Assembly (NCBI RefSeq): GCF_002723935.1
Contig: NZ_BEWM01000003.1
Coordinates: 62,001 to 126,000 of the forward strand
Direction of reading: 5' to 3'
DNA from: Gluconobacter cerinus
GTDB taxonomy: Bacteria > Pseudomonadota > Alphaproteobacteria > Acetobacterales > Acetobacteraceae
DNA: 64,000 nucleotides
The position numbers and the translations under genes were made by a program. Shown here piece after piece: positions 1-64,000 of the stretch. Every line of letters starts with the position of its first letter. The first letter of the stretch is position 1. Below the pieces are notes generated by a model that made no database searches, was not told the origin of the DNA, and worked only from the letters and a program-made list of their open reading frames with translations.

Positions 1-1564
1 GAATATCCGCAATAACCAGTACAATCCCGATCACCGCCCCGATTTCCAGCATCAGCCAGTCGAGGTTGTGTGAGAGAATACCTGTCGCGATGGCAGCCAT
101 GAGCGCGGGTTGTGGCGCTGCGAGAGCTCGGGTCGGATCCATATCCGCGCGGGGCATCGCTCCAACAAATCCGTAGGCCTGATAAAGTGTCTGCAAGACC
201 CATGGAATAACCACGGCACCCACAGCGCACCCTATGAGGAGAGCAACTTCCTGCTTCCATGGAGACGCTCCAACTAACTGTCCGGTCTTGAGGTCCTGCA
301 GGTTATCATTTGATACGGCAGCAGACGCCGTGATGGCAGACAGTACGAATAGTCCGAATGCAATAACCGTCGGGCGTTGGTCGGGCGAAAGAACGCCGCC
401 ACTTTCCAGTCCCCAGAGTGTGACGGAAATGGCAATGATCGCGATAATTCCGACGCCCGAAATCGGGGAAGAGGATGATCCGATTATGCCCGCCATATAA
501 CCGCAGGCACTCGCAACCAGAAAGCCGAGACCGAAACAGGCGCCCAACCCCAGAACAACGAGCGTCACAAGGGATGCACCGTGTGGGATTGCGGGCCACA
601 GGAACTGGGTAAACAGTCCAGAAAGAATGAGAGCCAGCCCGATGCTCAGGCCGATCAACGTGCGCGGCGCGAGATCCAGGTCGCTCTCATCCTGTGACGC
701 GCGATGCTTAACGGACAGAGATTCTTTCAGTCCGATCGCAACAGGTTTGGCCAGTGCGAGCAGCGTCCAGATTGCGGCAACGGCAATTGTTCCGGCGCCG
801 ATGAAGCGCACTTTATGAATCCATAAACCTGTCGCCGCGGCCATAGGGTCAGCGGCCGGGTTCAGATGCCCCAGAATGGGGACCATGACGCCCCAGCCCA
901 TCAGAACACCCAACAGCATGGCAATGCCACCGCCGATGCCGACAAGATAACCCGTTCCCAGAAGTGCGAGGGAGAAGCTGATATCCAGACGAAACACGGA
1001 CGCGCCGAAGCTGGTAGCGGCCGAAACGCCGTCGGACAGTAGCCTGAGCCCTGATGTCGCCAAAGCAACGGCAGCAGAGATTAGGCTTCCTTTTGTCAGG
1101 GAACGCAGGCTCTCGGCATCGCCTTCCGGAGAAGAGGCTCTCAGGATTTCAGCGCAGGCTGTGCCTTCCGGATACGGGAGGTCAGAATTCTTCACCAATG
1201 CCCGACGCAGCGGGATCGTGAAGATGACGCCGGTCATGCCTCCTGCAAGTGTCAGCAGGAGTGAGACAAAATATGGAAATTCGTGCCAATACCCGACCAT
1301 GATAAGGCCAGGCAGCGCTGCGAAGACGCAGGAGAGTGTTCCTGCCGCAGAAGCCTGCGTCTGCACCATATTGTTTTCGAGCATCGTCCCGCCGCCCATC
1401 AGGCGGAGTACGGCCATTGAAATGATGGTCGCGGGAATAGAGGAGCCAAAGGTCAGGCCGATCTTCAATCCCAGATAGACATTTGCTGCCGTGAAGACGA
1501 CGGTAATCAGGGCACCCAGAATGATGCCCCGCAAGGTCAGTTCGCGGCTGTCCATAAGTTTCAT
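1..1564 (-). CDS. OPT-family oligopeptide/metal-chelate transporter, partial (C-terminus outside window)
   Basis: The reading frame opens with ATG at 1564 and runs off the left edge of the window, so about 520 codons are visible and the C-terminus is missing. The translated N-terminus begins MKLMDSRELTLRGIILGALI and continues with a NVYLGLKIG segment and a NNMVQTQASAAGT segment. All of these are typical of the OPT family, inner-membrane importers of oligopeptides or siderophore-metal chelates. Hydrophobic helices recur along the visible part. The substrate cannot be told from sequence. The next gene upstream is the porin at 1638-3338 on the same strand, 73 bp away. Confidence 0.85.
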   Translation of the reverse strand, partial: MKLMDSRELTLRGIILGALITVVFTAANVYLGLKIGLTFGSSIPATIISMAVLRLMGGGTMLENNMVQTQASAAGTLSCVFAALPGLIMVGYWHEFPYFVSLLLTLAGGMTGVIFTIPLRRALVKNSDLPYPEGTACAEILRASSPEGDAESLRSLTKGSLISAAVALATSGLRLLSDGVSAATSFGASVFRLDISFSLALLGTGYLVGIGGGIAMLLGVLMGWGVMVPILGHLNPAADPMAAATGLWIHKVRFIGAGTIAVAAIWTLLALAKPVAIGLKESLSVKHRASQDESDLDLAPRTLIGLSIGLALILSGLFTQFLWPAIPHGASLVTLVVLGLGACFGLGFLVASACGYMAGIIGSSSSPISGVGIIAIIAISVTLWGLESGGVLSPDQRPTVIAFGLFVLSAITASAAVSNDNLQDLKTGQLVGASPWKQEVALLIGCAVGAVVIPWVLQTLYQAYGFVGAMPRADMDPTRALAAPQPALMAAIATGILSHNLDWLMLEIGAVIGIVLVIADI

Positions 1565-1637
1565 GGTGGGGCGATCCTGTGATGTCGCGTTGTTTTTTCG
1601 GGCATTACGCTGCGGAGGCCCGCACCGCAACCATTCA

Positions 1638-3338
1638 TCAAAAAGCAAATGACAGGCTGGACTGATAATAGAGCCCGCTTTTTGCCCCGGCATTTTTCAG
1701 ATCATGCGATGCCGCAAACCACGCGACGACATGTGTCCAGTTCCAGTGTCGGGATACGGCCCATGTCAGCAGACCATTAGGGGCTACGCCTATGAAGTGG
1801 CTACGAAACCTGGGGAAATTATAAGCAGAACTGATTGAATAGACGGAAGACGCTGTGGTCTCCCTCCACAGAATCGGGACTTTGATCCGCAAAGACACCT
1901 TACCGTAGGACCCCACGACAATGGGGGACAGATTGATCAGGTTCGCTGCGCCAATATAGCCCGTGTAGTCCAGATACGGATTTTGAGGGGCAAACGGCGC
2001 ACTGTAAGTCCCGACTGTTCCGGTACGTCGGTTTTCATTCCCGCCGGAATAGACGTCCGTCTGAATTCCGAAGAAGGGTTTGAGAGGCAGATTGGAACGT
2101 CTGTATCCCAATGTCGTATTCACGGAATAAGCAGAGACCTGGCGCCGGGCAGTGGTTCCGTATTGTGTGAAATTGCCTTGCTGCCACAAGACGCCGATGG
2201 CGTATTCCAGTTGCTGGGCTGTGCCGTACCACCGAAAACCGAAATTGTTACGATTTGTCGCGCCCGTTACGGAGTTGATTTTGCTCGCACTGACCAGCGG
2301 GACAGAGCCTGTTTTTCCACCAAGATGAAAGCCAATCCAGAACAGATCGAGATAGGATTGAACACGCTGTTGGCCCAGATGGAACGCGGGGACGTCAAAG
2401 GTTGTGTTGAAGCCATAGAGACGCGTGTTCCAGTCCTGCGTGTCGTGGAACATGGCTGTTGGGGTGATGTCTGTCGCAACGAAGTCATAGAGATCGAACC
2501 GGACATGCGGGAAAATCGCGTAAGCGCGCGGTCCGTTCCAGGTAATTTGGATATTCGGGGGCTCCCGGTCATACAGGACATAGGATGGCGCATCGAGAAA
2601 CTGCTGCCTTCCAAACATCAGGCCCGTCTTTGCTGTGCCAATCGTGCGTTTGTATTCGATAAAGGCCTGATGCAGGTCCAGACGCTTACGGTAAGTGCCA
2701 CCATAGCCATATCCGTTCCAGCCTGCGGCCGTACCGTTCACGAGCTGCGCGAAGATACGCCAGTGTTCTCCGATATGAAGGTCGGCCCCCAACATATTGC
2801 GCGTCACAAAACGGCCCGATCCGGAATGGGTATTCGTCCCCAGCATCGGATAGTCATTGTACCAGTTGCGGAGGCGGGTGCGTTCGGACAGGGACAGCCA
2901 GATTGTGCGTTCATTATTCAGAGCAATGAACTTCAATGGATCGAAAATGTCGCTCTGATGGCGCTTGTCACGCAGATATGACCAGTCTTCGGCCCATGGC
3001 GCGACACCATAGCGTCCGACAGGCCCAAAGCCCGCACCTTCGCCGTTGCCGCGATTGAATCCACCCCATCGGGGCTGGCGTCCGATCGGCGCAACATTCT
3101 GGCTCGGCGTCAGGCGGCGTGGCTGTTCCAGGAACCCTGCATGGGGAAAGTTCTGGATTTCCGGACGTTCTGCGTGATGGACCTTGATCCTTTCTTCTTT
3201 CGATGCCGAAACGTCAGGAGTCGCAGAAAAGGCTGAAGACCCAAAGCCTGCCAGGCAAGCCAGGGTCGTTTTCAGCGTAATCCGGATTTTGACGTCAGGT
3301 GAAAGAGAAGGAAAAAGGCCCTTACTGCGTCCGGCCAC
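1638..3338 (-). CDS. Alginate-export (AlgE-type) family outer-membrane porin
   Basis: This 566-residue protein has an export signal (a hydrophobic stretch near residues 20-40 ending SSAFSA). A long beta-rich body follows with alternating aromatic strands, and the chain ends in phenylalanine (SLSFAF), the usual BAM recognition ending of outer-membrane barrels. A conserved block around residues 120-260 (SERTRLRNWYNDYP, GRQQFLDAPSYVLYDREPPN) resembles the alginate_exp family, which forms 18-strand channels for anionic sugars. Acetic acid bacteria carry several such porins and the substrate is unknown. The start is GTG at 3338, which overlaps the end of the upstream lipoprotein gene by 17 bases. 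No better start lies before the signal peptide. Confidence 0.75.
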   Translation of the reverse strand: MAGRSKGLFPSLSPDVKIRITLKTTLACLAGFGSSAFSATPDVSASKEERIKVHHAERPEIQNFPHAGFLEQPRRLTPSQNVAPIGRQPRWGGFNRGNGEGAGFGPVGRYGVAPWAEDWSYLRDKRHQSDIFDPLKFIALNNERTIWLSLSERTRLRNWYNDYPMLGTNTHSGSGRFVTRNMLGADLHIGEHWRIFAQLVNGTAAGWNGYGYGGTYRKRLDLHQAFIEYKRTIGTAKTGLMFGRQQFLDAPSYVLYDREPPNIQITWNGPRAYAIFPHVRFDLYDFVATDITPTAMFHDTQDWNTRLYGFNTTFDVPAFHLGQQRVQSYLDLFWIGFHLGGKTGSVPLVSASKINSVTGATNRNNFGFRWYGTAQQLEYAIGVLWQQGNFTQYGTTARRQVSAYSVNTTLGYRRSNLPLKPFFGIQTDVYSGGNENRRTGTVGTYSAPFAPQNPYLDYTGYIGAANLINLSPIVVGSYGKVSLRIKVPILWRETTASSVYSISSAYNFPRFRSHFIGVAPNGLLTWAVSRHWNWTHVVAWFAASHDLKNAGAKSGLYYQSSLSFAF

Positions 3339-3912
3339 GGAACTTTACGACAGGGAGGTGCTGCTGATTGTAAGTCAGCTCATCCTTGGTCAGCTGATAG
3401 CCGATTTCGAGCGTGTAGGGATTTTCCTGAATATTTTTGGATGCAGGAAGATCAACAAGGCGCAGATCCGTACGAACAGACTGGTTGCTGACATTCGGTT
3501 CCAGCTTGAATGTGTCCGTGAAGACCTTCTTATCCACGATTTTTCCGTCACGCATGATGACGATGAAATAGGGGACGTCGATGGTGCCGGTCTTGGAGGC
3601 AGGTCCTCGCGTCAGGTTCATTGCCAGGCTGACGCGGGTACGAATCATCTGCTGGTCTTTGGGGCCTTTGGGGCCACGTTCACAGTCCCCCGAAATGGCG
3701 GTGAGCTGTGCATGGCTGACCAGATTCCCGATATCCGGATCTTTTCCGTCATAGACAAACCGGTCTGCTGCGGCGCTGGGAATATCCGTGACCGGGCATG
3801 TGGGGGCAAAGAAGCCCGGATTGGATTCGTCACATCCCGCGAGTGTTGAAATCGCGACGACGGCAAAAGCCGGGACAAACAGGGACGTGGCAAGGCGCCG
3901 AAAGGCTGGCAT
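3322..3912 (-). CDS. Putative lipoprotein, unknown function
   Basis: The 196-residue product starts [10 protein letters not shown] and has a lipobox (ISTLAGC, Cys about residue 26), so it is probably a lipid-anchored periplasmic or outer-membrane protein. The rest is soluble, beta-rich and has no domain I recognise. The frame stays open far upstream to 4467, but that part lies antisense to ispH. The ATG at 3912 just before the signal peptide is the sensible start. The gene overlaps the porin start by 17 bases, suggesting co-transcription and perhaps a linked envelope role (inference). Confidence 0.7.
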
Positions 3913-4013
3913 CTGCTGTAGAAACTCCCACAAAGCGGCCCGGACGTTGCGACATGCGTCAATCCGGTCGATACTGGTCCTACATATCGAACTCCGCCCG
4001 CTTGGGGAACACC

Positions 4014-5015
4014 ATGTCAGATCAGACAACTCTTGCACCTGAAGGTGCTGCACACCAGAAGACGCTCCGCGTCCTGCTGGCCGGGCCTCGCGGCTTCTGC
4101 GCCGGTGTGGATCGTGCCATCCGTGTCGTTGAAGAAGCGCTGCGCCGCTATGGCGCGCCCGTCTATGTGCGTCACGAAATCGTCCATAACCGCACTGTGG
4201 TTGAAGGACTGGAGGCCAAGGGCGCCATTTTCGTTGAGGAACTCGACGAAGTGCCGCCCGACGGGCATGTCGTTTTCTCAGCGCATGGCGTGCCGAAGTC
4301 AGTTCCAGCCGAAGCGCAGCGCCGCAATCTGCTTTACCTAGATGCAACGTGCCCGCTGGTTTCCAAGGTACACCGCGAAGCAGAGCGTCACTTTGCAGGC
4401 GGCGGCCCAGAGCAGCTCCATATTCTGATGATCGGTCATGCCGGCCATCCGGAAGTAGTGGGCACAATGGGCCAGCTTCCGCCGGGCGCTGTCACGCTCA
4501 TCAACGATGCTGAAGAAGCCCGTACGATCCAGCCAAAGGATCCGGCGAAGCTGGCCTTCATCACGCAGACGACGCTGTCTGTGGATGATACGGCTGAGAT
4601 CGTCGATATTCTGCGGACTCGCTTCCCGCTGATTGAAGGCCCGAAGCGCGAAGACATCTGCTACGCGACGACCAATCGTCAGGAAGCTGTGAAGGCCATT
4701 GCGCCGGAAAGCGATCTGGTGATCGTGATCGGTTCGCCGAACTCTTCCAATTCGCAGCGTCTGCGCGAAGTAGCCGAGCGTTCTGGTGCCCGCCGTGCAC
4801 TGTTGGTGCCGAAGCTGGAAAATCTGGACTGGTCTGTGCTGGAAGGCGTTGAAACGCTGGGCATCAGTGCGGGTGCGTCCGCTCCGGAAAGCCTCGTGCA
4901 GGAAATGGTGACGGCGCTTGCTGCGAAGTACACGCTGAAGATTGAAGAGCGAATCATGAAGGAGGAAAACATCAATTTCCGTCTTCCAGGTCCGCTTGCT
5001 GGTGAGGACAACTGA
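4014..5015 (+). CDS. ispH: 4-hydroxy-3-methylbut-2-enyl diphosphate reductase
   Basis: IspH is the last enzyme of the MEP isoprenoid pathway. It reduces HMBPP to IPP and DMAPP with a 4Fe-4S cluster. The 333-residue protein shows the three conserved cluster cysteines in [20 protein letters not shown] and ICYATTNRQ, and the substrate-binding histidines in HEIVHN and FSAHGVP. ATG at 4014 was chosen because it gives the family-typical N-terminus about 20 residues before [10 protein letters not shown]. The longer open frame from 3798 is antisense to the lipoprotein gene. Only six bases separate its stop from thrB, so ispH-thrB-rnhA form an operon. Confidence 0.96.
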
Positions 5016-5021
5016 GTCTTC

Positions 5022-5972
5022 ATGGCCGTCTATACTGAACTGGCGGCCGAGGCGCTTGAAGCGTTTCTTGGCACATATGACATCGGTGCCCTGGTTGCTT
5101 TCCAGAGCATTGCCGAAGGCGTCGAAAATAGCAACTTCCTCCTCCAGACCACGGAAGGGAAGTTCATCCTCACGCTCTTTGAACGGCGGGTCAAAGCGTC
5201 TGACCTTCCATGGTTTCTGGGGCTGATGCAGCATCTGTCGGGGAAGGGCATGAACTGCCCGCAGCCCGTACAGGCAAAAGACGGAATCGCTCTCAGGGTA
5301 TTGGCAGATCGGCCTGCGGCGATCACCACGTTCCTTCCGGGGCAAGCTGTCCTTCAGATTACGGCATCTGCCTGTCATGCACTGGGACAGGTCCTCGCGA
5401 CATTCCACAAGCTGGGGCAGGACTACACAGCGGAACGCCCTAATGGGCTGTCTGTGGAAGCTTGGCGCCCACTCCTTGAGAGCTGTCAGGGCAGTGGGGA
5501 TGACCTGCTGCCGGGCCTCACGCAGGAACTGTCCGATGCACTGTCACGGATTGAAAAGTCTTGGCCTGCTGCGGGCAGTTTGCCTCGTGGGCAGATCCAT
5601 GCAGACCTCTTTCCCGATAATGTCTTCTTTCAGGGTGACCAGGTCTCTGGGCTGATCGATTTCTATTTCGCCTGCACGGATCTGTTTGCTTACGACTTGG
5701 CGATCTGTCTGAACGCCTGGTGTTTTCGCGATGAGAAAATTTTCGAACCTGCTTTCGCTCACGCCATGATCGAAGGGTACGAAAGCGTCCGCAATTTAGA
5801 GGTGGCTGAAAAGGAAGCTTTGCCAGTTCTGTGTCAGGGGGCTTCAATCCGGTTTCTGCTGACGCGCCTCTACGACTGGATCAATACCCCGGCTGATGCA
5901 TTGGTGACCCGCAAGGATCCACTGGCCTATCTGGGTCGTCTCCGACATTTTTCGGGTGTCGCGCATGTCTGA
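5022..5972 (+). CDS. thrB: Homoserine kinase, APH-fold type
   Basis: This 316-residue protein belongs to the aminoglycoside-phosphotransferase-fold homoserine kinases found in alphaproteobacteria. They phosphorylate L-homoserine for threonine synthesis. Visible motifs are a GVENSNFLL nucleotide-loop region near residue 30, the catalytic [14 protein letters not shown] near residue 190 (HxD plus Asn), and the Mg-binding [12 protein letters not shown]. Length matches the family. It follows ispH by six bases and overlaps rnhA by eight bases, an arrangement common in this group. Confidence 0.95.
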
Positions 5973-6417
5973 TGCGAGCGCGGATCAGCTTCCGGTGGAG
6001 ATCTGGACGGATGGTGGATGCAAACCCAATCCCGGTCCAGGAGGCTGGGGAGCACTGCTTTGCTTTAAAGGCAAGGAAAAGGAGCTATGGGGCGGGCATC
6101 CGGAGACGACCAATAACCGCATGGAACTGACGGCTGCGGCTGAGGCTCTGGAAGCTCTGAAGCGGCCGTGTCGGGTCACGTTGCATACAGACAGTGAATA
6201 CCTTCGGAACGGTATCACGCGGTGGCACAGTGGTTGGGTACGGCGGAACTGGCGTAATTCAGCTGGTGATCCTGTTGCCAACATGGATCTATGGCAGCGC
6301 ATTCTCGATGCAGCCAAACCTCATGAAATCGAATGGCTCTGGGTGAGGGGACATTCTGGTGATGTGAACAATGAACGTGTGGATGTATTGGCAACCCGGG
6401 GACGGGAAGAGCTCTGA
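5965..6417 (+). CDS. rnhA: Ribonuclease HI
   Basis: RNase HI cleaves the RNA strand of RNA-DNA hybrids (R-loops, primers). The 150-residue protein shows the complete D-E-D-D active site: Asp in [14 protein letters not shown], Glu in NNRMELTAA, Asp in [11 protein letters not shown], and Asp with the preceding His in [18 protein letters not shown] at 5965 overlaps the thrB stop by eight bases. An in-frame GTG at 5956 is less likely. It is the last gene of the ispH-thrB-rnhA operon. Confidence 0.96.
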
Positions 6418-6484
6418 AAAAGTCATGTTTTCTGCGGGTTACTGAAGAAAGTTCAGAAAAATGCAGAAATATGAAAAAAGGGGC

Positions 6485-6513
6485 TTTACCGACCCCGGCG
6501 GTTGGACTAAATA
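6485..6513 (+). promoter_or_regulatory. Candidate promoter of tRNA-Asn
   Basis: A -35-like TTTACC (6485-6490) and a -10-like TAAATA (6508-6513) are separated by exactly 17 bases and lie 12 bases before the tRNA. The boxes are imperfect, so this is a plausible sigma-70-type promoter rather than a certain one. Confidence 0.45.
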
Positions 6514-6525
6514 CCTCCTCACCGG

Positions 6526-6601
6526 TCCCGAATAGCTCAGTTGGTAGAGCAAGCGACTGTTAATCGCTGGGTCGTAGGTTCGAGTCCTACTTCGGGAGCC
6601 A
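6526..6601 (+). tRNA. tRNA-Asn (anticodon GTT)
   Basis: The sequence folds as a cloverleaf of 76 bases including an encoded CCA. The acceptor TCCCGAA pairs with TTCGGGA, the D-arm is AGCTCAGTTGGTAGAGC, the anticodon loop CTGTTAA gives GTT, and the T-arm GTAGGTTCGAGTCCTAC is complete. Confidence 0.97.
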
Positions 6602-6636
6602 TTCTTTTTTCTTGAAAGATTTGGTTTGGTACAGTG

Positions 6637-6660
6637 AAAAGCCCCTTACGGGGCTTTTTT
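6637..6660 (+). terminator. Rho-independent terminator after tRNA-Asn
   Basis: A perfect 5-bp GCCCC/GGGGC stem with a TTAC loop is preceded by AAAA and followed by TTTTTT. It sits 36 bases after the tRNA. The A-tract upstream means it could also work for transcripts from the right, although the MFS gene stop at 6732 is somewhat distant. Confidence 0.8.
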
Positions 6661-6731
6661 CATATCTACTGTACTGATTGACCATCACCGGAGGCTTGAT
6701 GCCGTTCCGGTGATGAGTTCGTGGGATCTGC

Positions 6732-7958
6732 TCAGAGTTCTTCTGGCCTAACGTCTTCCAGGCGATCCAGCGCCCACAGGCTGGGAAAGAGACGAATCCA
6801 GGTTGCCGCGACAAGAATTGTTCCTACGCCGCCTGCGATAACAGCTGCTTCTGGCCCGATGGCTGTTCCCAGCATTCCGCTCTCAAATTCGCCCAGCTGG
6901 TTGCTGGAGCCAATGAACAGCGAATTTACAGCAGAGACTCTTCCGCGCATGGCGTCTGGTGTAGCCAGCTGAATGAGTGAAGACCGGACGACAACACTGA
7001 TGACGTCTGCTGCTCCTAGAACCATCAGGGCGACGACTGAAATCCATGTGATGTGCGAAGCGCCGAACACGATGGTCGCGATTCCAAAAACAATCACGGA
7101 AACAAACATCGTAATTCCAGCACGGCCCCCAAGTGGATGGCGAGACAGCCAGGCCGATGTAAAGAGCGCTCCGAGGGCGGGGGCTGCGCGCAGAAAGCCT
7201 AGCCCGATTGGTCCCACATGGAGAACGCTATCCGCATAGACGGGGAGCATGGCAGTGGCGCCGCCAAGAAGAACGGCAAACAGATCCAGGGAAATTGCAC
7301 CAAGAAGGTCGCGGCGTCTGTTTAGAAAACCAAGACCCGCAAATACAGAGGCGAACGTTACAGGTTCTTTTGATGCGACCTTATGGCGCAGCTTTAGAGC
7401 CAGCGTTCCTAGAAACGCCAATGCGAATCCAAGCGTCGCGAGGCTGTAACAGATGACTGAGCCGAGCCCGTAGAGAAGGCCGCCCAGGCTGGGTCCCACA
7501 ATGGATGCCGTCATGAACAGCGAGGACATCAGGGCCTGTGCTCTGGGCAGAAGCTGAGGGGGGACAATCGCTGGAAGAAACGCCTGCTGGCACGGCATCT
7601 CGAAGCTGCGTAGCGTGCCGTAGAACGCTGCAAAAGCGTACACGTAGGCCGGGGTCAGGCAATGCATAGCTGCGATGGCGGCAAGGGTACCCGTGCTGAG
7701 CACTTCCAGAATTTGGCAGATCAGCACCACGCTACGACGATTAAAACGATCCGCGACGTGTCCGGAGATGAATGTCAGGGGAACCATCGGTAGAAACTGT
7801 GCAAGGCCCAGATAGCCCAGCGATGACACGCTATGGGTCAGGGCGTACATCTGCCAGCCGATGGCAATTGTCAGCGTCGTCGCAGAAAGCTGGGAACAGA
7901 TTCGGCTGATAATCAGTGGGCCGAGGCCGGGCAGGGCCCGTAATGCTGGTTCAATCAT
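6732..7958 (-). CDS. MFS transporter (EntS/enterobactin-exporter-like)
   Basis: This 408-residue inner-membrane protein has about 12 hydrophobic helices. The MFS motif between helices 2 and 3 is visible (SGHVADRFNRRSVV), and a related sequence follows helix 8 (SRHPLGGRAG). The N-terminus (LSATTLTIAIGWQMYALTHS) resembles the MFS_3/EntS subgroup, which exports siderophores or drugs. The substrate is unknown. It is divergent from gpt with only 61 bp between them, so the two promoters must lie in or overlap the coding starts. Confidence 0.85.
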   Translation of the reverse strand: MIEPALRALPGLGPLIISRICSQLSATTLTIAIGWQMYALTHSVSSLGYLGLAQFLPMVPLTFISGHVADRFNRRSVVLICQILEVLSTGTLAAIAAMHCLTPAYVYAFAAFYGTLRSFEMPCQQAFLPAIVPPQLLPRAQALMSSLFMTASIVGPSLGGLLYGLGSVICYSLATLGFALAFLGTLALKLRHKVASKEPVTFASVFAGLGFLNRRRDLLGAISLDLFAVLLGGATAMLPVYADSVLHVGPIGLGFLRAAPALGALFTSAWLSRHPLGGRAGITMFVSVIVFGIATIVFGASHITWISVVALMVLGAADVISVVVRSSLIQLATPDAMRGRVSAVNSLFIGSSNQLGEFESGMLGTAIGPEAAVIAGGVGTILVAATWIRLFPSLWALDRLEDVRPEEL

Positions 7959-8019
7959 TCAGGCACATTAGTCACTTCCGGCGTGCAAGTTTATTGCAAA
8001 ATTCCGAGCCGGAAGGCAG

Positions 8020-8535
8020 ATGAGAGACATGAATGCTACATCCACACCCAAACCCGTAACGTACGCAACTGTCACCTGGGACCAGCTCCATCGTGACGCC
8101 CGTACTCTTGCTGCGACGCTCATGGAAAAGCACGGTCCGTTCCGCGGTATCGTGGCGATTACGCGCGGTGGCCTGATCCCCGCAGCTATTCTCGGTCGTG
8201 AAATGGGCTGCCGCCTGATCGAAAGCGTTTCTGTCATCAGCTACGCTGGTGAAGAAGGCACGCAGCACCAGCCGAAGGTTGTGAAAGCACCAACCGCCGC
8301 AGGTGACGGTGAAGGCTTCCTGATCGTCGATGATCTGGTTGATTCCGGCATTACGGCTCAGTTCGTGCGTGAAATGCTGCCCAAGGCTGTTTTTGCCTGC
8401 CTATATGCCAAACCGGACGGAAAACCGCTGACCGATCACTATGTCACGGAAGTCGCTCAGGACACTTGGGTGCTGTTTCCGTGGGATACGGCACCACTTT
8501 TTGTGCCTCCGCTCGTAAGAAATGAAAAAGATTGA
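8020..8535 (+). CDS. gpt: Xanthine-guanine phosphoribosyltransferase
   Basis: This 171-residue type I phosphoribosyltransferase salvages guanine and xanthine. The PRPP-binding motif FLIVDDLVDSGIT is at about residues 105-118, and AITRGGLIPA is the upstream PPi loop. The C-terminal FPWD segment is typical of bacterial Gpt. The start may be ATG at 8020 (GGAAGG lies upstream) or the ATG three codons later. Confidence 0.93.
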   Translation: MRDMNATSTPKPVTYATVTWDQLHRDARTLAATLMEKHGPFRGIVAITRGGLIPAAILGREMGCRLIESVSVISYAGEEGTQHQPKVVKAPTAAGDGEGFLIVDDLVDSGITAQFVREMLPKAVFACLYAKPDGKPLTDHYVTEVAQDTWVLFPWDTAPLFVPPLVRNEKD

Positions 8536-8585
8536 AAAAACCCTATTGCGTCCGGAACTTATACCACCTAAGTTCCGCCTCGGTT

Positions 8586-8662
8586 CGGGGCGTGGCGCAG
8601 CCTGGTAGCGCGCCTGTTTTGGGTACAGGAGGCCCCCGGTTCGAGTCCGGGCGCCCCGACCA
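8586..8662 (+). tRNA. tRNA-Pro (anticodon TGG)
   Basis: A 77-base cloverleaf with encoded CCA. Acceptor CGGGGCG pairs with CGCCCCG, the anticodon loop TTTGGGT reads TGG, and the T-arm is CCCGGTTCGAGTCCGGG. It is 20 bases before tRNA-Arg and probably co-transcribed with it. Confidence 0.97.
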
Positions 8663-8682
8663 GTCTTTGAGGTTTCTTTACT

Positions 8683-8759
8683 GCGCCCTTAGCTCAGTTG
8701 GATAGAGCAACAGCCTTCTAAGCTGTGGGTCGCTGGTTCGAATCCAGCAGGGCGCGCCA
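8683..8759 (+). tRNA. tRNA-Arg (anticodon TCT)
   Basis: A 77-base cloverleaf with encoded CCA. Acceptor GCGCCCT pairs with AGGGCGC, the anticodon loop CTTCTAA reads TCT, and the T-arm is GCTGGTTCGAATCCAGC. Confidence 0.97.
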
Positions 8760-8803
8760 GCCTGCTTAACAGCAGCGCCGCGCGCCTAGCAATTTTCAAA
8801 AAA

Positions 8804-9214
8804 TTAGTTGGCAGGATTATTTTTGCTATAGGCATCTCGAAGAACCTTTTCCATTGCTGGTTCTGGTGATCCGAGAAGTGTCTGCTTCAAGGCGCTGTTA
8901 GCCTTGATCGACAAAAGCCCCCATGCACCTGAATGGTCGTTTGCCATGACGATTTCGAGCTGCTGCGTCGCACAGTCGTGGGGTTTGCACATGTGACCCA
9001 GTGCATAGCGTTTTCCATCTTGGGAAAAATATTCCACAGGCGTTGATGTGCCCTGTCCTGATACGACCCAAGCCGGCAATGTAATCATGCTTTTATAGGC
9101 CTCCTTGAAGCCCGAACGGCTCAGGAGCTCCTGTGTCGTTGGAACTTCTGCAGACGCAAGTGAGGTGGAGAGTGCGATAAGGGGTAACATCGCAGCGAAT
9201 AATTTCAGTTTCAT
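8804..9214 (-). CDS. Ivy-family periplasmic inhibitor of c-type lysozyme
   Basis: The 136-residue precursor has a clear signal peptide (MKLKLFAAMLPLIALSTSLASA). Its mature part contains CKPHDC at about residues 77-82. In E. coli Ivy this disulfide-closed loop plugs the lysozyme active site. Length and the flanking YALGHMCKPHDCATQQL context fit the family. It would act in the periplasm, protecting peptidoglycan from lysozyme of animal or insect origin or from endogenous lytic enzymes. It stands alone, 28 bp downstream of pncA on the same strand. Confidence 0.85.
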   Translation of the reverse strand: MKLKLFAAMLPLIALSTSLASAEVPTTQELLSRSGFKEAYKSMITLPAWVVSGQGTSTPVEYFSQDGKRYALGHMCKPHDCATQQLEIVMANDHSGAWGLLSIKANSALKQTLLGSPEPAMEKVLRDAYSKNNPAN

Positions 9215-9242
9215 ATGTAGTGTCCTCTCCAGCCGAGTTCGT

Positions 9243-9803
9243 TCAGTCAGACAAAGTGATTCCGTTGCTCCTCAGTGTCTGGAGGAGGGCGCTTTGGTCC
9301 GCGTTGATGCCACGGCAGGCCTCAAGCGCGATGTCTGTCCTGAAGCCACAGCGCATGGCGTCCTCAGCAGTTGCCGCGACACAGAAATCAAGCGCCAGAC
9401 CACAGATCACAACATGGTTGATGGAAAGGCCGCTGAGGAGCGCATTCAGGCCGGTAGAGGTGACACGGTCATTGTCGAAGAACGCTGAGTAGCTATCCCG
9501 ATTCTGCGCCATTCCTTTGTGAATGATATGGCTGATCGGGCTAAGATCGAGAGATTTTGGAAAATCGGCACCTGACGACGCTGCAACACAATGTTCGGGC
9601 CAAGGTCCGCCTTGTGGCGCGAAAGAGCAGTGATTTGCGGGATGCCAGTCCTGAGTGGCAATTACAGCCCCAAAGCCAAGATGGGACAGGGCATTAACCT
9701 GGGCAATGATTTCATCACCTCTAGGAACAGCCAAGGCTCCATGAGGCAAAAAATCATTCTGGACGTCGACGATAATCAGAGCTGAGTGCTGAAAATCAGG
9801 CAA
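9243..9803 (-). CDS. pncA: Nicotinamidase/pyrazinamidase
   Basis: This 186-residue cysteine hydrolase deamidates nicotinamide to nicotinate for NAD salvage. The catalytic triad is visible as Asp in IIVDVQNDF, Lys in HKGMAQN and Cys in LDFCVAATAEDA. The metal ligands are in TQDWHPANHCSF. Length is close to the usual 180-215. Confidence 0.94.
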   Translation of the reverse strand: MPDFQHSALIIVDVQNDFLPHGALAVPRGDEIIAQVNALSHLGFGAVIATQDWHPANHCSFAPQGGPWPEHCVAASSGADFPKSLDLSPISHIIHKGMAQNRDSYSAFFDNDRVTSTGLNALLSGLSINHVVICGLALDFCVAATAEDAMRCGFRTDIALEACRGINADQSALLQTLRSNGITLSD

Positions 9804-9898
9804 AGGAGCAATCTTCCAAGGCTGAGGCAGGAACCATGTCCTGCAGAACGCATTGTGCGATCTTAATCAGCCTCCATGCCTGGAAGAAAGGTTTCCCG

Positions 9899-11242
9899 TT
9901 AGAGGCGTGTCACCAGAAGCTGGTTAATCCGGAAGCCCTCAACATCCACAACTTCGAATCGGAAGCCTGAAGATTCGACGCTATCGGCCTTTCGGGCCAT
10001 ACGACGCAGCCGATTCATGACGAAGCCACCAACGGTATCGAAATTCTGGGCATCGTCGAAAATCGGAATATCCAGTTCGCGAATAACGTCACCGATTGGT
10101 GCTGCCCCATCGATGAGCCAGGAGTTGGCATCGCGGCGGACAATGGCCTGCTCCTCAAATGGGCTGACGAGACCATCCATCAGAGCGCCCATGATGTCCT
10201 TGTAGGTGATAAGGCCCACGACTAGGCCATATTCATTCACGATCAGTGCAAAGCCTGCGGAATGAGCATCAAACTGCGCGAGAGTTTCCCACAGGTTCAG
10301 CGTGTCGGGCAGGGACAAGACATCACGGCGCATCTTGAAGATCTGGCTGGCGACGGGCGTCAGGCTCTCCTTGGATTGCGGCTCATCCACAACCGCAACC
10401 AGAACATCTTCTGCGCGAATAGACCCGATCACGCGATCCAGACCGCCATCGCAAAGGGGATAGCGGGAGTAGGGACGCACGCGAACCTTATCCCGCTGGC
10501 TCTCCGGTGTCTCTTGAACGTCCAGAAAGACGATCTCATCACGCGGGGTCATGGCGGACGTTACGGAGCGATCCTGAAGGCCCAGAACATTCTGAATCAT
10601 CTGATGCTCCTGCTCCAGCAGGATACCAGAGGCTGTGCCTGCGGCGAGAATAGCGCGTAGGTCTTCAGGCGTTACAGGCTCGACAGTGGCCGCAGCTGGG
10701 ATTTTCATCACGCGCAGAAGCACATCCGATACGCGCGAAAAGACCCACACCGCAGGATACAGAACCTTCAGGGCCAAGGCAGGGAACCACCCAACCTTAA
10801 GAGCGATCCGATCCGGTGCATTCATTGCAATCCGCTTGGGAAGCAGATCCGCGAACAGGACGAAAAGTCCCGTAATAAGAATGAAGGAGCAAGCCGAGCC
10901 GCCCTTTGCCGAAAGAGACGGCGAAAAGCCCATGAGCTGAAAGCCGTCTGCGATAGGCTCGCTCAACATCGATTCGCTGATGATACCGCCAAGAACGCCA
11001 ACGGCATTCAGGCAGATCTGCAGGACAGTAATGACCTGCCCGCTGTTGCGACGGAGCTTCAGAAAGGCAACGGCTCGTGGATCGCCGGCTTCTGCTTTCG
11101 AGCGAAGCCGGACGTCACGAGCTGCGGCGAAGGAAATCTCTGAAAGAGAGATCAGGATAGAGACCGCGATCAGGACGACGGTCGCGAGAAGGCCCAGCAG
11201 GAGAAGAACAATCATGTGCTGGGTGTAAGAAGAAACTTGCAT
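9899..11242 (-). CDS. CNNM/CBS-domain membrane protein (CorC/HlyC-type, UPF0053)
   Basis: This 447-residue protein has an N-terminal CNNM membrane domain (three to four helices within residues 1-180, ISLSEISFAAAR motif). A CBS pair (about residues 205-335, with MTPRDEIVFLDV and IVNEYGLVVGLITYKDIMGAL) and a C-terminal CorC/HlyC domain ending FEVVDVEGFRINQLLV follow. Relatives are magnesium or cobalt efflux factors, and the old name hemolysin is misleading. An internal ATG nine codons later is an alternative start. It is probably a single-gene unit. Confidence 0.88.
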   Translation of the reverse strand: MQVSSYTQHMIVLLLLGLLATVVLIAVSILISLSEISFAAARDVRLRSKAEAGDPRAVAFLKLRRNSGQVITVLQICLNAVGVLGGIISESMLSEPIADGFQLMGFSPSLSAKGGSACSFILITGLFVLFADLLPKRIAMNAPDRIALKVGWFPALALKVLYPAVWVFSRVSDVLLRVMKIPAAATVEPVTPEDLRAILAAGTASGILLEQEHQMIQNVLGLQDRSVTSAMTPRDEIVFLDVQETPESQRDKVRVRPYSRYPLCDGGLDRVIGSIRAEDVLVAVVDEPQSKESLTPVASQIFKMRRDVLSLPDTLNLWETLAQFDAHSAGFALIVNEYGLVVGLITYKDIMGALMDGLVSPFEEQAIVRRDANSWLIDGAAPIGDVIRELDIPIFDDAQNFDTVGGFVMNRLRRMARKADSVESSGFRFEVVDVEGFRINQLLVTRL

Positions 11243-11328
11243 GCAGGCGGCATCATACTCCGAAGATACCAGAACACGCCAATTATCTTCGGGTGGCAGC
11301 CATGCAGGTCCTCAATGTCTTAAAACTG

Positions 11329-15080
<3,752 letters not shown>

Positions 15081-15125
15081 GACGGGAATGTTGTGTGTGG
15101 TGAGGCGTGTTTCAAACGCCTCACA

Positions 15126-16019
15126 TCAGAATACGCTATGCCAGGCGCGGGAAAAGAATCCACGCGGCTTGCTGGACGTCTTGGTGGGCTGCTTGAACTC
15201 ACTGGACAGCAGCTTGTTATCCCGCAGATTTGCATAGGCATAGCGGTACCACTGACTGTCCGGATAGTTGTAACCCAGCACGGATGCCGTCTGTCTGGCC
15301 TGATCCTTGAGACCGAGAGCCAAATAGACTTCCACAAGACGCTCCAGCGCTTCAGCCACGTGGTTCGTGGTCTGGAAATCCTGCACGACACGCTGATAAC
15401 GCGTCATCGCGGCTTCATAGTTGCGCTGCTGCTGATACCAGCGGCCAACCAGCATTTCTTTGCCTGCAAGATGATCACGGCAAAGATCGATCTTCAGCTG
15501 GGCATCACGTGCGTACGCTGTCTGTGGGAAGCGGGTAATAACCTCTTCCAGCGCATCAAGGGCTTCAACCGTTCCCTGCTGGTCACGCTGCACGTCAGCG
15601 ATCTGCTCATAATAGCAAAGTGCGCGCAGGTAGAAGGCATAGGCCGCATCAGGGCTGGTCGGGTGTAGCTGGAGATAACGCTCAAGCTGCTGAACCGAAA
15701 GCGCATACTCACCTTGCAGGTAGTAGGCATAGCCTTCCATCAGCTCGGCATTTCCGGTGAAGCCGGAATACGGATAGTTCTGCTGAAGCAGCTCGAATTC
15801 GCCGCCTGCCAGTTCATATCGGCCGGAATGAAGAGCATCGATACCGTAATTATACAGCGTCTCTGCGTCAGCAGCCTTTGGAATGACTGGCTTCTCATGC
15901 TTGTGAGAAAGCAATGAACAGCCTGACAGAAGCAGCAAACCGCTTACGGCCGCAGCCTTCAGAACAAGACCCCGTCCGTTCCAGGACACTTCGAAATGAT
16001 GCTGAGTGCTGCTTGCCAT
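15126..16019 (-). CDS. bamD: Outer membrane assembly factor BamD
   Basis: This 297-residue lipoprotein has a lipobox (LLLLSGCSLL, Cys about residue 34) preceded by an unusually long, polar N-terminus. At least four TPR-like repeats follow (NYGIDALHSGRYELAGGEFELL, YYLQGEYALSVQQLERYL and later ones). BamD is the essential lipoprotein of the BAM complex inserting outer-membrane beta-barrels. The position between lpxC and recN is common in alphaproteobacteria. Confidence 0.93.
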   Translation of the reverse strand: MASSTQHHFEVSWNGRGLVLKAAAVSGLLLLSGCSLLSHKHEKPVIPKAADAETLYNYGIDALHSGRYELAGGEFELLQQNYPYSGFTGNAELMEGYAYYLQGEYALSVQQLERYLQLHPTSPDAAYAFYLRALCYYEQIADVQRDQQGTVEALDALEEVITRFPQTAYARDAQLKIDLCRDHLAGKEMLVGRWYQQQRNYEAAMTRYQRVVQDFQTTNHVAEALERLVEVYLALGLKDQARQTASVLGYNYPDSQWYRYAYANLRDNKLLSSEFKQPTKTSSKPRGFFSRAWHSVF

Positions 16020-16087
16020 ACCTGCTCTTCCCGTGAAGCCCGTCTTATATCACGGGAATGCGGGGACGAAAGACCCGCCATTTAACC

Positions 16088-17125
16088 TTAGGCTGCGACG
16101 CGTGTGCGACGATGGCCACGTGCCGAAACGGTAGGGGTCTCTGCTTCAAAACGCCAGTTTTTCTGGTCTGAGAAAACGCTGCGCAGAAGCTCGTTATTGA
16201 TCTTGTGACCAGATTTATGGCCGATAAATCCCGCTCTCAGGCGATAACCACAGCAATAGAGATCACCGATAGCATCCAGAAGCTTATGTCGAGCAAATTC
16301 CCGTTCGATTTTCAGGCCCGCTGGATTAAGGATGGTCTTGCCGTCCACTACAACAGCATTGTCGAGAGAGCCGCCGCGAGCGAGGCCGATACTTTGAAGA
16401 TATTCAATGTCTTTGCGGTTCACAAAAGTACGGCAGAAAGACACTTCTTCCAGAAAACGCGCCGGATCGAGCTGCATGGCATAGCGCTGACACCCAATGG
16501 CTTCAGCATCAAAATTTAACGAAATTGCAAGAGAAAGACCGCGTTGAGCCGGGCGTAGCTCAGCAAAAGCCCCGTTGTCGCCCTCAACTCTCACGTTTCG
16601 AAGAATTTCAATAATTTTTCGTGGCGTATTCAGCGTTTTCTTGCCAGCGCATCGTAGGAGGAAGGCAAAGGCATCTGCCGACCCGTCCAGCACAGGCAGT
16701 TCCGGCCCGCTGACCGAAATAAGCGCATTATCGATTTCCATGGCGTTAAGCGCCGCCATCAAATGCTCAATGGTCGCTACACGTAAAGAAGGATCGTCTT
16801 TGCACGCGACAACAGTCGAAAGTTTGGTGTCGATAATCCGGTCATAGAGAGCGGGAAAAGAAGGAGAGCCGGGGTAATCGCTTCGCTGGAAACGAATACC
16901 AGTATCCGCTTCGGCTGGAGAAATTTCCAGATCGACATCAAGCCCACTGTGAAGGGCGATGCCTCGGCAGGATATGGCAGAATGAAGGGTTGTTTGCAGG
17001 TTCTTCAAATCGGGACGCTCAGAGAAAAGAGGCGTCTGCGTGCTGTCAGACGCGCTGGAAAGTAGCGGGCGGACCTTTCGATCTGCTGGAACCGACTTTC
17101 CATGATGCGCTGGCGTAACCTGCAT
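16088..17125 (-). CDS. lpxC: UDP-3-O-acyl-N-acetylglucosamine deacetylase
   Basis: LpxC commits UDP-acyl-GlcNAc to lipid A synthesis. The zinc ligands are visible in TIEHLMAALNAMEIDN and in HKLLDAIGDLYCCGYRLRAGFIGHKSGH. Compared with E. coli LpxC, the 345-residue chain has about 45 extra N-terminal residues before TTLHSAISCRGIALHSG and an Arg-rich tail (RGHRRTRVAA). The true start could therefore be further inside. It lies just after ftsZ, as in many proteobacteria, but a stem-loop (17212-17252) separates the two. Confidence 0.95.
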   Translation of the reverse strand: MQVTPAHHGKSVPADRKVRPLLSSASDSTQTPLFSERPDLKNLQTTLHSAISCRGIALHSGLDVDLEISPAEADTGIRFQRSDYPGSPSFPALYDRIIDTKLSTVVACKDDPSLRVATIEHLMAALNAMEIDNALISVSGPELPVLDGSADAFAFLLRCAGKKTLNTPRKIIEILRNVRVEGDNGAFAELRPAQRGLSLAISLNFDAEAIGCQRYAMQLDPARFLEEVSFCRTFVNRKDIEYLQSIGLARGGSLDNAVVVDGKTILNPAGLKIEREFARHKLLDAIGDLYCCGYRLRAGFIGHKSGHKINNELLRSVFSDQKNWRFEAETPTVSARGHRRTRVAA

Positions 17126-17211
17126 GAATCCCCCGACGATTTAGACTGGCTTATAATAAAACCCAGTCATCGCCGGAGTGCCATTCAATGATTGTTGCCG
17201 GATATTACCTG

Positions 17212-17252
17212 ACTGCTTTCCTGCGATGCGCAAGGTTTTGCAGGAAAGCAGT
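17212..17252 (-). terminator. 13-bp perfect inverted repeat between ftsZ and lpxC
   Basis: ACTGCTTTCCTGC (17212-17224) and its exact complement (17240-17252) enclose a 15-base loop directly after the ftsZ stop codon. No T-run follows on the minus strand, so it is not a classical intrinsic terminator. It may be a Rho-assisted end, an attenuator or an RNA-stabilising stem at the end of the dcw transcript. Confidence 0.5.
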
Positions 17253-17260
17253 TTGCTTAT

Positions 17261-18805
17261 TCAGCGACGAAGATAGGTGGGGATATCGAGCGTGGAATCA
17301 TCGCTACCGTCAGACGGCGCTTGGTTATGGCGCTGGTCGGAGGGGTTATGATGCTCCGTCTGCTGATATGCGTCACGGCTGTTCTGCTCCGTGCGCGGGG
17401 CTTGGGGAGCTGCTTGCTGCGGAGCCGGACGGCTCCGGAAAGCGCCTGTCATGAGACCGAAAATGCTGCGTGGGGCTTCTGGAGCTGGTGCACGCGGCGG
17501 CTCGGAAAACAGGCCAGCGCGAGGGGAGCGCGGCGCTGCATCGTCCTGCGGGGCTGCGACGTGCGGCTGCTGAGGGGCCGCATGCGGCAGTGGTGCAACC
17601 GGGCTTTCTGCTGCCGGTGGGGGCGATGCAGGCTGCTGTGACGCGTTAGGGTCAAGGTTGAAGTTCGGGCGTGGGGGGCCACCTGCGTAGGTTGATCCCG
17701 GCTGAAACGTCTGTGGTGCCTGGCGGCTTTGAGCAGACGTATCACGTGGAGCCGAGGCAGATGGGGCCTGCTGAGGAGGCGACGCAGGAGTTGTTTCTGT
17801 GTGGCCTGGATCGTTTCTGGACTGGGTGTCGATGCCCGTTGCCACAACGGACACGCGAATACGTCCGTTCATGTTTTCATCGATCAGAGCACCAAAGATG
17901 ATGTTGGCTTCTTCGGCAACTTCTTCGCGAATACGATCGGCAGCTGCGTTCACTTCGTAAAGTGTCAGATCTTCACCACCTGTGATGTTGATCAGCAGGC
18001 CGCGGGCGCCAGCCATGGACGCATCTTCAAGCAGTGGGTTGGAGATGGCGCGCTCGGCAGCGGCAACGGCGCGATCTTCACCGTCGTCTTCCGTGGTGGC
18101 TTCGCCGGTGCCCATCATGGCCTTGCCCATCTCTTCCATCACGGCCTTCACGTCCGCAAAGTCGAGATTGATGAGGCCAGGAGAGACCATCAGGTCCGTA
18201 ATGCCGCGAACACCCATGTTCAGGACGTTGTCAGCCATTTTAAAGGCTTCACGGAACGTCGTGTTCTGGTTCGCGGAATTGAACAGGTTCTGGTTCGGAA
18301 TAACAATCAGGGTGTCGACGTGCTTTTGAAGCTCGGCAATACCGGATTCAGCAGCCAGCGTGCGGCGGCGACCTTCAAAGTTGAAGGGCTTCGACACCAC
18401 ACCAACTGTCAGAACGCCGCGTTCACGGGCCATGCGCGCAATAACCGGTGCCGCACCCGTACCTGTACCACCGCCCATACCGGCTGTGATGAAGACCAGA
18501 TTTGCCCCTTCGAGCTGACGCTCGATTTCCTGTGCCGCTTCTTCAGCAGCTTCGCGGCCGATCTCCGGCTTGGCGCCTGCGCCGAGGCCGCGTGTCAGAT
18601 GGGGGCCAAGCTGGACGCGGCGTTCAGCCTTGGAGTGGGCGAGCTGCTGCGCATCCGTGTTGGCAACAACGAACTCGACGCCCTTGAGCTCCGAATCGAT
18701 CATGTTGTTGACGGCATTCGTGCCACCACCACCAACACCGACGACGGTAATGCGCGGGGCCAGTTCAACGTGAGAGTTCGGGGTCGGGGTAAGGTTCAAA
18801 GTCAT
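17261..18805 (-). CDS. ftsZ: Cell division GTPase FtsZ with long disordered linker
   Basis: FtsZ polymerises into the cytokinetic ring. The 514-residue chain has the tubulin-type globular core to about residue 335, with the GTP loops [13 protein letters not shown] and [13 protein letters not shown] and the T7 loop [12 protein letters not shown] Pro/Gln/Ala-rich linker of about 160 residues follows. It ends in the conserved tail DIPTYLRR, which binds FtsA and other partners. Long linkers are usual in alphaproteobacteria. It is the last gene of the dcw cluster, 58 bp after ftsA. Confidence 0.98.
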
Positions 18806-18863
18806 GATCAGGTCCGGAACTGCGAGGAAGCAACGGAAAAAAGGGCGTTATTTTCTGTGTAGC

Positions 18864-20261
18864 TCATCCACGGTCGCGGATGAACCCCACGAGACGTTTC
18901 AGAAGGCTGCCAGATCGAGGTTCCGGGGTTGAAATGTCCCCAAAGTCCCGATCTGCGCCCGCTGCCCAGGCCAGAAGCCCCGCAGCGGTGGAAAAAACGG
19001 CCGAAGCTGCAGCAGTCTCCGGCAGGCCATGAACGTTTAGCGGTTTGCCCATGCGAACCGGCCGGGCAAGAATGCGTGTTGCGACAGGCACAATGCCTTC
19101 CATCAGGGAAGCTCCGCCTGTCAGAACGACACGCCCGTTGGCGAGACGCCCCAGACCTGCATTGTCCAGAGCATGGCGCACAAGTTCAAGTGTCTCTTCA
19201 ACGCGAGGCTGAATAACGGAGATCACTTTCGAGCGCGGAATACGGGCCAAACGGTCCCGACCTTCCCCAATGAGGGGCACGGACAGGATTTCGCGTTGAT
19301 CATCGGACCCGAGCTGCGCTGCACCATACATGGTTTTCAGGCGCTCTGCAGTTTCCAGAGACGTCGAAAGAACGCCCGCAATATCACGGGTAACATGAAG
19401 GCCGCCAACAGGGATTTGCGCCGTATGGATCAGTCGCCCTTCACAGAAAACTGCGAGAGAGGTCGTTCCGCCTCCCATTTCCACGACGGTAACGCCCAGA
19501 TCACGTTCTTCGTCAGCCAGCACGGCAACGCCAGAAGCAAAGGGACTGGAAACCAGTCCGTCAAGTTTGAGCTCTGAATGCTGAAGAACGGTATCCAGTG
19601 TGCGGAGAGCACTGGAGTTCATGTCAACAACATGCAGTTTCGTCGCCAGCTGTTCACACTGATGGCCACGCGGATCAGCAATGCCCGGCATGGAGTCAAC
19701 GACATACCCGATGGGAAGGGTATGGATGACGTCCCGACCTTCTGACCATGCACGAGCCTGACCGTCCGTGATCAGGCGCTGAACATCTCCATCCGTCACT
19801 TCACGACCACCGATGGGCATGTGGGCATCGATCAGGCGGCTTCGGGGATGACCGCAGGACAGATTGACGACCAGTGAGTCCATTCGTCGCTCTGCGGCTT
19901 CCTCTGCCTGACCAACGGTGGCGCGAATGGCAGCCTCAGCTTCACGAATATCCACGATCGACCCAGATCGAATACCGTGGGAGCGCCGCCAGCCATAACC
20001 CAGAACCTGAATGGAACCATCCGGCTCACCCTTGCCAATAAGGCAGGTCATTTTCGTCGTGCCGATATCCAGCGCACCGAAAACGCCATTGCGCCAGACG
20101 CGAGGTTTGGATGTCTCTTCCGGAGGCAGCGGCAGGATTTCACGTGATGCGCGGTTCAGCGCAACTTCGCGTTCGCCGCCCACAGGGATCAGGGACCGGC
20201 CCCGCAGACCACCCCGGCGGCGAAAGGCCGGAAGATCGGACGTTGGTGTAAGATCGGTCAT
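18864..20261 (-). CDS. ftsA: Cell division protein FtsA
   Basis: FtsA is the actin-like membrane tether of FtsZ. The 465-residue protein has the actin fold signature GALDIGTTKMTCLIG (about residue 64), the phosphate-2 motif VVEMGGGTTSLAVF and the adenosine motif VVLTGGASLMEGI. It ends in an amphipathic helix (SLLKRLVGFIRDRG) that would bind the membrane. About 55 extra residues precede the core. Its start overlaps the ftsQ stop by four bases. Confidence 0.97.
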   Translation of the reverse strand: MTDLTPTSDLPAFRRRGGLRGRSLIPVGGEREVALNRASREILPLPPEETSKPRVWRNGVFGALDIGTTKMTCLIGKGEPDGSIQVLGYGWRRSHGIRSGSIVDIREAEAAIRATVGQAEEAAERRMDSLVVNLSCGHPRSRLIDAHMPIGGREVTDGDVQRLITDGQARAWSEGRDVIHTLPIGYVVDSMPGIADPRGHQCEQLATKLHVVDMNSSALRTLDTVLQHSELKLDGLVSSPFASGVAVLADEERDLGVTVVEMGGGTTSLAVFCEGRLIHTAQIPVGGLHVTRDIAGVLSTSLETAERLKTMYGAAQLGSDDQREILSVPLIGEGRDRLARIPRSKVISVIQPRVEETLELVRHALDNAGLGRLANGRVVLTGGASLMEGIVPVATRILARPVRMGKPLNVHGLPETAAASAVFSTAAGLLAWAAGADRDFGDISTPEPRSGSLLKRLVGFIRDRG

Positions 20262-21202
20262 GGCTGCTGTGTCGTCTGGCTGCTGTCAGAAGGAGGGGCG
20301 GGTGTGTCTGTTTTGGGTGCGTCAGGAGGAGGTGTGGGCGCGGGTGTCTGATGAATGACCATGCGATCTGGAAGGCGCATGTCAATCGAGACGACAGGAC
20401 GATCCAGCAGGTTCATGCTTGTCTGGTATTGCGCGAGACGTGCAAACGCCGCGGCCTCTTCGCCTTCGGGGAGCATGACAGTTGTCCCGTCTTTCAGGGT
20501 CACATTCCAGCGCCTGTTTCCCACACGAATGAGAGCCGTCACACGGGATTTGACATCCGGCTGTTTGGCTAAAGCGTCAATGACGACGGACGCGGCAGTA
20601 TTTGCACCATCTCCCACGACAAGCGGTAGCTGAAGGAATGCCTGAGCATTCTTGCCCGTCATGCCCTGATCGGGAACTTCTTCGCCGGCCTGATTAATGA
20701 GCGAAAAATGCCCATGCGTTTGCCAGACGGCGATGGGTGTACGTTCGGTCAGGTTAATGATGATTGTATCCGGCATCCGCCGCTCGACGGTTGCATGATC
20801 CACGAAGGGAAGTTCATCAATGCGCTGGCGTGCGGCTTCAACAGAAAAACCGAAAATTGGGTGGCCAGTACTTGTTCCCAGGGCTTCGTAAATTGACGCC
20901 TCGCTGGTCATGCCACGACCATTGATGATGACGTGCCGAATAGGCAGTGGCTCCATAGCCACAAGTTTGGCTCTTAGCGGAGCAAAACGCTCCTCCGACG
21001 CTGCGTCATACAGGAGGCGCGCTCCAACTCCTCCCAGTCCGACCACGACAAGGAATACGATTCCGGGGCGAATCAGTTTCCGTTGACGGCGCAGGAACAG
21101 TTTCGTCCGTGACGGCCGGTCCTCGTAAGGCGGCATCGGCGCCGGGCGGAAAGCCGGGTCACGTCGGAAATCGGGTTCCTGAGGGCGGGAGTCCCTGCGC
21201 AT
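20258..21202 (-). CDS. ftsQ: Cell division protein FtsQ
   Basis: The 314-residue bitopic protein has a basic cytoplasmic N-terminus, one membrane helix at about residues 45-62 (PGIVFLVVVGLGGVGARLLY), a POTRA domain (IRHVIINGRGMTSEASIYEALG) and the FtsQ beta domain. A Pro/Thr-rich tail of about 30 residues ends it. It links FtsBL to the divisome in the periplasm. ATG shares one base with the ddl stop (TGATG), a translational-coupling arrangement. Confidence 0.94.
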   Translation of the reverse strand: MRRDSRPQEPDFRRDPAFRPAPMPPYEDRPSRTKLFLRRQRKLIRPGIVFLVVVGLGGVGARLLYDAASEERFAPLRAKLVAMEPLPIRHVIINGRGMTSEASIYEALGTSTGHPIFGFSVEAARQRIDELPFVDHATVERRMPDTIIINLTERTPIAVWQTHGHFSLINQAGEEVPDQGMTGKNAQAFLQLPLVVGDGANTAASVVIDALAKQPDVKSRVTALIRVGNRRWNVTLKDGTTVMLPEGEEAAAFARLAQYQTSMNLLDRPVVSIDMRLPDRMVIHQTPAPTPPPDAPKTDTPAPPSDSSQTTQQP

Positions 21203-22113
21203 CAGCGGGTCAGTGCCTCCTGAACCAGCCAGTCACAAAGATCCGGGTAGGAGATGCCGCAATATGCAGCTTGTTCCGGCAGCAGTGAGGTCGGGGTCAT
21301 GCCGGGCTGCGTGTTAACCTCGAGAACGATCAAAGTGTCTGTCTCGTCGTCGTAGCGGAAATCCGTTCTGCTGGCGCCGGAACATCCCAAAATCTGATGA
21401 GCGCGCAGAGCGTAATCCAATGCACGCTCCGTCACGCTTTTTGGCAGCTCTGCTGGGACGACGTGCCTAGAGCCACCAGCTTTGTACTTTGCTTCGAAAT
21501 CGTAGAATGCAGCCGTTTCGGCAGGCAGAATGTCGGTAACGGCCAGAGCGCGATCACCCATCACGCCCGCAGTCAGTTCACGGCCCGGCACGAAGGCTTC
21601 AACAAGAGCTTCTTTGCCGAAGCGCCAATTTTTTGCAATTTCGGCACGACGGTTGTCGCCCTGGCGGATAATTTCAACGCCGACCGACGATCCTTCCGCA
21701 ACGGGCTTCACAACATACGGCACGGGCAGTGGGTCTGCTTCCGCCAGTTCTTCAGGCGTGATGACACGGCCTTCCGCAATGGGAAGCCCCGCAGCCGCGA
21801 GCAGCATGCGGGTTGCTCCCTTGTCCATTGCGACAGCAGAGGCGCGGATGCCGGAGTGTGTGTAAGGAAGTCCCATCCATTCCAGCACACCTTGAATGGC
21901 GCCATCTTCGCCTTTGGGGCCGTGCAATGCATTGAAGACGACGTCAGGGGCGGCCGATTTCAAAGCCTGAATGGTGACGGCAATATCGGCGCCGACATCG
22001 ACTGGCGTTACCTCATGCCCTTTCTCGCGCAGGGCAGAGATGGCTGCATTGCCACTGACAAGGCTGACAGGTCGCTCGCTGGACGTACCGCCATATAAAA
22101 CTGCGACCTTCAT
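21202..22113 (-). CDS. ddl: D-alanine--D-alanine ligase
   Basis: Ddl makes D-Ala-D-Ala for peptidoglycan precursors. The 303-residue ATP-grasp protein opens [18 protein letters not shown] and has the conserved NALHGPKGEDGAIQG, the ATP-grasp lysine in VVKPVAEGSSVGV and the Mg-binding EVNTQPGMTPTSL. Overlap with murB by four bases and with ftsQ by one base supports co-translation. Confidence 0.97.
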   Translation of the reverse strand: MKVAVLYGGTSSERPVSLVSGNAAISALREKGHEVTPVDVGADIAVTIQALKSAAPDVVFNALHGPKGEDGAIQGVLEWMGLPYTHSGIRASAVAMDKGATRMLLAAAGLPIAEGRVITPEELAEADPLPVPYVVKPVAEGSSVGVEIIRQGDNRRAEIAKNWRFGKEALVEAFVPGRELTAGVMGDRALAVTDILPAETAAFYDFEAKYKAGGSRHVVPAELPKSVTERALDYALRAHQILGCSGASRTDFRYDDETDTLIVLEVNTQPGMTPTSLLPEQAAYCGISYPDLCDWLVQEALTR

Positions 22114-23024
22114 ACTGTCTTCTCTCCTACGTCACGACGACCAATGCGTCTGATCTCCCAGTGCAGGTCAATTCCGCTGCGGTCCAGAACTTTCTTGCGA
22201 ACAGTTTCCCCAAGCGTTTCAAGCTGTTCGCTATTCGCATCACCAATGTTCAGCAGGAAATTGCAATGCTTCTCACTGACCTGAGCGCCACCCAGCGTCA
22301 GGCCACGGCAACCTGCTTCATCAATCAGCGCCCAGGCTTTGTGACCGTCTGGGTTACGAAACGTTGAGCCACCAGTGCGGGCACGAACAGGCTGGGATGC
22401 TTCGCGAGAGGCACGAATTTCTGCAAGGCGTTCCCGAATGGCATCTGGCGCGTCCGGTGTGCCCCGCAGTCTGGCCCGGATGACAATAGCGCCTTCCGGT
22501 AAGTCCGAATGACGGTACGCAAAGCCCAGTTCTTCACAGGTGAGGCGACGCAACTCGCCATCTGACGTGAGAATATCCGCCCAGTCGAGAACGGCATTGA
22601 TGTCCGAACCATAAGCGCCAGCATTCATGCGTACAGCGCCGCCGATGGACCCGGGAATCCCGACCAGAAACTCCAGCCCCGCCAGCCCGGCGGCGGCACT
22701 GTGCTCGGCCACCGTAACATCCAGAGCTGCGGCGCCCACTACCAGGCCGTCAGTCTGGACTTCAATGTCCGAGAAACCACGGGCCAGCCGGACCACCACG
22801 CCTTCAATACCACTATCGCGGATGATGACATTTGAGCATGCGCCCAGAACTGTCAGGGGCATGTCGACGGGGCGGTTCCGCAGCAGGTCAGCCAGATCAT
22901 CTGTGTCTTCTGGCACGAACAGCCAGTCAGCCGGGCCGCCAGTGCGGAACCAGGCGCGGGCTCCGAGCGGTGCATTGGCGGTCAGACGTCCGCGAAGGCC
23001 CTGAACTGGAAAGTTGTCGCTCAT
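22110..23024 (-). CDS. murB: UDP-N-acetylenolpyruvoylglucosamine reductase
   Basis: MurB reduces UDP-GlcNAc-enolpyruvate to UDP-MurNAc using FAD and NADPH. The 304-residue protein shows the type-I FAD-binding region ([31 protein letters not shown]), [19 protein letters not shown], and the catalytic Ser in [17 protein letters not shown] at 23024 was chosen because it overlaps the murC stop as ATGA and matches the family N-terminus. The longer frame to 23093 lies inside murC. Confidence 0.96.
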
Positions 23025-24457
23025 ACAGCGCTTTCCGGCGCCGGGCTCTTGGTGTTCAGAGCTTCCAGCTCTTGCGGAAGGGTCTGTGCCCACTGGGTGA
23101 TTGTTCCGGCACCGAGGCAGACAACATAGTCGCCGGGCTTTGCGATCGCATTCACCATTTCAGGAAGAAGCTCAGGTGAGGGCAATGGCACAACAGACCG
23201 ATGTCCACGATCCCGCAGGCCTTCAACCAGAGCATCACGATCTGCGCCTTCAATCGGGCTTTCACCAGCCGCATACACGTCAGCCACGATAACGGTGTCA
23301 GCATCGTTCATACAGGTGCAGAATTCGCCGAACAGGCCTTTCAGACGGGAATAGCGATGCGGCTGCACCACGGCGATGACGTTCTTTGCGCCTGCCTGAC
23401 GGGCAGCTTTCAGGACAGCCGCAATCTCGACCGGATGATGACCATAATCATCAATGATTGACACGCCATTGAATTCACCCGTCCGCGTGAAACGACGCTT
23501 TACGCCCTTGAAGGACGCAAGGCCTGAGGCGATGACGGAATCACTGATTTCCATTTCCAGCGCCACGGCAATGGCTGCCAGAGAGTTCAGAACGTTATGA
23601 TGGCCCAGCATTGGCAGGCGGAACGGACCGGCGCGACGCGTCCGGTTGCGGGCGCGGTTCGTGACTACAACCTCGAATGTTGCGCCACGCTTGTCCATCA
23701 CGACCTTCTCAGCGCGAACATCGGCTTGCGGGCTGAAACCGTAGGTGATGATGCGGTGATCCGACAGGCGCGGGATCATCTGCTGAACCTGCGGGTGATC
23801 TACGCACAGCACCGCAAAGCCATAGAACGGAATGTTGGAGACGAACTGGTCATAGCCCGCCTGCATGGCTTCTTCCGTACCCCAGTGATCCAGATGCTCG
23901 GGGTCCATGTTCGTGATTACAGCAATGACCGCTGGAAGACGAAGGAATGATCCGTCGCTTTCGTCGGCCTCAACAACCATCCAGTCACCAGAGCCCATAC
24001 GGGTGTTGGTTCCGTATGCCTCGATGATGCCGCCGTTGATGACGGTCGGGTCCAGCTTCGCATGCTCCAGAACACACGCCACGAGGCTTGTCGTCGTGGT
24101 CTTGCCGTGTGTGCCCCCGATCGCGACAGACCAGCGCAGACGCATCAGTTCTGCCAGCATTTCCGCACGACGAACGACCGGGATCAGCTTCGCTCTCGCC
24201 GCAACAACCTCAGGGTTGTCTTTCTTGACGGCTGTAGAGGTCACGACAACCTGGGCGTCACCCAGATTGGAGGCATTATGTCCGATGTGGATCTGGATGC
24301 CAGCGTGTCGCAGACGCTGAACATTCGAGCTTTCCGCAATATCTGAACCCTGAACCCGGTAGCCCAGCATGTGCAGGACTTCTGCAATGCCGGACATTCC
24401 GATACCGCCGATACCGACGAAATGAATGGTTCCGATGTTCAGGGGCAGGGCGCGCAT
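23021..24457 (-). CDS. murC: UDP-N-acetylmuramate--L-alanine ligase
   Basis: MurC adds L-Ala to UDP-MurNAc. The 478-residue Mur ligase has the N-terminal Rossmann motif [16 protein letters not shown], the ATP loop [10 protein letters not shown] (about residue 117), the [11 protein letters not shown] segment and the C-terminal [16 protein letters not shown]. It is 40 bp downstream of murG on the same strand. Confidence 0.97.
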
Positions 24458-24497
24458 GGGGCAGGTACTCTTGAGGTAATAGGGTAAAAAGAGATGA

Positions 24498-25595
24498 TCA
24501 GGACCGAAGGCCAGCTTCGATCCGGTCTGCTACCTTTGCGGCAGCATGAGGGCGAGCAAACTGACGTGCAGCTTCGGCCGCAGCGGACAGACGCTCAGGA
24601 TGGGTAATCAGGTCAGCGACAAGAGCTGTGAGAGCCGCAGATGTGAAATCCGGCTGACGAACCATCCAGGCCGCTCCCGCATCCTGTAACGCTTTTCCAT
24701 TCGCGCCCTGTTCGTCAGAGGCGGCGATGGGCAAGGGCACTAGAATGGACGGAAGTCCGGCCATGGCCAGTTCCGCGACAGAAGATCCACCTGCGCGACC
24801 AATAACCAAATGTGCTGATTTCAGTCGCTCGGGAACATCGTTGAAAAAAGGTTCAACCTCAACCGCAATACTAGCATCTTCATAGATGGCACGAACGCGA
24901 TCGGTGTCTTCCGCCCGAACCTGTTGCGTGACATGCAGACGTGTGCGGAAGCCAACTGGCAGGGCAGCCAGAGCCTGTGGCACAATATCTGAAAATACGC
25001 GGGCACCGAGAGAGCCACCCCAGACCAGGAGCCGAACAGTCTCTGTCGGTGCGGTATAGGGTTGTCCGAACAGGGCTTCGATCCCGGCCCGAACAGGCAT
25101 GCCCGTCAAAGTGATGCGGGCGCCCTGCGGGAGGCGCGCAACGCTGTCATAAGACGTAGCGATGAGCGGAGAAAAGCGCGACAGAAAGGCGTTTGCTTGC
25201 CCGAGAACCGCGTTTCCCTCGTGAATAACCATTTCCGGACGCTGCGATTTTGGCAACATGCGAGAGGCCAGAAGCGGCGGAATGGATGGATATCCTCCAA
25301 ATCCGACAACAGCGGCCGCATCGAGTGTTTTGAGGATCCGGCGTGCTTCGAGCATGCCTCGGAAAAGTGCGGTGATACCCCGCACTTTCCCCCCAAGGCC
25401 TTTGCCAGCCACGCCCGCGCCGTCCAGCACGTACTGCGGCCGATCTTTGAACAGACCAGTCTCACGCCGTCCATGCCTGGCGTCCGTCATGAGAACAAGG
25501 TCATGCCCACGTTCTGCCAGGACGGTTGCAACAGCTTCAGCCGGGAAAAAATGCCCTCCGGTTCCACCGGCAGCAACGACAATCGGACGTTTCAT
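24498..25595 (-). CDS. murG: UDP-GlcNAc:lipid I GlcNAc transferase MurG
   Basis: MurG converts lipid I to lipid II on the cytoplasmic face of the inner membrane. The 365-residue GT28 protein has the N-terminal glycine loop [16 protein letters not shown], the hydrophobic [13 protein letters not shown] patch, the second loop [13 protein letters not shown] and the donor-binding [24 protein letters not shown]. Its start overlaps the ftsW stop by four bases. Confidence 0.97.
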
Positions 25596-26794
25596 GGGGT
25601 GTTTCTCTCAAGAAGGGAACCAGGGGTGTAAGGGGTGGCGACGCGCTGGGCAATCTTGCCCGGACCAACGTGATGGCGCGTCAGGGCAAGGACCATTCCC
25701 ATGGTCAGAGCAATGGACATTGCCGAACTTCCACCATACGAAATGAATGGCAGCGTCATGCCCTTTGTTGGGATGAGGTGAAGTGTTGACCCCATGTTGA
25801 CGAACGCCTGTAGCCCGAACCCTGTCACCAGGCCTGCCGCAGAGACAATCACAAAAGGATCTTCTTCCCGCATAAGCTTCAGCAGGGTGCGCAGGACAAT
25901 AATGCCGAACACGGTGATAATGCCGAAGCAGAGCAACAGGCCGTACTCTTCGCCAGCAACGGCGAAAACAAAGTCGGCATGAGCATCAGGCAGCAGATCC
26001 TTGACGCGCCCTTCGCCCGGACCACGCCCAAGAAGACCACCGTTCCCGAAAGCGCGCAGAGCCGTGTCGATCTGATAGTGATCGCCGACATCCGGATGCA
26101 GGAAGCGCTCAACACGGGAGCGCACGTGCGGGAACATGACGAACGCCATGCCAAATGCACCAATCATTCCTGCAACACAAAGTCCAACCCAATACAGACG
26201 CAGTCCGTCGACGAAGAGCTGCGTCATGAAAACCATGGTGATGACGGACAACATGCCGATGTCCGGCTGGGACTTGAGGAGCGCCAGAATGACGCCAAAG
26301 CATGCGAAGGCGATCAGCATTCCGGGGAACGCTATGTTCCCCCGCAAAACGACCGTCCGGCGTGCGGAGAGCAGCCAGCCCGTCATGACGGCAAAGCAGG
26401 GCTTTAGAAATTCTGAAGGCTGCACGGACATCATAGGCAGGGCGATCCAGCGGCGCGCGCCTTTGATCTCCATCCCGTGCACCAGTGTCATGGCTGTGGC
26501 GGCGAGGGCAAGAATACCCCCGATAAAGGCCAGTTTTTTGACACCCGCTCGCGAAAGATAAGACACACCAAGCACGATCGCCCCAGCCAGTGCCAGAAAG
26601 ATCACCTGCTTGAGGATGAACATGTTGCGGGATGCGCCAATTCTCGAAGCCACGGCAGGGCTGGCCGCGAGCATCAGCACATAACCCAGGCCGATCAGAA
26701 TTCCGACACAGGCGAGCGTGACCCGGTCGGTATTGCGCCACCAGCGGGCGATTGCCGATGAATCGACACGGGAGGAGCCCGCCATGACCGTCAA
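25592..26794 (-). CDS. ftsW: SEDS peptidoglycan glycosyltransferase FtsW
   Basis: FtsW polymerises septal peptidoglycan together with FtsI. The 400-residue protein has about ten membrane helices and the SEDS signature near the C-terminus ([27 protein letters not shown]). The large periplasmic loop carries [28 protein letters not shown]. It is encoded between murD and murG with four-base overlaps on both sides. Confidence 0.96.
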
Positions 26795-28137
26795 CCTTCC
26801 TGTTCTGCTTTGAGCATTTCGCCCGAATGGCCTGATTTCACAATATTATCGCAAATCTGGAGAAAGTGTGACCCTCGATCCTCAAAACTGCGAAACTGAT
26901 CAAAACTTGCACAGGCGGGAGACAGAAGAACGGTTTTGACCCCACCCGTTAAGGCTGCGTCAAACGCTGCGGGAACTGCGCGATCCAGCGTGTCACACAT
27001 CGTGTAGGGAACGTCATTGGCTTGAAGTGTTGCAGCGAGAACAGAGGCATCTCGGCCAATGAGGAACGCGTGGGCAATGCGGTCAAACCACGGGACAAGC
27101 ATCTCGATGCCTCCCGCTTTAGCCGTTCCCCCTGCAATCCACATCACACGGTCGTAGGACCCAAGCGCCTTGGACGCAGCTTCGGCATTAGTTGCTTTGC
27201 TATCGTTGATGAACGCGACACCATCCCGCTCGGCTACCTTTTGCAGCCGATGTTCCAGACCGGGAAATGAGGCCAATCCGTCATGAATAGCCGCGTCGCT
27301 CAAACCAAGATGCTTTGCCATCGCCCAAGCCGCGGCGACGTTCTGACGGTTGTGCCGTCCAGGGAGTGCCGGGCCGTCAAAGGATGGAACCGCATCCGGC
27401 GCCAGCGTCGTGACGGGAATTCCTCGTGACGAAATTTTCTCCGCGATCGTCAGGCACCATAGATCGTCTTCTCCGATGGCCGCCAGATCTTCAGACGTCA
27501 TGTTGTCGAAGACATGCGCTTTCGCTGCCGCATAGCCATCCATGTCTCCATGACGATCAAGATGGTCCGGTGTGATGTTCAACAGGCAGGCAGTTGCAGC
27601 GTGGAACTGATCCAGCCGTTCCAGCATGTATGACGACATCTCAATAACGTAAACGCCGGTATCAGCCAGAAGAGGTAGTGCCAGAGACGCAGTGCCCAGA
27701 TTGCCGCCCGCGACACAGGGAACTCCGGCAGATTGCAGCAAATGCGCCAGCAGAGCTGTTGTTGTGGATTTTCCGTTAGTACCGGTTATGGCTGCAAAAC
27801 GCGCTTTGGATCCGGCTTTGCGAACATTGCGATAAAGCAGTTCTGCATCTGACAGGATCTGCACATTCTGAGCGCGAGCCAGTTCGGCCACGAGATGCGG
27901 CTTAGGCAGAATATGCGGAATACCAGGAGACAGGACGAGCGCTGTCATGCAGGAAAGGTCTGTCAGTGGCGCAAGTGTCAGTCGCTCATGAGGGGGCAGA
28001 GACGGGGCATTATCATCCCATGCCTGAACCTCGGCACCCATGTTCAGCAACGCGCTGACTACGGCCGCACCGTTACGACCAAGGCCGCAAACCGCATAGC
28101 GCTCGCCTGCGAGAAGATCTGTCGGAAAGCCTGTCAT
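26791..28137 (-). CDS. murD: UDP-N-acetylmuramoyl-L-alanine--D-glutamate ligase
   Basis: MurD adds D-Glu to UDP-MurNAc-L-Ala. The 448-residue protein shows the Rossmann start [17 protein letters not shown], the ATP loop [16 protein letters not shown], the [19 protein letters not shown] motif and [18 protein letters not shown] at 28137 was chosen because it overlaps the mraY stop as ATGA. The frame continues a few codons upstream without a better start. Confidence 0.97.
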
Positions 28138-29225
28138 CTCAATTTCAGCGTGGCCAGACCACACAGCCCCAGAACGATGGAGACAATCCAGAATCGTACG
28201 ACGATCTTCGGTTCCTGCCAGCCCTTCTTTTCAAAGTGATGGTGCAACGGTGCCATGAGGAACACACGCCGGCCTGTACGCTTGAACCAGAAGATCTGGA
28301 TCACGACGGAGAGTGTTTCTGCGACGAACACACCGCCAACAATGCACAGAACAAGCTCATGCTTGACGGCGACAGCAACGGCACCCAGTGCGCCGCCGAG
28401 GGACAGGGAGCCTGTATCACCCATGAAAACGGCAGCCGGTGGCGCATTGAACCACAGGAAGCCAAGCCCCGCTCCAATCAGTGCGGCGCAGAACACAGCC
28501 AGTTCTCCGGTGCCCGGAACAGGGTGAAGCTGGAGGTAATCAGCAAAAACATGGTTGCCCACGAGATAGGCAATCAGCGCAAAGACGAGCGCTGCAATTA
28601 CGACAGGAACAATGGCCAGCCCATCCAGGCCATCGGTGAAGTTCACGGCATTGCCGAAGCCTGTGATCGTAATCATGGCAAAAAGTGGGAAGGCATAACC
28701 GAGCGGAAGGAGGATATCCTTCACGAAGGGGAACGCGACGGCATTACGGAGTTCCGGCGGCGTCAGATGCTGGAGCCAGATGCCTGCAATGAGAGAGGCT
28801 GCAAACTCACATCCCAGCCGTACGCGCTTGGACACACCTTTCGTATTACGGCGGGAAAGCTTCAGATAGTCGTCTGCAAAGCCAACGGCACCAAATGCGG
28901 CAGTCGTGAGCATAACGGCCCAGACAAAACCGTTTGTCAGGTCTGTCCACAACAGCGTCGCGGAGAACAGCGCGATCAGGATCAGCATCCCGCCCATCGT
29001 TGGCGTGCCAGCCTTTTCCAGAATATGCCGTTCCGGACCAAGCGTGCGGATAGGTTGCCCCTCACGCTGGATCCGTTTGAGCTGTGCAATGAAGGGGTTG
29101 CCAAGCGCCAGCGAGATCACCAGCGCCGTCAGGCACGCACAACCCGAGCGGAACGTCAGATAATGGAAGAGGTTGAAGAACCCGCCATGCGATGAGGCAT
29201 GAGAGGCGACGAGATTGAACAGCAT
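28134..29225 (-). CDS. mraY: Phospho-N-acetylmuramoyl-pentapeptide-transferase
   Basis: MraY makes lipid I from UDP-MurNAc-pentapeptide and undecaprenyl phosphate. The 363-residue polytopic protein has about ten helices and the catalytic Asp pair in [24 protein letters not shown] and [18 protein letters not shown] are also present, and [12 protein letters not shown] is the HHH motif. Its ATG shares one base with the murF stop. Confidence 0.97.
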
Positions 29226-30601
29226 CAGGCAGAGACCGGGTTGGAAGCGTTATCGAGGGCCGCAATGACATCGCGCATCCGGCTGCCCAAACTGCCTTTG
29301 ACAAGCAGAAGGTCACCGGGGCGGAGAGCATCACACAGAAGGGGGGCGAGGGAAGACGCGTCCGGGGCATAACCACCCCGCACGGTTTCGGGAAGAGCTT
29401 CGTAAAGCGCGTGCATGTGGGTGCCGCAGCAGAAAGCCAGTGCATCTGCTGCGATTACGGCATCCGCGAGAGAACGATGTTCTGCCTCTGCGAATTCGCC
29501 AAGCTCACGGATGTCTCCCAGAGCGACCACGCGCCGTTTGGCGGGAAGAAGCGAGAGAGTTTCCAGCGCCGAACGAATGCTGGTCGTGGAGGCATTGTAG
29601 CTTTCATCAAGCAACTGCACCCCGTTCAGCACAGTACGTATCTGTCCGCGGCCTGCTCCTGGAACAAACCCGGTCAACGCTTTAGCCGCATCCTGCACAT
29701 TTTCGCCAAGGGCTGCGACAGCTCCGAGAGCCAGCGCGGCATTTCGCGCCAGATGTCGGCCTGGAGCTGTTAATCTGACGGACACGCTCGGAGCATTAGG
29801 GAATGTCAGGGTAAAAGTGCTGCCTTCCGCGGTGCAGACCAGGTTTTCTAACCGGACTTGGGCGGCGGCAGAAAAGCCACTTAACCAAAGAGATGTATGG
29901 TCAGGAAGAGCTGCCTGAAACAGGTCTTGCCCCACAGCATCGTCTGGAGCAATGGCCGTCCCGTGTGGTGGTAATGCACTGAAGAGCTGGGATTTTTCAC
30001 GCGCGATTTCTTCCACGCTTCCCATGTGGCCCAGATGTGCTGTTCCGATAGTGGTAATGATCCCGACGTCCGGGCGAACCTGCGCAGCCAAGGGGGCGAT
30101 TTCCCCCACATGGTTCATGCCAATCTCACTCACGCAAAAACGTGCGTCGCGGGGGAGGCGCGCTAAGGTGAGAGGGACGCCCCAGTGATTATTGTAGGAG
30201 GCAATGGCAGCATGTGTCGGCCCGAGCGCAGAAAGTGCGGTGCGGAGCATGTCTTTTGTCGTGGTCTTGCCGACGCTGCCAGTAATCGCAACGACTTTTC
30301 CATCAAAGCGTGCGCGTGCGAAGCGTCCCAGTGCTTCCAGACCCGCCATCGTATCGGCAACGATCAGAAGGCGTGGATCCGTCAAGCCTCTGGTGTCATG
30401 CACCATTACACACGCGGCCCCGGCGTTGAGGGCCTGCACGATGTGTGCGTGGCCATCACTGACATCGCCTTTAAGTGCGATGAAAAGGTCGCCAGATTTC
30501 AGTGTCCGCGTATCGATGGAAATTCCGGTGACGGCAACCTCAGCTTCAAGGCGGCCATTTGTCGCATCACGAAGCTCTTCGGATGTCCAGAGAACGCTCA
30601 T
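29225..30601 (-). CDS. murF: UDP-N-acetylmuramoyl-tripeptide--D-alanyl-D-alanine ligase
   Basis: MurF attaches D-Ala-D-Ala to complete the precursor pentapeptide. The 458-residue Mur ligase has the uridine-binding SIDTRTLKSGDLFIALKG, the ATP loop ITGSVGKTTTKDML (about residue 110), NNHWGVPLTLARLP and LDESYNASTTSIRSAL. It overlaps murE by four bases and mraY by one. Confidence 0.97.
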   Translation of the reverse strand: MSVLWTSEELRDATNGRLEAEVAVTGISIDTRTLKSGDLFIALKGDVSDGHAHIVQALNAGAACVMVHDTRGLTDPRLLIVADTMAGLEALGRFARARFDGKVVAITGSVGKTTTKDMLRTALSALGPTHAAIASYNNHWGVPLTLARLPRDARFCVSEIGMNHVGEIAPLAAQVRPDVGIITTIGTAHLGHMGSVEEIAREKSQLFSALPPHGTAIAPDDAVGQDLFQAALPDHTSLWLSGFSAAAQVRLENLVCTAEGSTFTLTFPNAPSVSVRLTAPGRHLARNAALALGAVAALGENVQDAAKALTGFVPGAGRGQIRTVLNGVQLLDESYNASTTSIRSALETLSLLPAKRRVVALGDIRELGEFAEAEHRSLADAVIAADALAFCCGTHMHALYEALPETVRGGYAPDASSLAPLLCDALRPGDLLLVKGSLGSRMRDVIAALDNASNPVSA

Positions 30602-32049
30602 GCTTCACCTGCGAGTTCACGGATAACGCTGCGGTCATCGAATGGAAGAACGGTTTGACCAACAATCTGTCCCTGCTCATGACCCTTGCCGGCAACAACC
30701 AGAATGTCACCTGGCTGAAGCGCGTCCAACCCTGCGGCGATCGCAGACCTCCGGTCCCCGATTTCGTGTGCTTCCGGGCAGGCTGCATGAATGGCGGAAC
30801 GAATACTCTGCGGATCTTCCGTGCGCGGATTATCGTCTGTGACAATCGCCAGGTCTGCCATGCGCGCTGCAACTTCGCCCATCAGTGGGCGCTTGCCACG
30901 ATCGCGATCTCCGCCCGCACCAAACACAACGACCAGCCGTCCCTGAGTGTGTGGACGGAGGCTGGCGAGAACGCGTTCCAGTGCATCCGGCGTGTGGGCA
31001 TAATCGACGTAGGCTGCTGCTCCATTGGAGAGCTCAGCTGCGCGCTCACATCGTCCGCGTACACCGGTCAATTGCGGCAGGTATTCGACAACACTTCGTG
31101 CTTCGCTTTCATCCTGCCAGCACATCGCGGCTGCCAGCATGGCATTATCAGCCTGGAACAGGCCAGGTAATGCCAAAGTCATTTCCGGAAGCTCTTCTCC
31201 ATAGAGGGAAAGCCGAACGATCTGACCGGTCGGTGTGGGCGTGGTTTCAAGGAGGCGTAGGGCCGTGCCCGTCTTGCCCACTGTACGAAGTGCCATACCA
31301 CGCTGGGCTGCTAATGCCTTCAGGGCGTTGAATGTCTCCGGATCCATATCCGCATTGACCGCGGCGATGCCGTCTGTTGGCAAAAGGTCTTCAAAGAGAC
31401 GCAGCTTGGCTTCACGATAAGATGAAATCGTGCCGTGGTAATCCAGATGGTCGCGCGTCAGATTTGAGAAGCCCGCTGCGTTCAGTGTCACGCCATCGAG
31501 GCGATGCTGTTCCAGTCCGTGTGAGGATGCTTCAAGCGCAACATGATCCACACCATACTGTGCCAGAGAGGCAAGCGTTTTGGCCAAAGACACGGGATCG
31601 GGCGTTGTGAGCGACGGTGGGGGCGGGACGTCAACGTTCGCAACCAGTCCGAGCGTTCCAAGGCTGGCGGCTTTAAAGCCCTGAAGCGTCCAGATCTGGC
31701 GGAGAAACTCTGCCGTGCTGCTTTTGCCGTTTGTTCCCGTGACCGCGGCGATACAGGTCGGCTGCGGACCAGCAAGAGTTACAGCAGTCAACGCGAGCAG
31801 GCGCTTGGCATCAGGGGTGAGCAGAACAGGAATATCTGCTTGCGCCGGATGATCAGCAATAACGGCAGCCGCACCATTCGCGACCGCTTGTGGGATGAAA
31901 GCTGCTCCGTCCTGTTTTGCGCCACGGAGAGCGAAAAACAGCGTGCCCGGCCGGACCTGTCTGCTGTCTGCTGTGACCGCGCAGATTTCAGGGTCAACGG
32001 AAGGCGACAGAACGGAACCATTCTGCCGGAGGAGTTCAGAGAGACGCAT
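30598..32049 (-). CDS. murE: UDP-MurNAc-L-Ala-D-Glu:meso-diaminopimelate ligase
   Basis: MurE adds the third amino acid of the stem peptide. The 483-residue protein has TADSRQVRPGTLFFALRG, the ATP loop VTGTNGKSSTAEFL and the DNPRTEDP motif. DNPR is the known determinant for meso-diaminopimelate rather than lysine, so the peptidoglycan is DAP-type as expected for a Gram-negative. Only eight bases separate it from ftsI. Confidence 0.97.
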   Translation of the reverse strand: MRLSELLRQNGSVLSPSVDPEICAVTADSRQVRPGTLFFALRGAKQDGAAFIPQAVANGAAAVIADHPAQADIPVLLTPDAKRLLALTAVTLAGPQPTCIAAVTGTNGKSSTAEFLRQIWTLQGFKAASLGTLGLVANVDVPPPPSLTTPDPVSLAKTLASLAQYGVDHVALEASSHGLEQHRLDGVTLNAAGFSNLTRDHLDYHGTISSYREAKLRLFEDLLPTDGIAAVNADMDPETFNALKALAAQRGMALRTVGKTGTALRLLETTPTPTGQIVRLSLYGEELPEMTLALPGLFQADNAMLAAAMCWQDESEARSVVEYLPQLTGVRGRCERAAELSNGAAAYVDYAHTPDALERVLASLRPHTQGRLVVVFGAGGDRDRGKRPLMGEVAARMADLAIVTDDNPRTEDPQSIRSAIHAACPEAHEIGDRRSAIAAGLDALQPGDILVVAGKGHEQGQIVGQTVLPFDDRSVIRELAGEA

Positions 32050-32057
32050 GGGCAGGC

Positions 32058-34025
32058 TCAGTGCTGTGTCTTGGGAGTGTGCGCCTGATTGCGCGGATCC
32101 CCAGGGTCGTTACCAGGGCCAAGGGCACGATAGCCCGCTGGCACGGACGGATTCATGGGGATGGCGAGAGATGCATCAATGGCGTCCTTGTTGGCCGTAT
32201 CCGGGAACTGGTTCAGGATAGGTCCAACACGGGAAATAATTTTCTTGACGGTCGGCGCTGCGTTCCATGCGGCAGTGGTCCAGCCATGTGTGGCCGCAGT
32301 TCCCTGTGGGCTATCGAGCATGACATACACCGCGTAATGCGGGTTATTCATCGGGAAAACACTGGTGAAGGCCGAAACGTTGACGTGTTTCAGGTATCCA
32401 CCATGAGCACCGATTTTTTCAGCCGTGCCTGTTTTTCCACCCACGTAATAGCCCGGAACTTCAGCCGATTTGCCGCTTCCCAAGGTAACGTCAAGACGCA
32501 GCAGTTTGCGCAGCAGGGCAGACGTCTTTTCTGACAGAACCCGCGTTCCGACAGGTGTCTGTGCACCAATGTCATCGCCGCTATCTGCCTCGTCGGGCTT
32601 GTAAACAACAGGGCGCACCTTGGCATCAGGTGTCTGGCTTTCGTCCTGCTGATCCCGGGCCACCAGTGTGGGCTTCAAAAGAATGCCGCCATTCACGGTA
32701 GCCGCCGTGCCGCGCACAATGGCTAGCGGAGGCTCAGCCACACCATGACCGAAGCCGACAGTCATGACAGTGGAGAGGCCCCAGTTTTTCGATGCGGGTA
32801 CTAGGGGGCGTCCGGCTTCCGGAAGCTCTACCGGGACGCGGTTGAAGAAGCCCATGCTCCGCAGCCAGTCCTGCTGACGCTGGGCGCCGACATCCAGTGC
32901 AATATGAGCCGCAGCCGGGTTGGACGAATAGGCCAGCACACCCGGCAGAGACAGCCATGGCGCAAAGTGATCAGTCTTCATATCGCGGATGGTGAAGCGG
33001 CCAACACGAATGGGAATGGTCGAAAACCGATCCCAGATATGAACTACACCAAGTTGAAGACCCATCGCGGCTGTCTGGAGCTTGAATGTCGAGCCTGGCT
33101 CGTACATGCCTGTCACAGCACGGTTGAAGCGCGCGTCGTTCGGTGCATGGTTGAAATCATTGGCGTCATAGTCAGGGAGGCTGACCATGGCCAGAATTTC
33201 ACCCGTTCGAACATCCATGACAATGGCCGAAGCACCAATAGCCGAGAACTCGTCCTTGGCGGCCATCAGTTCATCATGCGCGACAGCCTGAACGCGAACG
33301 TCCAGAGACAGGCGTAGAGGCGTGCGATCTGAATTCAGGCGCTGATCAAAAAAGCGCTCCACGCCAGCAATGCCATGATCATCAATATCCACGCTGCCCA
33401 TGATCTGAGCGGCAGTCCGGCCCAGCGGGTAATGACGGCGCTCACCGGCTTCAAAATAAATACCGGGAATACCAAGATTATTGATCGCGATTTCCTGCAC
33501 AGGGGAAATATCACGAGCGATGTAAACGAACTGCTTCTTTAGTGAGAGACGACGAACGGTTTCGGCTTCATCCAGCTTGGGCAGAACGGTTTTAAGCTTC
33601 TTTGTCGCGTCCTCTGGATCAATCAGTTCCATCGGATTGGCATAAACCTGCGCGACGGGAAGAGACAGCGCCAGGGCCTGCCCGTTACGGTCGGTAATGG
33701 TGGCGCGTTTGACTGTAGGCAGGACGAAATCGCCTGCCATTTCACCACGTGGATCGCTTTTCGGAATTTCTGGAACCTGAGGTGCAATCTGGCGCTTCTC
33801 GGGCTCCATGGGCATCAGCACCGTTGCGAACGTGGCTTTGAGGGCAACTGCGCCATAAATGGCCAGAAAACCCATGCCGACGCCCAGAAGGCGACTATGC
33901 ATCTGATCCAGATTAAGACGGCGGGAAGGCGTTCGCACTGCCGTCTGTGAGTCGCGCCGCTCTTCCCGTTTGCCCGGGCGCGCTGCGCGACGCGAACCTG
34001 ATGGGGGTGGCACGTCCTGAGGCAT
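32058..34025 (-). CDS. ftsI: Septal peptidoglycan transpeptidase FtsI (PBP3)
   Basis: FtsI cross-links septal peptidoglycan with FtsW. The 655-residue class B PBP has a basic cytoplasmic N-terminus (rich in Arg/Lys), one membrane helix near residue 55 and a pedestal domain. Its transpeptidase domain has the active serine in YEPGSTFKLQT, the second motif YSSNPAA and the third motif GGKTGTAEK. A charged tail of about 40 residues follows the usual family end. A gap of 85 bp separates it from ftsL. Confidence 0.97.
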   Translation of the reverse strand: MPQDVPPPSGSRRAARPGKREERRDSQTAVRTPSRRLNLDQMHSRLLGVGMGFLAIYGAVALKATFATVLMPMEPEKRQIAPQVPEIPKSDPRGEMAGDFVLPTVKRATITDRNGQALALSLPVAQVYANPMELIDPEDATKKLKTVLPKLDEAETVRRLSLKKQFVYIARDISPVQEIAINNLGIPGIYFEAGERRHYPLGRTAAQIMGSVDIDDHGIAGVERFFDQRLNSDRTPLRLSLDVRVQAVAHDELMAAKDEFSAIGASAIVMDVRTGEILAMVSLPDYDANDFNHAPNDARFNRAVTGMYEPGSTFKLQTAAMGLQLGVVHIWDRFSTIPIRVGRFTIRDMKTDHFAPWLSLPGVLAYSSNPAAAHIALDVGAQRQQDWLRSMGFFNRVPVELPEAGRPLVPASKNWGLSTVMTVGFGHGVAEPPLAIVRGTAATVNGGILLKPTLVARDQQDESQTPDAKVRPVVYKPDEADSGDDIGAQTPVGTRVLSEKTSALLRKLLRLDVTLGSGKSAEVPGYYVGGKTGTAEKIGAHGGYLKHVNVSAFTSVFPMNNPHYAVYVMLDSPQGTAATHGWTTAAWNAAPTVKKIISRVGPILNQFPDTANKDAIDASLAIPMNPSVPAGYRALGPGNDPGDPRNQAHTPKTQH

Positions 34026-34110
34026 CGTGCGGCGTTGCGTCCTGTCTAAGGTGCTCGCCCGAAGCTATCCGGAAAATACTGAACGAGCAGTTAATAAAGA
34101 AGAGAGGGTC

Positions 34111-34911
34111 TCAGTTAGCCAACGGAACTGGCGGGGGCAATGCGTCTTCGTCATTTCCCAGCGCAGAGCTGGCATGATGGTGCGGGCGTGGGCGCTCTTC
34201 AGCAACGCGGGTCAAAGACGCCTCACGAACCTGATGGACGGGTTGCGTATGCCACGCCGCAGCGACCAGCGGTGTCGGGCGTGCGCCATGATAGCTCACA
34301 AGGCGGACGGTCGGCGTTACGTCCGAACGGGGTGTCGCGCTGACGTGCGGTGTCACAGGACGAGCAGAGGCCAGATCCATGTCTGGGGAATGGACAATCC
34401 GGTCAGCATGCGGGTGAGCAACATGCGTCGTGACGGCACGGGCTGTCATGACATGAGGTGTGGGAGCTGCAGGCGTGGCTGCAGCAATAACCGGAGCATG
34501 CTGAACAGGCGCAACTGGGTGAACAACCGGAGGAGCCGGCAGCGGAAGATGTGCCTCGGTCGCCGCACGGTTGACGACTTCATGCAGGCTTTCTCGCGGA
34601 TCTGTTGGAACAGGGCGAGAGCCCGGGTTTGGAAGGCGTGATTCAAGACTGGCCATGCGGATGAACTGATCCGGGGCCATAGGGTGAAGGTCGGGAAGAA
34701 AGCGCGCGGCCAGAGTGTTCAGACGATCCGGCTGGTTCAACAGGGCCCATTCCGTGCGCATCATGGCTGTCTGCGCGCGGACTTTCTGCGTTTCCTGTAC
34801 GACCTTGGTGATCTTCTGGTCGAGGACCGTCGTCTCATGCTTCTTGGTGTAGAGAAACAGGCCAGACCCTGCGGCGAGAACAGCGCAGGCGATGGTGAAG
34901 GGCCGGATCAT
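34111..34911 (-). CDS. ftsL: Cell division protein FtsL with long Pro/Ala/His-rich extension
   Basis: Position between rsmH and ftsI and topology identify FtsL. A short N-terminus is followed by a membrane helix at residues 5-21, then a periplasmic coiled coil to about residue 70 ([32 protein letters not shown]). FtsL is normally about 90-150 residues, but this chain is 266. The extra 160 or so residues are low complexity, rich in Pro, Ala, His, Thr and Val. They probably form a disordered periplasmic tail of unknown use. Its start overlaps the rsmH stop by four bases. Confidence 0.85.
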
Positions 34912-35879
34912 GCTCGGTTTCCTGAGGCGGGCGGTTGTGGGGCGGAATTACGAACCAGGGCGCGCAACCGGGCGCTGCGTGCTCTGGGGTTATCCCGCGC
35001 TTCCTCTTCCGTGGCAGGCAGGGGGCGGGAATACAGGAGAGAAAAAGCCGAAGGCTCTTTCCGGACAGGCGCCGGGTCATAGCGGGACGGATTGGCGGTA
35101 CGACCTGCCAGTTCCGCCATGGCGCGCTTGGCTAGACGATCTTCAAGGGAATGGAAGGTCACAACAACGAACACGCCGCCTGGAGCCAGAAGGCGAGGGG
35201 CTGCCTCCAGCGCGCGTTCCAGTTCGCCCAGCTCGTCGTTCACAGCAATCCGGAGGCCCTGAAAGCTGCGTGTAGCGGGATCGATCTTGGAGCGGTCTTT
35301 GGGGACGCAGGACCGAACAATATGCGCGAGGCGGCCCGTGGTCGTAATGGGTTCTTCCGCGCGGGCTGCCACAATGGCGCGTGCGATGCGACGGGACAGC
35401 TTCTCTTCGCCATAACGATAGAGAACATCCGCCAGATCACCTTCCTTCATGGAATTTACCAGATCGGCAGCAGAAGGGCCTTCGCCTCCCATGCGCATAT
35501 CCAGCGGGCCATCATTACGGAAAGAAAAGCCGCGTTCAGCCTGATCAATCTGGAAGGAAGAAACACCGAGATCCAGAACGATGCCGTCAAACGGTCCGTC
35601 CTGGCCCACAAGCGCTTCCATGTCCCCGAATGTTCCCTGATGCATGAACAGTCGACCATTGGCCTGCTCGACCATGGCTTCACCACGGGCAATCGCAGTC
35701 GGGTCACGGTCAATGCCGTGCAGGGTGCAATCTGCGCTGTTGAGTATGGCACGTGCGTAACCGCCGCCGCCAAATGTTCCATCCAGATACCGGCCGCCTT
35801 CACGCGGGGAAAGTGCTTCGAGCACCTCCTTCAGCATGACGGGAACATGTCCTTGATGGACGAGCGTGATTGCGTTCAT
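34908..35879 (-). CDS. rsmH: 16S rRNA (cytosine(1402)-N4)-methyltransferase
   Basis: RsmH (MraW) methylates C1402 of 16S rRNA with SAM. The 323-residue protein has [13 protein letters not shown] at the start, the SAM loop [38 protein letters not shown] with the adjacent PLDMRM motif, and [14 protein letters not shown]. It overlaps mraZ and ftsL by four bases each. Confidence 0.97.
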
Positions 35880-36346
35880 GCCGCATCTCCGGTGGCCGGT
35901 TTGCGGCTGCTGGTAAGTTCTTTTGCCCGTGCGCGGGCCTGATGACGACGCTCTGCTGCTGCGGCGGGATTCCAGATCTGGAAAACGCGACCCAGTCCCA
36001 TGAAGGACACTTCGTCGCTTAACGATGCATGGGCGCGCAGAACATCGGGAAGAATGATCCGGCCTTCCTTGTCGCTGTCGAGCGGATACGCATCTGCGTA
36101 AAGGCTGGCCGCCAGATCTTCGTGGTCTTCAGAGAACGGATCGTATTCGTCCAGAGGCTGCGCCAGAGAGGCGAAAGCGGCGGACGTCCAGGCCTCGATG
36201 CACGGATGAAGATGTGAGGGCCGAAGAATGACCAGCGCTTCGCCAGGCTGAGCCTGCGTTCTGAGAGCGGATCGGAAGGGGGCCGGAATGGAAACACGTC
36301 CCTTGGCGTCAAAGCGGTTCTGATGTGTGCCGAGGAACATGCTCAT
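35876..36346 (-). CDS. mraZ: Transcriptional regulator MraZ
   Basis: MraZ is the double AbrB-like DNA-binding autorepressor at the head of dcw clusters. The 156-residue protein has [22 protein letters not shown] and a second repeat with [18 protein letters not shown], both carrying the DxxxR motif. ATG at 36346 is preceded by AAGGGAGG 10 bases away. Starts at 36340 (MFLG) or 36367 are possible. The C-terminal 15 residues are a species-specific tail. Three operator-like repeats lie upstream. Confidence 0.94.
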
Positions 36347-36411
36347 TGATGATGTGCCTCCCTTCACTTCAGGACTTGCGCAAGGTGATCAGGTATTTCT
36401 CTGTTCTTTCT

Positions 36412-36436
36412 TGGGATACCATGGGATTTCATGGGA
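36412..36436 (-). promoter_or_regulatory. MraZ operator: three TGGGA repeats, 10-bp period
   Basis: On the plus strand TGGGA occurs at 36412, 36422 and 36432, each separated by exactly five bases. This matches the TGGGN-N5 triple repeat known to bind MraZ in E. coli. The repeats lie 66-90 bases upstream of the mraZ start and overlap the candidate promoter, so binding would block it. On the mraZ coding strand they read TCCCA. Confidence 0.75.
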
Positions 36437-36442
36437 CGTCAA
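36413..36442 (-). promoter_or_regulatory. Candidate dcw (Pmra) promoter
   Basis: On the minus strand a TTGACG -35 box (36442-36437) and a weak TATCCC -10 box (36418-36413) are spaced by 18 bases. The TGGGA repeats lie inside the spacer and -10. The surrounding 36443-36600 is AT-rich and carries a CCGCAG/CTGCGG inverted repeat at 36461-36476. Confidence 0.45.
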
Positions 36443-36631
36443 ACATATATCTGCGAAAAACCGCAGAAAACTGCGGCTATTTTCATAGTGGAAATTGTGA
36501 CGCGATTTTTTGCTGTTTGTTAGGAATTATCAGGGATAATCGCACGGCGAGATCTATACCTGCCGTTATTTGTTCCCTTTATGTTCTCATGGCGTAGCTT
36601 TTGAGAATTACTGGAGAACGTTTTTCATCAG

Positions 36632-37042
36632 AGGTGCCAGACGGCCTGTAAGCCGGGTTCTGTCCGCCAAAAGGCGGGACGATCATTCCTCTGGGACATG
36701 CATCGCTGCATGCCTCACGCAACCAACCCGAACGACGGAGTGAGACGCTCCCGGCTGCCTTGCGGCAGCCTGCCGTTCCTATTCGGTTTTGCTCCCGGTA
36801 GGGTTTACCGTGACCGACGCCGTTGCCGGCATCGCGGTGTGCTTTTACCACACCGTTTCGCCCTTACCCGCGACGTATTCCAAGAAGGAACAGTCCGGCG
36901 GGCGGTCTGTTTTCTGTGGCACTGTCCCTAGGGTCGCCCCCGCCGGCTGTTAGCCGGTACCGTTGTCCCATGGAGCCCGGACTTTCCTCCATGACGGGGA
37001 TCCTCATCCCAGTCACAGCGACCGTCCAGCCGTCTGGCGGTG
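36632..37042 (-). ncRNA. rnpB: RNase P RNA, class A
   Basis: The minus strand carries the catalytic core of the RNA that matures tRNA 5' ends. The 5' P1 strand GCCAGACGG (37038-37030) pairs with CCGTCTGGC (36644-36636). The conserved region GAGGAAAGTCCGGGCTCC and the CAGAACCCGGCTTA 3' segment are visible, as is the GGGTAAACCCTACCGGGAG type core. Ends are estimated from P1, giving about 410 nt. Confidence 0.92.
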
Positions 37043-37045
37043 CGG

Positions 37046-37074
37046 ACCTTGCGCCGGGAGCGTTTGCGGGTCAA
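37046..37074 (-). promoter_or_regulatory. Candidate rnpB promoter
   Basis: TTGACC (37074-37069) and a poor -10 CAAGGT (37051-37046) are 17 bases apart on the minus strand. A start site about 7 bases later would fall at the predicted 5' end of rnpB, which supports the call despite the weak -10. Confidence 0.4.
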
Positions 37075-37112
37075 GGGCAGACTTTGTTCTGGTTTCTCTG
37101 CATGATGCTGGA

Positions 37113-38105
37113 ATGAAACCAGTATTTGCCCTGAGGCTGTTTCTTGCATGGCTCGCATGGCAGGCTCGCCGCCGAGGTATTGTACGTCCGGCAGTGCCTG
37201 TTGAGGTGGTGCCAGAGATCCCCGGTCCGGTCCCATCGCCGGATGTGCTGAAGCAGATCCGGAAGATCACCGGGCGCCCCAGCTTTCCGCAATGCCTGTC
37301 ATCGCTGCGGATACGCAAATGGGTAGACATCAGGGTTCCAGGCGAAGAAGGATTGCGACCTGCACGCCTGTATCGGCCAAGAGGGACCGTATCGGGCGTG
37401 GTGCTGTTCCTGCACGGTGGCGGATTCGTACATTGCGATACGACGTCACATCACGGAATCTGTTGCCGCCTGGCTGCGTCTTCAGGCGCGATGGTTCTGT
37501 CTCTTGATTACCGTCTGGCACCAGAGCATCGCTTCCCAGCAGGCCTAAGAGACGCGCAGGCAGCCCTTCAATGGCTTAAACTTGCGGCGCCGGATCTGCC
37601 GATTGCTGTAGCAGGGGATAGTGCGGGTGGAAATCTGTCAGCTGTTTTGGCGCAATGGAGTCGCTCACAGCCTGATCTGCAACTGGCTGCCCAGGTTCTT
37701 TATTATCCAGCCCTGAGTGGCCCGGTCATTCCTTTATCCCGGCATGATTACGCTGAGGGTTACATGCTGACGACAGACCTTCTGTATTGGTATTGTTCTC
37801 AGACGCTCTCATCGCCCGATCAACTGTTCGATCCGGAATTTTCGCCTGTTTTTGCGGATCATCTCAGTGATCTTCCTCAAGCGATGATCGTGACAGCCGG
37901 GTTTGACCCTTTGCGTGGAGAAGGTGAACTTTACACGCGATTACTCAGGGAGGCTGGAGGAACCGTTAAATACCGGGTGTTTCCACGTATGATTCATGGC
38001 TTTCTGAACGGGTATACCCTGTTCAGGGATGGGCGGACGGCATTGCGGGAAGGGGGCGTATTTTTACGGGAGGCTTTCAGGAAGGCCGGATCACGACCTT
38101 CCTGA
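37113..38105 (+). CDS. Alpha/beta hydrolase, hormone-sensitive-lipase family
   Basis: This 330-residue esterase-like protein has the oxyanion-hole motif LFLHGGGFVH (about residue 95), the nucleophile serine in AVAGDSAGGNLS, an acid in IVTAGFDPLRGEGE and the catalytic histidine in PRMIHGFLNGY. This is the complete HSL/bHSL triad. The natural substrate is unknown; relatives cleave short acyl esters. ATG at 37113 was chosen because the longer frame from 36963 lies across rnpB. Confidence 0.85.
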   Translation: MKPVFALRLFLAWLAWQARRRGIVRPAVPVEVVPEIPGPVPSPDVLKQIRKITGRPSFPQCLSSLRIRKWVDIRVPGEEGLRPARLYRPRGTVSGVVLFLHGGGFVHCDTTSHHGICCRLAASSGAMVLSLDYRLAPEHRFPAGLRDAQAALQWLKLAAPDLPIAVAGDSAGGNLSAVLAQWSRSQPDLQLAAQVLYYPALSGPVIPLSRHDYAEGYMLTTDLLYWYCSQTLSSPDQLFDPEFSPVFADHLSDLPQAMIVTAGFDPLRGEGELYTRLLREAGGTVKYRVFPRMIHGFLNGYTLFRDGRTALREGGVFLREAFRKAGSRPS

Positions 38106-38114
38106 GTAGAAGCT

Positions 38115-38579
38115 TTAAAGCCGCAGTTCGTGGAACGTACCAGGCGTTCCTGCATCGGTTTGAATCGTGCGCTCACTGCGATCAACCTTCAGGCTGAACA
38201 GTTTGTCAGCTGACGGTTTATCTCCGGGGCAGCCATTACCATGGCGTCCCAAGACATCAATGTCCGGATTATTCTCGGCAGCATTGCCATTCACAACGAA
38301 CACGAGACAACGTTTGGGCATGTCCGTCAGTCCGTCGTTGGTCACGACAAGTCGCAGATGTTCCACAAGGGCTGTATTATCGAACCAGCTCAGCTTGTTG
38401 AATGTGAACTTGTCGTAGGAAAAATCCAAAAGTCCGGAACGAACGACCACGAACATCAGCAGAAACGCCGGCACCACAATCAGGAGCCGGCGCATCAGGT
38501 GCTGTTTGAGTGTACGGGGCGGACGCCGTGTGCCCCGTGTAAAACGGGGCTTCGCGTTCGCGGGGTCAGTCAAAAGCAA
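38115..38579 (-). CDS. Hypothetical membrane-anchored protein
   Basis: I do not recognise this 154-residue protein. It has a basic N-terminus, one membrane helix at about residues 32-48 (RRLLIVVPAFLLMFVVV) and a probably periplasmic domain containing two cysteines that could pair. The frame starts with TTG directly after the zwf stop codon and could use the GGAG inside the zwf end, implying coupling. ATG at 38495 is the alternative start. Confidence 0.55.
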   Translation of the reverse strand: MLLTDPANAKPRFTRGTRRPPRTLKQHLMRRLLIVVPAFLLMFVVVRSGLLDFSYDKFTFNKLSWFDNTALVEHLRLVVTNDGLTDMPKRCLVFVVNGNAAENNPDIDVLGRHGNGCPGDKPSADKLFSLKVDRSERTIQTDAGTPGTFHELRL

Positions 38580-40049
38580 TTACTCCATGTCTTCGTGCCA
38601 CTTGTCGCCCTTGTCGGCGAGCAGCGCTGCAGATTTCTCCGGACCGTAAGACCCGGCGCTATAAGTCTGCATCGGCACCTGGTTCTCGCTCCAGGCCTTG
38701 AGCACAGGTTCGGCCCAGCGCCATGCCGCTTCAACTTCGTCACGGCGAATGAACAGAACCGGATTCCCACGCACCGCGTCAAGCAGAAGGCGCTCATACG
38801 AGTCCGGGAAGGGGAGGCCGCCTTCCATGCGGATTGTCGTGTCGAGATCTGCCGTACGCAAGGTATAGGCGTCCAGAGCCGGGTTCTTGACGTTCAGCTG
38901 TAGCTCAACACCCTCATTCGGCTGAATGCGAATAACCAGCCGGTTTCCCGGTGGCGTCGCACCAAACAAAGCTGTCGGCGCAGCACGGAAGCGAATAACG
39001 ATCTCGCTAACCTTGCGTGCAGAGCGTTTGGCCGTCCGGATATAGAAAGGAACGCCTTTCCAGCGTGGGGTATCAACCCAGGCACGCACTGCGGCGTATG
39101 TTTCCGTGTTGCTCGGTTGTCCCAGCTCTTCCAGATAGCCTGGAACGCTCTGGCCACCGACAACGCCAGCAGTGTACTGCGCGCGGACGGTCTCAGAAGC
39201 GACAGTCTCATCCGTAATCGGGCGCAGTGCGTTTAGCACGGCCAGCTTGGCATTACGGACGGTATCGGCTTCCAGGGAATCAGGCGCTTCCATCGCGACC
39301 AGACACAACACCTGCAGGAGATGATTCTGGATCATGTCTCGCATGGCGCCTGACGTGTCGTAGTAGGATGCGCGACCTTCAACCCCGACGGTTTCAGCAG
39401 CCGTGATCTGAACGCTCTCGATCTGCTCGGCAGACCAGACGGCGTTCATGATCGGATTGGCAAAGCGAAGAGCCAGAACGTTCTGGACCGTCTCTTTCCC
39501 GAGATAATGGTCAATACGATAGACCTGATTCTCAGGGAAATACTGGCCCACGCCGTCATTGATGGCTGTCGCAGTCGCCATATCCGTGCCGATCGGCTTT
39601 TCCAGCACGACGCGCGAATGCGGCGATACGAGATTGTGGCTGTGAAGATTTTCGCAAATTCTTCCGTACAGCTGAGGTGCCGTCGCGAAGTAATAGACGC
39701 GGATCCGGTCAGCCGGGGCTTCGGAGAGAATGGAGGACAGGGCGCTCCACTCACTGTCGGCTTTCGTGCCATCAAGTGTGACGTAGTGTAAAAGTCCGAG
39801 AAAACGGTCTACGAGGACCGGAGATCGGACATCATCGGGGATGAAGCGTTCCAGCGCCTCTTTGGCGCGGGCAACATAGCCGTCCCGGTCGATATCCGTA
39901 CGGGCGGTACCAATGATGCGGGCATCGTCTGGTATCTGTCCCATGCGGAGACGGTTATAAAGCGCAGGCAGAAGCTTGCGCATTGTGAGATCGCCGGTGG
40001 CGCCAAAGATAACATAGTCGAATGGTTCGACTTGCTGGACGTGTTCCAT
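38580..40049 (-). CDS. zwf: Glucose-6-phosphate 1-dehydrogenase
   Basis: Zwf oxidises glucose 6-phosphate to 6-phosphogluconolactone, feeding the pentose phosphate pathway, the main sugar route in acetic acid bacteria. The 489-residue protein has the nucleotide-binding IFGATGDLTMRKLLPALY, the lysine motif VVLEKPIGTDMAT and the active-site signature RIDHYLGKETVQN. ATG at 40049 gives the family-typical N-terminus. The longer open frame to 40613 overlaps gapR on the other strand and is rejected. Confidence 0.96.
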   Translation of the reverse strand: MEHVQQVEPFDYVIFGATGDLTMRKLLPALYNRLRMGQIPDDARIIGTARTDIDRDGYVARAKEALERFIPDDVRSPVLVDRFLGLLHYVTLDGTKADSEWSALSSILSEAPADRIRVYYFATAPQLYGRICENLHSHNLVSPHSRVVLEKPIGTDMATATAINDGVGQYFPENQVYRIDHYLGKETVQNVLALRFANPIMNAVWSAEQIESVQITAAETVGVEGRASYYDTSGAMRDMIQNHLLQVLCLVAMEAPDSLEADTVRNAKLAVLNALRPITDETVASETVRAQYTAGVVGGQSVPGYLEELGQPSNTETYAAVRAWVDTPRWKGVPFYIRTAKRSARKVSEIVIRFRAAPTALFGATPPGNRLVIRIQPNEGVELQLNVKNPALDAYTLRTADLDTTIRMEGGLPFPDSYERLLLDAVRGNPVLFIRRDEVEAAWRWAEPVLKAWSENQVPMQTYSAGSYGPEKSAALLADKGDKWHEDME

Positions 40050-40228
40050 GGGTGCTCTCTGACCTCTCGAACCCGGATTGTCGGGGGAAAAGGGTTTAGG
40101 GTTCAGGCCTTTGCAGGCAGGGTCTAGTTCCGCTCTGGGGGGCTTTATGTCAAGGGAACGGGCATGCACGACATCGGGAGGAGGCATCACGGAAACGCGT
40201 GCGTTCCCTAAATGTGCACATAATTCCG

Positions 40229-40257
40229 TTGACCTCCCAAGCCTTGGCGCGATAAGC
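40229..40257 (+). promoter_or_regulatory. Candidate gapR promoter
   Basis: TTGACC (40229-40234) and ATAAGC (40252-40257) are 17 bases apart, about 55 bases before the gapR start. The -35 is near consensus and the -10 is partial. Confidence 0.4.
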
Positions 40258-40313
40258 CGCGCGGCTGGTGTCGCATCTCTGCGATGCCCCGGACTTATGC
40301 CTGAAAAAGGAAA

Positions 40314-40586
40314 ATGAACATGGACGCAGAAAGCAAAATCGAAGGCGCCGCAACGGGTGGCATTGCTGCTGACCGCCTGCGCTCCATCATTGAGCGGGTC
40401 GAGCGTCTGGAGGAAGAACGCAAGGCTTTGGCGGGTGACATCAAGGATATTTTCTCTGAAGCGAAGTCTGCTGGTTTTGACGTGAAGGTGATCAAGCAGA
40501 TCATCAAGCTGCGCAAGCAGGAGCCTGCGGAAGTGGAAGAGCAGGAAACGCTTCTTGATATCTATCGCCGCGCTCTTGGCATGTAA
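40314..40586 (+). CDS. GapR-family nucleoid-associated protein (DUF2312)
   Basis: The 90-residue helical protein contains LRSIIERVERLEEERKALAGDIKDIFSEAKSAGFDVK followed by a KQIIKLRK segment, the signature of DUF2312. In Caulobacter the family member GapR binds overtwisted AT-rich DNA and helps replication. AAGGA lies four bases before ATG 40314. A second ATG two codons later is possible. It is divergent from zwf. Confidence 0.88.
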   Translation: MNMDAESKIEGAATGGIAADRLRSIIERVERLEEERKALAGDIKDIFSEAKSAGFDVKVIKQIIKLRKQEPAEVEEQETLLDIYRRALGM

Positions 40587-40644
40587 TCCGGCGTCTCCGG
40601 ATCGAACCCGCATTGTCTGGCTCTCTTAATATCCGGACCGGAGC

Positions 40645-41235
40645 ATGATGCCCGATATTTCATGGTTGCCCTTATGGGCATTGATGTCTCTGCTGATCAT
40701 TGTCGGCCTGTTCGCGCTGGCTCTGGTCTGCATGCCGTTTGCCGTTTTCGGTGTTAAGCCACGGTTGCAGGAACTCGAGTTCCAGATTGGAGAACTGCGT
40801 GCAGAGCTTCAATCCCTGTCCCTGCGTCTGACGGCCCCGCCGTCAGACCGGATGGTTGCCGCCGGGCGCCTTGCTGACGAGAAGAGCCCGACTGCCGGTG
40901 TTCGTGCGCCTGTTCAGAAAACGCCCTCAGTTGAGCGCGTACCTTCGGAGCCGGCAGATTATTTTGAGCCTGCCGCTGTCGTGCGTGCTGAGGGACCGTC
41001 CTATGAAGACGGTCCGTTGGTGGCTGACCCTGATGCTCTGCGCAGAGTGGCCAAGAAGCCTGAGGCCTCTAAAAAAAGCTGGTCCCGCGCTCCTTGGGAG
41101 GGTGAGCAGACGCGACAGAGCGCTGCGCGGGAGCGGGAAGAGCTTGCCCCTCGGTCTGTATCTACTCGAAATGACGATGATGAGGCTTTTAGAGCCCGTG
41201 CGGAGCCGAAGCTCCGGTGGCCTCCAAGAGGCTAG
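40645..41235 (+). CDS. Hypothetical membrane protein with charged cytoplasmic tail
   Basis: This 196-residue protein has one strong membrane helix (about residues 10-34), then a short coiled coil (LQELEFQIGELRAELQSLSLRL), then about 130 disordered residues rich in Pro, Glu, Arg and Ser. I recognise no domain. It is 58 bp after gapR on the same strand and may share its transcript. Confidence 0.6.
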   Translation: MMPDISWLPLWALMSLLIIVGLFALALVCMPFAVFGVKPRLQELEFQIGELRAELQSLSLRLTAPPSDRMVAAGRLADEKSPTAGVRAPVQKTPSVERVPSEPADYFEPAAVVRAEGPSYEDGPLVADPDALRRVAKKPEASKKSWSRAPWEGEQTRQSAAREREELAPRSVSTRNDDDEAFRARAEPKLRWPPRG

Positions 41236-41259
41236 ACACAAATTTGTGCTGGAAAGGCT

Positions 41260-42396
41260 TTAGTGCTGATCCAGCACAAGGTCATCGCGATGAATCAGAA
41301 CATCGCGACCACGATAGCCTAGAAGCTGCTCCATTTCCTCGGAGCGATGGCCGATAAGCTTCGTGCACTCTTGGGCTGTGTAGGACGCTAGGCCGCGACC
41401 CAGCACATCTCCCTGCTCATCTTTGATCAGCACCAGATCTCCGCGCTCAAAGTGCCCGTCAATCGCGGTAACGCCGGCAGGCAGGAGTGACGCGCCCACA
41501 ATCAGGGCATTTCGCGCTCCCGCGTCAACCACAAGAGCTCCCTTGGGATGCAGGCTGCTTCCAATCCAACGTTTGCGAGCAGAGCCAGTATCCGTCTGGG
41601 GAAGGAACCAGGTGCATAAACCACCATCCAGGAGTTTCTGAATGGGATTCTGTGCCTGTCCTGCCGCAATAACCATGGATGCGCCCGCACGGTTGGCAAT
41701 GCGGGCTGCCATAAGTTTCGTGCGCATTCCACCAGACGAATAGCCAGGTGGAGGCTCGCCCCCCATAGCCATAATGTCGTCCGTCACTTGCTCAATGACT
41801 GGAATATGACGCGCCGCTGGATCCGTGCGCGGGTCAGCCGTGTAAAGACCGTCAATGTCGGAAAGGAGCACAAGACAGTCCGCTTCAATCATCTGTGCCA
41901 CACGGGCACCTAGGCGATCATTGTCACCAAAGCGGATTTCTGAGGTGGCGATGGCATCATTTTCATTGATGACGGGAATGCAGCCCAAGTCCAGCAGTGT
42001 CTGGAGTGTGGCGCGAGCATTCAGATGGCGCTCACGGCTTTCTGTATCGTCGGGCGTGAGAAGTAGCTGACCGGCGACAAGTCCATGCTGGGCGAGGGCA
42101 TCGCTCCAGCCCTGAGCAAGGCCAATCTGACCGACAGTAGCAAGCGCCTGCTTCTCGTCGAGGCGCAGGCGGCGGTTCATCAGACCCAGTTGATGTCTTG
42201 CAAGTGAAATTGCCCCTGAGGATACAACAACAACTTCTGTGCCCGCTTTCTTTAGGCTGGCGATGTCCTCACAGACACTGCGCAGCCAATCGGCCCGCAG
42301 CGCTGCCTGTGCGCCATCAACAAGAAGAGCGCTTCCAACCTTGATAACAATCCGGCGCGCCTGCGCCAGTTGAGGGGCAGGGGCCTTGGCGGTCAT
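41260..42396 (-). CDS. proB: Glutamate 5-kinase
   Basis: ProB phosphorylates glutamate in proline synthesis. The 378-residue protein has the amino-acid kinase domain ([48 protein letters not shown]) and a C-terminal PUA domain from about residue 280. ATG at 42396 overlaps the obgE stop as ATGA. The frame extending to 42561 lies inside obgE. Confidence 0.96.
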
Positions 42397-43403
42397 GCCA
42401 GCTTGCTTTCCTTTGCTGCATTGACACGATCCTGAAGGAGCCGGAGTAACTCGGGCAGGCCTTCGCCTGTCACGCCGGAGAGTGTCAGCACTTCTGCGCC
42501 AGATGCTTTTGCAAGAGCCCGTTTTTTTGCTGATTTCTGTTCGGCGGTCAGAGAATCGCACTTGTTGAGCACAATGATTTCAGGCTTGGCGGCCAGCACC
42601 GGATCATACGCTTCAAGCTCATTCCGGATCAGGCGCCAGTGCTTTACAATCTGCGATTCTGTTCCATCAATCAGATGAAGCAGCGTTGCACAGCGTTCGA
42701 CATGGCCTAGGAAGCGGTCTCCGAGGCCTGCGCCTTCGCTTGCGCCTTCGATCAGTCCCGGAATATCCGCAATTACGAACTCTTCAGTCGTATTCAGGCG
42801 TACGACACCAAGCTGCGGATGCAGAGTGGTAAACGGGTAGTCTGCAATCTTCGGTCGTGCGCGGGATGCTACGGAAAGAAGCGTAGATTTGCCTGCATTC
42901 GGAAGGCCAACCAGGCCCACATCCGCAATGAGTTTCAGGCGAAGCCAGACCCAACGCTCTTCGCCCGGCCAACCCTTGTCGGCTCGGCGTGGCGCACGGT
43001 TGGTGCTGGTCTTGTAATGGGCATTGCCTCTGCCACCATCACCGCCGCGACACAGGAGGATCTCCTTGCCGTCTTCATCCAGATCCGCAAGGAGTGTCTC
43101 GCGGTCTTCATCGAAGATCTGCGTGCCGACGGGCACATTGATGATAACGTTTTCCGCAGCTGCGCCAGTTCTATCGGAACCTGCGCCGTTGCCGCCTTTA
43201 CGGGCCTTGAAATGCTGTGTGTATCGGAAGTCGATCAGCGTATTGAGGGCAGGGACGGCGCGGAAAAGAACATCGCCACCACGCCCGCCGTTACCACCGT
43301 CAGGGCCACCGAATTCGACATACTTTTCCCGACGGAAGGCGATCACGCCGTCACCGCCATCGCCGGAACGTACATAGATCTTGGCCTGGTCGAGAAATTT
43401 CAT
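42393..43403 (-). CDS. obgE: Obg GTPase (CgtA)
   Basis: ObgE is the essential ribosome-assembly and stress GTPase. The 336-residue protein has the glycine-rich Obg fold ([20 protein letters not shown]) for about 155 residues, then the G domain with [32 protein letters not shown] and NKCD. The C-terminal OCT extension is absent, as usual in proteobacteria. It follows rpmA after a terminator and is coupled to proB. Confidence 0.97.
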
Positions 43404-43423
43404 CGTATTATCCGCAACATATG

Positions 43424-43452
43424 AAAAAGGCCGGCCCTTGGGAGGACCGGCC
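43424..43452 (-). terminator. Rho-independent terminator after rpmA
   Basis: On the minus strand a 9-bp GC-rich stem (GGCCGGTCC with GGGCCGGCC, one G-U pair) with loop TCCCAA is followed by TTTTT. It lies 29 bases after the rpmA stop and separates rplU-rpmA from obgE-proB. Confidence 0.85.
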
Positions 43453-43480
43453 CTTCCGCTCGCGCTTGGGGCGCGGTGAC

Positions 43481-43747
43481 TTACTCGGCGGCTTCCGGCA
43501 GCGCCACGGAAACGTGGACGCGGCCTTCGGCGCGACGCTGGAACTTCACATGTCCGTCCACAAGGGCGAACAGTGTGTGATCGCGACCAATGCCGACATT
43601 GCTGCCAGCCTTCATCTTGGTTCCACGCTGACGGACAATGATGTTGCCTGCCAGAACGCTCTCGCCGCCGAACTTCTTGACGCCGAGACGGCGACCGGCG
43701 CTATCGCGCCCGTTACGACTGGAACCGCCTGCCTTTTTTTGTGCCAT
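43481..43747 (-). CDS. rpmA: 50S ribosomal protein L27
   Basis: The 88-residue protein begins [20 protein letters not shown] and continues [21 protein letters not shown], the standard L27 sequence. The N-terminal tail reaches the peptidyl-transferase centre. It is 26 bp downstream of rplU, the conserved L21-L27 operon, followed by obgE as in many bacteria. Confidence 0.98.
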
Positions 43748-43773
43748 GGCTGTGTATCCTTCCTAGTGCGGCT

Positions 43774-44088
43774 TCAGGCCGCGTTGATCGCGTCGATGCG
43801 CAGCACGGTAACGTGCTGGCGGTGGCCATTCTTACGACGGCTGTTCTGACGGCGACGCTTCTTGAAGATGATGACCTTGGCCAGACGATCCTGTGCGACC
43901 ACGGTGGCCGTCACGGTTGCGCCAGCAACCAGCGGCGCGCCAACGGTCACGCTGCCTTCGCTGCCGACCATCAGGACGTCGGAGAAGGTCACGGTGCTAC
44001 CGGCTTCAGCCTCAAGCTTTTCAACCTTCAGGATGCTCTCAGGAGCAACACGGTACTGTTTTCCGCCTGTGCGGATGACTGCAAACAT
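43774..44088 (-). CDS. rplU: 50S ribosomal protein L21
   Basis: The 104-residue protein starts [20 protein letters not shown] and ends with the [16 protein letters not shown] segment and TVLRI, both diagnostic of L21. ATG at 44088 was chosen because the extra 34 codons upstream are not conserved. It is the first gene of rplU-rpmA. Confidence 0.98.
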
Positions 44089-44374
44089 TCTGGAAACTCT
44101 CGCTGTTCCGATCTCTTGGCCGCTTTTGCCGGGGTATTCCCGGTCTGGCGCAGCCCAGTCGCTTCTTATCGTTGGTTCCTGACCGACCACATGGGACGGC
44201 TAGAACAGGCGGGTCGATACAAGGAGACAGCCTTCCAGTCAATCAAAAACAGCAAATTGTGAGTAGGTCATGCCATACTTTAATTAGGGAAAGAGTGGTG
44301 GCTCCCTCTTGCATTATGCTGAAAAGCCAGTCATAAGCCGCGCCATCGATCAGGTCTGCTTCTGTAGGCCGTAC

Positions 44375-44807
<433 letters not shown>

Positions 44808-44828
44808 GTGAACACCAACGAACCCAAG

Positions 44829-45107
44829 ATGAAAGAGCGTCATCGTTTGTCTCGCAGAGGCAATTGGGATTGGTGTGTGATGAATTCGATATGGCCTCCT
44901 CGTCGCTCTGAAGACATCTTTATAACGCGTCGTGAAGCTTCTGAGCGGCTACGCGTGTCTCTCTCCACAATCGACAGATACGTCGCAGCCGGCGAACTAG
45001 AACGTTTTAAGATCGGTCCGCGCCGGACTCTTTTTCGATTGCTTGATATCGAAAAACTCGTGCGTCATGACGACAGTCACTCTCATGCCGCCGCACAGCG
45101 CCATTAG
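44829..45107 (+). CDS. HTH (MerR-like/excisionase-type) DNA-binding protein
   Basis: The 92-residue product contains a winged-helix HTH_17 type domain, FITRREASERLRVSLSTIDRYVAAGELERFKIGPRRTLFR, followed by LLDIEKLV. This domain is used by AlpA/Xis-type excisionases and small regulators of islands. Its place beside the tRNA repeat fits a directionality factor (inference). Starts at GTG 44808 or ATG 44880 are possible, and the domain lies after all three. Confidence 0.65.
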   Translation: MKERHRLSRRGNWDWCVMNSIWPPRRSEDIFITRREASERLRVSLSTIDRYVAAGELERFKIGPRRTLFRLLDIEKLVRHDDSHSHAAAQRH

Positions 45108-45163
45108 GGGCCGATTTTTAACCCCCTAGCCAACCAGAGCCAAACATCTACAAGTCTCATTTC

Positions 45164-45841
45164 ATGACGAAAGACGGTCCTATGTTCGATGCCGCTCACA
45201 GCGATTTTTCGTGGGAATGCCCTTGGGAAACCCTCGAGGACAAGGCTTTATGTCAAGATATCATCTACTGGATTCTCAGTAATATTATAAGACCCCCTTC
45301 TGTTCGAGGAATATATGAGTTTTCATGCCCAAGAAGAAGAGAAGTAATTTTATTGAATAATATCAAAGATATTTTTGAAAGTTTTCCTAAGGAATTAAAT
45401 CTTCGATGGTCCGACCGCTATAATAATAGTGAAAACTTCTCGGATAAAAAAATTTATGAAATTCTCGAAGAATTTACTCCGATCCGGGACGACAATGGAA
45501 ATTTAAAACAAAACAAAGACAAAGCAATGGAGTTTCTATTTGCAAATATTTCTTATTGGTCTGATGCAATCACGATTAAGGACCTTCTTCCCCAACTGGG
45601 CTCTGGGCGCCTAATCGCAGTCTATGATGAATATAAGCATGAAGGACTGCCTCTAAACGTTATTGCTGAGCACGTTTTATATTACAAAAGGCCCATCCGC
45701 TCTGATGAGCAGCAGATTCTCGCACGCGCTTTGATTGATCTTGGCTGGAAACGACATCGGACAGCTCAGACAAGGCTGTGGCAGGCTCCTCCTGACTTTC
45801 CGACAAGAGACCCAGACAGATATAGATGGATTTATAGATGA
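45164..45841 (+). CDS. Hypothetical protein with primase/VapE-like C-terminal motif
   Basis: This 225-residue protein is encoded by clearly AT-rich DNA, unlike the host. The N-terminal 140 residues are unrecognised. The C-terminal part (IRSDEQQILARALIDLGWKRHRTAQTRLWQAP) resembles the short tail that ends some phage and plasmid replication primase-helicases. It may therefore be a remnant of an element replication protein. This link is weak. Confidence 0.5.
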   Translation: MTKDGPMFDAAHSDFSWECPWETLEDKALCQDIIYWILSNIIRPPSVRGIYEFSCPRRREVILLNNIKDIFESFPKELNLRWSDRYNNSENFSDKKIYEILEEFTPIRDDNGNLKQNKDKAMEFLFANISYWSDAITIKDLLPQLGSGRLIAVYDEYKHEGLPLNVIAEHVLYYKRPIRSDEQQILARALIDLGWKRHRTAQTRLWQAPPDFPTRDPDRYRWIYR

Positions 45842-45882
45842 TCAAATATACGGCGAAAAACGTTTCGTGGATGATTGGTTTT

Positions 45883-46162
45883 TTATAGGCGATGTCTGAG
45901 GAATTCCCAAGCCGTCCTCCGATTGGCCTTCTCGACCAGTTGTGTGACAGCGAGTTTGTCTGTCGGCTCGATGGCAACGAAGAGGTACAGCTTATCCTCA
46001 GCGGTCTCGATCTCCACAATATCGATATAGAGAAACCGATAGGATAGCGCTTGAAACGCTCTCGTTCGGGCCTATGTCCCTTAATGTCTGGCAGCCCTGA
46101 GATCTCGTGACGATGAAAACAGAAATGCAAGGCGGGAAACACATAAAGGTGTTTAGTCCCGG
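45883..46162 (-). pseudogene. IS481-type transposase remnant (frameshifted)
   Basis: The minus strand encodes two rve-integrase pieces in different frames. HEISGLPDIKGHRPERERFK ends in YPIGF, and then, after a frameshift, LYIDIVEIETAEDKLYLFVAIEPTDKLAVTQLVEKANRRTAWEFLRHRL runs to a stop at 45883. Both match the core of IS481-like transposases around the catalytic Asp. N-terminal HTH, C-terminus and terminal repeats are missing, so it is a dead fragment. Confidence 0.7.
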
Positions 46163-46185
46163 GATTTGATGGGTTGGATTCTCGG

Positions 46186-46674
46186 CTACTGGCTGGAATC
46201 GACCAGGCGCTTAAACTGGATGGCCGGCACGCCGGAGGCGTGATCGAACAACTCAGTGCGCGGACCTCCAATCACCTTGTCGGCAACGTGAAGCGACGCC
46301 ACGTTCTCGCGATCGACCACGGCCTCGAAATAGAGCTTCGTAATGCCGTTCCGGCAGAGCCCGCGGCATAACTCGTCGATCGCAGCCATCGCGACGCGCT
46401 GCGCGCGCCCGTTGCTTCGACGCGATTCTATCACTGCATAGCCGAGTTGGAAGGTCGGCACGCCCTCGATAGGTTCGGTCAGGGCGAGGAGCGCGACAGC
46501 CGTGACCTCGCCGCCTTCAACCAGCGCATAGGTGTATCTTGGTGCGCCTGCGGGCTGGTCGACATGCAAGAAGACGTCCGGATAGAAGGCCGCCGGCTGA
46601 ACACGAATCTCCTGCTGCGCGATCGCTCGGCGGAAATCGATCAGAGCGTTCATCGGATCGGCCATGCTGGGCAT
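46186..46674 (-). CDS. GNAT-family N-acetyltransferase
   Basis: The 162-residue protein has the GNAT fold. TYALVEGGEVTAVALLALTE forms the central strands, FQLGYAVIESRRSNGRAQRVAMAAIDEL the acetyl-CoA pyrophosphate-loop region (unusually without a clear Q/RxxGxG/A), and KLYFEAVVDRENVASLHVADKV the C-terminal helix. The target is unknown. ATG at 46674 has GGAAGG seven bases upstream. It lies 99 bp downstream of the large SMC-like ATPase gene on the same strand and shares its GC-rich composition, so the two probably form one operon. Confidence 0.75.
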   Translation of the reverse strand: MPSMADPMNALIDFRRAIAQQEIRVQPAAFYPDVFLHVDQPAGAPRYTYALVEGGEVTAVALLALTEPIEGVPTFQLGYAVIESRRSNGRAQRVAMAAIDELCRGLCRNGITKLYFEAVVDRENVASLHVADKVIGGPRTELFDHASGVPAIQFKRLVDSSQ

Positions 46675-46773
46675 CCTATTTCCTTCCATCGGGACCACAA
46701 CCAGCAGGTAGCAGAGCTTGGCCTAATGCTCCGTCGCATCAACAGCTGCCATTCGGCGCCGGACAGGATAGCA

Positions 46774-49700
46774 TCATGAAGGTAGCTCGAACAGGATCCC
46801 GACGACCTCCATCAGCGCGGTCAACTTGGGCAATCCCTGTTCCCCGCCGAAACTCAGCAACTCAGCTGACGTCATTCCATCTGGGTTGAGGCTCTCGAGA
46901 ACAACAAACTGGCCATGTGGCCGGAACCGCTTGAGATATCGGGTACCAGTATCATCAACGGCGATCACCAATCGCCCCTCCAATTGTGCGATCGCGGCAC
47001 TCGTCATCACGACCGAATGGGTGATGATGTACTGACCATCCAGCGCGACGGGTTCGGCACTACGACCTGCGACCTGAAACAATCTGGCGTCCTTGAGCAT
47101 CGCGTGGACCACCGCGAAATTGGTGAGCGCAACGAACTCCACATTGTCCGCCTGGGGCGGCACGGGCAATTGGTGTTTCGCAAAGAGCGTCCCAATTATC
47201 TTACGCATATGGATCTGCTCCTTCGGAGCGATTACAGGTTGCGCAAGCGACGTCGGATCAGTGGCTTGGCCAGTCAGAACGGCGATGTGTGGATGTACCT
47301 CAGTTTCGTTATACCGGCGTGCGAGTAGCTGGTCCTGAAACGTGGTGACGACGAGATTCCTCTCATGCACTTTTGCATAGTTGCTCACTATGATCACGTC
47401 GCCGACATCAGCCACCGGGTCGAGCGTTCCCGCAGCCAACTGAAAGGCGGCGTGGTTGTGTAGAGTGACCCGCTGCGCTTCTGATAAATCTGCCATCGTG
47501 ATCAGGCCATCGCCGGCACGCCCATCGGTTCTCGCTGCCGCAGCGATCCCTGTATGGAAAAACGTGGCCGCCCTGAGATCGGCAGCATCGGTCGTCGGGA
47601 ATTCCACCACGTTATCCATCCAGGCAAACAAGCGCGGCTCGCCCACATGGGCTTCGAATTCGGAAAATATCTTAAAGCAGGTGTGAAGCCGTGATTCGAC
47701 CTTTTCTTCCCAGAATTTCCTTACATCGATCGCCTGCGCGACACCGATTGTACCATCAAAATGATGATGCGCTTCGTTGATATATTGCATCGCCTTACCA
47801 CCACCACCGCCTGCGATATATTCGAGCAACTTGCCGAATGACGGGTTGGTGAATGGGGGCACGCTCGCAGTACGCCGCGCCTTCATCAGCGTGGCCAGTT
47901 CGTCCAAGGTCTTATTGACGATGTCTGGATCCTCGGCGCGAAGCATAATTTTGAGGAGATCTTCCAGATAGATGCGAACCTTCTGGACATAGGCGTGCCC
48001 CTTCTGGTCGTCGTTCGTGGCCTGTGCATCAGCGAAAGTGCTGGAGAGGGAATCTCCGAATATGATCGTCGCCACCTTGGAAGCGTCACACAGGCGTACA
48101 ACGAGGCCCTGCTGACCGGGCAGCTTCTCCGAGTTGACCAGCATCTGAAAAAACTGGCGCTCATGGGTAATTATGAGGATCTGCGCCCCCGCAATGTCGA
48201 CCTGATCCGCCTTACCCATCCTCGCGATCTCCTCGGCCCACTTGCGCTTGTTACGCGGATCGAAGGTCACCTGAGGATCGTCCAGCAGCATCAAAGGAAA
48301 CGGATTGGCCCCAGCGTCAATGATTGCCTGCTCGCGCACGGCGAGCACGAAAGCCCATAGGATCGCGCGCAACCAGGAGCTGTTGGCGACCACGGACGCG
48401 TCGACCCGCACGCCAGGATCGAAGCTGCCAGCGATGAGGACAGACTTCTTCGCCAAGACGGCATCCTCGAACGACAGTCTCTCCTTAAAATGAATTCGCC
48501 CTAGGATTGCCTTCATGCGGTCGGACAGCGCCGAGATCGATCCGGCAGTTTGGGCGGCGACGAGCAGACGCAGATCTTTCAGAGGCACCAGCGCCGTCGC
48601 TATCGCTTCCCGAACGAGTTGCTGCTCGTGGATCGGAAGCCACAGATCGGCTTCCTTCGCGGCGGCTCCCAAATCCTTGGCGAGTTGATCGAGCGGGGCG
48701 GCGCGCTCCAAGGCTGCCTCAAGCGCCTGAATCTTGCCCTCAATGCAGTCGGCCGGATACATTCCGTCTTCTGCCGCACTGCCCGTCACCTGGCGCCAAG
48801 CGGTCGCGAATTGGGGACGATGCGTCTGCCACCACATAGCCAATGCCATCACACGTTCTACCTTGGCGATGTAGCTCAGCAACCCGGCCGTCGCCGGGGG
48901 CATAAGCGGATCTGGTGCCGTCATGGAGTGCACGAAGGCAGGAAGTTTCTGAGCTAAGCTATCCGCGGCAGCCGAGGCAAATACAGCTATACCGGTCAGG
49001 ACAGTCGAGAACGGCGCTCCTTGGACAAATACCTGCTTGACGGCCTCCGAAAAAGCGTGACGCGGCTGCATTGTTGACAAGGTGTCGAAATACGCGTCAA
49101 CGGCCCGCGGTACGAGATCGCGGATCGACTTCTCGAGTTCAGTACAAACGTCGGCCAATCTACGCTCTGCGACGGATGCAGCCCGCTTCAGGGTTGCAAG
49201 CTCGTCGGCGAGCGCAGCGCGATTTTCGCCGGTCAGTTTTCCCTCACACAAAGGACAATCAGCACTCTCATGAGAATGCTGTGCCGGCTCGTAGAAACGA
49301 GATGCGAGCGCCTTCAACCGAAGCTTTTGATCCTCGGCCTGTCGCTTGTCCCATAAAACCGCTTCGGCGAGCCGGGCCCTTACGTCTGTAAGCAGACCTG
49401 GGAGCGCCTGAAACGGCGTGTCCCCCGGAGCATTTGCGAGCGCCTTCCAAGCCGAAAACACGTCGGAGCCTTTGAAACTATCTTCCAAGATCGCACGCGC
49501 CGAATTAACCGCGGCCTTGATCCTACCTCGATCGTCCGCATTCGCCGTGTCTAGCGTCGAAGCGATCTCCGAGGTCAGCACGCCGAGATATCCGGCAGCC
49601 TGGCCCGAAGCCGTCTTCGCGACATCGCGGAGTTCCTGAGCGTAGCCCTTGTCCTCGCGCTTGCCCTCAACCTTCAAGTTGAAGTCGATTGCGACCGCTG

Positions 49701-50712
49701 TTCGGGACGCACGTTCAAGAGCGGCTTTAAGTCGCGCCGCGATGGTGTCACCCCCCTTGTCTAGCGCATATTTGAGAAAGCGCTTGGATCGGTGAGTGAG
49801 ATTGGCCGCGCCATCGGCAATAGCAGCCAGTTGATCGAGCCCAGTCAGGAGCTTCACCGCTTCATAGATCGACTGGCTTCCCCCGCCGAAACCGATACGG
49901 GCAAGGCGAGCAGGCATGAGGAGCCCGACTTCCAAAAGTTGGGGGGCTATCAGGAGGTCGGCCGAAATATCGACTTCGATTACGGGTTGGACGCCCGGCG
50001 CGGCAACCAGTCTGCGATATGCGTGGGCAGTGTTACCGGTCAGATCATGGAAGGTCAGACGTACCCAAGTCTCGGCAGTACCGGCCAATGCCATTGCGCT
50101 GTTCGGATAGGACACAAAGGAAGGCCAACTCCCGATCGTTGAGCCAGCATCGTTTTCGACAGGAGATCGGACCCCCGTTTCAAGATACAGCCCATCCTGA
50201 TCACGACAACGGTAGCCGGTCATCGCCCAGATGATCGCGCTGGTCAGCGACGTCTTACCTGATCCGTTCTGCCCTTCAAGGCACCAGTTTTCTCCGTCGA
50301 ACGGCACAGAAAAACTAGGCCCCCCGATCTGGTTCAATCCCCCGAAGCCGCTGGTTTCAATTCGGGTGAGGCGCCAAGGGCCGACATTCGTCGCCGTCCC
50401 GCTCTGTTCTGTCTCGGTTGCAGGGTCGATAGTCTCATGCTCCCAAGCCGCTACCAAGCCGTCAAAGAGACTCTCGTGCGCGTCGGCGACTTTGGATTGG
50501 TCGCAGGTGAGCAGGAAGCGAAACAGTCGCCGCGCACTAGCAGAGGCGAGATGTACCGAGCCTGCTTTATGGTCGCCGAACTTGTCCCAAGTGAGCGGCA
50601 GACCAGATAGAAGCTGCTGTTTTGCCTCGTAGAATGAAAGCACCATATCCTCTCCCGCGGCGGCAATATAAAGCTGCGACAGCTTGTCAAGCCAGAGCAA
50701 CAAAAGCTTCAA
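46774..50712 (-). CDS. SMC/Rad50-like ATPase fused to tandem LexA/S24-like domains
   Basis: A 1312-residue protein. An N-terminal helical region (1-110) precedes Walker A GQNGSGKT (147-154). The coiled-coil arms meet at a zinc-hook CPLC (486-489), then a signature-like SSWLRAILWAFVLAVRE (778-794), Walker B PLMLLDDP (806-813) and the switch His in IITHE (850) follow. After a helical linker come two S24/LexA-like beta domains. The first (about 1090-1180) has GTLDP where GDSMEP is expected (Thr1096). The second (1214-1312) has GRSAEP (Ser1218) and YLKRF (Lys1261), keeping the Ser/Lys peptidase dyad. The frame starts with TTG at 50712; ATG at 50646 with GGGAGAGGA upstream is an alternative. Its role is unknown; phage defence is inferred from architecture and island context. 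Confidence 0.8.
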   Translation of the reverse strand: MKLLLLWLDKLSQLYIAAAGEDMVLSFYEAKQQLLSGLPLTWDKFGDHKAGSVHLASASARRLFRFLLTCDQSKVADAHESLFDGLVAAWEHETIDPATETEQSGTATNVGPWRLTRIETSGFGGLNQIGGPSFSVPFDGENWCLEGQNGSGKTSLTSAIIWAMTGYRCRDQDGLYLETGVRSPVENDAGSTIGSWPSFVSYPNSAMALAGTAETWVRLTFHDLTGNTAHAYRRLVAAPGVQPVIEVDISADLLIAPQLLEVGLLMPARLARIGFGGGSQSIYEAVKLLTGLDQLAAIADGAANLTHRSKRFLKYALDKGGDTIAARLKAALERASRTAVAIDFNLKVEGKREDKGYAQELRDVAKTASGQAAGYLGVLTSEIASTLDTANADDRGRIKAAVNSARAILEDSFKGSDVFSAWKALANAPGDTPFQALPGLLTDVRARLAEAVLWDKRQAEDQKLRLKALASRFYEPAQHSHESADCPLCEGKLTGENRAALADELATLKRAASVAERRLADVCTELEKSIRDLVPRAVDAYFDTLSTMQPRHAFSEAVKQVFVQGAPFSTVLTGIAVFASAAADSLAQKLPAFVHSMTAPDPLMPPATAGLLSYIAKVERVMALAMWWQTHRPQFATAWRQVTGSAAEDGMYPADCIEGKIQALEAALERAAPLDQLAKDLGAAAKEADLWLPIHEQQLVREAIATALVPLKDLRLLVAAQTAGSISALSDRMKAILGRIHFKERLSFEDAVLAKKSVLIAGSFDPGVRVDASVVANSSWLRAILWAFVLAVREQAIIDAGANPFPLMLLDDPQVTFDPRNKRKWAEEIARMGKADQVDIAGAQILIITHERQFFQMLVNSEKLPGQQGLVVRLCDASKVATIIFGDSLSSTFADAQATNDDQKGHAYVQKVRIYLEDLLKIMLRAEDPDIVNKTLDELATLMKARRTASVPPFTNPSFGKLLEYIAGGGGGKAMQYINEAHHHFDGTIGVAQAIDVRKFWEEKVESRLHTCFKIFSEFEAHVGEPRLFAWMDNVVEFPTTDAADLRAATFFHTGIAAAARTDGRAGDGLITMADLSEAQRVTLHNHAAFQLAAGTLDPVADVGDVIIVSNYAKVHERNLVVTTFQDQLLARRYNETEVHPHIAVLTGQATDPTSLAQPVIAPKEQIHMRKIIGTLFAKHQLPVPPQADNVEFVALTNFAVVHAMLKDARLFQVAGRSAEPVALDGQYIITHSVVMTSAAIAQLEGRLVIAVDDTGTRYLKRFRPHGQFVVLESLNPDGMTSAELLSFGGEQGLPKLTALMEVVGILFELPS

Positions 50713-51404
50713 CTTGGCGCGGCCAAGTCAGACCCTACTCGGCCAGCTCTAGCCACAGTGCTTATAAAACTGCCTCTTACTCAATAGCGGTTGTCAGATT
50801 GGACCAAATCGATGGCAGCATCTCAGGATGATCCGCTCATCACGTGAACGACTTCAATGGGGCGCGAAGCTATCATGGGCCTCAACGGCACGTATGGCCG
50901 CTTTCCATTCATTCTATCCTACAGCGGACAGACGGCTCCCCCCCCCCTGAACTGCCTGTCCGTTTGCCGGAAGCAAGCAGACAGGCAGCCGTCGCCTACA
51001 TCTGGGACACAAAACTGCCTTGATGGTTTTCCGCATTGTGGACATGACAGGCTCAAAATCTCGTTGCCACTTTGGGCCTGAAACGGACCGTCTGGTTCCG
51101 GCAAGAAATACCGCAAAATGGTCACTGAATGCGGGGCCGCCGCAGTCCACCATCGAATCTAACAAGACATTGGCCAAAGTATAGCGACTGCCTAATATGA
51201 ATTGAAAACCGATCATCTGGTGCGGAACACTTACTATAGTAAGCAATTACATCTATTTCGTGGCTAGCGGCAATGTATCGATGCAGTCGGTATTTGTCGC
51301 AACGTACAAGCAGCCAGCCAGTAAGTATTGTTTTGATACAGACCGTTCTTATATTGAGGTCAAACTAACATTTGACATCCTAGCCCAGTGAATTCTGTTA
51401 CCCG
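50713..51404. other. Non-coding region with repeat copy A
   Basis: There is no gene I can support in these 692 bases. It contains a run of ten C and a 9-bp stem-loop (see the separate repeat entry), and the rest is AT-rich without recognisable features. Promoters for the SMC gene (leftward) should lie here. Confidence 0.5.
50875..51070 (+). repeat. Poly-C/stem-loop repeat, copy A
   Basis: A run of ten C (50938-50947) is followed by CTGCCTGTC...GACAGGCAG, a perfect 9-bp inverted repeat (50952-50988). Upstream AGCTATCATG and TGGCCGCTT, and downstream GGACATGA, are shared with copy B at 52905-53110. The two copies, about 200 bp each, bracket the PIN-like gene pair in direct orientation. Confidence 0.6.
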
Positions 51405-51737
51405 TTAGACAAAGTCGCTAGACGTTGGAAGTGCCGTAGCGGAAGCCCTCGTGAATTGTAGGTCAAAATGGACAAGCATCATTTCAATAAAACGGCCATG
51501 ATAAACACCGTAAACCATCTTCGACATTTTTTTCGTCTTCGTGCCAAGGATATTAAAGGCTATGTGGTCGTCGAATATTGTGGGTCGCATCCAAGCTAAA
51601 TGCGCCCACTGAGTAGGAGAGTGAGTGAAATCGCCGTCACTATCGACTTTCCATGTCTCGACCTCTCCTGTATTTATTGCCGTTCTAATGCTTTCGAGTA
51701 GTTCATGTGGATTGTTGCAATAGACTCGAACAGCCAT
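51405..51737 (-). CDS. Hypothetical protein downstream of PIN-like gene
   Basis: This 110-residue protein has no domain I recognise. It is compact, mixed alpha/beta by eye and rich in aromatic residues, without signal or membrane segments. Its start follows the stop of the PIN-like gene by one base, so the two are co-translated. It could be an inhibitor or partner of the nuclease-like protein (inference from linkage only). Confidence 0.6.
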   Translation of the reverse strand: MAVRVYCNNPHELLESIRTAINTGEVETWKVDSDGDFTHSPTQWAHLAWMRPTIFDDHIAFNILGTKTKKMSKMVYGVYHGRFIEMMLVHFDLQFTRASATALPTSSDFV

Positions 51738-51738
51738 T

Positions 51739-52704
51739 TTATGTACCTTTATAATCAGGAGTAGTTTTAGTCTTATCGATTATCGATGGCGAGTGCTTAT
51801 CCTCACTTGAGGAATCTAATCGAGGCACATCAGGCTTTGCACGCTTAGCTTCCTCCTCTTCGCGCTCTTGGGCGACTCGAGCCTCAACTTCTTCGATAAC
51901 CTTTTCACCAAATTGCGCTTTTAGGTATGTTTCGGCGGAAGATAAAAAGCGATCGGATGGATAGAACCATACCCTCTGCCCAGAGAGTTTCTTGAACTCC
52001 AACAAAAGTTCTGGCCTGGGTCCAATCGTTCGGCCGCTCTCTATCCGCCACCAATCAGCTTTGGCATCGTCCGTGACGAATATTAGGTCGCGTTTCTCCG
52101 TGGCCGCAATGTTAATTAGCTGCGCCCATGCGACGTAGTCGCCATAGCATTCAGGTGGTGCTTTGGTTTTCGCATCTGCAAACCCTGGAGGGATGCTTGT
52201 CCTAAACCGGTCAGCCGCTTGGACGTGCAGCTTAGACAATTCAGATTCGCTTGGTTCCTGGCCGATTTTTTCTGAGATCGCTTCATGAAGCGAGTTCACG
52301 TAATCGTCGTTGGAGATCAGGCCCTCCATCTGCTTCCGACTAGTGGACAACTCTTCCTTTATCAACGCTATCGCTTCTTGTGCTGGGGCTGACAGATGAG
52401 GGTGCTCGCTTTTGGGGCGACAGCCTTGCTCTATTTTTTCCAATGCATGATATGCGGCCTGATATTTATTTGCTTCCGCAACGATGACCTTTGCACGGTT
52501 CCGCATGAATTCGAGTGCAAACTGATGGGGGAGGCGAACCTTGTCGGCTTGCATTATAAAACTAAGAAGAGCCTTACTTGTTTCCTCGGAATACCGATAA
52601 ATACTAAGCAAGACGTTCGCATCAAAAGAGAATATTCCATTCTCCCACATGCTGCGAAATTCAGCCTCGGTAGGTGGAAATAAATGATGAAATTGCTCTT
52701 TCAT
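51739..52704 (-). CDS. PIN-like domain protein (PIN_8 type)
   Basis: This 321-residue protein carries a PIN nuclease-like core with acidic residues in the expected places: Asp28 in FSFDANVLL, Glu65 in FALEF, Asp189 in YGDYVAW and Asp212/213 in IFVTDDAKADWW. A long helical insert lies between residues 75 and 170, and the C-terminal 50 residues are charged and disordered. PIN_8 proteins often occur in accessory and defence-rich regions and are presumed RNases. It is the first gene of a two-gene unit bracketed by the poly-C repeats. Confidence 0.75.
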   Translation of the reverse strand: MKEQFHHLFPPTEAEFRSMWENGIFSFDANVLLSIYRYSEETSKALLSFIMQADKVRLPHQFALEFMRNRAKVIVAEANKYQAAYHALEKIEQGCRPKSEHPHLSAPAQEAIALIKEELSTSRKQMEGLISNDDYVNSLHEAISEKIGQEPSESELSKLHVQAADRFRTSIPPGFADAKTKAPPECYGDYVAWAQLINIAATEKRDLIFVTDDAKADWWRIESGRTIGPRPELLLEFKKLSGQRVWFYPSDRFLSSAETYLKAQFGEKVIEEVEARVAQEREEEEAKRAKPDVPRLDSSSEDKHSPSIIDKTKTTPDYKGT

Positions 52705-53429
52705 AGCTACCTAGATGATTCCAGTGTTAAAATTCTGTGTATTACGTCTAAAACTCGATTCAAGACGCTCTCGTTTCAACCTCTATCACTATAATATAAT
52801 ACATATCTATAAGATTGGCCACGGGCCGTAATGGGCGTAGAACATCACTATCGTAGTCCGCTATTAAGCACCTGCTCTGAGGCCAGTAATGATCAGTATG
52901 GGCGCTTAGCTATCATGAACGTTGGCCACACGACTGGCCGCTTGCTAATTTTCTGCCCAGCAGCCGACTTTCTGCTTTCCCCCCCCCCCTAACTCGCCTG
53001 TCTGCTCAAGAGAACCAGAACAGACAGGCTGCACTCGCTCTCTTTTCAGACATACAGTCTCTCGTACCACTCTCCGTGTAGCGGACATGAAATGTCCCAT
53101 GGTCTGCCGGTCAAAGCGGATAGCGAACTCGCGTATGCATTCTACCCATTCAAGGTTTGAATCTCATCAGCAGGACTGAAGTCGACGAAACCGAGAACTG
53201 CACCTACGCTATAGCCCTCTGAATTCAAGGCACGAACAAGTACAGCTATGGGTGGGATGACCATTCGTCGCGATAACAAAGCCTTCCTTTGGTTCTCAAG
53301 AGCATGATGCCAGGCAGAGTGTAATGGACGCGGCCGTTGACGATGAGCTCCGCCATAGTCCACACTCTTTTCCTCCGGCAGTAAGATCTTATTTATTTTG
53401 ATTAAGCAGCGAAAATTTGAAAGAGACCA
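52705..53429. other. Non-coding region with repeat copy B
   Basis: These 725 bases lack a confident gene. The part 53142-53350 on the minus strand encodes short pieces in different frames (for example ALNSEGYSVGAVLGFVDFSP and MAELIVNGRVHYTLPG) that may be a decayed gene. I do not recognise its family. Copy B of the repeat lies in the middle. Confidence 0.4.
52905..53110 (+). repeat. Poly-C/stem-loop repeat, copy B
   Basis: A run of eleven C (52979-52989) precedes GCCTGTCTG...CAGACAGGC, a perfect 9-bp inverted repeat (52996-53029). Order and flanks match copy A with several substitutions, showing an old duplication rather than a recent transposition. Confidence 0.6.
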
Positions 53430-54554
53430 ATGTATCCAGACAATATAATTCGTCCTGTACCACTTAAAAGTCAGGTTTTTCTTGACCAAAGAGGCGAGTC
53501 ATTATCACGTTTCACGCTGGCTGCTTTCTTATTACTTTCGGGTGCCTTGTTCGTAGAAGACGAACGGCACTTAGAAGATCGTCTTGATCTTCCCACATCT
53601 GAAGAGCTTGAGTTTCTTGGAATTAATGCTGAGGTGCGTGAGACCGTGCCACGTGGCGCATTTAATCTTAGGCAGTTTTCGGTAGACGATTCGGATAACG
53701 TTCCTTCATCTGCTTTGGCTAGTTTAGCGGCAGAGGTAAATGAGCGAGGCAATCCTCGCGATGCAGCGCGTCTCGTTGCCTTGGGATGCAATTCAAGCGA
53801 TGAGTTGGTCCGAATTTGTGCCTTGGGGTCTGCTGTTGATTTCTTCCGTCTGGAGACCATCAACATCCACCGCCAGCTTGTATGGTTTTTTGACAACGCC
53901 CTAGATCTCGATACATTCGAACTTCTCTTTGTGTTGATGGCCCGCGTTTTTCAGGTCGCCGCGATGGGGAATCTCTCCCCACCGACAAACGTACCGACCA
54001 CGACCCCAACTGGCTTGATGGCCGTCCACGGCACGGTACTTCCCTACTCTCAGGCTAATAGGCCCGAATGGTCTGTCCCGCCAAAAGGTAGCCTCTTCTC
54101 CCACATAAAGACCTTCCGGAACGATATTTACGGATCACCTGACTTTTTCCGATGGGAGGGCGGATACACCGACTATGCCCGCGAAGTTGCGATCAATAGT
54201 CTGTGCGACTGGATCAACCGCAGGAGTCTTAACGGCATCGACGTAGTGGCGCACAGCCACGGTTGTAATGTGGTGATGGGCAGTACTTCGATCAGCACCA
54301 ATTTCAGAAAAATCGTAATGTTGAGCTGCCCAGTTCATTGGGGAAAGTACAGTCTGCCAGCGGCCATGATCACAAATGATGTAGTTTCGATTCGTACTAG
54401 GTTTGACTTTGTTATCATGATGGATCGTGGCGGTCAGAGATTTCCAAATGGAACGATCAAGGATGTCATCCTACCATTCTGGTTCACATCGCACAGCTCG
54501 ACCACCAAACCAAACATATGGAGATCACAAAATTTGGACCAATATCTTCGCTAA
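53430..54554 (+). CDS. Lipase/esterase-like alpha/beta hydrolase with helical N-terminal half
   Basis: The 374-residue protein has a helical N-terminal half (1-185) that may be a degenerate HEAT-type repeat (RGNPRDAARLVALGCNSSDELVRICALGSAV). The C-terminal alpha/beta-hydrolase domain has an oxyanion-type LMAVHGT (His200) and a nucleophile elbow VVAHSHGCNVVM (Ser276). Acid and histidine candidates lie in the last 80 residues. There is no signal peptide, so it should act in the cytoplasm. DNA composition is below host GC. A lipid- or ester-cleaving effector is possible but unproven. Confidence 0.65.
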   Translation: MYPDNIIRPVPLKSQVFLDQRGESLSRFTLAAFLLLSGALFVEDERHLEDRLDLPTSEELEFLGINAEVRETVPRGAFNLRQFSVDDSDNVPSSALASLAAEVNERGNPRDAARLVALGCNSSDELVRICALGSAVDFFRLETINIHRQLVWFFDNALDLDTFELLFVLMARVFQVAAMGNLSPPTNVPTTTPTGLMAVHGTVLPYSQANRPEWSVPPKGSLFSHIKTFRNDIYGSPDFFRWEGGYTDYAREVAINSLCDWINRRSLNGIDVVAHSHGCNVVMGSTSISTNFRKIVMLSCPVHWGKYSLPAAMITNDVVSIRTRFDFVIMMDRGGQRFPNGTIKDVILPFWFTSHSSTTKPNIWRSQNLDQYLR

Positions 54555-55077
54555 AAATTCGTCAAACCGCTAATTTTTACCTATTCGGACCCTACGGTTG
54601 CATTATCCGCAGTTTATGAATTCTCTAATAAATAGATTCTGCAGCGATATGACGTTTGTCTTCTGCGAAGGGGCGTACGGAGCAGAACATAGTTAGTCTA
54701 ATCTTCGCTTCGGGCAGGAAACACAGCTTTGGCCTTCAGGTTTACAGGGCTGTATCGTGGGAACGGCAGTTCATTATACCAACTCGGTGGCATGCCGGTG
54801 ATCGACGGTATATAGACTATTATATCCGGCAATCGGCGGGGTATAGCAGACAAAGTGGGGTTCGAACACATATCTTGGATCAACCGGCTGGCGCTTGACT
54901 GTTTCATAAGCAAATATCGGCTTTCAAAAATCTAACAAATTATTTGAACGATCAGAATGGGGTGAAAGCCTCCGCAAGGGTCGTCTATTTGAATATCCGC
55001 TTTTACCGATTGCCTTACACAAAGCAGACCTTCCGTCCCCACCCCATAGCTGACAAACTTCTCCTTTCCAGCATCCC
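54555..55077. other. Non-coding junction between island halves
   Basis: These 523 bases contain only short unsupported frames on both strands. Base composition shifts here from AT-rich on the left to GC-rich on the right, marking a likely recombination junction between two island parts. No terminal repeats or att copy were seen. Confidence 0.45.
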
Positions 55078-55926
55078 TCAAAACCTTGAGAGCAGGATAT
55101 TCCCCCGGCTGCGAGCGCCGCGTTCATACCCACAGCGCCGCAGCACCGGAAAAACGTCCTGGACCCACCGTCCATGCTCGGTGTCTTCCATGATGAGATG
55201 ATCGGGCCACAACGCGGCCGGTGCCTCGCGGAAAAACGGCAGCAGCGCCCGGTCTTCGTAGCCTTCGATGTCGATCTTCAGAACATGCACGGCCGTCACA
55301 TCACAGGCCTGCAGAATATCCAGAAGCGGACGGATCCGCACTGGAGCACCGTGCCCCGCGCCGATCCGACCGCCACCAAAATCCCCGTTCACCTGTACAA
55401 GCTGACCAGAGCCGTCCTGGTCGCCCACCGCAACACGCAAGAGATCGGCCCGCATTCCGTTCAGCCTCATATCGGTGGCCAGCCGTTCGAACAGGACCGG
55501 GTTCGGCTCGATGGCAATGACGCGGACCTCCCGCTGGGCGGCATAGAGGGAGAAAAACCCCATATTCGCACCGACATCCACAAACGTGCCGCCTTTCGGC
55601 AGATGACGACGCAGCCATTTCAGCTCACGATGATTGTAGCACGCGCCACAGACCGCCGATTTTGCATCCGTCTGGTTGTCATGGGGATAAAACCGCACTT
55701 TCAGCCCGAACAGGGTCGCATCAACAGGACCTGAGGAGCAGTCTCGTTTGAAGCGTTCCATGAACGGCCGTCGCAGACGGCTGTACCCCAAGGGTGTGTT
55801 GAAGAAGACTTTCCGGATCTTCTTCTGCGCCTCTGTCAGCGGATAGGAGCCGAAAGGAAGCGCACGCGTAAGGTCGTGTCCGTCCAGCACGATGTGCTCA
55901 GAAGATGGATCTGAGTGTTCTGACAT
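55078..55926 (-). CDS. FkbM-family SAM-dependent methyltransferase
   Basis: The 282-residue protein has the FkbM methyltransferase core. The SAM loop is in GTFVDVGANMGFFSLYAAQRE (about residue 110), the acidic strand end in VRVIAIEPNPVLFERL, and VHVLKIDIEGYEDRALLPF is the family's second signature. Such enzymes O-methylate sugars or polyketides. ATG at 55926 was chosen over a TTG at 55956. It is alone, with no glycosyltransferase neighbour, so the substrate is unknown. Confidence 0.8.
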   Translation of the reverse strand: MSEHSDPSSEHIVLDGHDLTRALPFGSYPLTEAQKKIRKVFFNTPLGYSRLRRPFMERFKRDCSSGPVDATLFGLKVRFYPHDNQTDAKSAVCGACYNHRELKWLRRHLPKGGTFVDVGANMGFFSLYAAQREVRVIAIEPNPVLFERLATDMRLNGMRADLLRVAVGDQDGSGQLVQVNGDFGGGRIGAGHGAPVRIRPLLDILQACDVTAVHVLKIDIEGYEDRALLPFFREAPAALWPDHLIMEDTEHGRWVQDVFPVLRRCGYERGARSRGNILLSRF

Positions 55927-56016
55927 AAGAGATGATGACCGTATGGGAGGGAGCAACAGGGCTTCGATGAAGCAAATGGCAGGGTCAGGACGCGCAGTGT
56001 CCGACGGACCGCTCCG

Positions 56017-56259
56017 TCACAGCTTCCCGACCTCGCGACAGAGCTGAAGCAGACTGCCCATCCGCTGCTGCAGCACGGCCCCGAGCACCATCACGCCCTC
56101 CAGCAGGCGCGCGCCTTCCGTATCGGCCCGCAGGCTCTCCAGCCGCCCTTTGAGCAGAGCATGCTCGATCTCGATCAGACGCAGCACGTCATGCAGACCG
56201 GCATGTAATTCTTCGAGACCGGCTGGACGGGGTGGTGGCAACAGTGGATCTTCAGGCAT
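56017..56259 (-). CDS. Hypothetical small helical protein
   Basis: The 80-residue product (from MPEDPLLPPP) is mostly helical and probably forms a coiled coil (LHDVLRLIEIEHALLKGRLESLRADTEGARLLEGV). AAGGGA is seven bases before ATG 56259. It is divergent from the LexA-like repressor and may be controlled by it through the palindrome at 56391-56408. Function is unknown. Confidence 0.55.
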   Translation of the reverse strand: MPEDPLLPPPRPAGLEELHAGLHDVLRLIEIEHALLKGRLESLRADTEGARLLEGVMVLGAVLQQRMGSLLQLCREVGKL

Positions 56260-56390
56260 GACAATCCCTTGGACAAAAATGTCGGTTTCATGCGAGGATC
56301 TGACCATGACGAGTCACGGGCCACGCAACATTTCAATGCCAAGAGATACGGTTTTCCGACTTCCATATCAAGCGGAATATCGTATTCATG

Positions 56391-56408
56391 CCTCATTTCC
56401 GAATGAGG
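56391..56408. promoter_or_regulatory. Candidate repressor operator (7-bp palindrome)
   Basis: CCTCATT-TCCG-AATGAGG is a perfect inverted repeat between the divergent genes at 56259 (minus) and 56451 (plus). Position and symmetry fit an operator for the dimeric HTH-S24 repressor. Confidence 0.5.
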
Positions 56409-56450
56409 ACCCTCCGCGTGCCCCGACATTCCAGGCGAAAGCGTAAACTC

Positions 56451-57089
56451 ATGGACGACCAGATCCGCCTGATGCGCGAGCGCGGTGAGCGCCTCCGCGA
56501 AGCGGCGCAGAGTATTGGCATCACCCATGCCGCCAAGGCGGCGGGCGTGCCGTATACGACCCTGAGAGACTATATGAATGGCGGGGAGATGAAATTCTCC
56601 GCCCTTGCGTCACTGGCCCGGGTCTGCGGTGTCTCTCTGGACTGGATCGCCTTTGGCACAGTTGGCGGCTCACCTTCCGGCACGACGGCGGTCCAGACCA
56701 CCTCGACCCGTCAGATTGTCGTGCCCTGGTATGATCATCATGAAGACGGCCTGCGGATTGGTCGCGACTGGTTGCAGAGCGTCATCCCCCGGGACCTCAC
56801 GTCCCTCTGCCTCATCAGTAATGCGGGGGATGCGATGGAGCCGACTTTGTCCTCAGGCGATCTGGTCATCGTGGACCGGAGCGTCACGACCGTGACGGGC
56901 AGCGCGCTCTATGCGCTGGAGAGTGCGGGTGCCGTGCTGATCCGTCGCCTTGATCCCAAACTCGGTGGTGGCGTCCGGGTGATTGCCGACAATCATCGCT
57001 ACCCGCCCCAGGACGTCGAGGCTGATCGCCTGGACTGCTTCAAGCTGCTCGGCGAAGTGGTCTGGATCGGCGGCGCGCCTCATCCCTGA
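56451..57089 (+). CDS. HTH-S24 (CI/LexA-like) repressor with degenerate catalytic dyad
   Basis: This 212-residue phage-type repressor has an N-terminal helix-turn-helix (about 14-65, ITHAAKAAGVPYTTLRDYMNG). The C-terminal S24 domain has AGDAMEPTLSSGDLVIVDRS and VLIRRLDP. In LexA, UmuD and CI the motif is GDSMEP and the partner is Lys 37 residues later. Here Ser is Ala128 and Lys is Arg165, at exactly 37-residue spacing. Self-cleavage on RecA activation should therefore be impossible. ATG at 56451 was chosen because the operator palindrome lies just upstream. It probably controls island genes. Confidence 0.8.
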   Translation: MDDQIRLMRERGERLREAAQSIGITHAAKAAGVPYTTLRDYMNGGEMKFSALASLARVCGVSLDWIAFGTVGGSPSGTTAVQTTSTRQIVVPWYDHHEDGLRIGRDWLQSVIPRDLTSLCLISNAGDAMEPTLSSGDLVIVDRSVTTVTGSALYALESAGAVLIRRLDPKLGGGVRVIADNHRYPPQDVEADRLDCFKLLGEVVWIGGAPHP

Positions 57090-57110
57090 GGCGTTCTTGA
57101 TATACGGGAA

Positions 57111-57128
57111 CCTGTTTCTACAAACAGG
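57111..57128. repeat. Stem-loop after repressor gene
   Basis: CCTGTTT-CTAC-AAACAGG is perfect and is flanked by ATATAC (57100-57105) and GTATAT (57130-57135), which can extend the pairing. It may end the repressor transcript or be an operator. No T-run follows. Confidence 0.4.
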
Positions 57129-57190
57129 CGTATATTCGTATTGACGATGCGCGGGGAATCGTAGATCATCTGGCTTGTTGAGTTCGCCGG

Positions 57191-57211
57191 GTGGCAGGGT
57201 CGTCCTGCCAC
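57191..57211. repeat. Stem-loop GTGGCAGG/CCTGCCAC
   Basis: A perfect 8-bp stem with loop GTCGT sits 24 bases before the small frame at 57235. It may act in the 5' leader of the small membrane-protein genes. Confidence 0.4.
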
Positions 57212-57234
57212 ACAGGAACTGCAAGGAGCTGGCG

Positions 57235-57300
57235 ATGATGTCTTTGTCCCGTTGTGTCTTCCGGTCTGGTCCCTGTTCTTGCCTGTCAGGGGGCGTCTGA
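57235..57300 (+). CDS. Possible 21-residue leader peptide
   Basis: A strong ribosome site AAGGAG lies seven bases before ATG 57235. The frame (MMSLSRCVFRSGPCSCLSGGV) ends one base before the ATG of the next gene, an arrangement typical of translational coupling. It has three cysteines. With no homology knowledge this stays tentative. Confidence 0.3.
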   Translation: MMSLSRCVFRSGPCSCLSGGV

Positions 57301-57301
57301 C

Positions 57302-57478
57302 ATGGTCGTCTCCATTCTCCTTGTCCTGATCGTTCTTCTCCTGCTGGTGCTGGCGCTGGGGTCGTCGGTCAGGCTGTTCGCGTGGCTCAAGGCACGCGAC
57401 GTCCTACCCCCTGCGGCTCTGATGCTGGGTACGGCGCTGGTCGTTCGGGTCGTCTTCCATGCCCACTGGGGGAGATAA
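57302..57478 (+). CDS. Small hydrophobic membrane protein
   Basis: The 58-residue product has two hydrophobic helices (MVVSILLVLIVLLLLVLALG and PAALMLGTALVVRVVF). ATG 57302 follows the leader-peptide stop by one base. A start further upstream in the same frame (57254) would add polar residues and is less likely. Function is unknown. Confidence 0.5.
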   Translation: MVVSILLVLIVLLLLVLALGSSVRLFAWLKARDVLPPAALMLGTALVVRVVFHAHWGR

Positions 57479-57484
57479 GCGCTC

Positions 57485-57781
57485 ATGACGTCTTCAACAG
57501 ACGGTCTGTACAGCGAGGCGACCGAAGCAAAACGCGCGGCCCGTCTGGCTGCCTATCTCGAAGAATATGGTGCCGAGGAAGATGAGACACGGCTTCTGCT
57601 GAGATATGTCTCGTGGTTCGGAGCGGGCGCCTGTCTTTTGTGCGGCATCGCTCTGGCCCTGCCCTGGCATCCGCTCTTTGCATTCGTTGTGGGCATGAGC
57701 TGTTGGACGGCTCCCCGAGAACCGTTTCTTCGGAAACTGAAAGCCGCCGAAGACCGCCGCAGGCTTCGCGGGCTGGACTGA
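57485..57781 (+). CDS. Hypothetical small membrane protein
   Basis: The 98-residue product has an acidic helical N-terminus (AAYLEEYGAEEDETRLLLRY), two close membrane helices in the middle (about 43-77) and a basic tail (KLKAAEDRRRLRGLD). It begins six bases after the previous small membrane gene, so the two are likely co-expressed. No family was recognised. Confidence 0.55.
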   Translation: MTSSTDGLYSEATEAKRAARLAAYLEEYGAEEDETRLLLRYVSWFGAGACLLCGIALALPWHPLFAFVVGMSCWTAPREPFLRKLKAAEDRRRLRGLD

Positions 57782-57869
57782 GACGGTCCGTTCGTTTTTT
57801 GGTGGGTCGTCCGCCTTTTTCCAATTGTCCCGTCATCGACTGTTTTGCAAAAACAGCAAAGGATCCCGC

Positions 57870-58268
57870 ATGTCTGTACGTCTCCTCAGAACCCTTGCCG
57901 TCACGTTGTCTCTCACGGGGCTGGTCGCCCTGACAGGCTGTGCCTCGGAAGGGAACGAAGCCCTCAAAAACGAGACCGGTGCGTCCATCGATCAGAAGAT
58001 CCATGATGGCGTGACAACCAAAGAGCAGATCCGGGCCCTGTTCGGAGACCCGCGCGAGAGCACGTTCACCGATAGCGGTCATGAGCAGTGGCGCTATGCG
58101 TTCACCAACGCTTCGTCTGACGCTGCCAACTTCATTCCGCTCTATGGCGATCTGCATCAGGGCACTCATGGCACGGAAAAGACCCTGACGGTGATCTTCA
58201 ACGGCGATGTCGTCTGGCACCACACCATGAATGCCTCCGCTGTCAAAACCGGCAGCGGGCTGTTCTGA
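57870..58268 (+). CDS. SmpA/OmlA (BamE-like) domain lipoprotein
   Basis: The 132-residue precursor has a lipoprotein signal (LVALTGC, Cys about residue 24). It also has a BamE-like core with IDQKIHDGVTTKEQIRALFGDP, the typical helix-turn before the GxP motif, and a beta hairpin around HEQWRYAF. It could modulate the outer membrane, but BamE itself is usually chromosomal, so this is an accessory relative. AAAGGA precedes ATG 57870. Confidence 0.7.
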   Translation: MSVRLLRTLAVTLSLTGLVALTGCASEGNEALKNETGASIDQKIHDGVTTKEQIRALFGDPRESTFTDSGHEQWRYAFTNASSDAANFIPLYGDLHQGTHGTEKTLTVIFNGDVVWHHTMNASAVKTGSGLF

Positions 58269-58317
58269 GGTTACAGGGGGAAAGCCCCCTCTGCTGTTGC
58301 GAGCAGAGGGGGTAACC
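58269..58317. terminator. Large GC stem-loop between convergent genes
   Basis: CCCCCTCTGCT (58285-58295) pairs perfectly with AGCAGAGGGGG (58302-58312), and GGTTAC (58269) can pair with GTAACC (58312-58317) around it. It begins right after the lipoprotein stop and faces a convergent gene. It is probably a bidirectional transcript end, though without a T-run. Confidence 0.55.
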
Positions 58318-58404
58318 CAGGCCGCTGAAGAGCTGGATGCATCGTCCGGGTCTGAGGGCATTTTCAAACCTTCCTAAGTCACCGTCGACGCCTCCGCTGG
58401 TCAC

Positions 58405-59052
58405 TCAGTCTTCCAGCATGGCAGGACCTTGAGGCAGACAACTCCACTCTGCGGCCTGACCGAAGGGTTCCTCGTCGCCAGGCGGTGGAGAGACAACATT
58501 GCCTGACAGCACCAGCAGCCGGGTCAGCGGCTCCCACTCCAGCAGTGTTTCAAGCAAAGCAGCTGCGCAGTTCAAACGCAGAAAAGGGCTGTCCTGCGTC
58601 AGTTCTGTCATCAGGTCTGTCCGCAGTTCGAGAACGGATTCCTGCAACCCGCACGGCCGCAACCAGGACGCCCGCTGTCGTGCGAGCCGGTACAGGCAGA
58701 GATCATACGGTGGCCGATCCTGCGGTCCGCCCATCACACGGCGCAGGAACGACATGTGAAATCCCGCCAGAACAAAGGGTCGCGGGGCATCCACCGGCAT
58801 CACGGCCCGGAACAGGGGATCACTGATGGTCAAGGCTGGCTGACCATGCTCATCGGGACTTTCCTCCAGACGACCCAAGGAACGCCGGGGGGCGCCGAGC
58901 CAGAGAAGGCTGCGTCCTTCGACAAAGCCGTCCCTTTGCAGCAGCGTGACGGGAGCGCCCGCATAGGGCGCTCCTTTCTGATCCGGCGTGATATCGAGCA
59001 GTTTCAGGCGCGTGACGGGCCAGCGCGGCAGCCGGATCGGACCAGGAGTCAT
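58405..59052 (-). CDS. Hypothetical protein, unknown operon gene 4
   Basis: This 215-residue protein is not recognised. It has no signal or membrane helices and mixed alpha/beta content. Its ATG overlaps the stop of the upstream 215-residue gene by four bases (ATGA), so it is the last gene of a four-gene unit reading leftward from 60557. GC content matches the right half of the island. Confidence 0.6.
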   Translation of the reverse strand: MTPGPIRLPRWPVTRLKLLDITPDQKGAPYAGAPVTLLQRDGFVEGRSLLWLGAPRRSLGRLEESPDEHGQPALTISDPLFRAVMPVDAPRPFVLAGFHMSFLRRVMGGPQDRPPYDLCLYRLARQRASWLRPCGLQESVLELRTDLMTELTQDSPFLRLNCAAALLETLLEWEPLTRLLVLSGNVVSPPPGDEEPFGQAAEWSCLPQGPAMLED

Positions 59053-59696
59053 GATCTGCCTCCCGCGCGAAGCTGCGCTACCAGGGCAAGGAAACGCTCC
59101 TGTAACTGCGCTGGCTCAAGAAGATCGTTGAGATACCAGATCTCGGGCTTAAGGCACTTCTGCCGGTAGACCTCCAGCCGCCGGTCAAACTGCGCCAGCA
59201 AATAGGCTTCCCAGTCATTGCGTGTCACGCGGTCCGCACCGCAGGCGCCCACGATCTCGATATGCATGACACGTGACCCGAAACGGATGGCGAAATCGGA
59301 ATAGAACCGTGGCTGCTGCAACGGGTCGAGGGCAATTTCCAGATCCAGCGCAACATCCCGCGGAACGACGGGTTTGACGGCCTCATAGGCAATCCGTTCG
59401 AGTGCTGAATTCAGCAGGGTTCCGTCAGAGGCAACGCGGCCACGGCTGGGCAGACCCGGCCAGCGCTGCTCGACCCTGCGCAGGAGACAGGCCCAGACAC
59501 TAGGTCGTTCATCACCGAGTTGCATGAGATGACGCCCCGCCGGCTGAAGGTAGCGGAACAGGCTTGAGGGCGGTTGCGCCTTCAGTCTGACGCTGATGTC
59601 GCGATACAGATCGAGATCGTCGTCTGTTGGCTCGAAGAAAGAGCGCACGTGACGAGGCGCGGTCGTCGCAGCGACCGGGATTTTTGTAAGAAGCAT
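59049..59696 (-). CDS. Hypothetical protein, possible PD-(D/E)XK-like fold
   Basis: This 215-residue protein is unknown. From about residue 95 it has a helix with two Glu (ALERIAYEAV), then strands FYSDFAIRFGSRVMHIEIVG, then a helix with WEAYLLAQFDRRLEVYRQK. The order Glu, then Asp in SDF, then an E-x-V type strand end recalls the core of restriction-like nucleases, but a key Lys is absent, so this is only a suggestion. It is third in the four-gene unit and overlaps the next gene by four bases. Confidence 0.55.
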   Translation of the reverse strand: MLLTKIPVAATTAPRHVRSFFEPTDDDLDLYRDISVRLKAQPPSSLFRYLQPAGRHLMQLGDERPSVWACLLRRVEQRWPGLPSRGRVASDGTLLNSALERIAYEAVKPVVPRDVALDLEIALDPLQQPRFYSDFAIRFGSRVMHIEIVGACGADRVTRNDWEAYLLAQFDRRLEVYRQKCLKPEIWYLNDLLEPAQLQERFLALVAQLRAGGRS

Positions 59697-59763
59697 GAAG
59701 CCTCCAGATTTTTGTGGGGAGAAAATGAGAGGCCGGAGTTGTCCGGCCTGTCGGTGTCAGGTG

Positions 59764-60354
59764 TTACAGGCGATACGGGAGGCCGCTCCCAGGCACCTGT
59801 CCGGTCCAAAGGGTTTCGATCAGTCGGGCCGCGGCATAAATGCGGACGAGATCGGAAGCCGGATGAACGCCTGACCGGTCTTCCGCTGCAAACCGGGCCA
59901 GAAGGGCTTCGGTCGTGTTCCCGGTTTCTACCAGCTCTGGCGCAAGCTGGTGCATCAGATCGTCCAGGGTCATGACCTGTGGCTTCTCTGACGACCAGGG
60001 CCCGAGCCAGATCATCTCTCGTTCCCCGATAAGCAGAACGATATCTGGAAGCAGGACAGGAGAGAGAAAAGCGCCATCTTCAGTGTGCTCCGCTGCACCG
60101 GCTGGGGACGGCATGGGCTGCTGCAGGATCTGGTCCCGCAGAGCCTGTCTGTGTGCCGGGTCCTGATCGGCCTCCTGACAGGGAAACCACAGGCCCAACC
60201 GTTCAGCCACGGCAAAGGGTTCGGCCCGGGACAGAACAAGATCGTACAGGCAGACGGCAGTCCCGGTCGGCCGGAGCGGAGCGTCGGGGCGATCGCGGGA
60301 GGAGACAAGACCCATCAGGCGGACAGCCAGGTCCGTGCACAGGAAGGACGTCAT
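59764..60354 (-). CDS. Hypothetical protein, unknown operon gene 2
   Basis: The 196-residue protein is not recognised. It contains a hydrophobic strand LLPDIVLLIGEREMIWLGPW and a helical C-terminal part, and lacks signal and membrane segments. Its ATG overlaps the stop of the preceding small gene by four bases. A gap of 67 bases separates it from the next gene. Confidence 0.55.
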   Translation of the reverse strand: MTSFLCTDLAVRLMGLVSSRDRPDAPLRPTGTAVCLYDLVLSRAEPFAVAERLGLWFPCQEADQDPAHRQALRDQILQQPMPSPAGAAEHTEDGAFLSPVLLPDIVLLIGEREMIWLGPWSSEKPQVMTLDDLMHQLAPELVETGNTTEALLARFAAEDRSGVHPASDLVRIYAAARLIETLWTGQVPGSGLPYRL

Positions 60355-60557
60355 GTCCGGTCTCCTGCGTTCTCCGTCAGCGCTCTGTTCAGTGAGCGGA
60401 CTGTCTGCGCCAGAACGATCAGCGTGCCCTCAAGCCGCGTGTCGCTGGTGAAGGCTCCGGGCTGTGCGATCACATCGCGCAGTGTGGGAAGAACGACGCC
60501 CGCAAGCACGGCGTGGGCGTCGAAAAGCGTGTCGAGTTCGGTGACTAATCTGGTCAT
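60351..60557 (-). CDS. Small hypothetical protein, unknown operon gene 1
   Basis: The 68-residue helical product starts MTRLVTELDTLFDAHAVLAG. ATG 60557 has GGAGCC upstream. The longer frame to 60626 reads into the structured non-coding region and is less likely. It heads the four-gene unit and overlaps gene 2 by four bases. Confidence 0.5.
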   Translation of the reverse strand: MTRLVTELDTLFDAHAVLAGVVLPTLRDVIAQPGAFTSDTRLEGTLIVLAQTVRSLNRALTENAGDRT

Positions 60558-60754
60558 TGCGAAAGGCTCCAGAAAGAGAAGAGAGCCCCAGAGAGAAAAC
60601 CCTCGCTCTGGTCGCACGGCGACCATTCCAGCTCACGCCCCGCGTGAGCCCTCTGGGGTGAGGACCAGCCCGGTCCTCCCTTGCGAAGCCAAAAAAAACG
60701 ACAGAACCGCTCTGATCATTTTCCGTCATGAGAGAGAGGAAGAGAGGTTGAGTT

Positions 60755-60805
60755 CTGCACCGCCGCCCCATGGGCGGCGCGACCCCGGAACGGGGGCGCG
60801 TGCAG
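60755..60805 (+). ncRNA. Possible three-way-junction RNA/DNA structure
   Basis: An outer stem CTGCAC (60755-60760)/GTGCAG (60800-60805) encloses two hairpins: CGCCGCCC-CAT-GGGCGGCG (60761-60779) and CCCCG-GAA-CGGGG (60783-60795). The fold is compact and nearly fully paired. Whether it works as RNA or as extruded DNA is unknown. Confidence 0.4.
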
Positions 60806-60887
60806 GTCCGGATGACGCGTCACAGCGTGATGCGGACGCCCACGGCAGCGCACGAACATGAAACGGTTTTAAGGCACTGTTTTGAAA

Positions 60888-60916
60888 GGGTTTTTGCTGC
60901 TTTGCGGCAAAAACCC
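60888..60916. repeat. 10-bp stem-loop
   Basis: GGGTTTTTGC and GCAAAAACCC are perfectly complementary around a 9-base loop. No transcript end is obvious beside it. Confidence 0.5.
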
Positions 60917-61017
60917 AGTATCGTGCCATCTTAGGCGATCTGGCAGCCCGATTTTATGGCGCATTGCCATGGTCTGAGGTTGCTGATCGGGTATCACCCT
61001 GATCCGCCCTCGTCGTG

Positions 61018-61049
61018 TGACGCTTGAATGACGCATGCGTGACGCGTCA
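61018..61049 (+). repeat. Three phased TGACGC repeats plus palindrome
   Basis: TGACGC starts at 61018, 61029 and 61040, an exact 11-bp period that puts all copies on one face of the helix. The last copy is part of the palindrome TGACGCGTCA, also present at 60813-60822. This pattern fits cooperative protein binding, for example integrase arm sites or iterons. Confidence 0.55.
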
Positions 61050-61178
61050 TCGGGCTTTTGAGGGGCCTTCAGGGCGATCGGAAGAGTTCATGCATTTTGC
61101 CACAGACACGGAGACGGGGTTCTGAAGGCGCTGAAACCATTCCTTGTCCGGAAAGGTTTTCTGAGGTTTGAGACCCGG

Positions 61179-62471
61179 TCAGGCGTCTGAATCCCCGATG
61201 TCAGAGTCTTTCCAGGTGAAGAGCGGGGCGCTGTCAGGATTGGAACGCGGAGGCTTTGCGACCGCCTCCGTGGATTGCCCGGCACAGAAGCGTTCCCAGG
61301 CATGCATCATCTCGAAACGCCTGTTGAAGAGATCCCCGCGACGATAGGCGGCCTCAACCTTGTCACCGATGGCATGGGCCAACGCCATTTCGGCGACCTC
61401 GCGTGGAAAGTCGGTTTCCTCGGCCGCCCAGTCCCGGAAGCTGGAGCGCAAACCATGGATCGTCACATCCTTCGTGCCTGCGGCCTGATGGAGGGCCTTC
61501 GAGACTGCGACATCGCTTAGCGGTGATCCGACCCGGCCACCGGGAAACACGAAACTGTCCTCACCGGAACTGGATCTCAGAGTCTGGACTTTATATAGCA
61601 GGGCCATCGCTCCGTTCGTCAGGGGTACACGATGCTCCCGCCCGGCCTTCATCCGCTCGGCCGGGATGGTCCAGATCTTTTTCTTCAGATCGATCTCCGA
61701 CCACAGGGCCTTGCGGACCTCGCCAGACCGGGTGGCGGTCAGGCAGACGAACCGTGCGGCCAGGGCTCCCACACCATGCTCGGCGCCGAGCCGGCTGTAG
61801 ACCGGCGGGAGATCGCGATAGGGCAAGGCGGCATGGTGCACCACCTTCGTGACTGCTGTGGGTTTGGGAAGAATGTTGCCCAGGTGCCCCCGCCAGCGGG
61901 CCGGGTTCTCCCCCTCGCGCCAGTGATGGCTCTGCGCGTAGTCCAGAATACGCTCCATCCGTCCACGCAGCCGTGTTGCGGTTTCGGTCGTGCTCTCCCA
62001 GATCGGTCGCAGGACGGCGAGCACGTCTTCTGTCTGCACGCTGCCAATCGGTCTCGAGCCGAGGACGGGATAAACATGACGGTCCAGAGAACTGCGCCAC
62101 ATGGGCGCCGAGCGCGGATCTTTCCAGCCCGGCGCCTGTTCGGTGATGTACTGCTCGGCAACCTGTGCGAAGGTGCGCTCCTGAACGTCAGGTCCCTTCT
62201 GCCGGGCTTTTTCTTCCAGCGGGTCGAGCCCTTCTAGAAGCAGGCGCCGGTTCTCGGCTGCCCGGAGCCGGGCATCGGCCAGAGAAACATCCCGGGCGGG
62301 ACCGAGTCCCATCTCCCGTCTTTTGCCGGTCTTTGGGCTTTTGTAGCGGAAGGTTCAGGCCCGGGTGTCGCCCCGGACGGTAATCCATAGATTTCCGCCA
62401 TCGCCGTGAACCCCGTCTTTGAGAGAGGCGACCTTGCGGGCATTCATCTGGTTCGGCGAACGCTTGCTCAT
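61179..62471 (-). pseudogene. P4-type tyrosine integrase with in-frame nonsense codon
   Basis: The frame from ATG 62471 encodes a DUF4102 arm-binding domain (MSKRSPNQMNARKVASLKDG, then GDGGNLWITVRGDTRA), but codon 39 (62357-62355) is TGA where related proteins have Trp before TFRYKSPKTGKRREMGLGPA. Translation could restart at ATG 62312 (codon 54), giving 377 residues with core and catalytic domains: Arg in TATRSGEVRKALW, HGLRSSFRDWAAEE and the HAIGDKVEAAYRRGD nucleophile Tyr region. Without the N-terminal domain, arm binding should fail. It lies beside the right repeat and is the obvious source of the integration. Confidence 0.8.
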
Positions 62472-62799
62472 GGCTTTTCAGTCCCATCTTCCGTCCCACC
62501 TTACGGGCTGGGTTTCAATGCGTCTATCTGCTTCTTCAGGATGGCATGAATTTCTGTAAAACCATGAAAAACAACGGTTATTGCGCTGATCTGCATTTCC
62601 GTGACGCCCCAGGTCGGCGGACACCCTCTCCGCCATGATTTCTAAGATATGTATATCTGACCGTGACCCTTGCGAAGATTAGTCTCCGTCTTGAAGCGTG
62701 GGTTATGTCGCGGTACTGGGAACGCATCAGAGTAGATTGTAATCGCTCTGCAATCTTCGAAATTCCCAAGCTATGCGAGAAGCGTACTTCTCCTGCCGC
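62472..62799. other. Right end of island and junction to chromosome
   Basis: There is no gene in these 328 bases. The 14-bp right repeat is at 62622-62635. To its right the sequence is presumably the original chromosome between tRNA-Ser and the FUSC gene. The left part should hold the integrase promoter. Confidence 0.5.
62622..62635 (+). repeat. attR-like direct repeat
   Basis: CACCCTCTCCGCCA is an exact copy of the 3' end of tRNA-Ser(CGA) at 44451-44464. Bases on both sides differ, so the shared core is 14 bp. Confidence 0.85.
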
Positions 62800-64000
62800 T
62801 TAACGTGACTCTTGTACTTTCAGATGGCTGCGCTCGCCTCTAAATGGGCGGCTCGCATCCAGGAAGTCTGCGTTCGTTTGCATCGTATAAGCAATAACGA
62901 CGAGGTAAGTGATTGCCCGGGTCATTTCCAGTCGCGTGACCAGATCCGTCTCATGCTCATCCAGAGCGCGCAGTCGTCTTACGGCCGCATTGGCGACACG
63001 AGCGGCCTTATCATGGCGTCGGGTAGACTGCTCGACGTAATGGAGCACCAGTTGGATCGGGCGTCTTGCGCTGTCGGGAAGGTATTCGCGGTCCAAGAGG
63101 GTTCGTAGGCGAATAATGTTCAGGCCCAGCGTGAGTGTGGCGAGCGTCCCCAGAATACAGGCTTCGATGAGCGGAGCAGGGGTGGGGCCAGCATGGCGGA
63201 TCAGACGTGCGAAACGATCTGTGTTACGGCCGATCCAGATACTGATTTGTGGTGTCTGTGCGGGATCTGCGAGGCCGCGCAACTCAGCCAGCATAATTCT
63301 GCGGAGACGCAGCCGTTCATCAGAACTGTTGAAGGGCAATACTGTCCTGAAAACCAGAACGCTGATGCCCACTGCCATAACCACGGCCATATTGCCGTTA
63401 TAAAATGCCACTTCGTTCATGACGTGATGGTTCTCCAACCCAAGCATGGCAGGAAGAAGAAGGCCGTAAGCTGCCGCGCCGCCAGCAGTGGAGGGGTTGC
63501 CTTTCGCCAGACCGCCAAGGAACATGGCCGGCCCTAGGAAAAGCGTCAGGGTTTCAAACGTTGTGACTTTGGGCATGAGCACAAAGACAAGTATCCAGGC
63601 CACAATGTAAGCGACCAGTGCTCCTTTCAAGAACTCCGTAGTCCCAAGGACTGGGTTTTCTTTGGTCGCAAACAGGCCACAGACCAGCGTTGTAATGGCG
63701 ATAAAGCCAAGTCCGCTTGGCCACGCTGTGATTTCATAAATCAGGGCCGTAACCAGTACGGCGCATGCTCCGCGGAGGCCATTATGAATGGCTTCGCGTG
63801 TGTCGCGGTGGGTCTGACGTTGGAAATGAAAATGATCGCCTGGAATGGAGTGTGTACTGGCCTCGTATTCCTTGATGGCAAGTTCCAGGTCTCCGAGTAG
63901 CTCCCCAAGTGACATGAAGAGAACGCGTTCATCGAGGTGTGTCTCGGTATCCTGCTCATTCAGGCGTAGATCGAACGGGTCTGTTCCCGGAATGGGTTCA
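62800..64000 (-). CDS. FUSC-family (aromatic acid exporter-like) membrane protein, partial (N-terminus outside window)
   Basis: About 400 codons are visible and the frame stays open to the right edge, so the start is outside. An in-frame ATG at 63915 is probably internal. The visible part has a cytoplasmic stretch, then a block of membrane helices (about five to six) with GFIAITTLVCGLFATKENP and FLGGLAKGNPSTAGGAAAYG, then a soluble helical C-terminus. This is the C-terminal half of a two-block FUSC/YccS/PET-type transporter, whose relatives export aromatic acids. Confidence 0.8.
   Translation of the reverse strand, partial: EPIPGTDPFDLRLNEQDTETHLDERVLFMSLGELLGDLELAIKEYEASTHSIPGDHFHFQRQTHRDTREAIHNGLRGACAVLVTALIYEITAWPSGLGFIAITTLVCGLFATKENPVLGTTEFLKGALVAYIVAWILVFVLMPKVTTFETLTLFLGPAMFLGGLAKGNPSTAGGAAAYGLLLPAMLGLENHHVMNEVAFYNGNMAVVMAVGISVLVFRTVLPFNSSDERLRLRRIMLAELRGLADPAQTPQISIWIGRNTDRFARLIRHAGPTPAPLIEACILGTLATLTLGLNIIRLRTLLDREYLPDSARRPIQLVLHYVEQSTRRHDKAARVANAAVRRLRALDEHETDLVTRLEMTRAITYLVVIAYTMQTNADFLDASRPFRGERSHLKVQESR

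Follow-up and report, generated by a model that had tools for sequence, protein, structure and literature searches.

The window analysed here, a stretch of 64,000 nucleotides from Gluconobacter cerinus, carries on its minus strand a single open frame of 1312 codons from TTG (46774-50712). A 1290-amino-acid database record is identical to this protein, so that translation probably starts at the ATG at 50644-50646 (-) and yields a product of 1290 amino acids. Pfam matches, an AlphaFold model and structure comparison identify the product as a zinc-hook Rad50-like ATPase with tandem LexA/S24-fold domains at its C-terminus, and thereby bear out the ATPase-plus-S24 fusion proposed in an earlier sequence-only reading of this DNA. 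A small GNAT-like acetyltransferase gene (46186..46698, -) lies 75 nt downstream. The ATPase gene sits past a tRNA-Ser(cga) gene (44375..44464, +), which is probably the edge of an island, and past the gene of an excisionase-like HTH protein beside it (44808..45107, +). The G+C content of the window falls to 0.47 at 44-46 kb, and that of the ATPase gene is host-like at 0.57-0.60; of 51 direct-repeat families, the 20 largest contain no attachment repeat of the tRNA end. Other features lie nearby. A PIN_8 nuclease gene (51405-52704, -; PF18476, E 1.2e-49) with a 110-aa ORF behind it is possibly a second defence module, and the sequence upstream of it (52900-53110) resembles that upstream of the ATPase gene (50860-51060), with a run of at least ten G. 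A 374-aa ORF in a lower-G+C part of the island (53430-54554, +) has no match in Pfam (E 1), PADLOC or NCBIfam (E 0.1). Finally, a repressor gene at 56388-57089 (+) encodes an HTH and an S24-like domain with GDAMEP and LIRRLD; dyad Ser and Lys both look replaced by eye, and this repressor is therefore probably non-cleavable.

In the ATPase part, Walker A (GQNGSGKT, residues 147-154, 50251..50274, -) and Walker B with the D-loop (LLDDPQVTFD, residues 809-818, 48259..48288, -) flank a long helical insert that carries a CxxC zinc hook (CPLC, residues 486-489, 49246..49257, -), the arrangement that defines Rad50/SMC-like ABC ATPases. Among 120 aligned homologues, Lys153 of Walker A is present in all 118 with a residue at that position, Cys486 in 118 of 119 and Cys489 in 119 of 119. 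Canonical members of the family have an LSGGE-type signature motif and a catalytic Glu after Walker B. Neither was found here: the signature region reads NSSWLR (residues 777-782, 48367..48384, -), and Asp812 replaces the Glu in all 120 homologues. Against PADLOC, the best matches of the protein are mad3 (E 5.2e-11) and LmuB of the Lamassu/ABC-3C systems (5.2e-9); the LmuB match reaches 8.6e-19 in the relative L040, and Foldseek lists LmuB chains. In contrast to Lamassu, sensor and putative effector would here reside in one protein, about twice the roughly 650 amino acids of LmuB.

Between the ATPase and the LexA-like domains lies a helical domain, overlooked in the sequence-only reading, of about residues 880-1025 (47638..48075, -; alignment and model), in which only three residues are invariant: Arg913 and Glu917 of RIYLE (47962..47976, -; both in 23 of 23 aligned proteins, Arg in 119 and Glu in 120 of 120 homologues) and His983, the last residue of NEAHH (Asn979 to His983, 47764..47778, -; 23 of 23 and 120 of 120). 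The alignment of this domain has 22 rows, the incomplete L012 being left out of the 23-protein set. Judged by this pattern, the three residues suggest the catalytic triad of the anticodon nucleases PrrC and RloC, and the domain is probably a HEPN-type RNase. Sequence comparisons gave no proof of homology with RloC or HEPN. PADLOC matches of the domain are scattered and weak (best PDC-M02B, 7.8e-5, in 2 of 22 members), and PDC-M02B is absent from the matches at E <= 1e-3 of seven full-length distant relatives. In place of the HEPN Rx4-6H motif, which would put an Arg five to seven residues before the invariant His983 (none is invariant there), the domain has the PrrC-type Arg-x3-Glu. Overall, the likeness to RloC is one of layout: RloC too joins a Rad50-like zinc-hook ATPase to a C-proximal Arg-x3-Glu...His domain in a single polypeptide. 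DNA breaks activate it by way of its ATPase (PMC3874168), and its motif is given as Arg-X3-Glu-X36-52-His, often with Ser before the His. The window protein departs from this definition in its Glu-His spacing (X = 57-71). It is also longer (about 1290 amino acids, against 658-897 for RloC and PrrC), Pfam AAA_13 is absent from its matches up to E 1, and its appended LexA-like tandem is not mentioned in the RloC literature consulted. No sequence relative of the AAA_13 protein was found in the PDB.

The C-terminus, for which the AlphaFold model and structure comparison predict the LexA fold, consists of two LexA-like domains. Pfam Peptidase_S24 matches at E <= 0.1 were obtained for 17 of 23 pieces of domain 2 (residues 1169-1312, 46777..47208, -) and for 9 of 23 pieces of domain 1 (residues 1036-1168, 47209..47607, -), and hhalign joins the two domains with probability 72.9 and E 3e-5. 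Against the PDB, 15 of the 16 matches of the domain-1 profile are LexA or UmuD, all weak (best E 0.047); the domain-2 profile retrieves neither, and its match to signal peptidase I (E 0.15) ranks below one to a glutaredoxin. Domain 2 appears to be the catalytic half. Its predicted nucleophile Ser1218 (47059..47061, -) and general base Lys1261 (46930..46932, -) are the same in each of the 23 aligned proteins, even where identity is as low as about 21%, and the 5 of 120 close homologues without one or both residues all end or derail before the dyad, in truncated or garbled C-termini. The peptidase assignment of the sequence-only reading thus stands on both the predicted S24 fold and the conserved dyad. 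Its remark that the first domain has lost its serine also holds: Thr1096 is found there, and Arg1132 replaces the Lys. Across the 23 proteins, the Ser position of domain 1 is Thr in 19, Ser in 3 and Trp in 1, and the Lys position is Arg in 22 and Gly in 1.

Domain 1 has nevertheless kept a LexA-type cleavage loop that the sequence-only reading did not note, GIAAAA (Gly1055-Ala1060, 47533..47550, -), with Ala1059, the P1 candidate, in 23 of 23 proteins and Ala or Ser at position 1058 in all of them. The equivalent of Ala1059 in domain 2, position 1178, is Ala in only 10 of 23 (otherwise Asp, Thr, Val and others) and in 76 of 118 close homologues from the 120 listed of 333; the residue before it is Phe or Tyr in 23 of 23. 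With the dyad in domain 2 and the invariant P1 Ala in domain 1, the tandem looks like a LexA divided into a protease and a substrate, and the kept cleavage-site loop in a "dead" domain points to self-cleavage. LexA cleaving-state structures align with the model from the loop of domain 1 to the end of domain 2, a pattern that is not state-specific. The fold, the Ser-Lys dyad, the [A/S]-A loop after Gly and the spacings resemble those of LexA, lambda CI and UmuD; the differences are the presence of two tandem copies, one with the dyad and the other with the invariant P1 Ala, their fusion to an ATPase instead of a DNA-binding repressor domain, and a P1' residue other than Gly. LexA is cut between Ala84 and Gly85 by Ser119 and Lys156 (PMC3834820). 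The Ala-Gly scissile bond of LexA and CI is not matched here: although Ala1059 is invariant, the P1' column of the aligned set lacks Gly and is not conserved.

These observations suggest a three-part layout of Rad50-like ATPase, probable RNase core and two LexA-type domains in one polypeptide. From the observed architecture and conservation and the predicted fold we infer, as the best explanation, the cutting, its trigger, an RNase activity and a defence role. The protein may be an RNase toxin that acts alone, is triggered by DNA damage and is gated by self-cleavage of the LexA type, a reading that we favour with somewhat less than even confidence; the role of such a toxin would probably be defence. 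By analogy with RloC and from what is known of the family, the zinc-hook ATPase may sense DNA ends or abnormal invader DNA, and the middle domain, given its invariance and residue pattern, would act as a HEPN/RloC-like endoRNase with Arg913, Glu917 and His983 as its active site. In the C-terminal split LexA unit, domain 2 would bring the Ser1218/Lys1261 dyad and domain 1 would offer the loop ending at Ala1059. Once activated by the ATPase, by a RecA filament (as LexA is) or by both, domain 2 would cut after about Ala1059, at the junction of RNase and LexA domains, adding a one-way step to the sensing of DNA ends. The cut would separate the ATPase-RNase part from a C-terminal cap and thereby activate the RNase or, with lower probability, disarm it; activation is favoured over disarming because a cap that must be removed guards against accidental toxicity. 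A more specific and more doubtful version holds that duplication split LexA into enzyme and substrate halves within a Rad50-RNase toxin, so that a single polypeptide would both detect broken or invading DNA and, by the cut after Ala1059, free the RNase as a self-contained, irreversible and SOS-like suicide switch against phages or plasmids.

The same tandem could be read in other ways. Domain 2 could be a true effector protease, which DNA sensing opens to cut cellular or phage proteins, with the domain-1 loop as an inhibitory pseudo-substrate. LexA-fold repressors and UmuD, however, act on themselves or on their dimer mates, no single partner protein is common to all loci, and self-cleavage better accounts for the conserved P1 Ala of domain 1; we regard this reading as unlikely. 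Alternatively, the tandem may never cleave and may instead be a module that docks to or senses a signal of DNA damage, for instance RecA filaments, and relays it to the ATPase-RNase. The unconserved P1' and the dead dyad of domain 1 would fit such a module, as would the binding of LexA to RecA filaments, in which its C-terminal domain takes part, but the invariance of Ser and Lys at about 21% identity is unexpected without chemistry, and this reading seems unlikely to a similar degree.

The homologue search recovered 333 proteins at E <= 1e-3 among 7999 candidates scored; most of the 120 listed, which form our 120-protein set, are full-length at about 1290 amino acids, with identity down to 47%. 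A plasmid search adds relatives with the same layout at about 21-29% full-length identity (six measured), and a search with an alignment that includes these distant relatives returned only close-clade proteins among the 120 listed of 277. Where a host is named, it is mostly an alphaproteobacterium; some records are gammaproteobacterial, burkholderial or nitrospirotal. Among 289 genomes of the class, 8 match at E 1e-3: two full-length (the window's own and G148), one broken copy (G007), one distant relative (G279) and four short P-loop stretches. At E 1e-20, two genomes match among 395 of the order and two among 398 of the phylum, the window's own counted each time. A viral origin was rejected, as no relative was found by pattern-based scans of IMG/VR, queried with the protein and with an alignment, or among 50,697 phage records. 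Excluded from the 23-protein set are copies that are partial or broken (L014, L016, L036/L038, L041), the short P-loop matches L021-L024, 15 of the 23 ATPase-matching plasmid records, and duplicates (L001/L017/L042 of the window protein; L018/L037 of L010; L008 of L028; L020/L026 of L040; L035 of L039). The broken copies L013 and L028 are represented in it by their C-terminal ORF pieces, and the incomplete L012 was kept. Copies of the ATPase gene are broken by a transposase-like ORF (L028/L008; L028 7001-12093), a frame change (L013 9935-13865) and a stop (L041, in G007), as might be expected of a costly or toxic gene.

Known defence genes lie within about 4 kb of several relatives, in keeping with the defence context earlier suggested: AbiL (L002), PDC-S31 (L005), AbiEi (L013), AbiEii (L031), a UG17 RT with SLATT (L032), Shedu (L034), and PDC-S37 with DarG (L030). 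The 20 genes scanned with PADLOC were picked by eye, and we claim no enrichment; 16 of them matched at E 1e-5, several partially, and the neighbours of the remaining loci were read as ORF lists. LmuA and LmuC had no match among six window neighbours (PADLOC) or the 20 chosen neighbours of relatives. In L002, L010 and L015 the next downstream gene is on the opposite strand, and the ATPase/S24 protein may thus act alone. A YhaN-type ATPase gene and an SbcD-like nuclease gene (Pfam AAA_27 and Metallophos), which we take to be a YhaN/YhaO pair, adjoin 5 of 13 main-clade genome loci (L003, L005, L008/L028, L011, L012) and are commoner neighbours than GNAT; flanks are short on one or both sides in L003, L004, L009 and L012. 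In this SbcCD-like pair, unlike the window protein, ATPase and nuclease are separate, and two members scanned with Pfam have no S24 match. Such neighbours could mean that the protein is a Rad50/SbcC-like repair factor working with the adjacent nuclease pair, its S24 part limiting its lifetime in the SOS response. As a control among 11 genomes, 5 have a strong (>100 bits) AAA_27 gene, and in 4 of these one adjoins the ATPase/S24 gene; SbcCD genes adjoin two distant relatives as well. Against this speak the rare and patchy occurrence of the protein (full-length in 2 of 289 class genomes, the window's own included) and its location, close to defence genes, on plasmids and within an island; nor do we know of a role for the Arg-Glu-His set in repair proteins. 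We consider a repair function distinctly unlikely.

The pairing with GNAT posited in the sequence-only reading did not extend to most relatives. A GNAT profile was positive only at the loci of the closest relatives, namely beside the window copy and an 88%-identical copy on a Sphingomonas plasmid (2 of 34 loci, some partial), ruling out GNAT as a general conserved partner; the pairing is local. A two-gene anti-phage unit with GNAT as substrate or effector is thus highly improbable, even though GNAT follows the ATPase gene on the same strand in the window and in L027, since the other ATPase loci of that set have no GNAT match and, of 33 plasmids with a GNAT relative, 19 of the 20 listed fall outside the group of 23 that match the ATPase. 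In a Pseudomonas plasmid (L047 5261-6471), a GNAT relative directly follows a phospholipase D-family gene, which suggests that the small GNAT pairs with different effectors.

The novelty of the protein is its three-part architecture together with the split LexA. A partial literature search found no description of a fusion between a Rad50-like ATPase and a LexA/S24 tandem, and text searches of PMC13092281 and PMC12839542 find mention of neither LexA nor S24. LexA-type self-cleavage is familiar from repressors and polymerase subunits. If the proposed mechanism is true, its use as a built-in gate on a toxin would tie SOS logic directly to immunity, with an irreversible activation step that we have not found described for RloC- or Lamassu-like systems, and a duplicated pair with the enzyme in one domain and the substrate in the other would serve as a natural intramolecular reporter of LexA chemistry.
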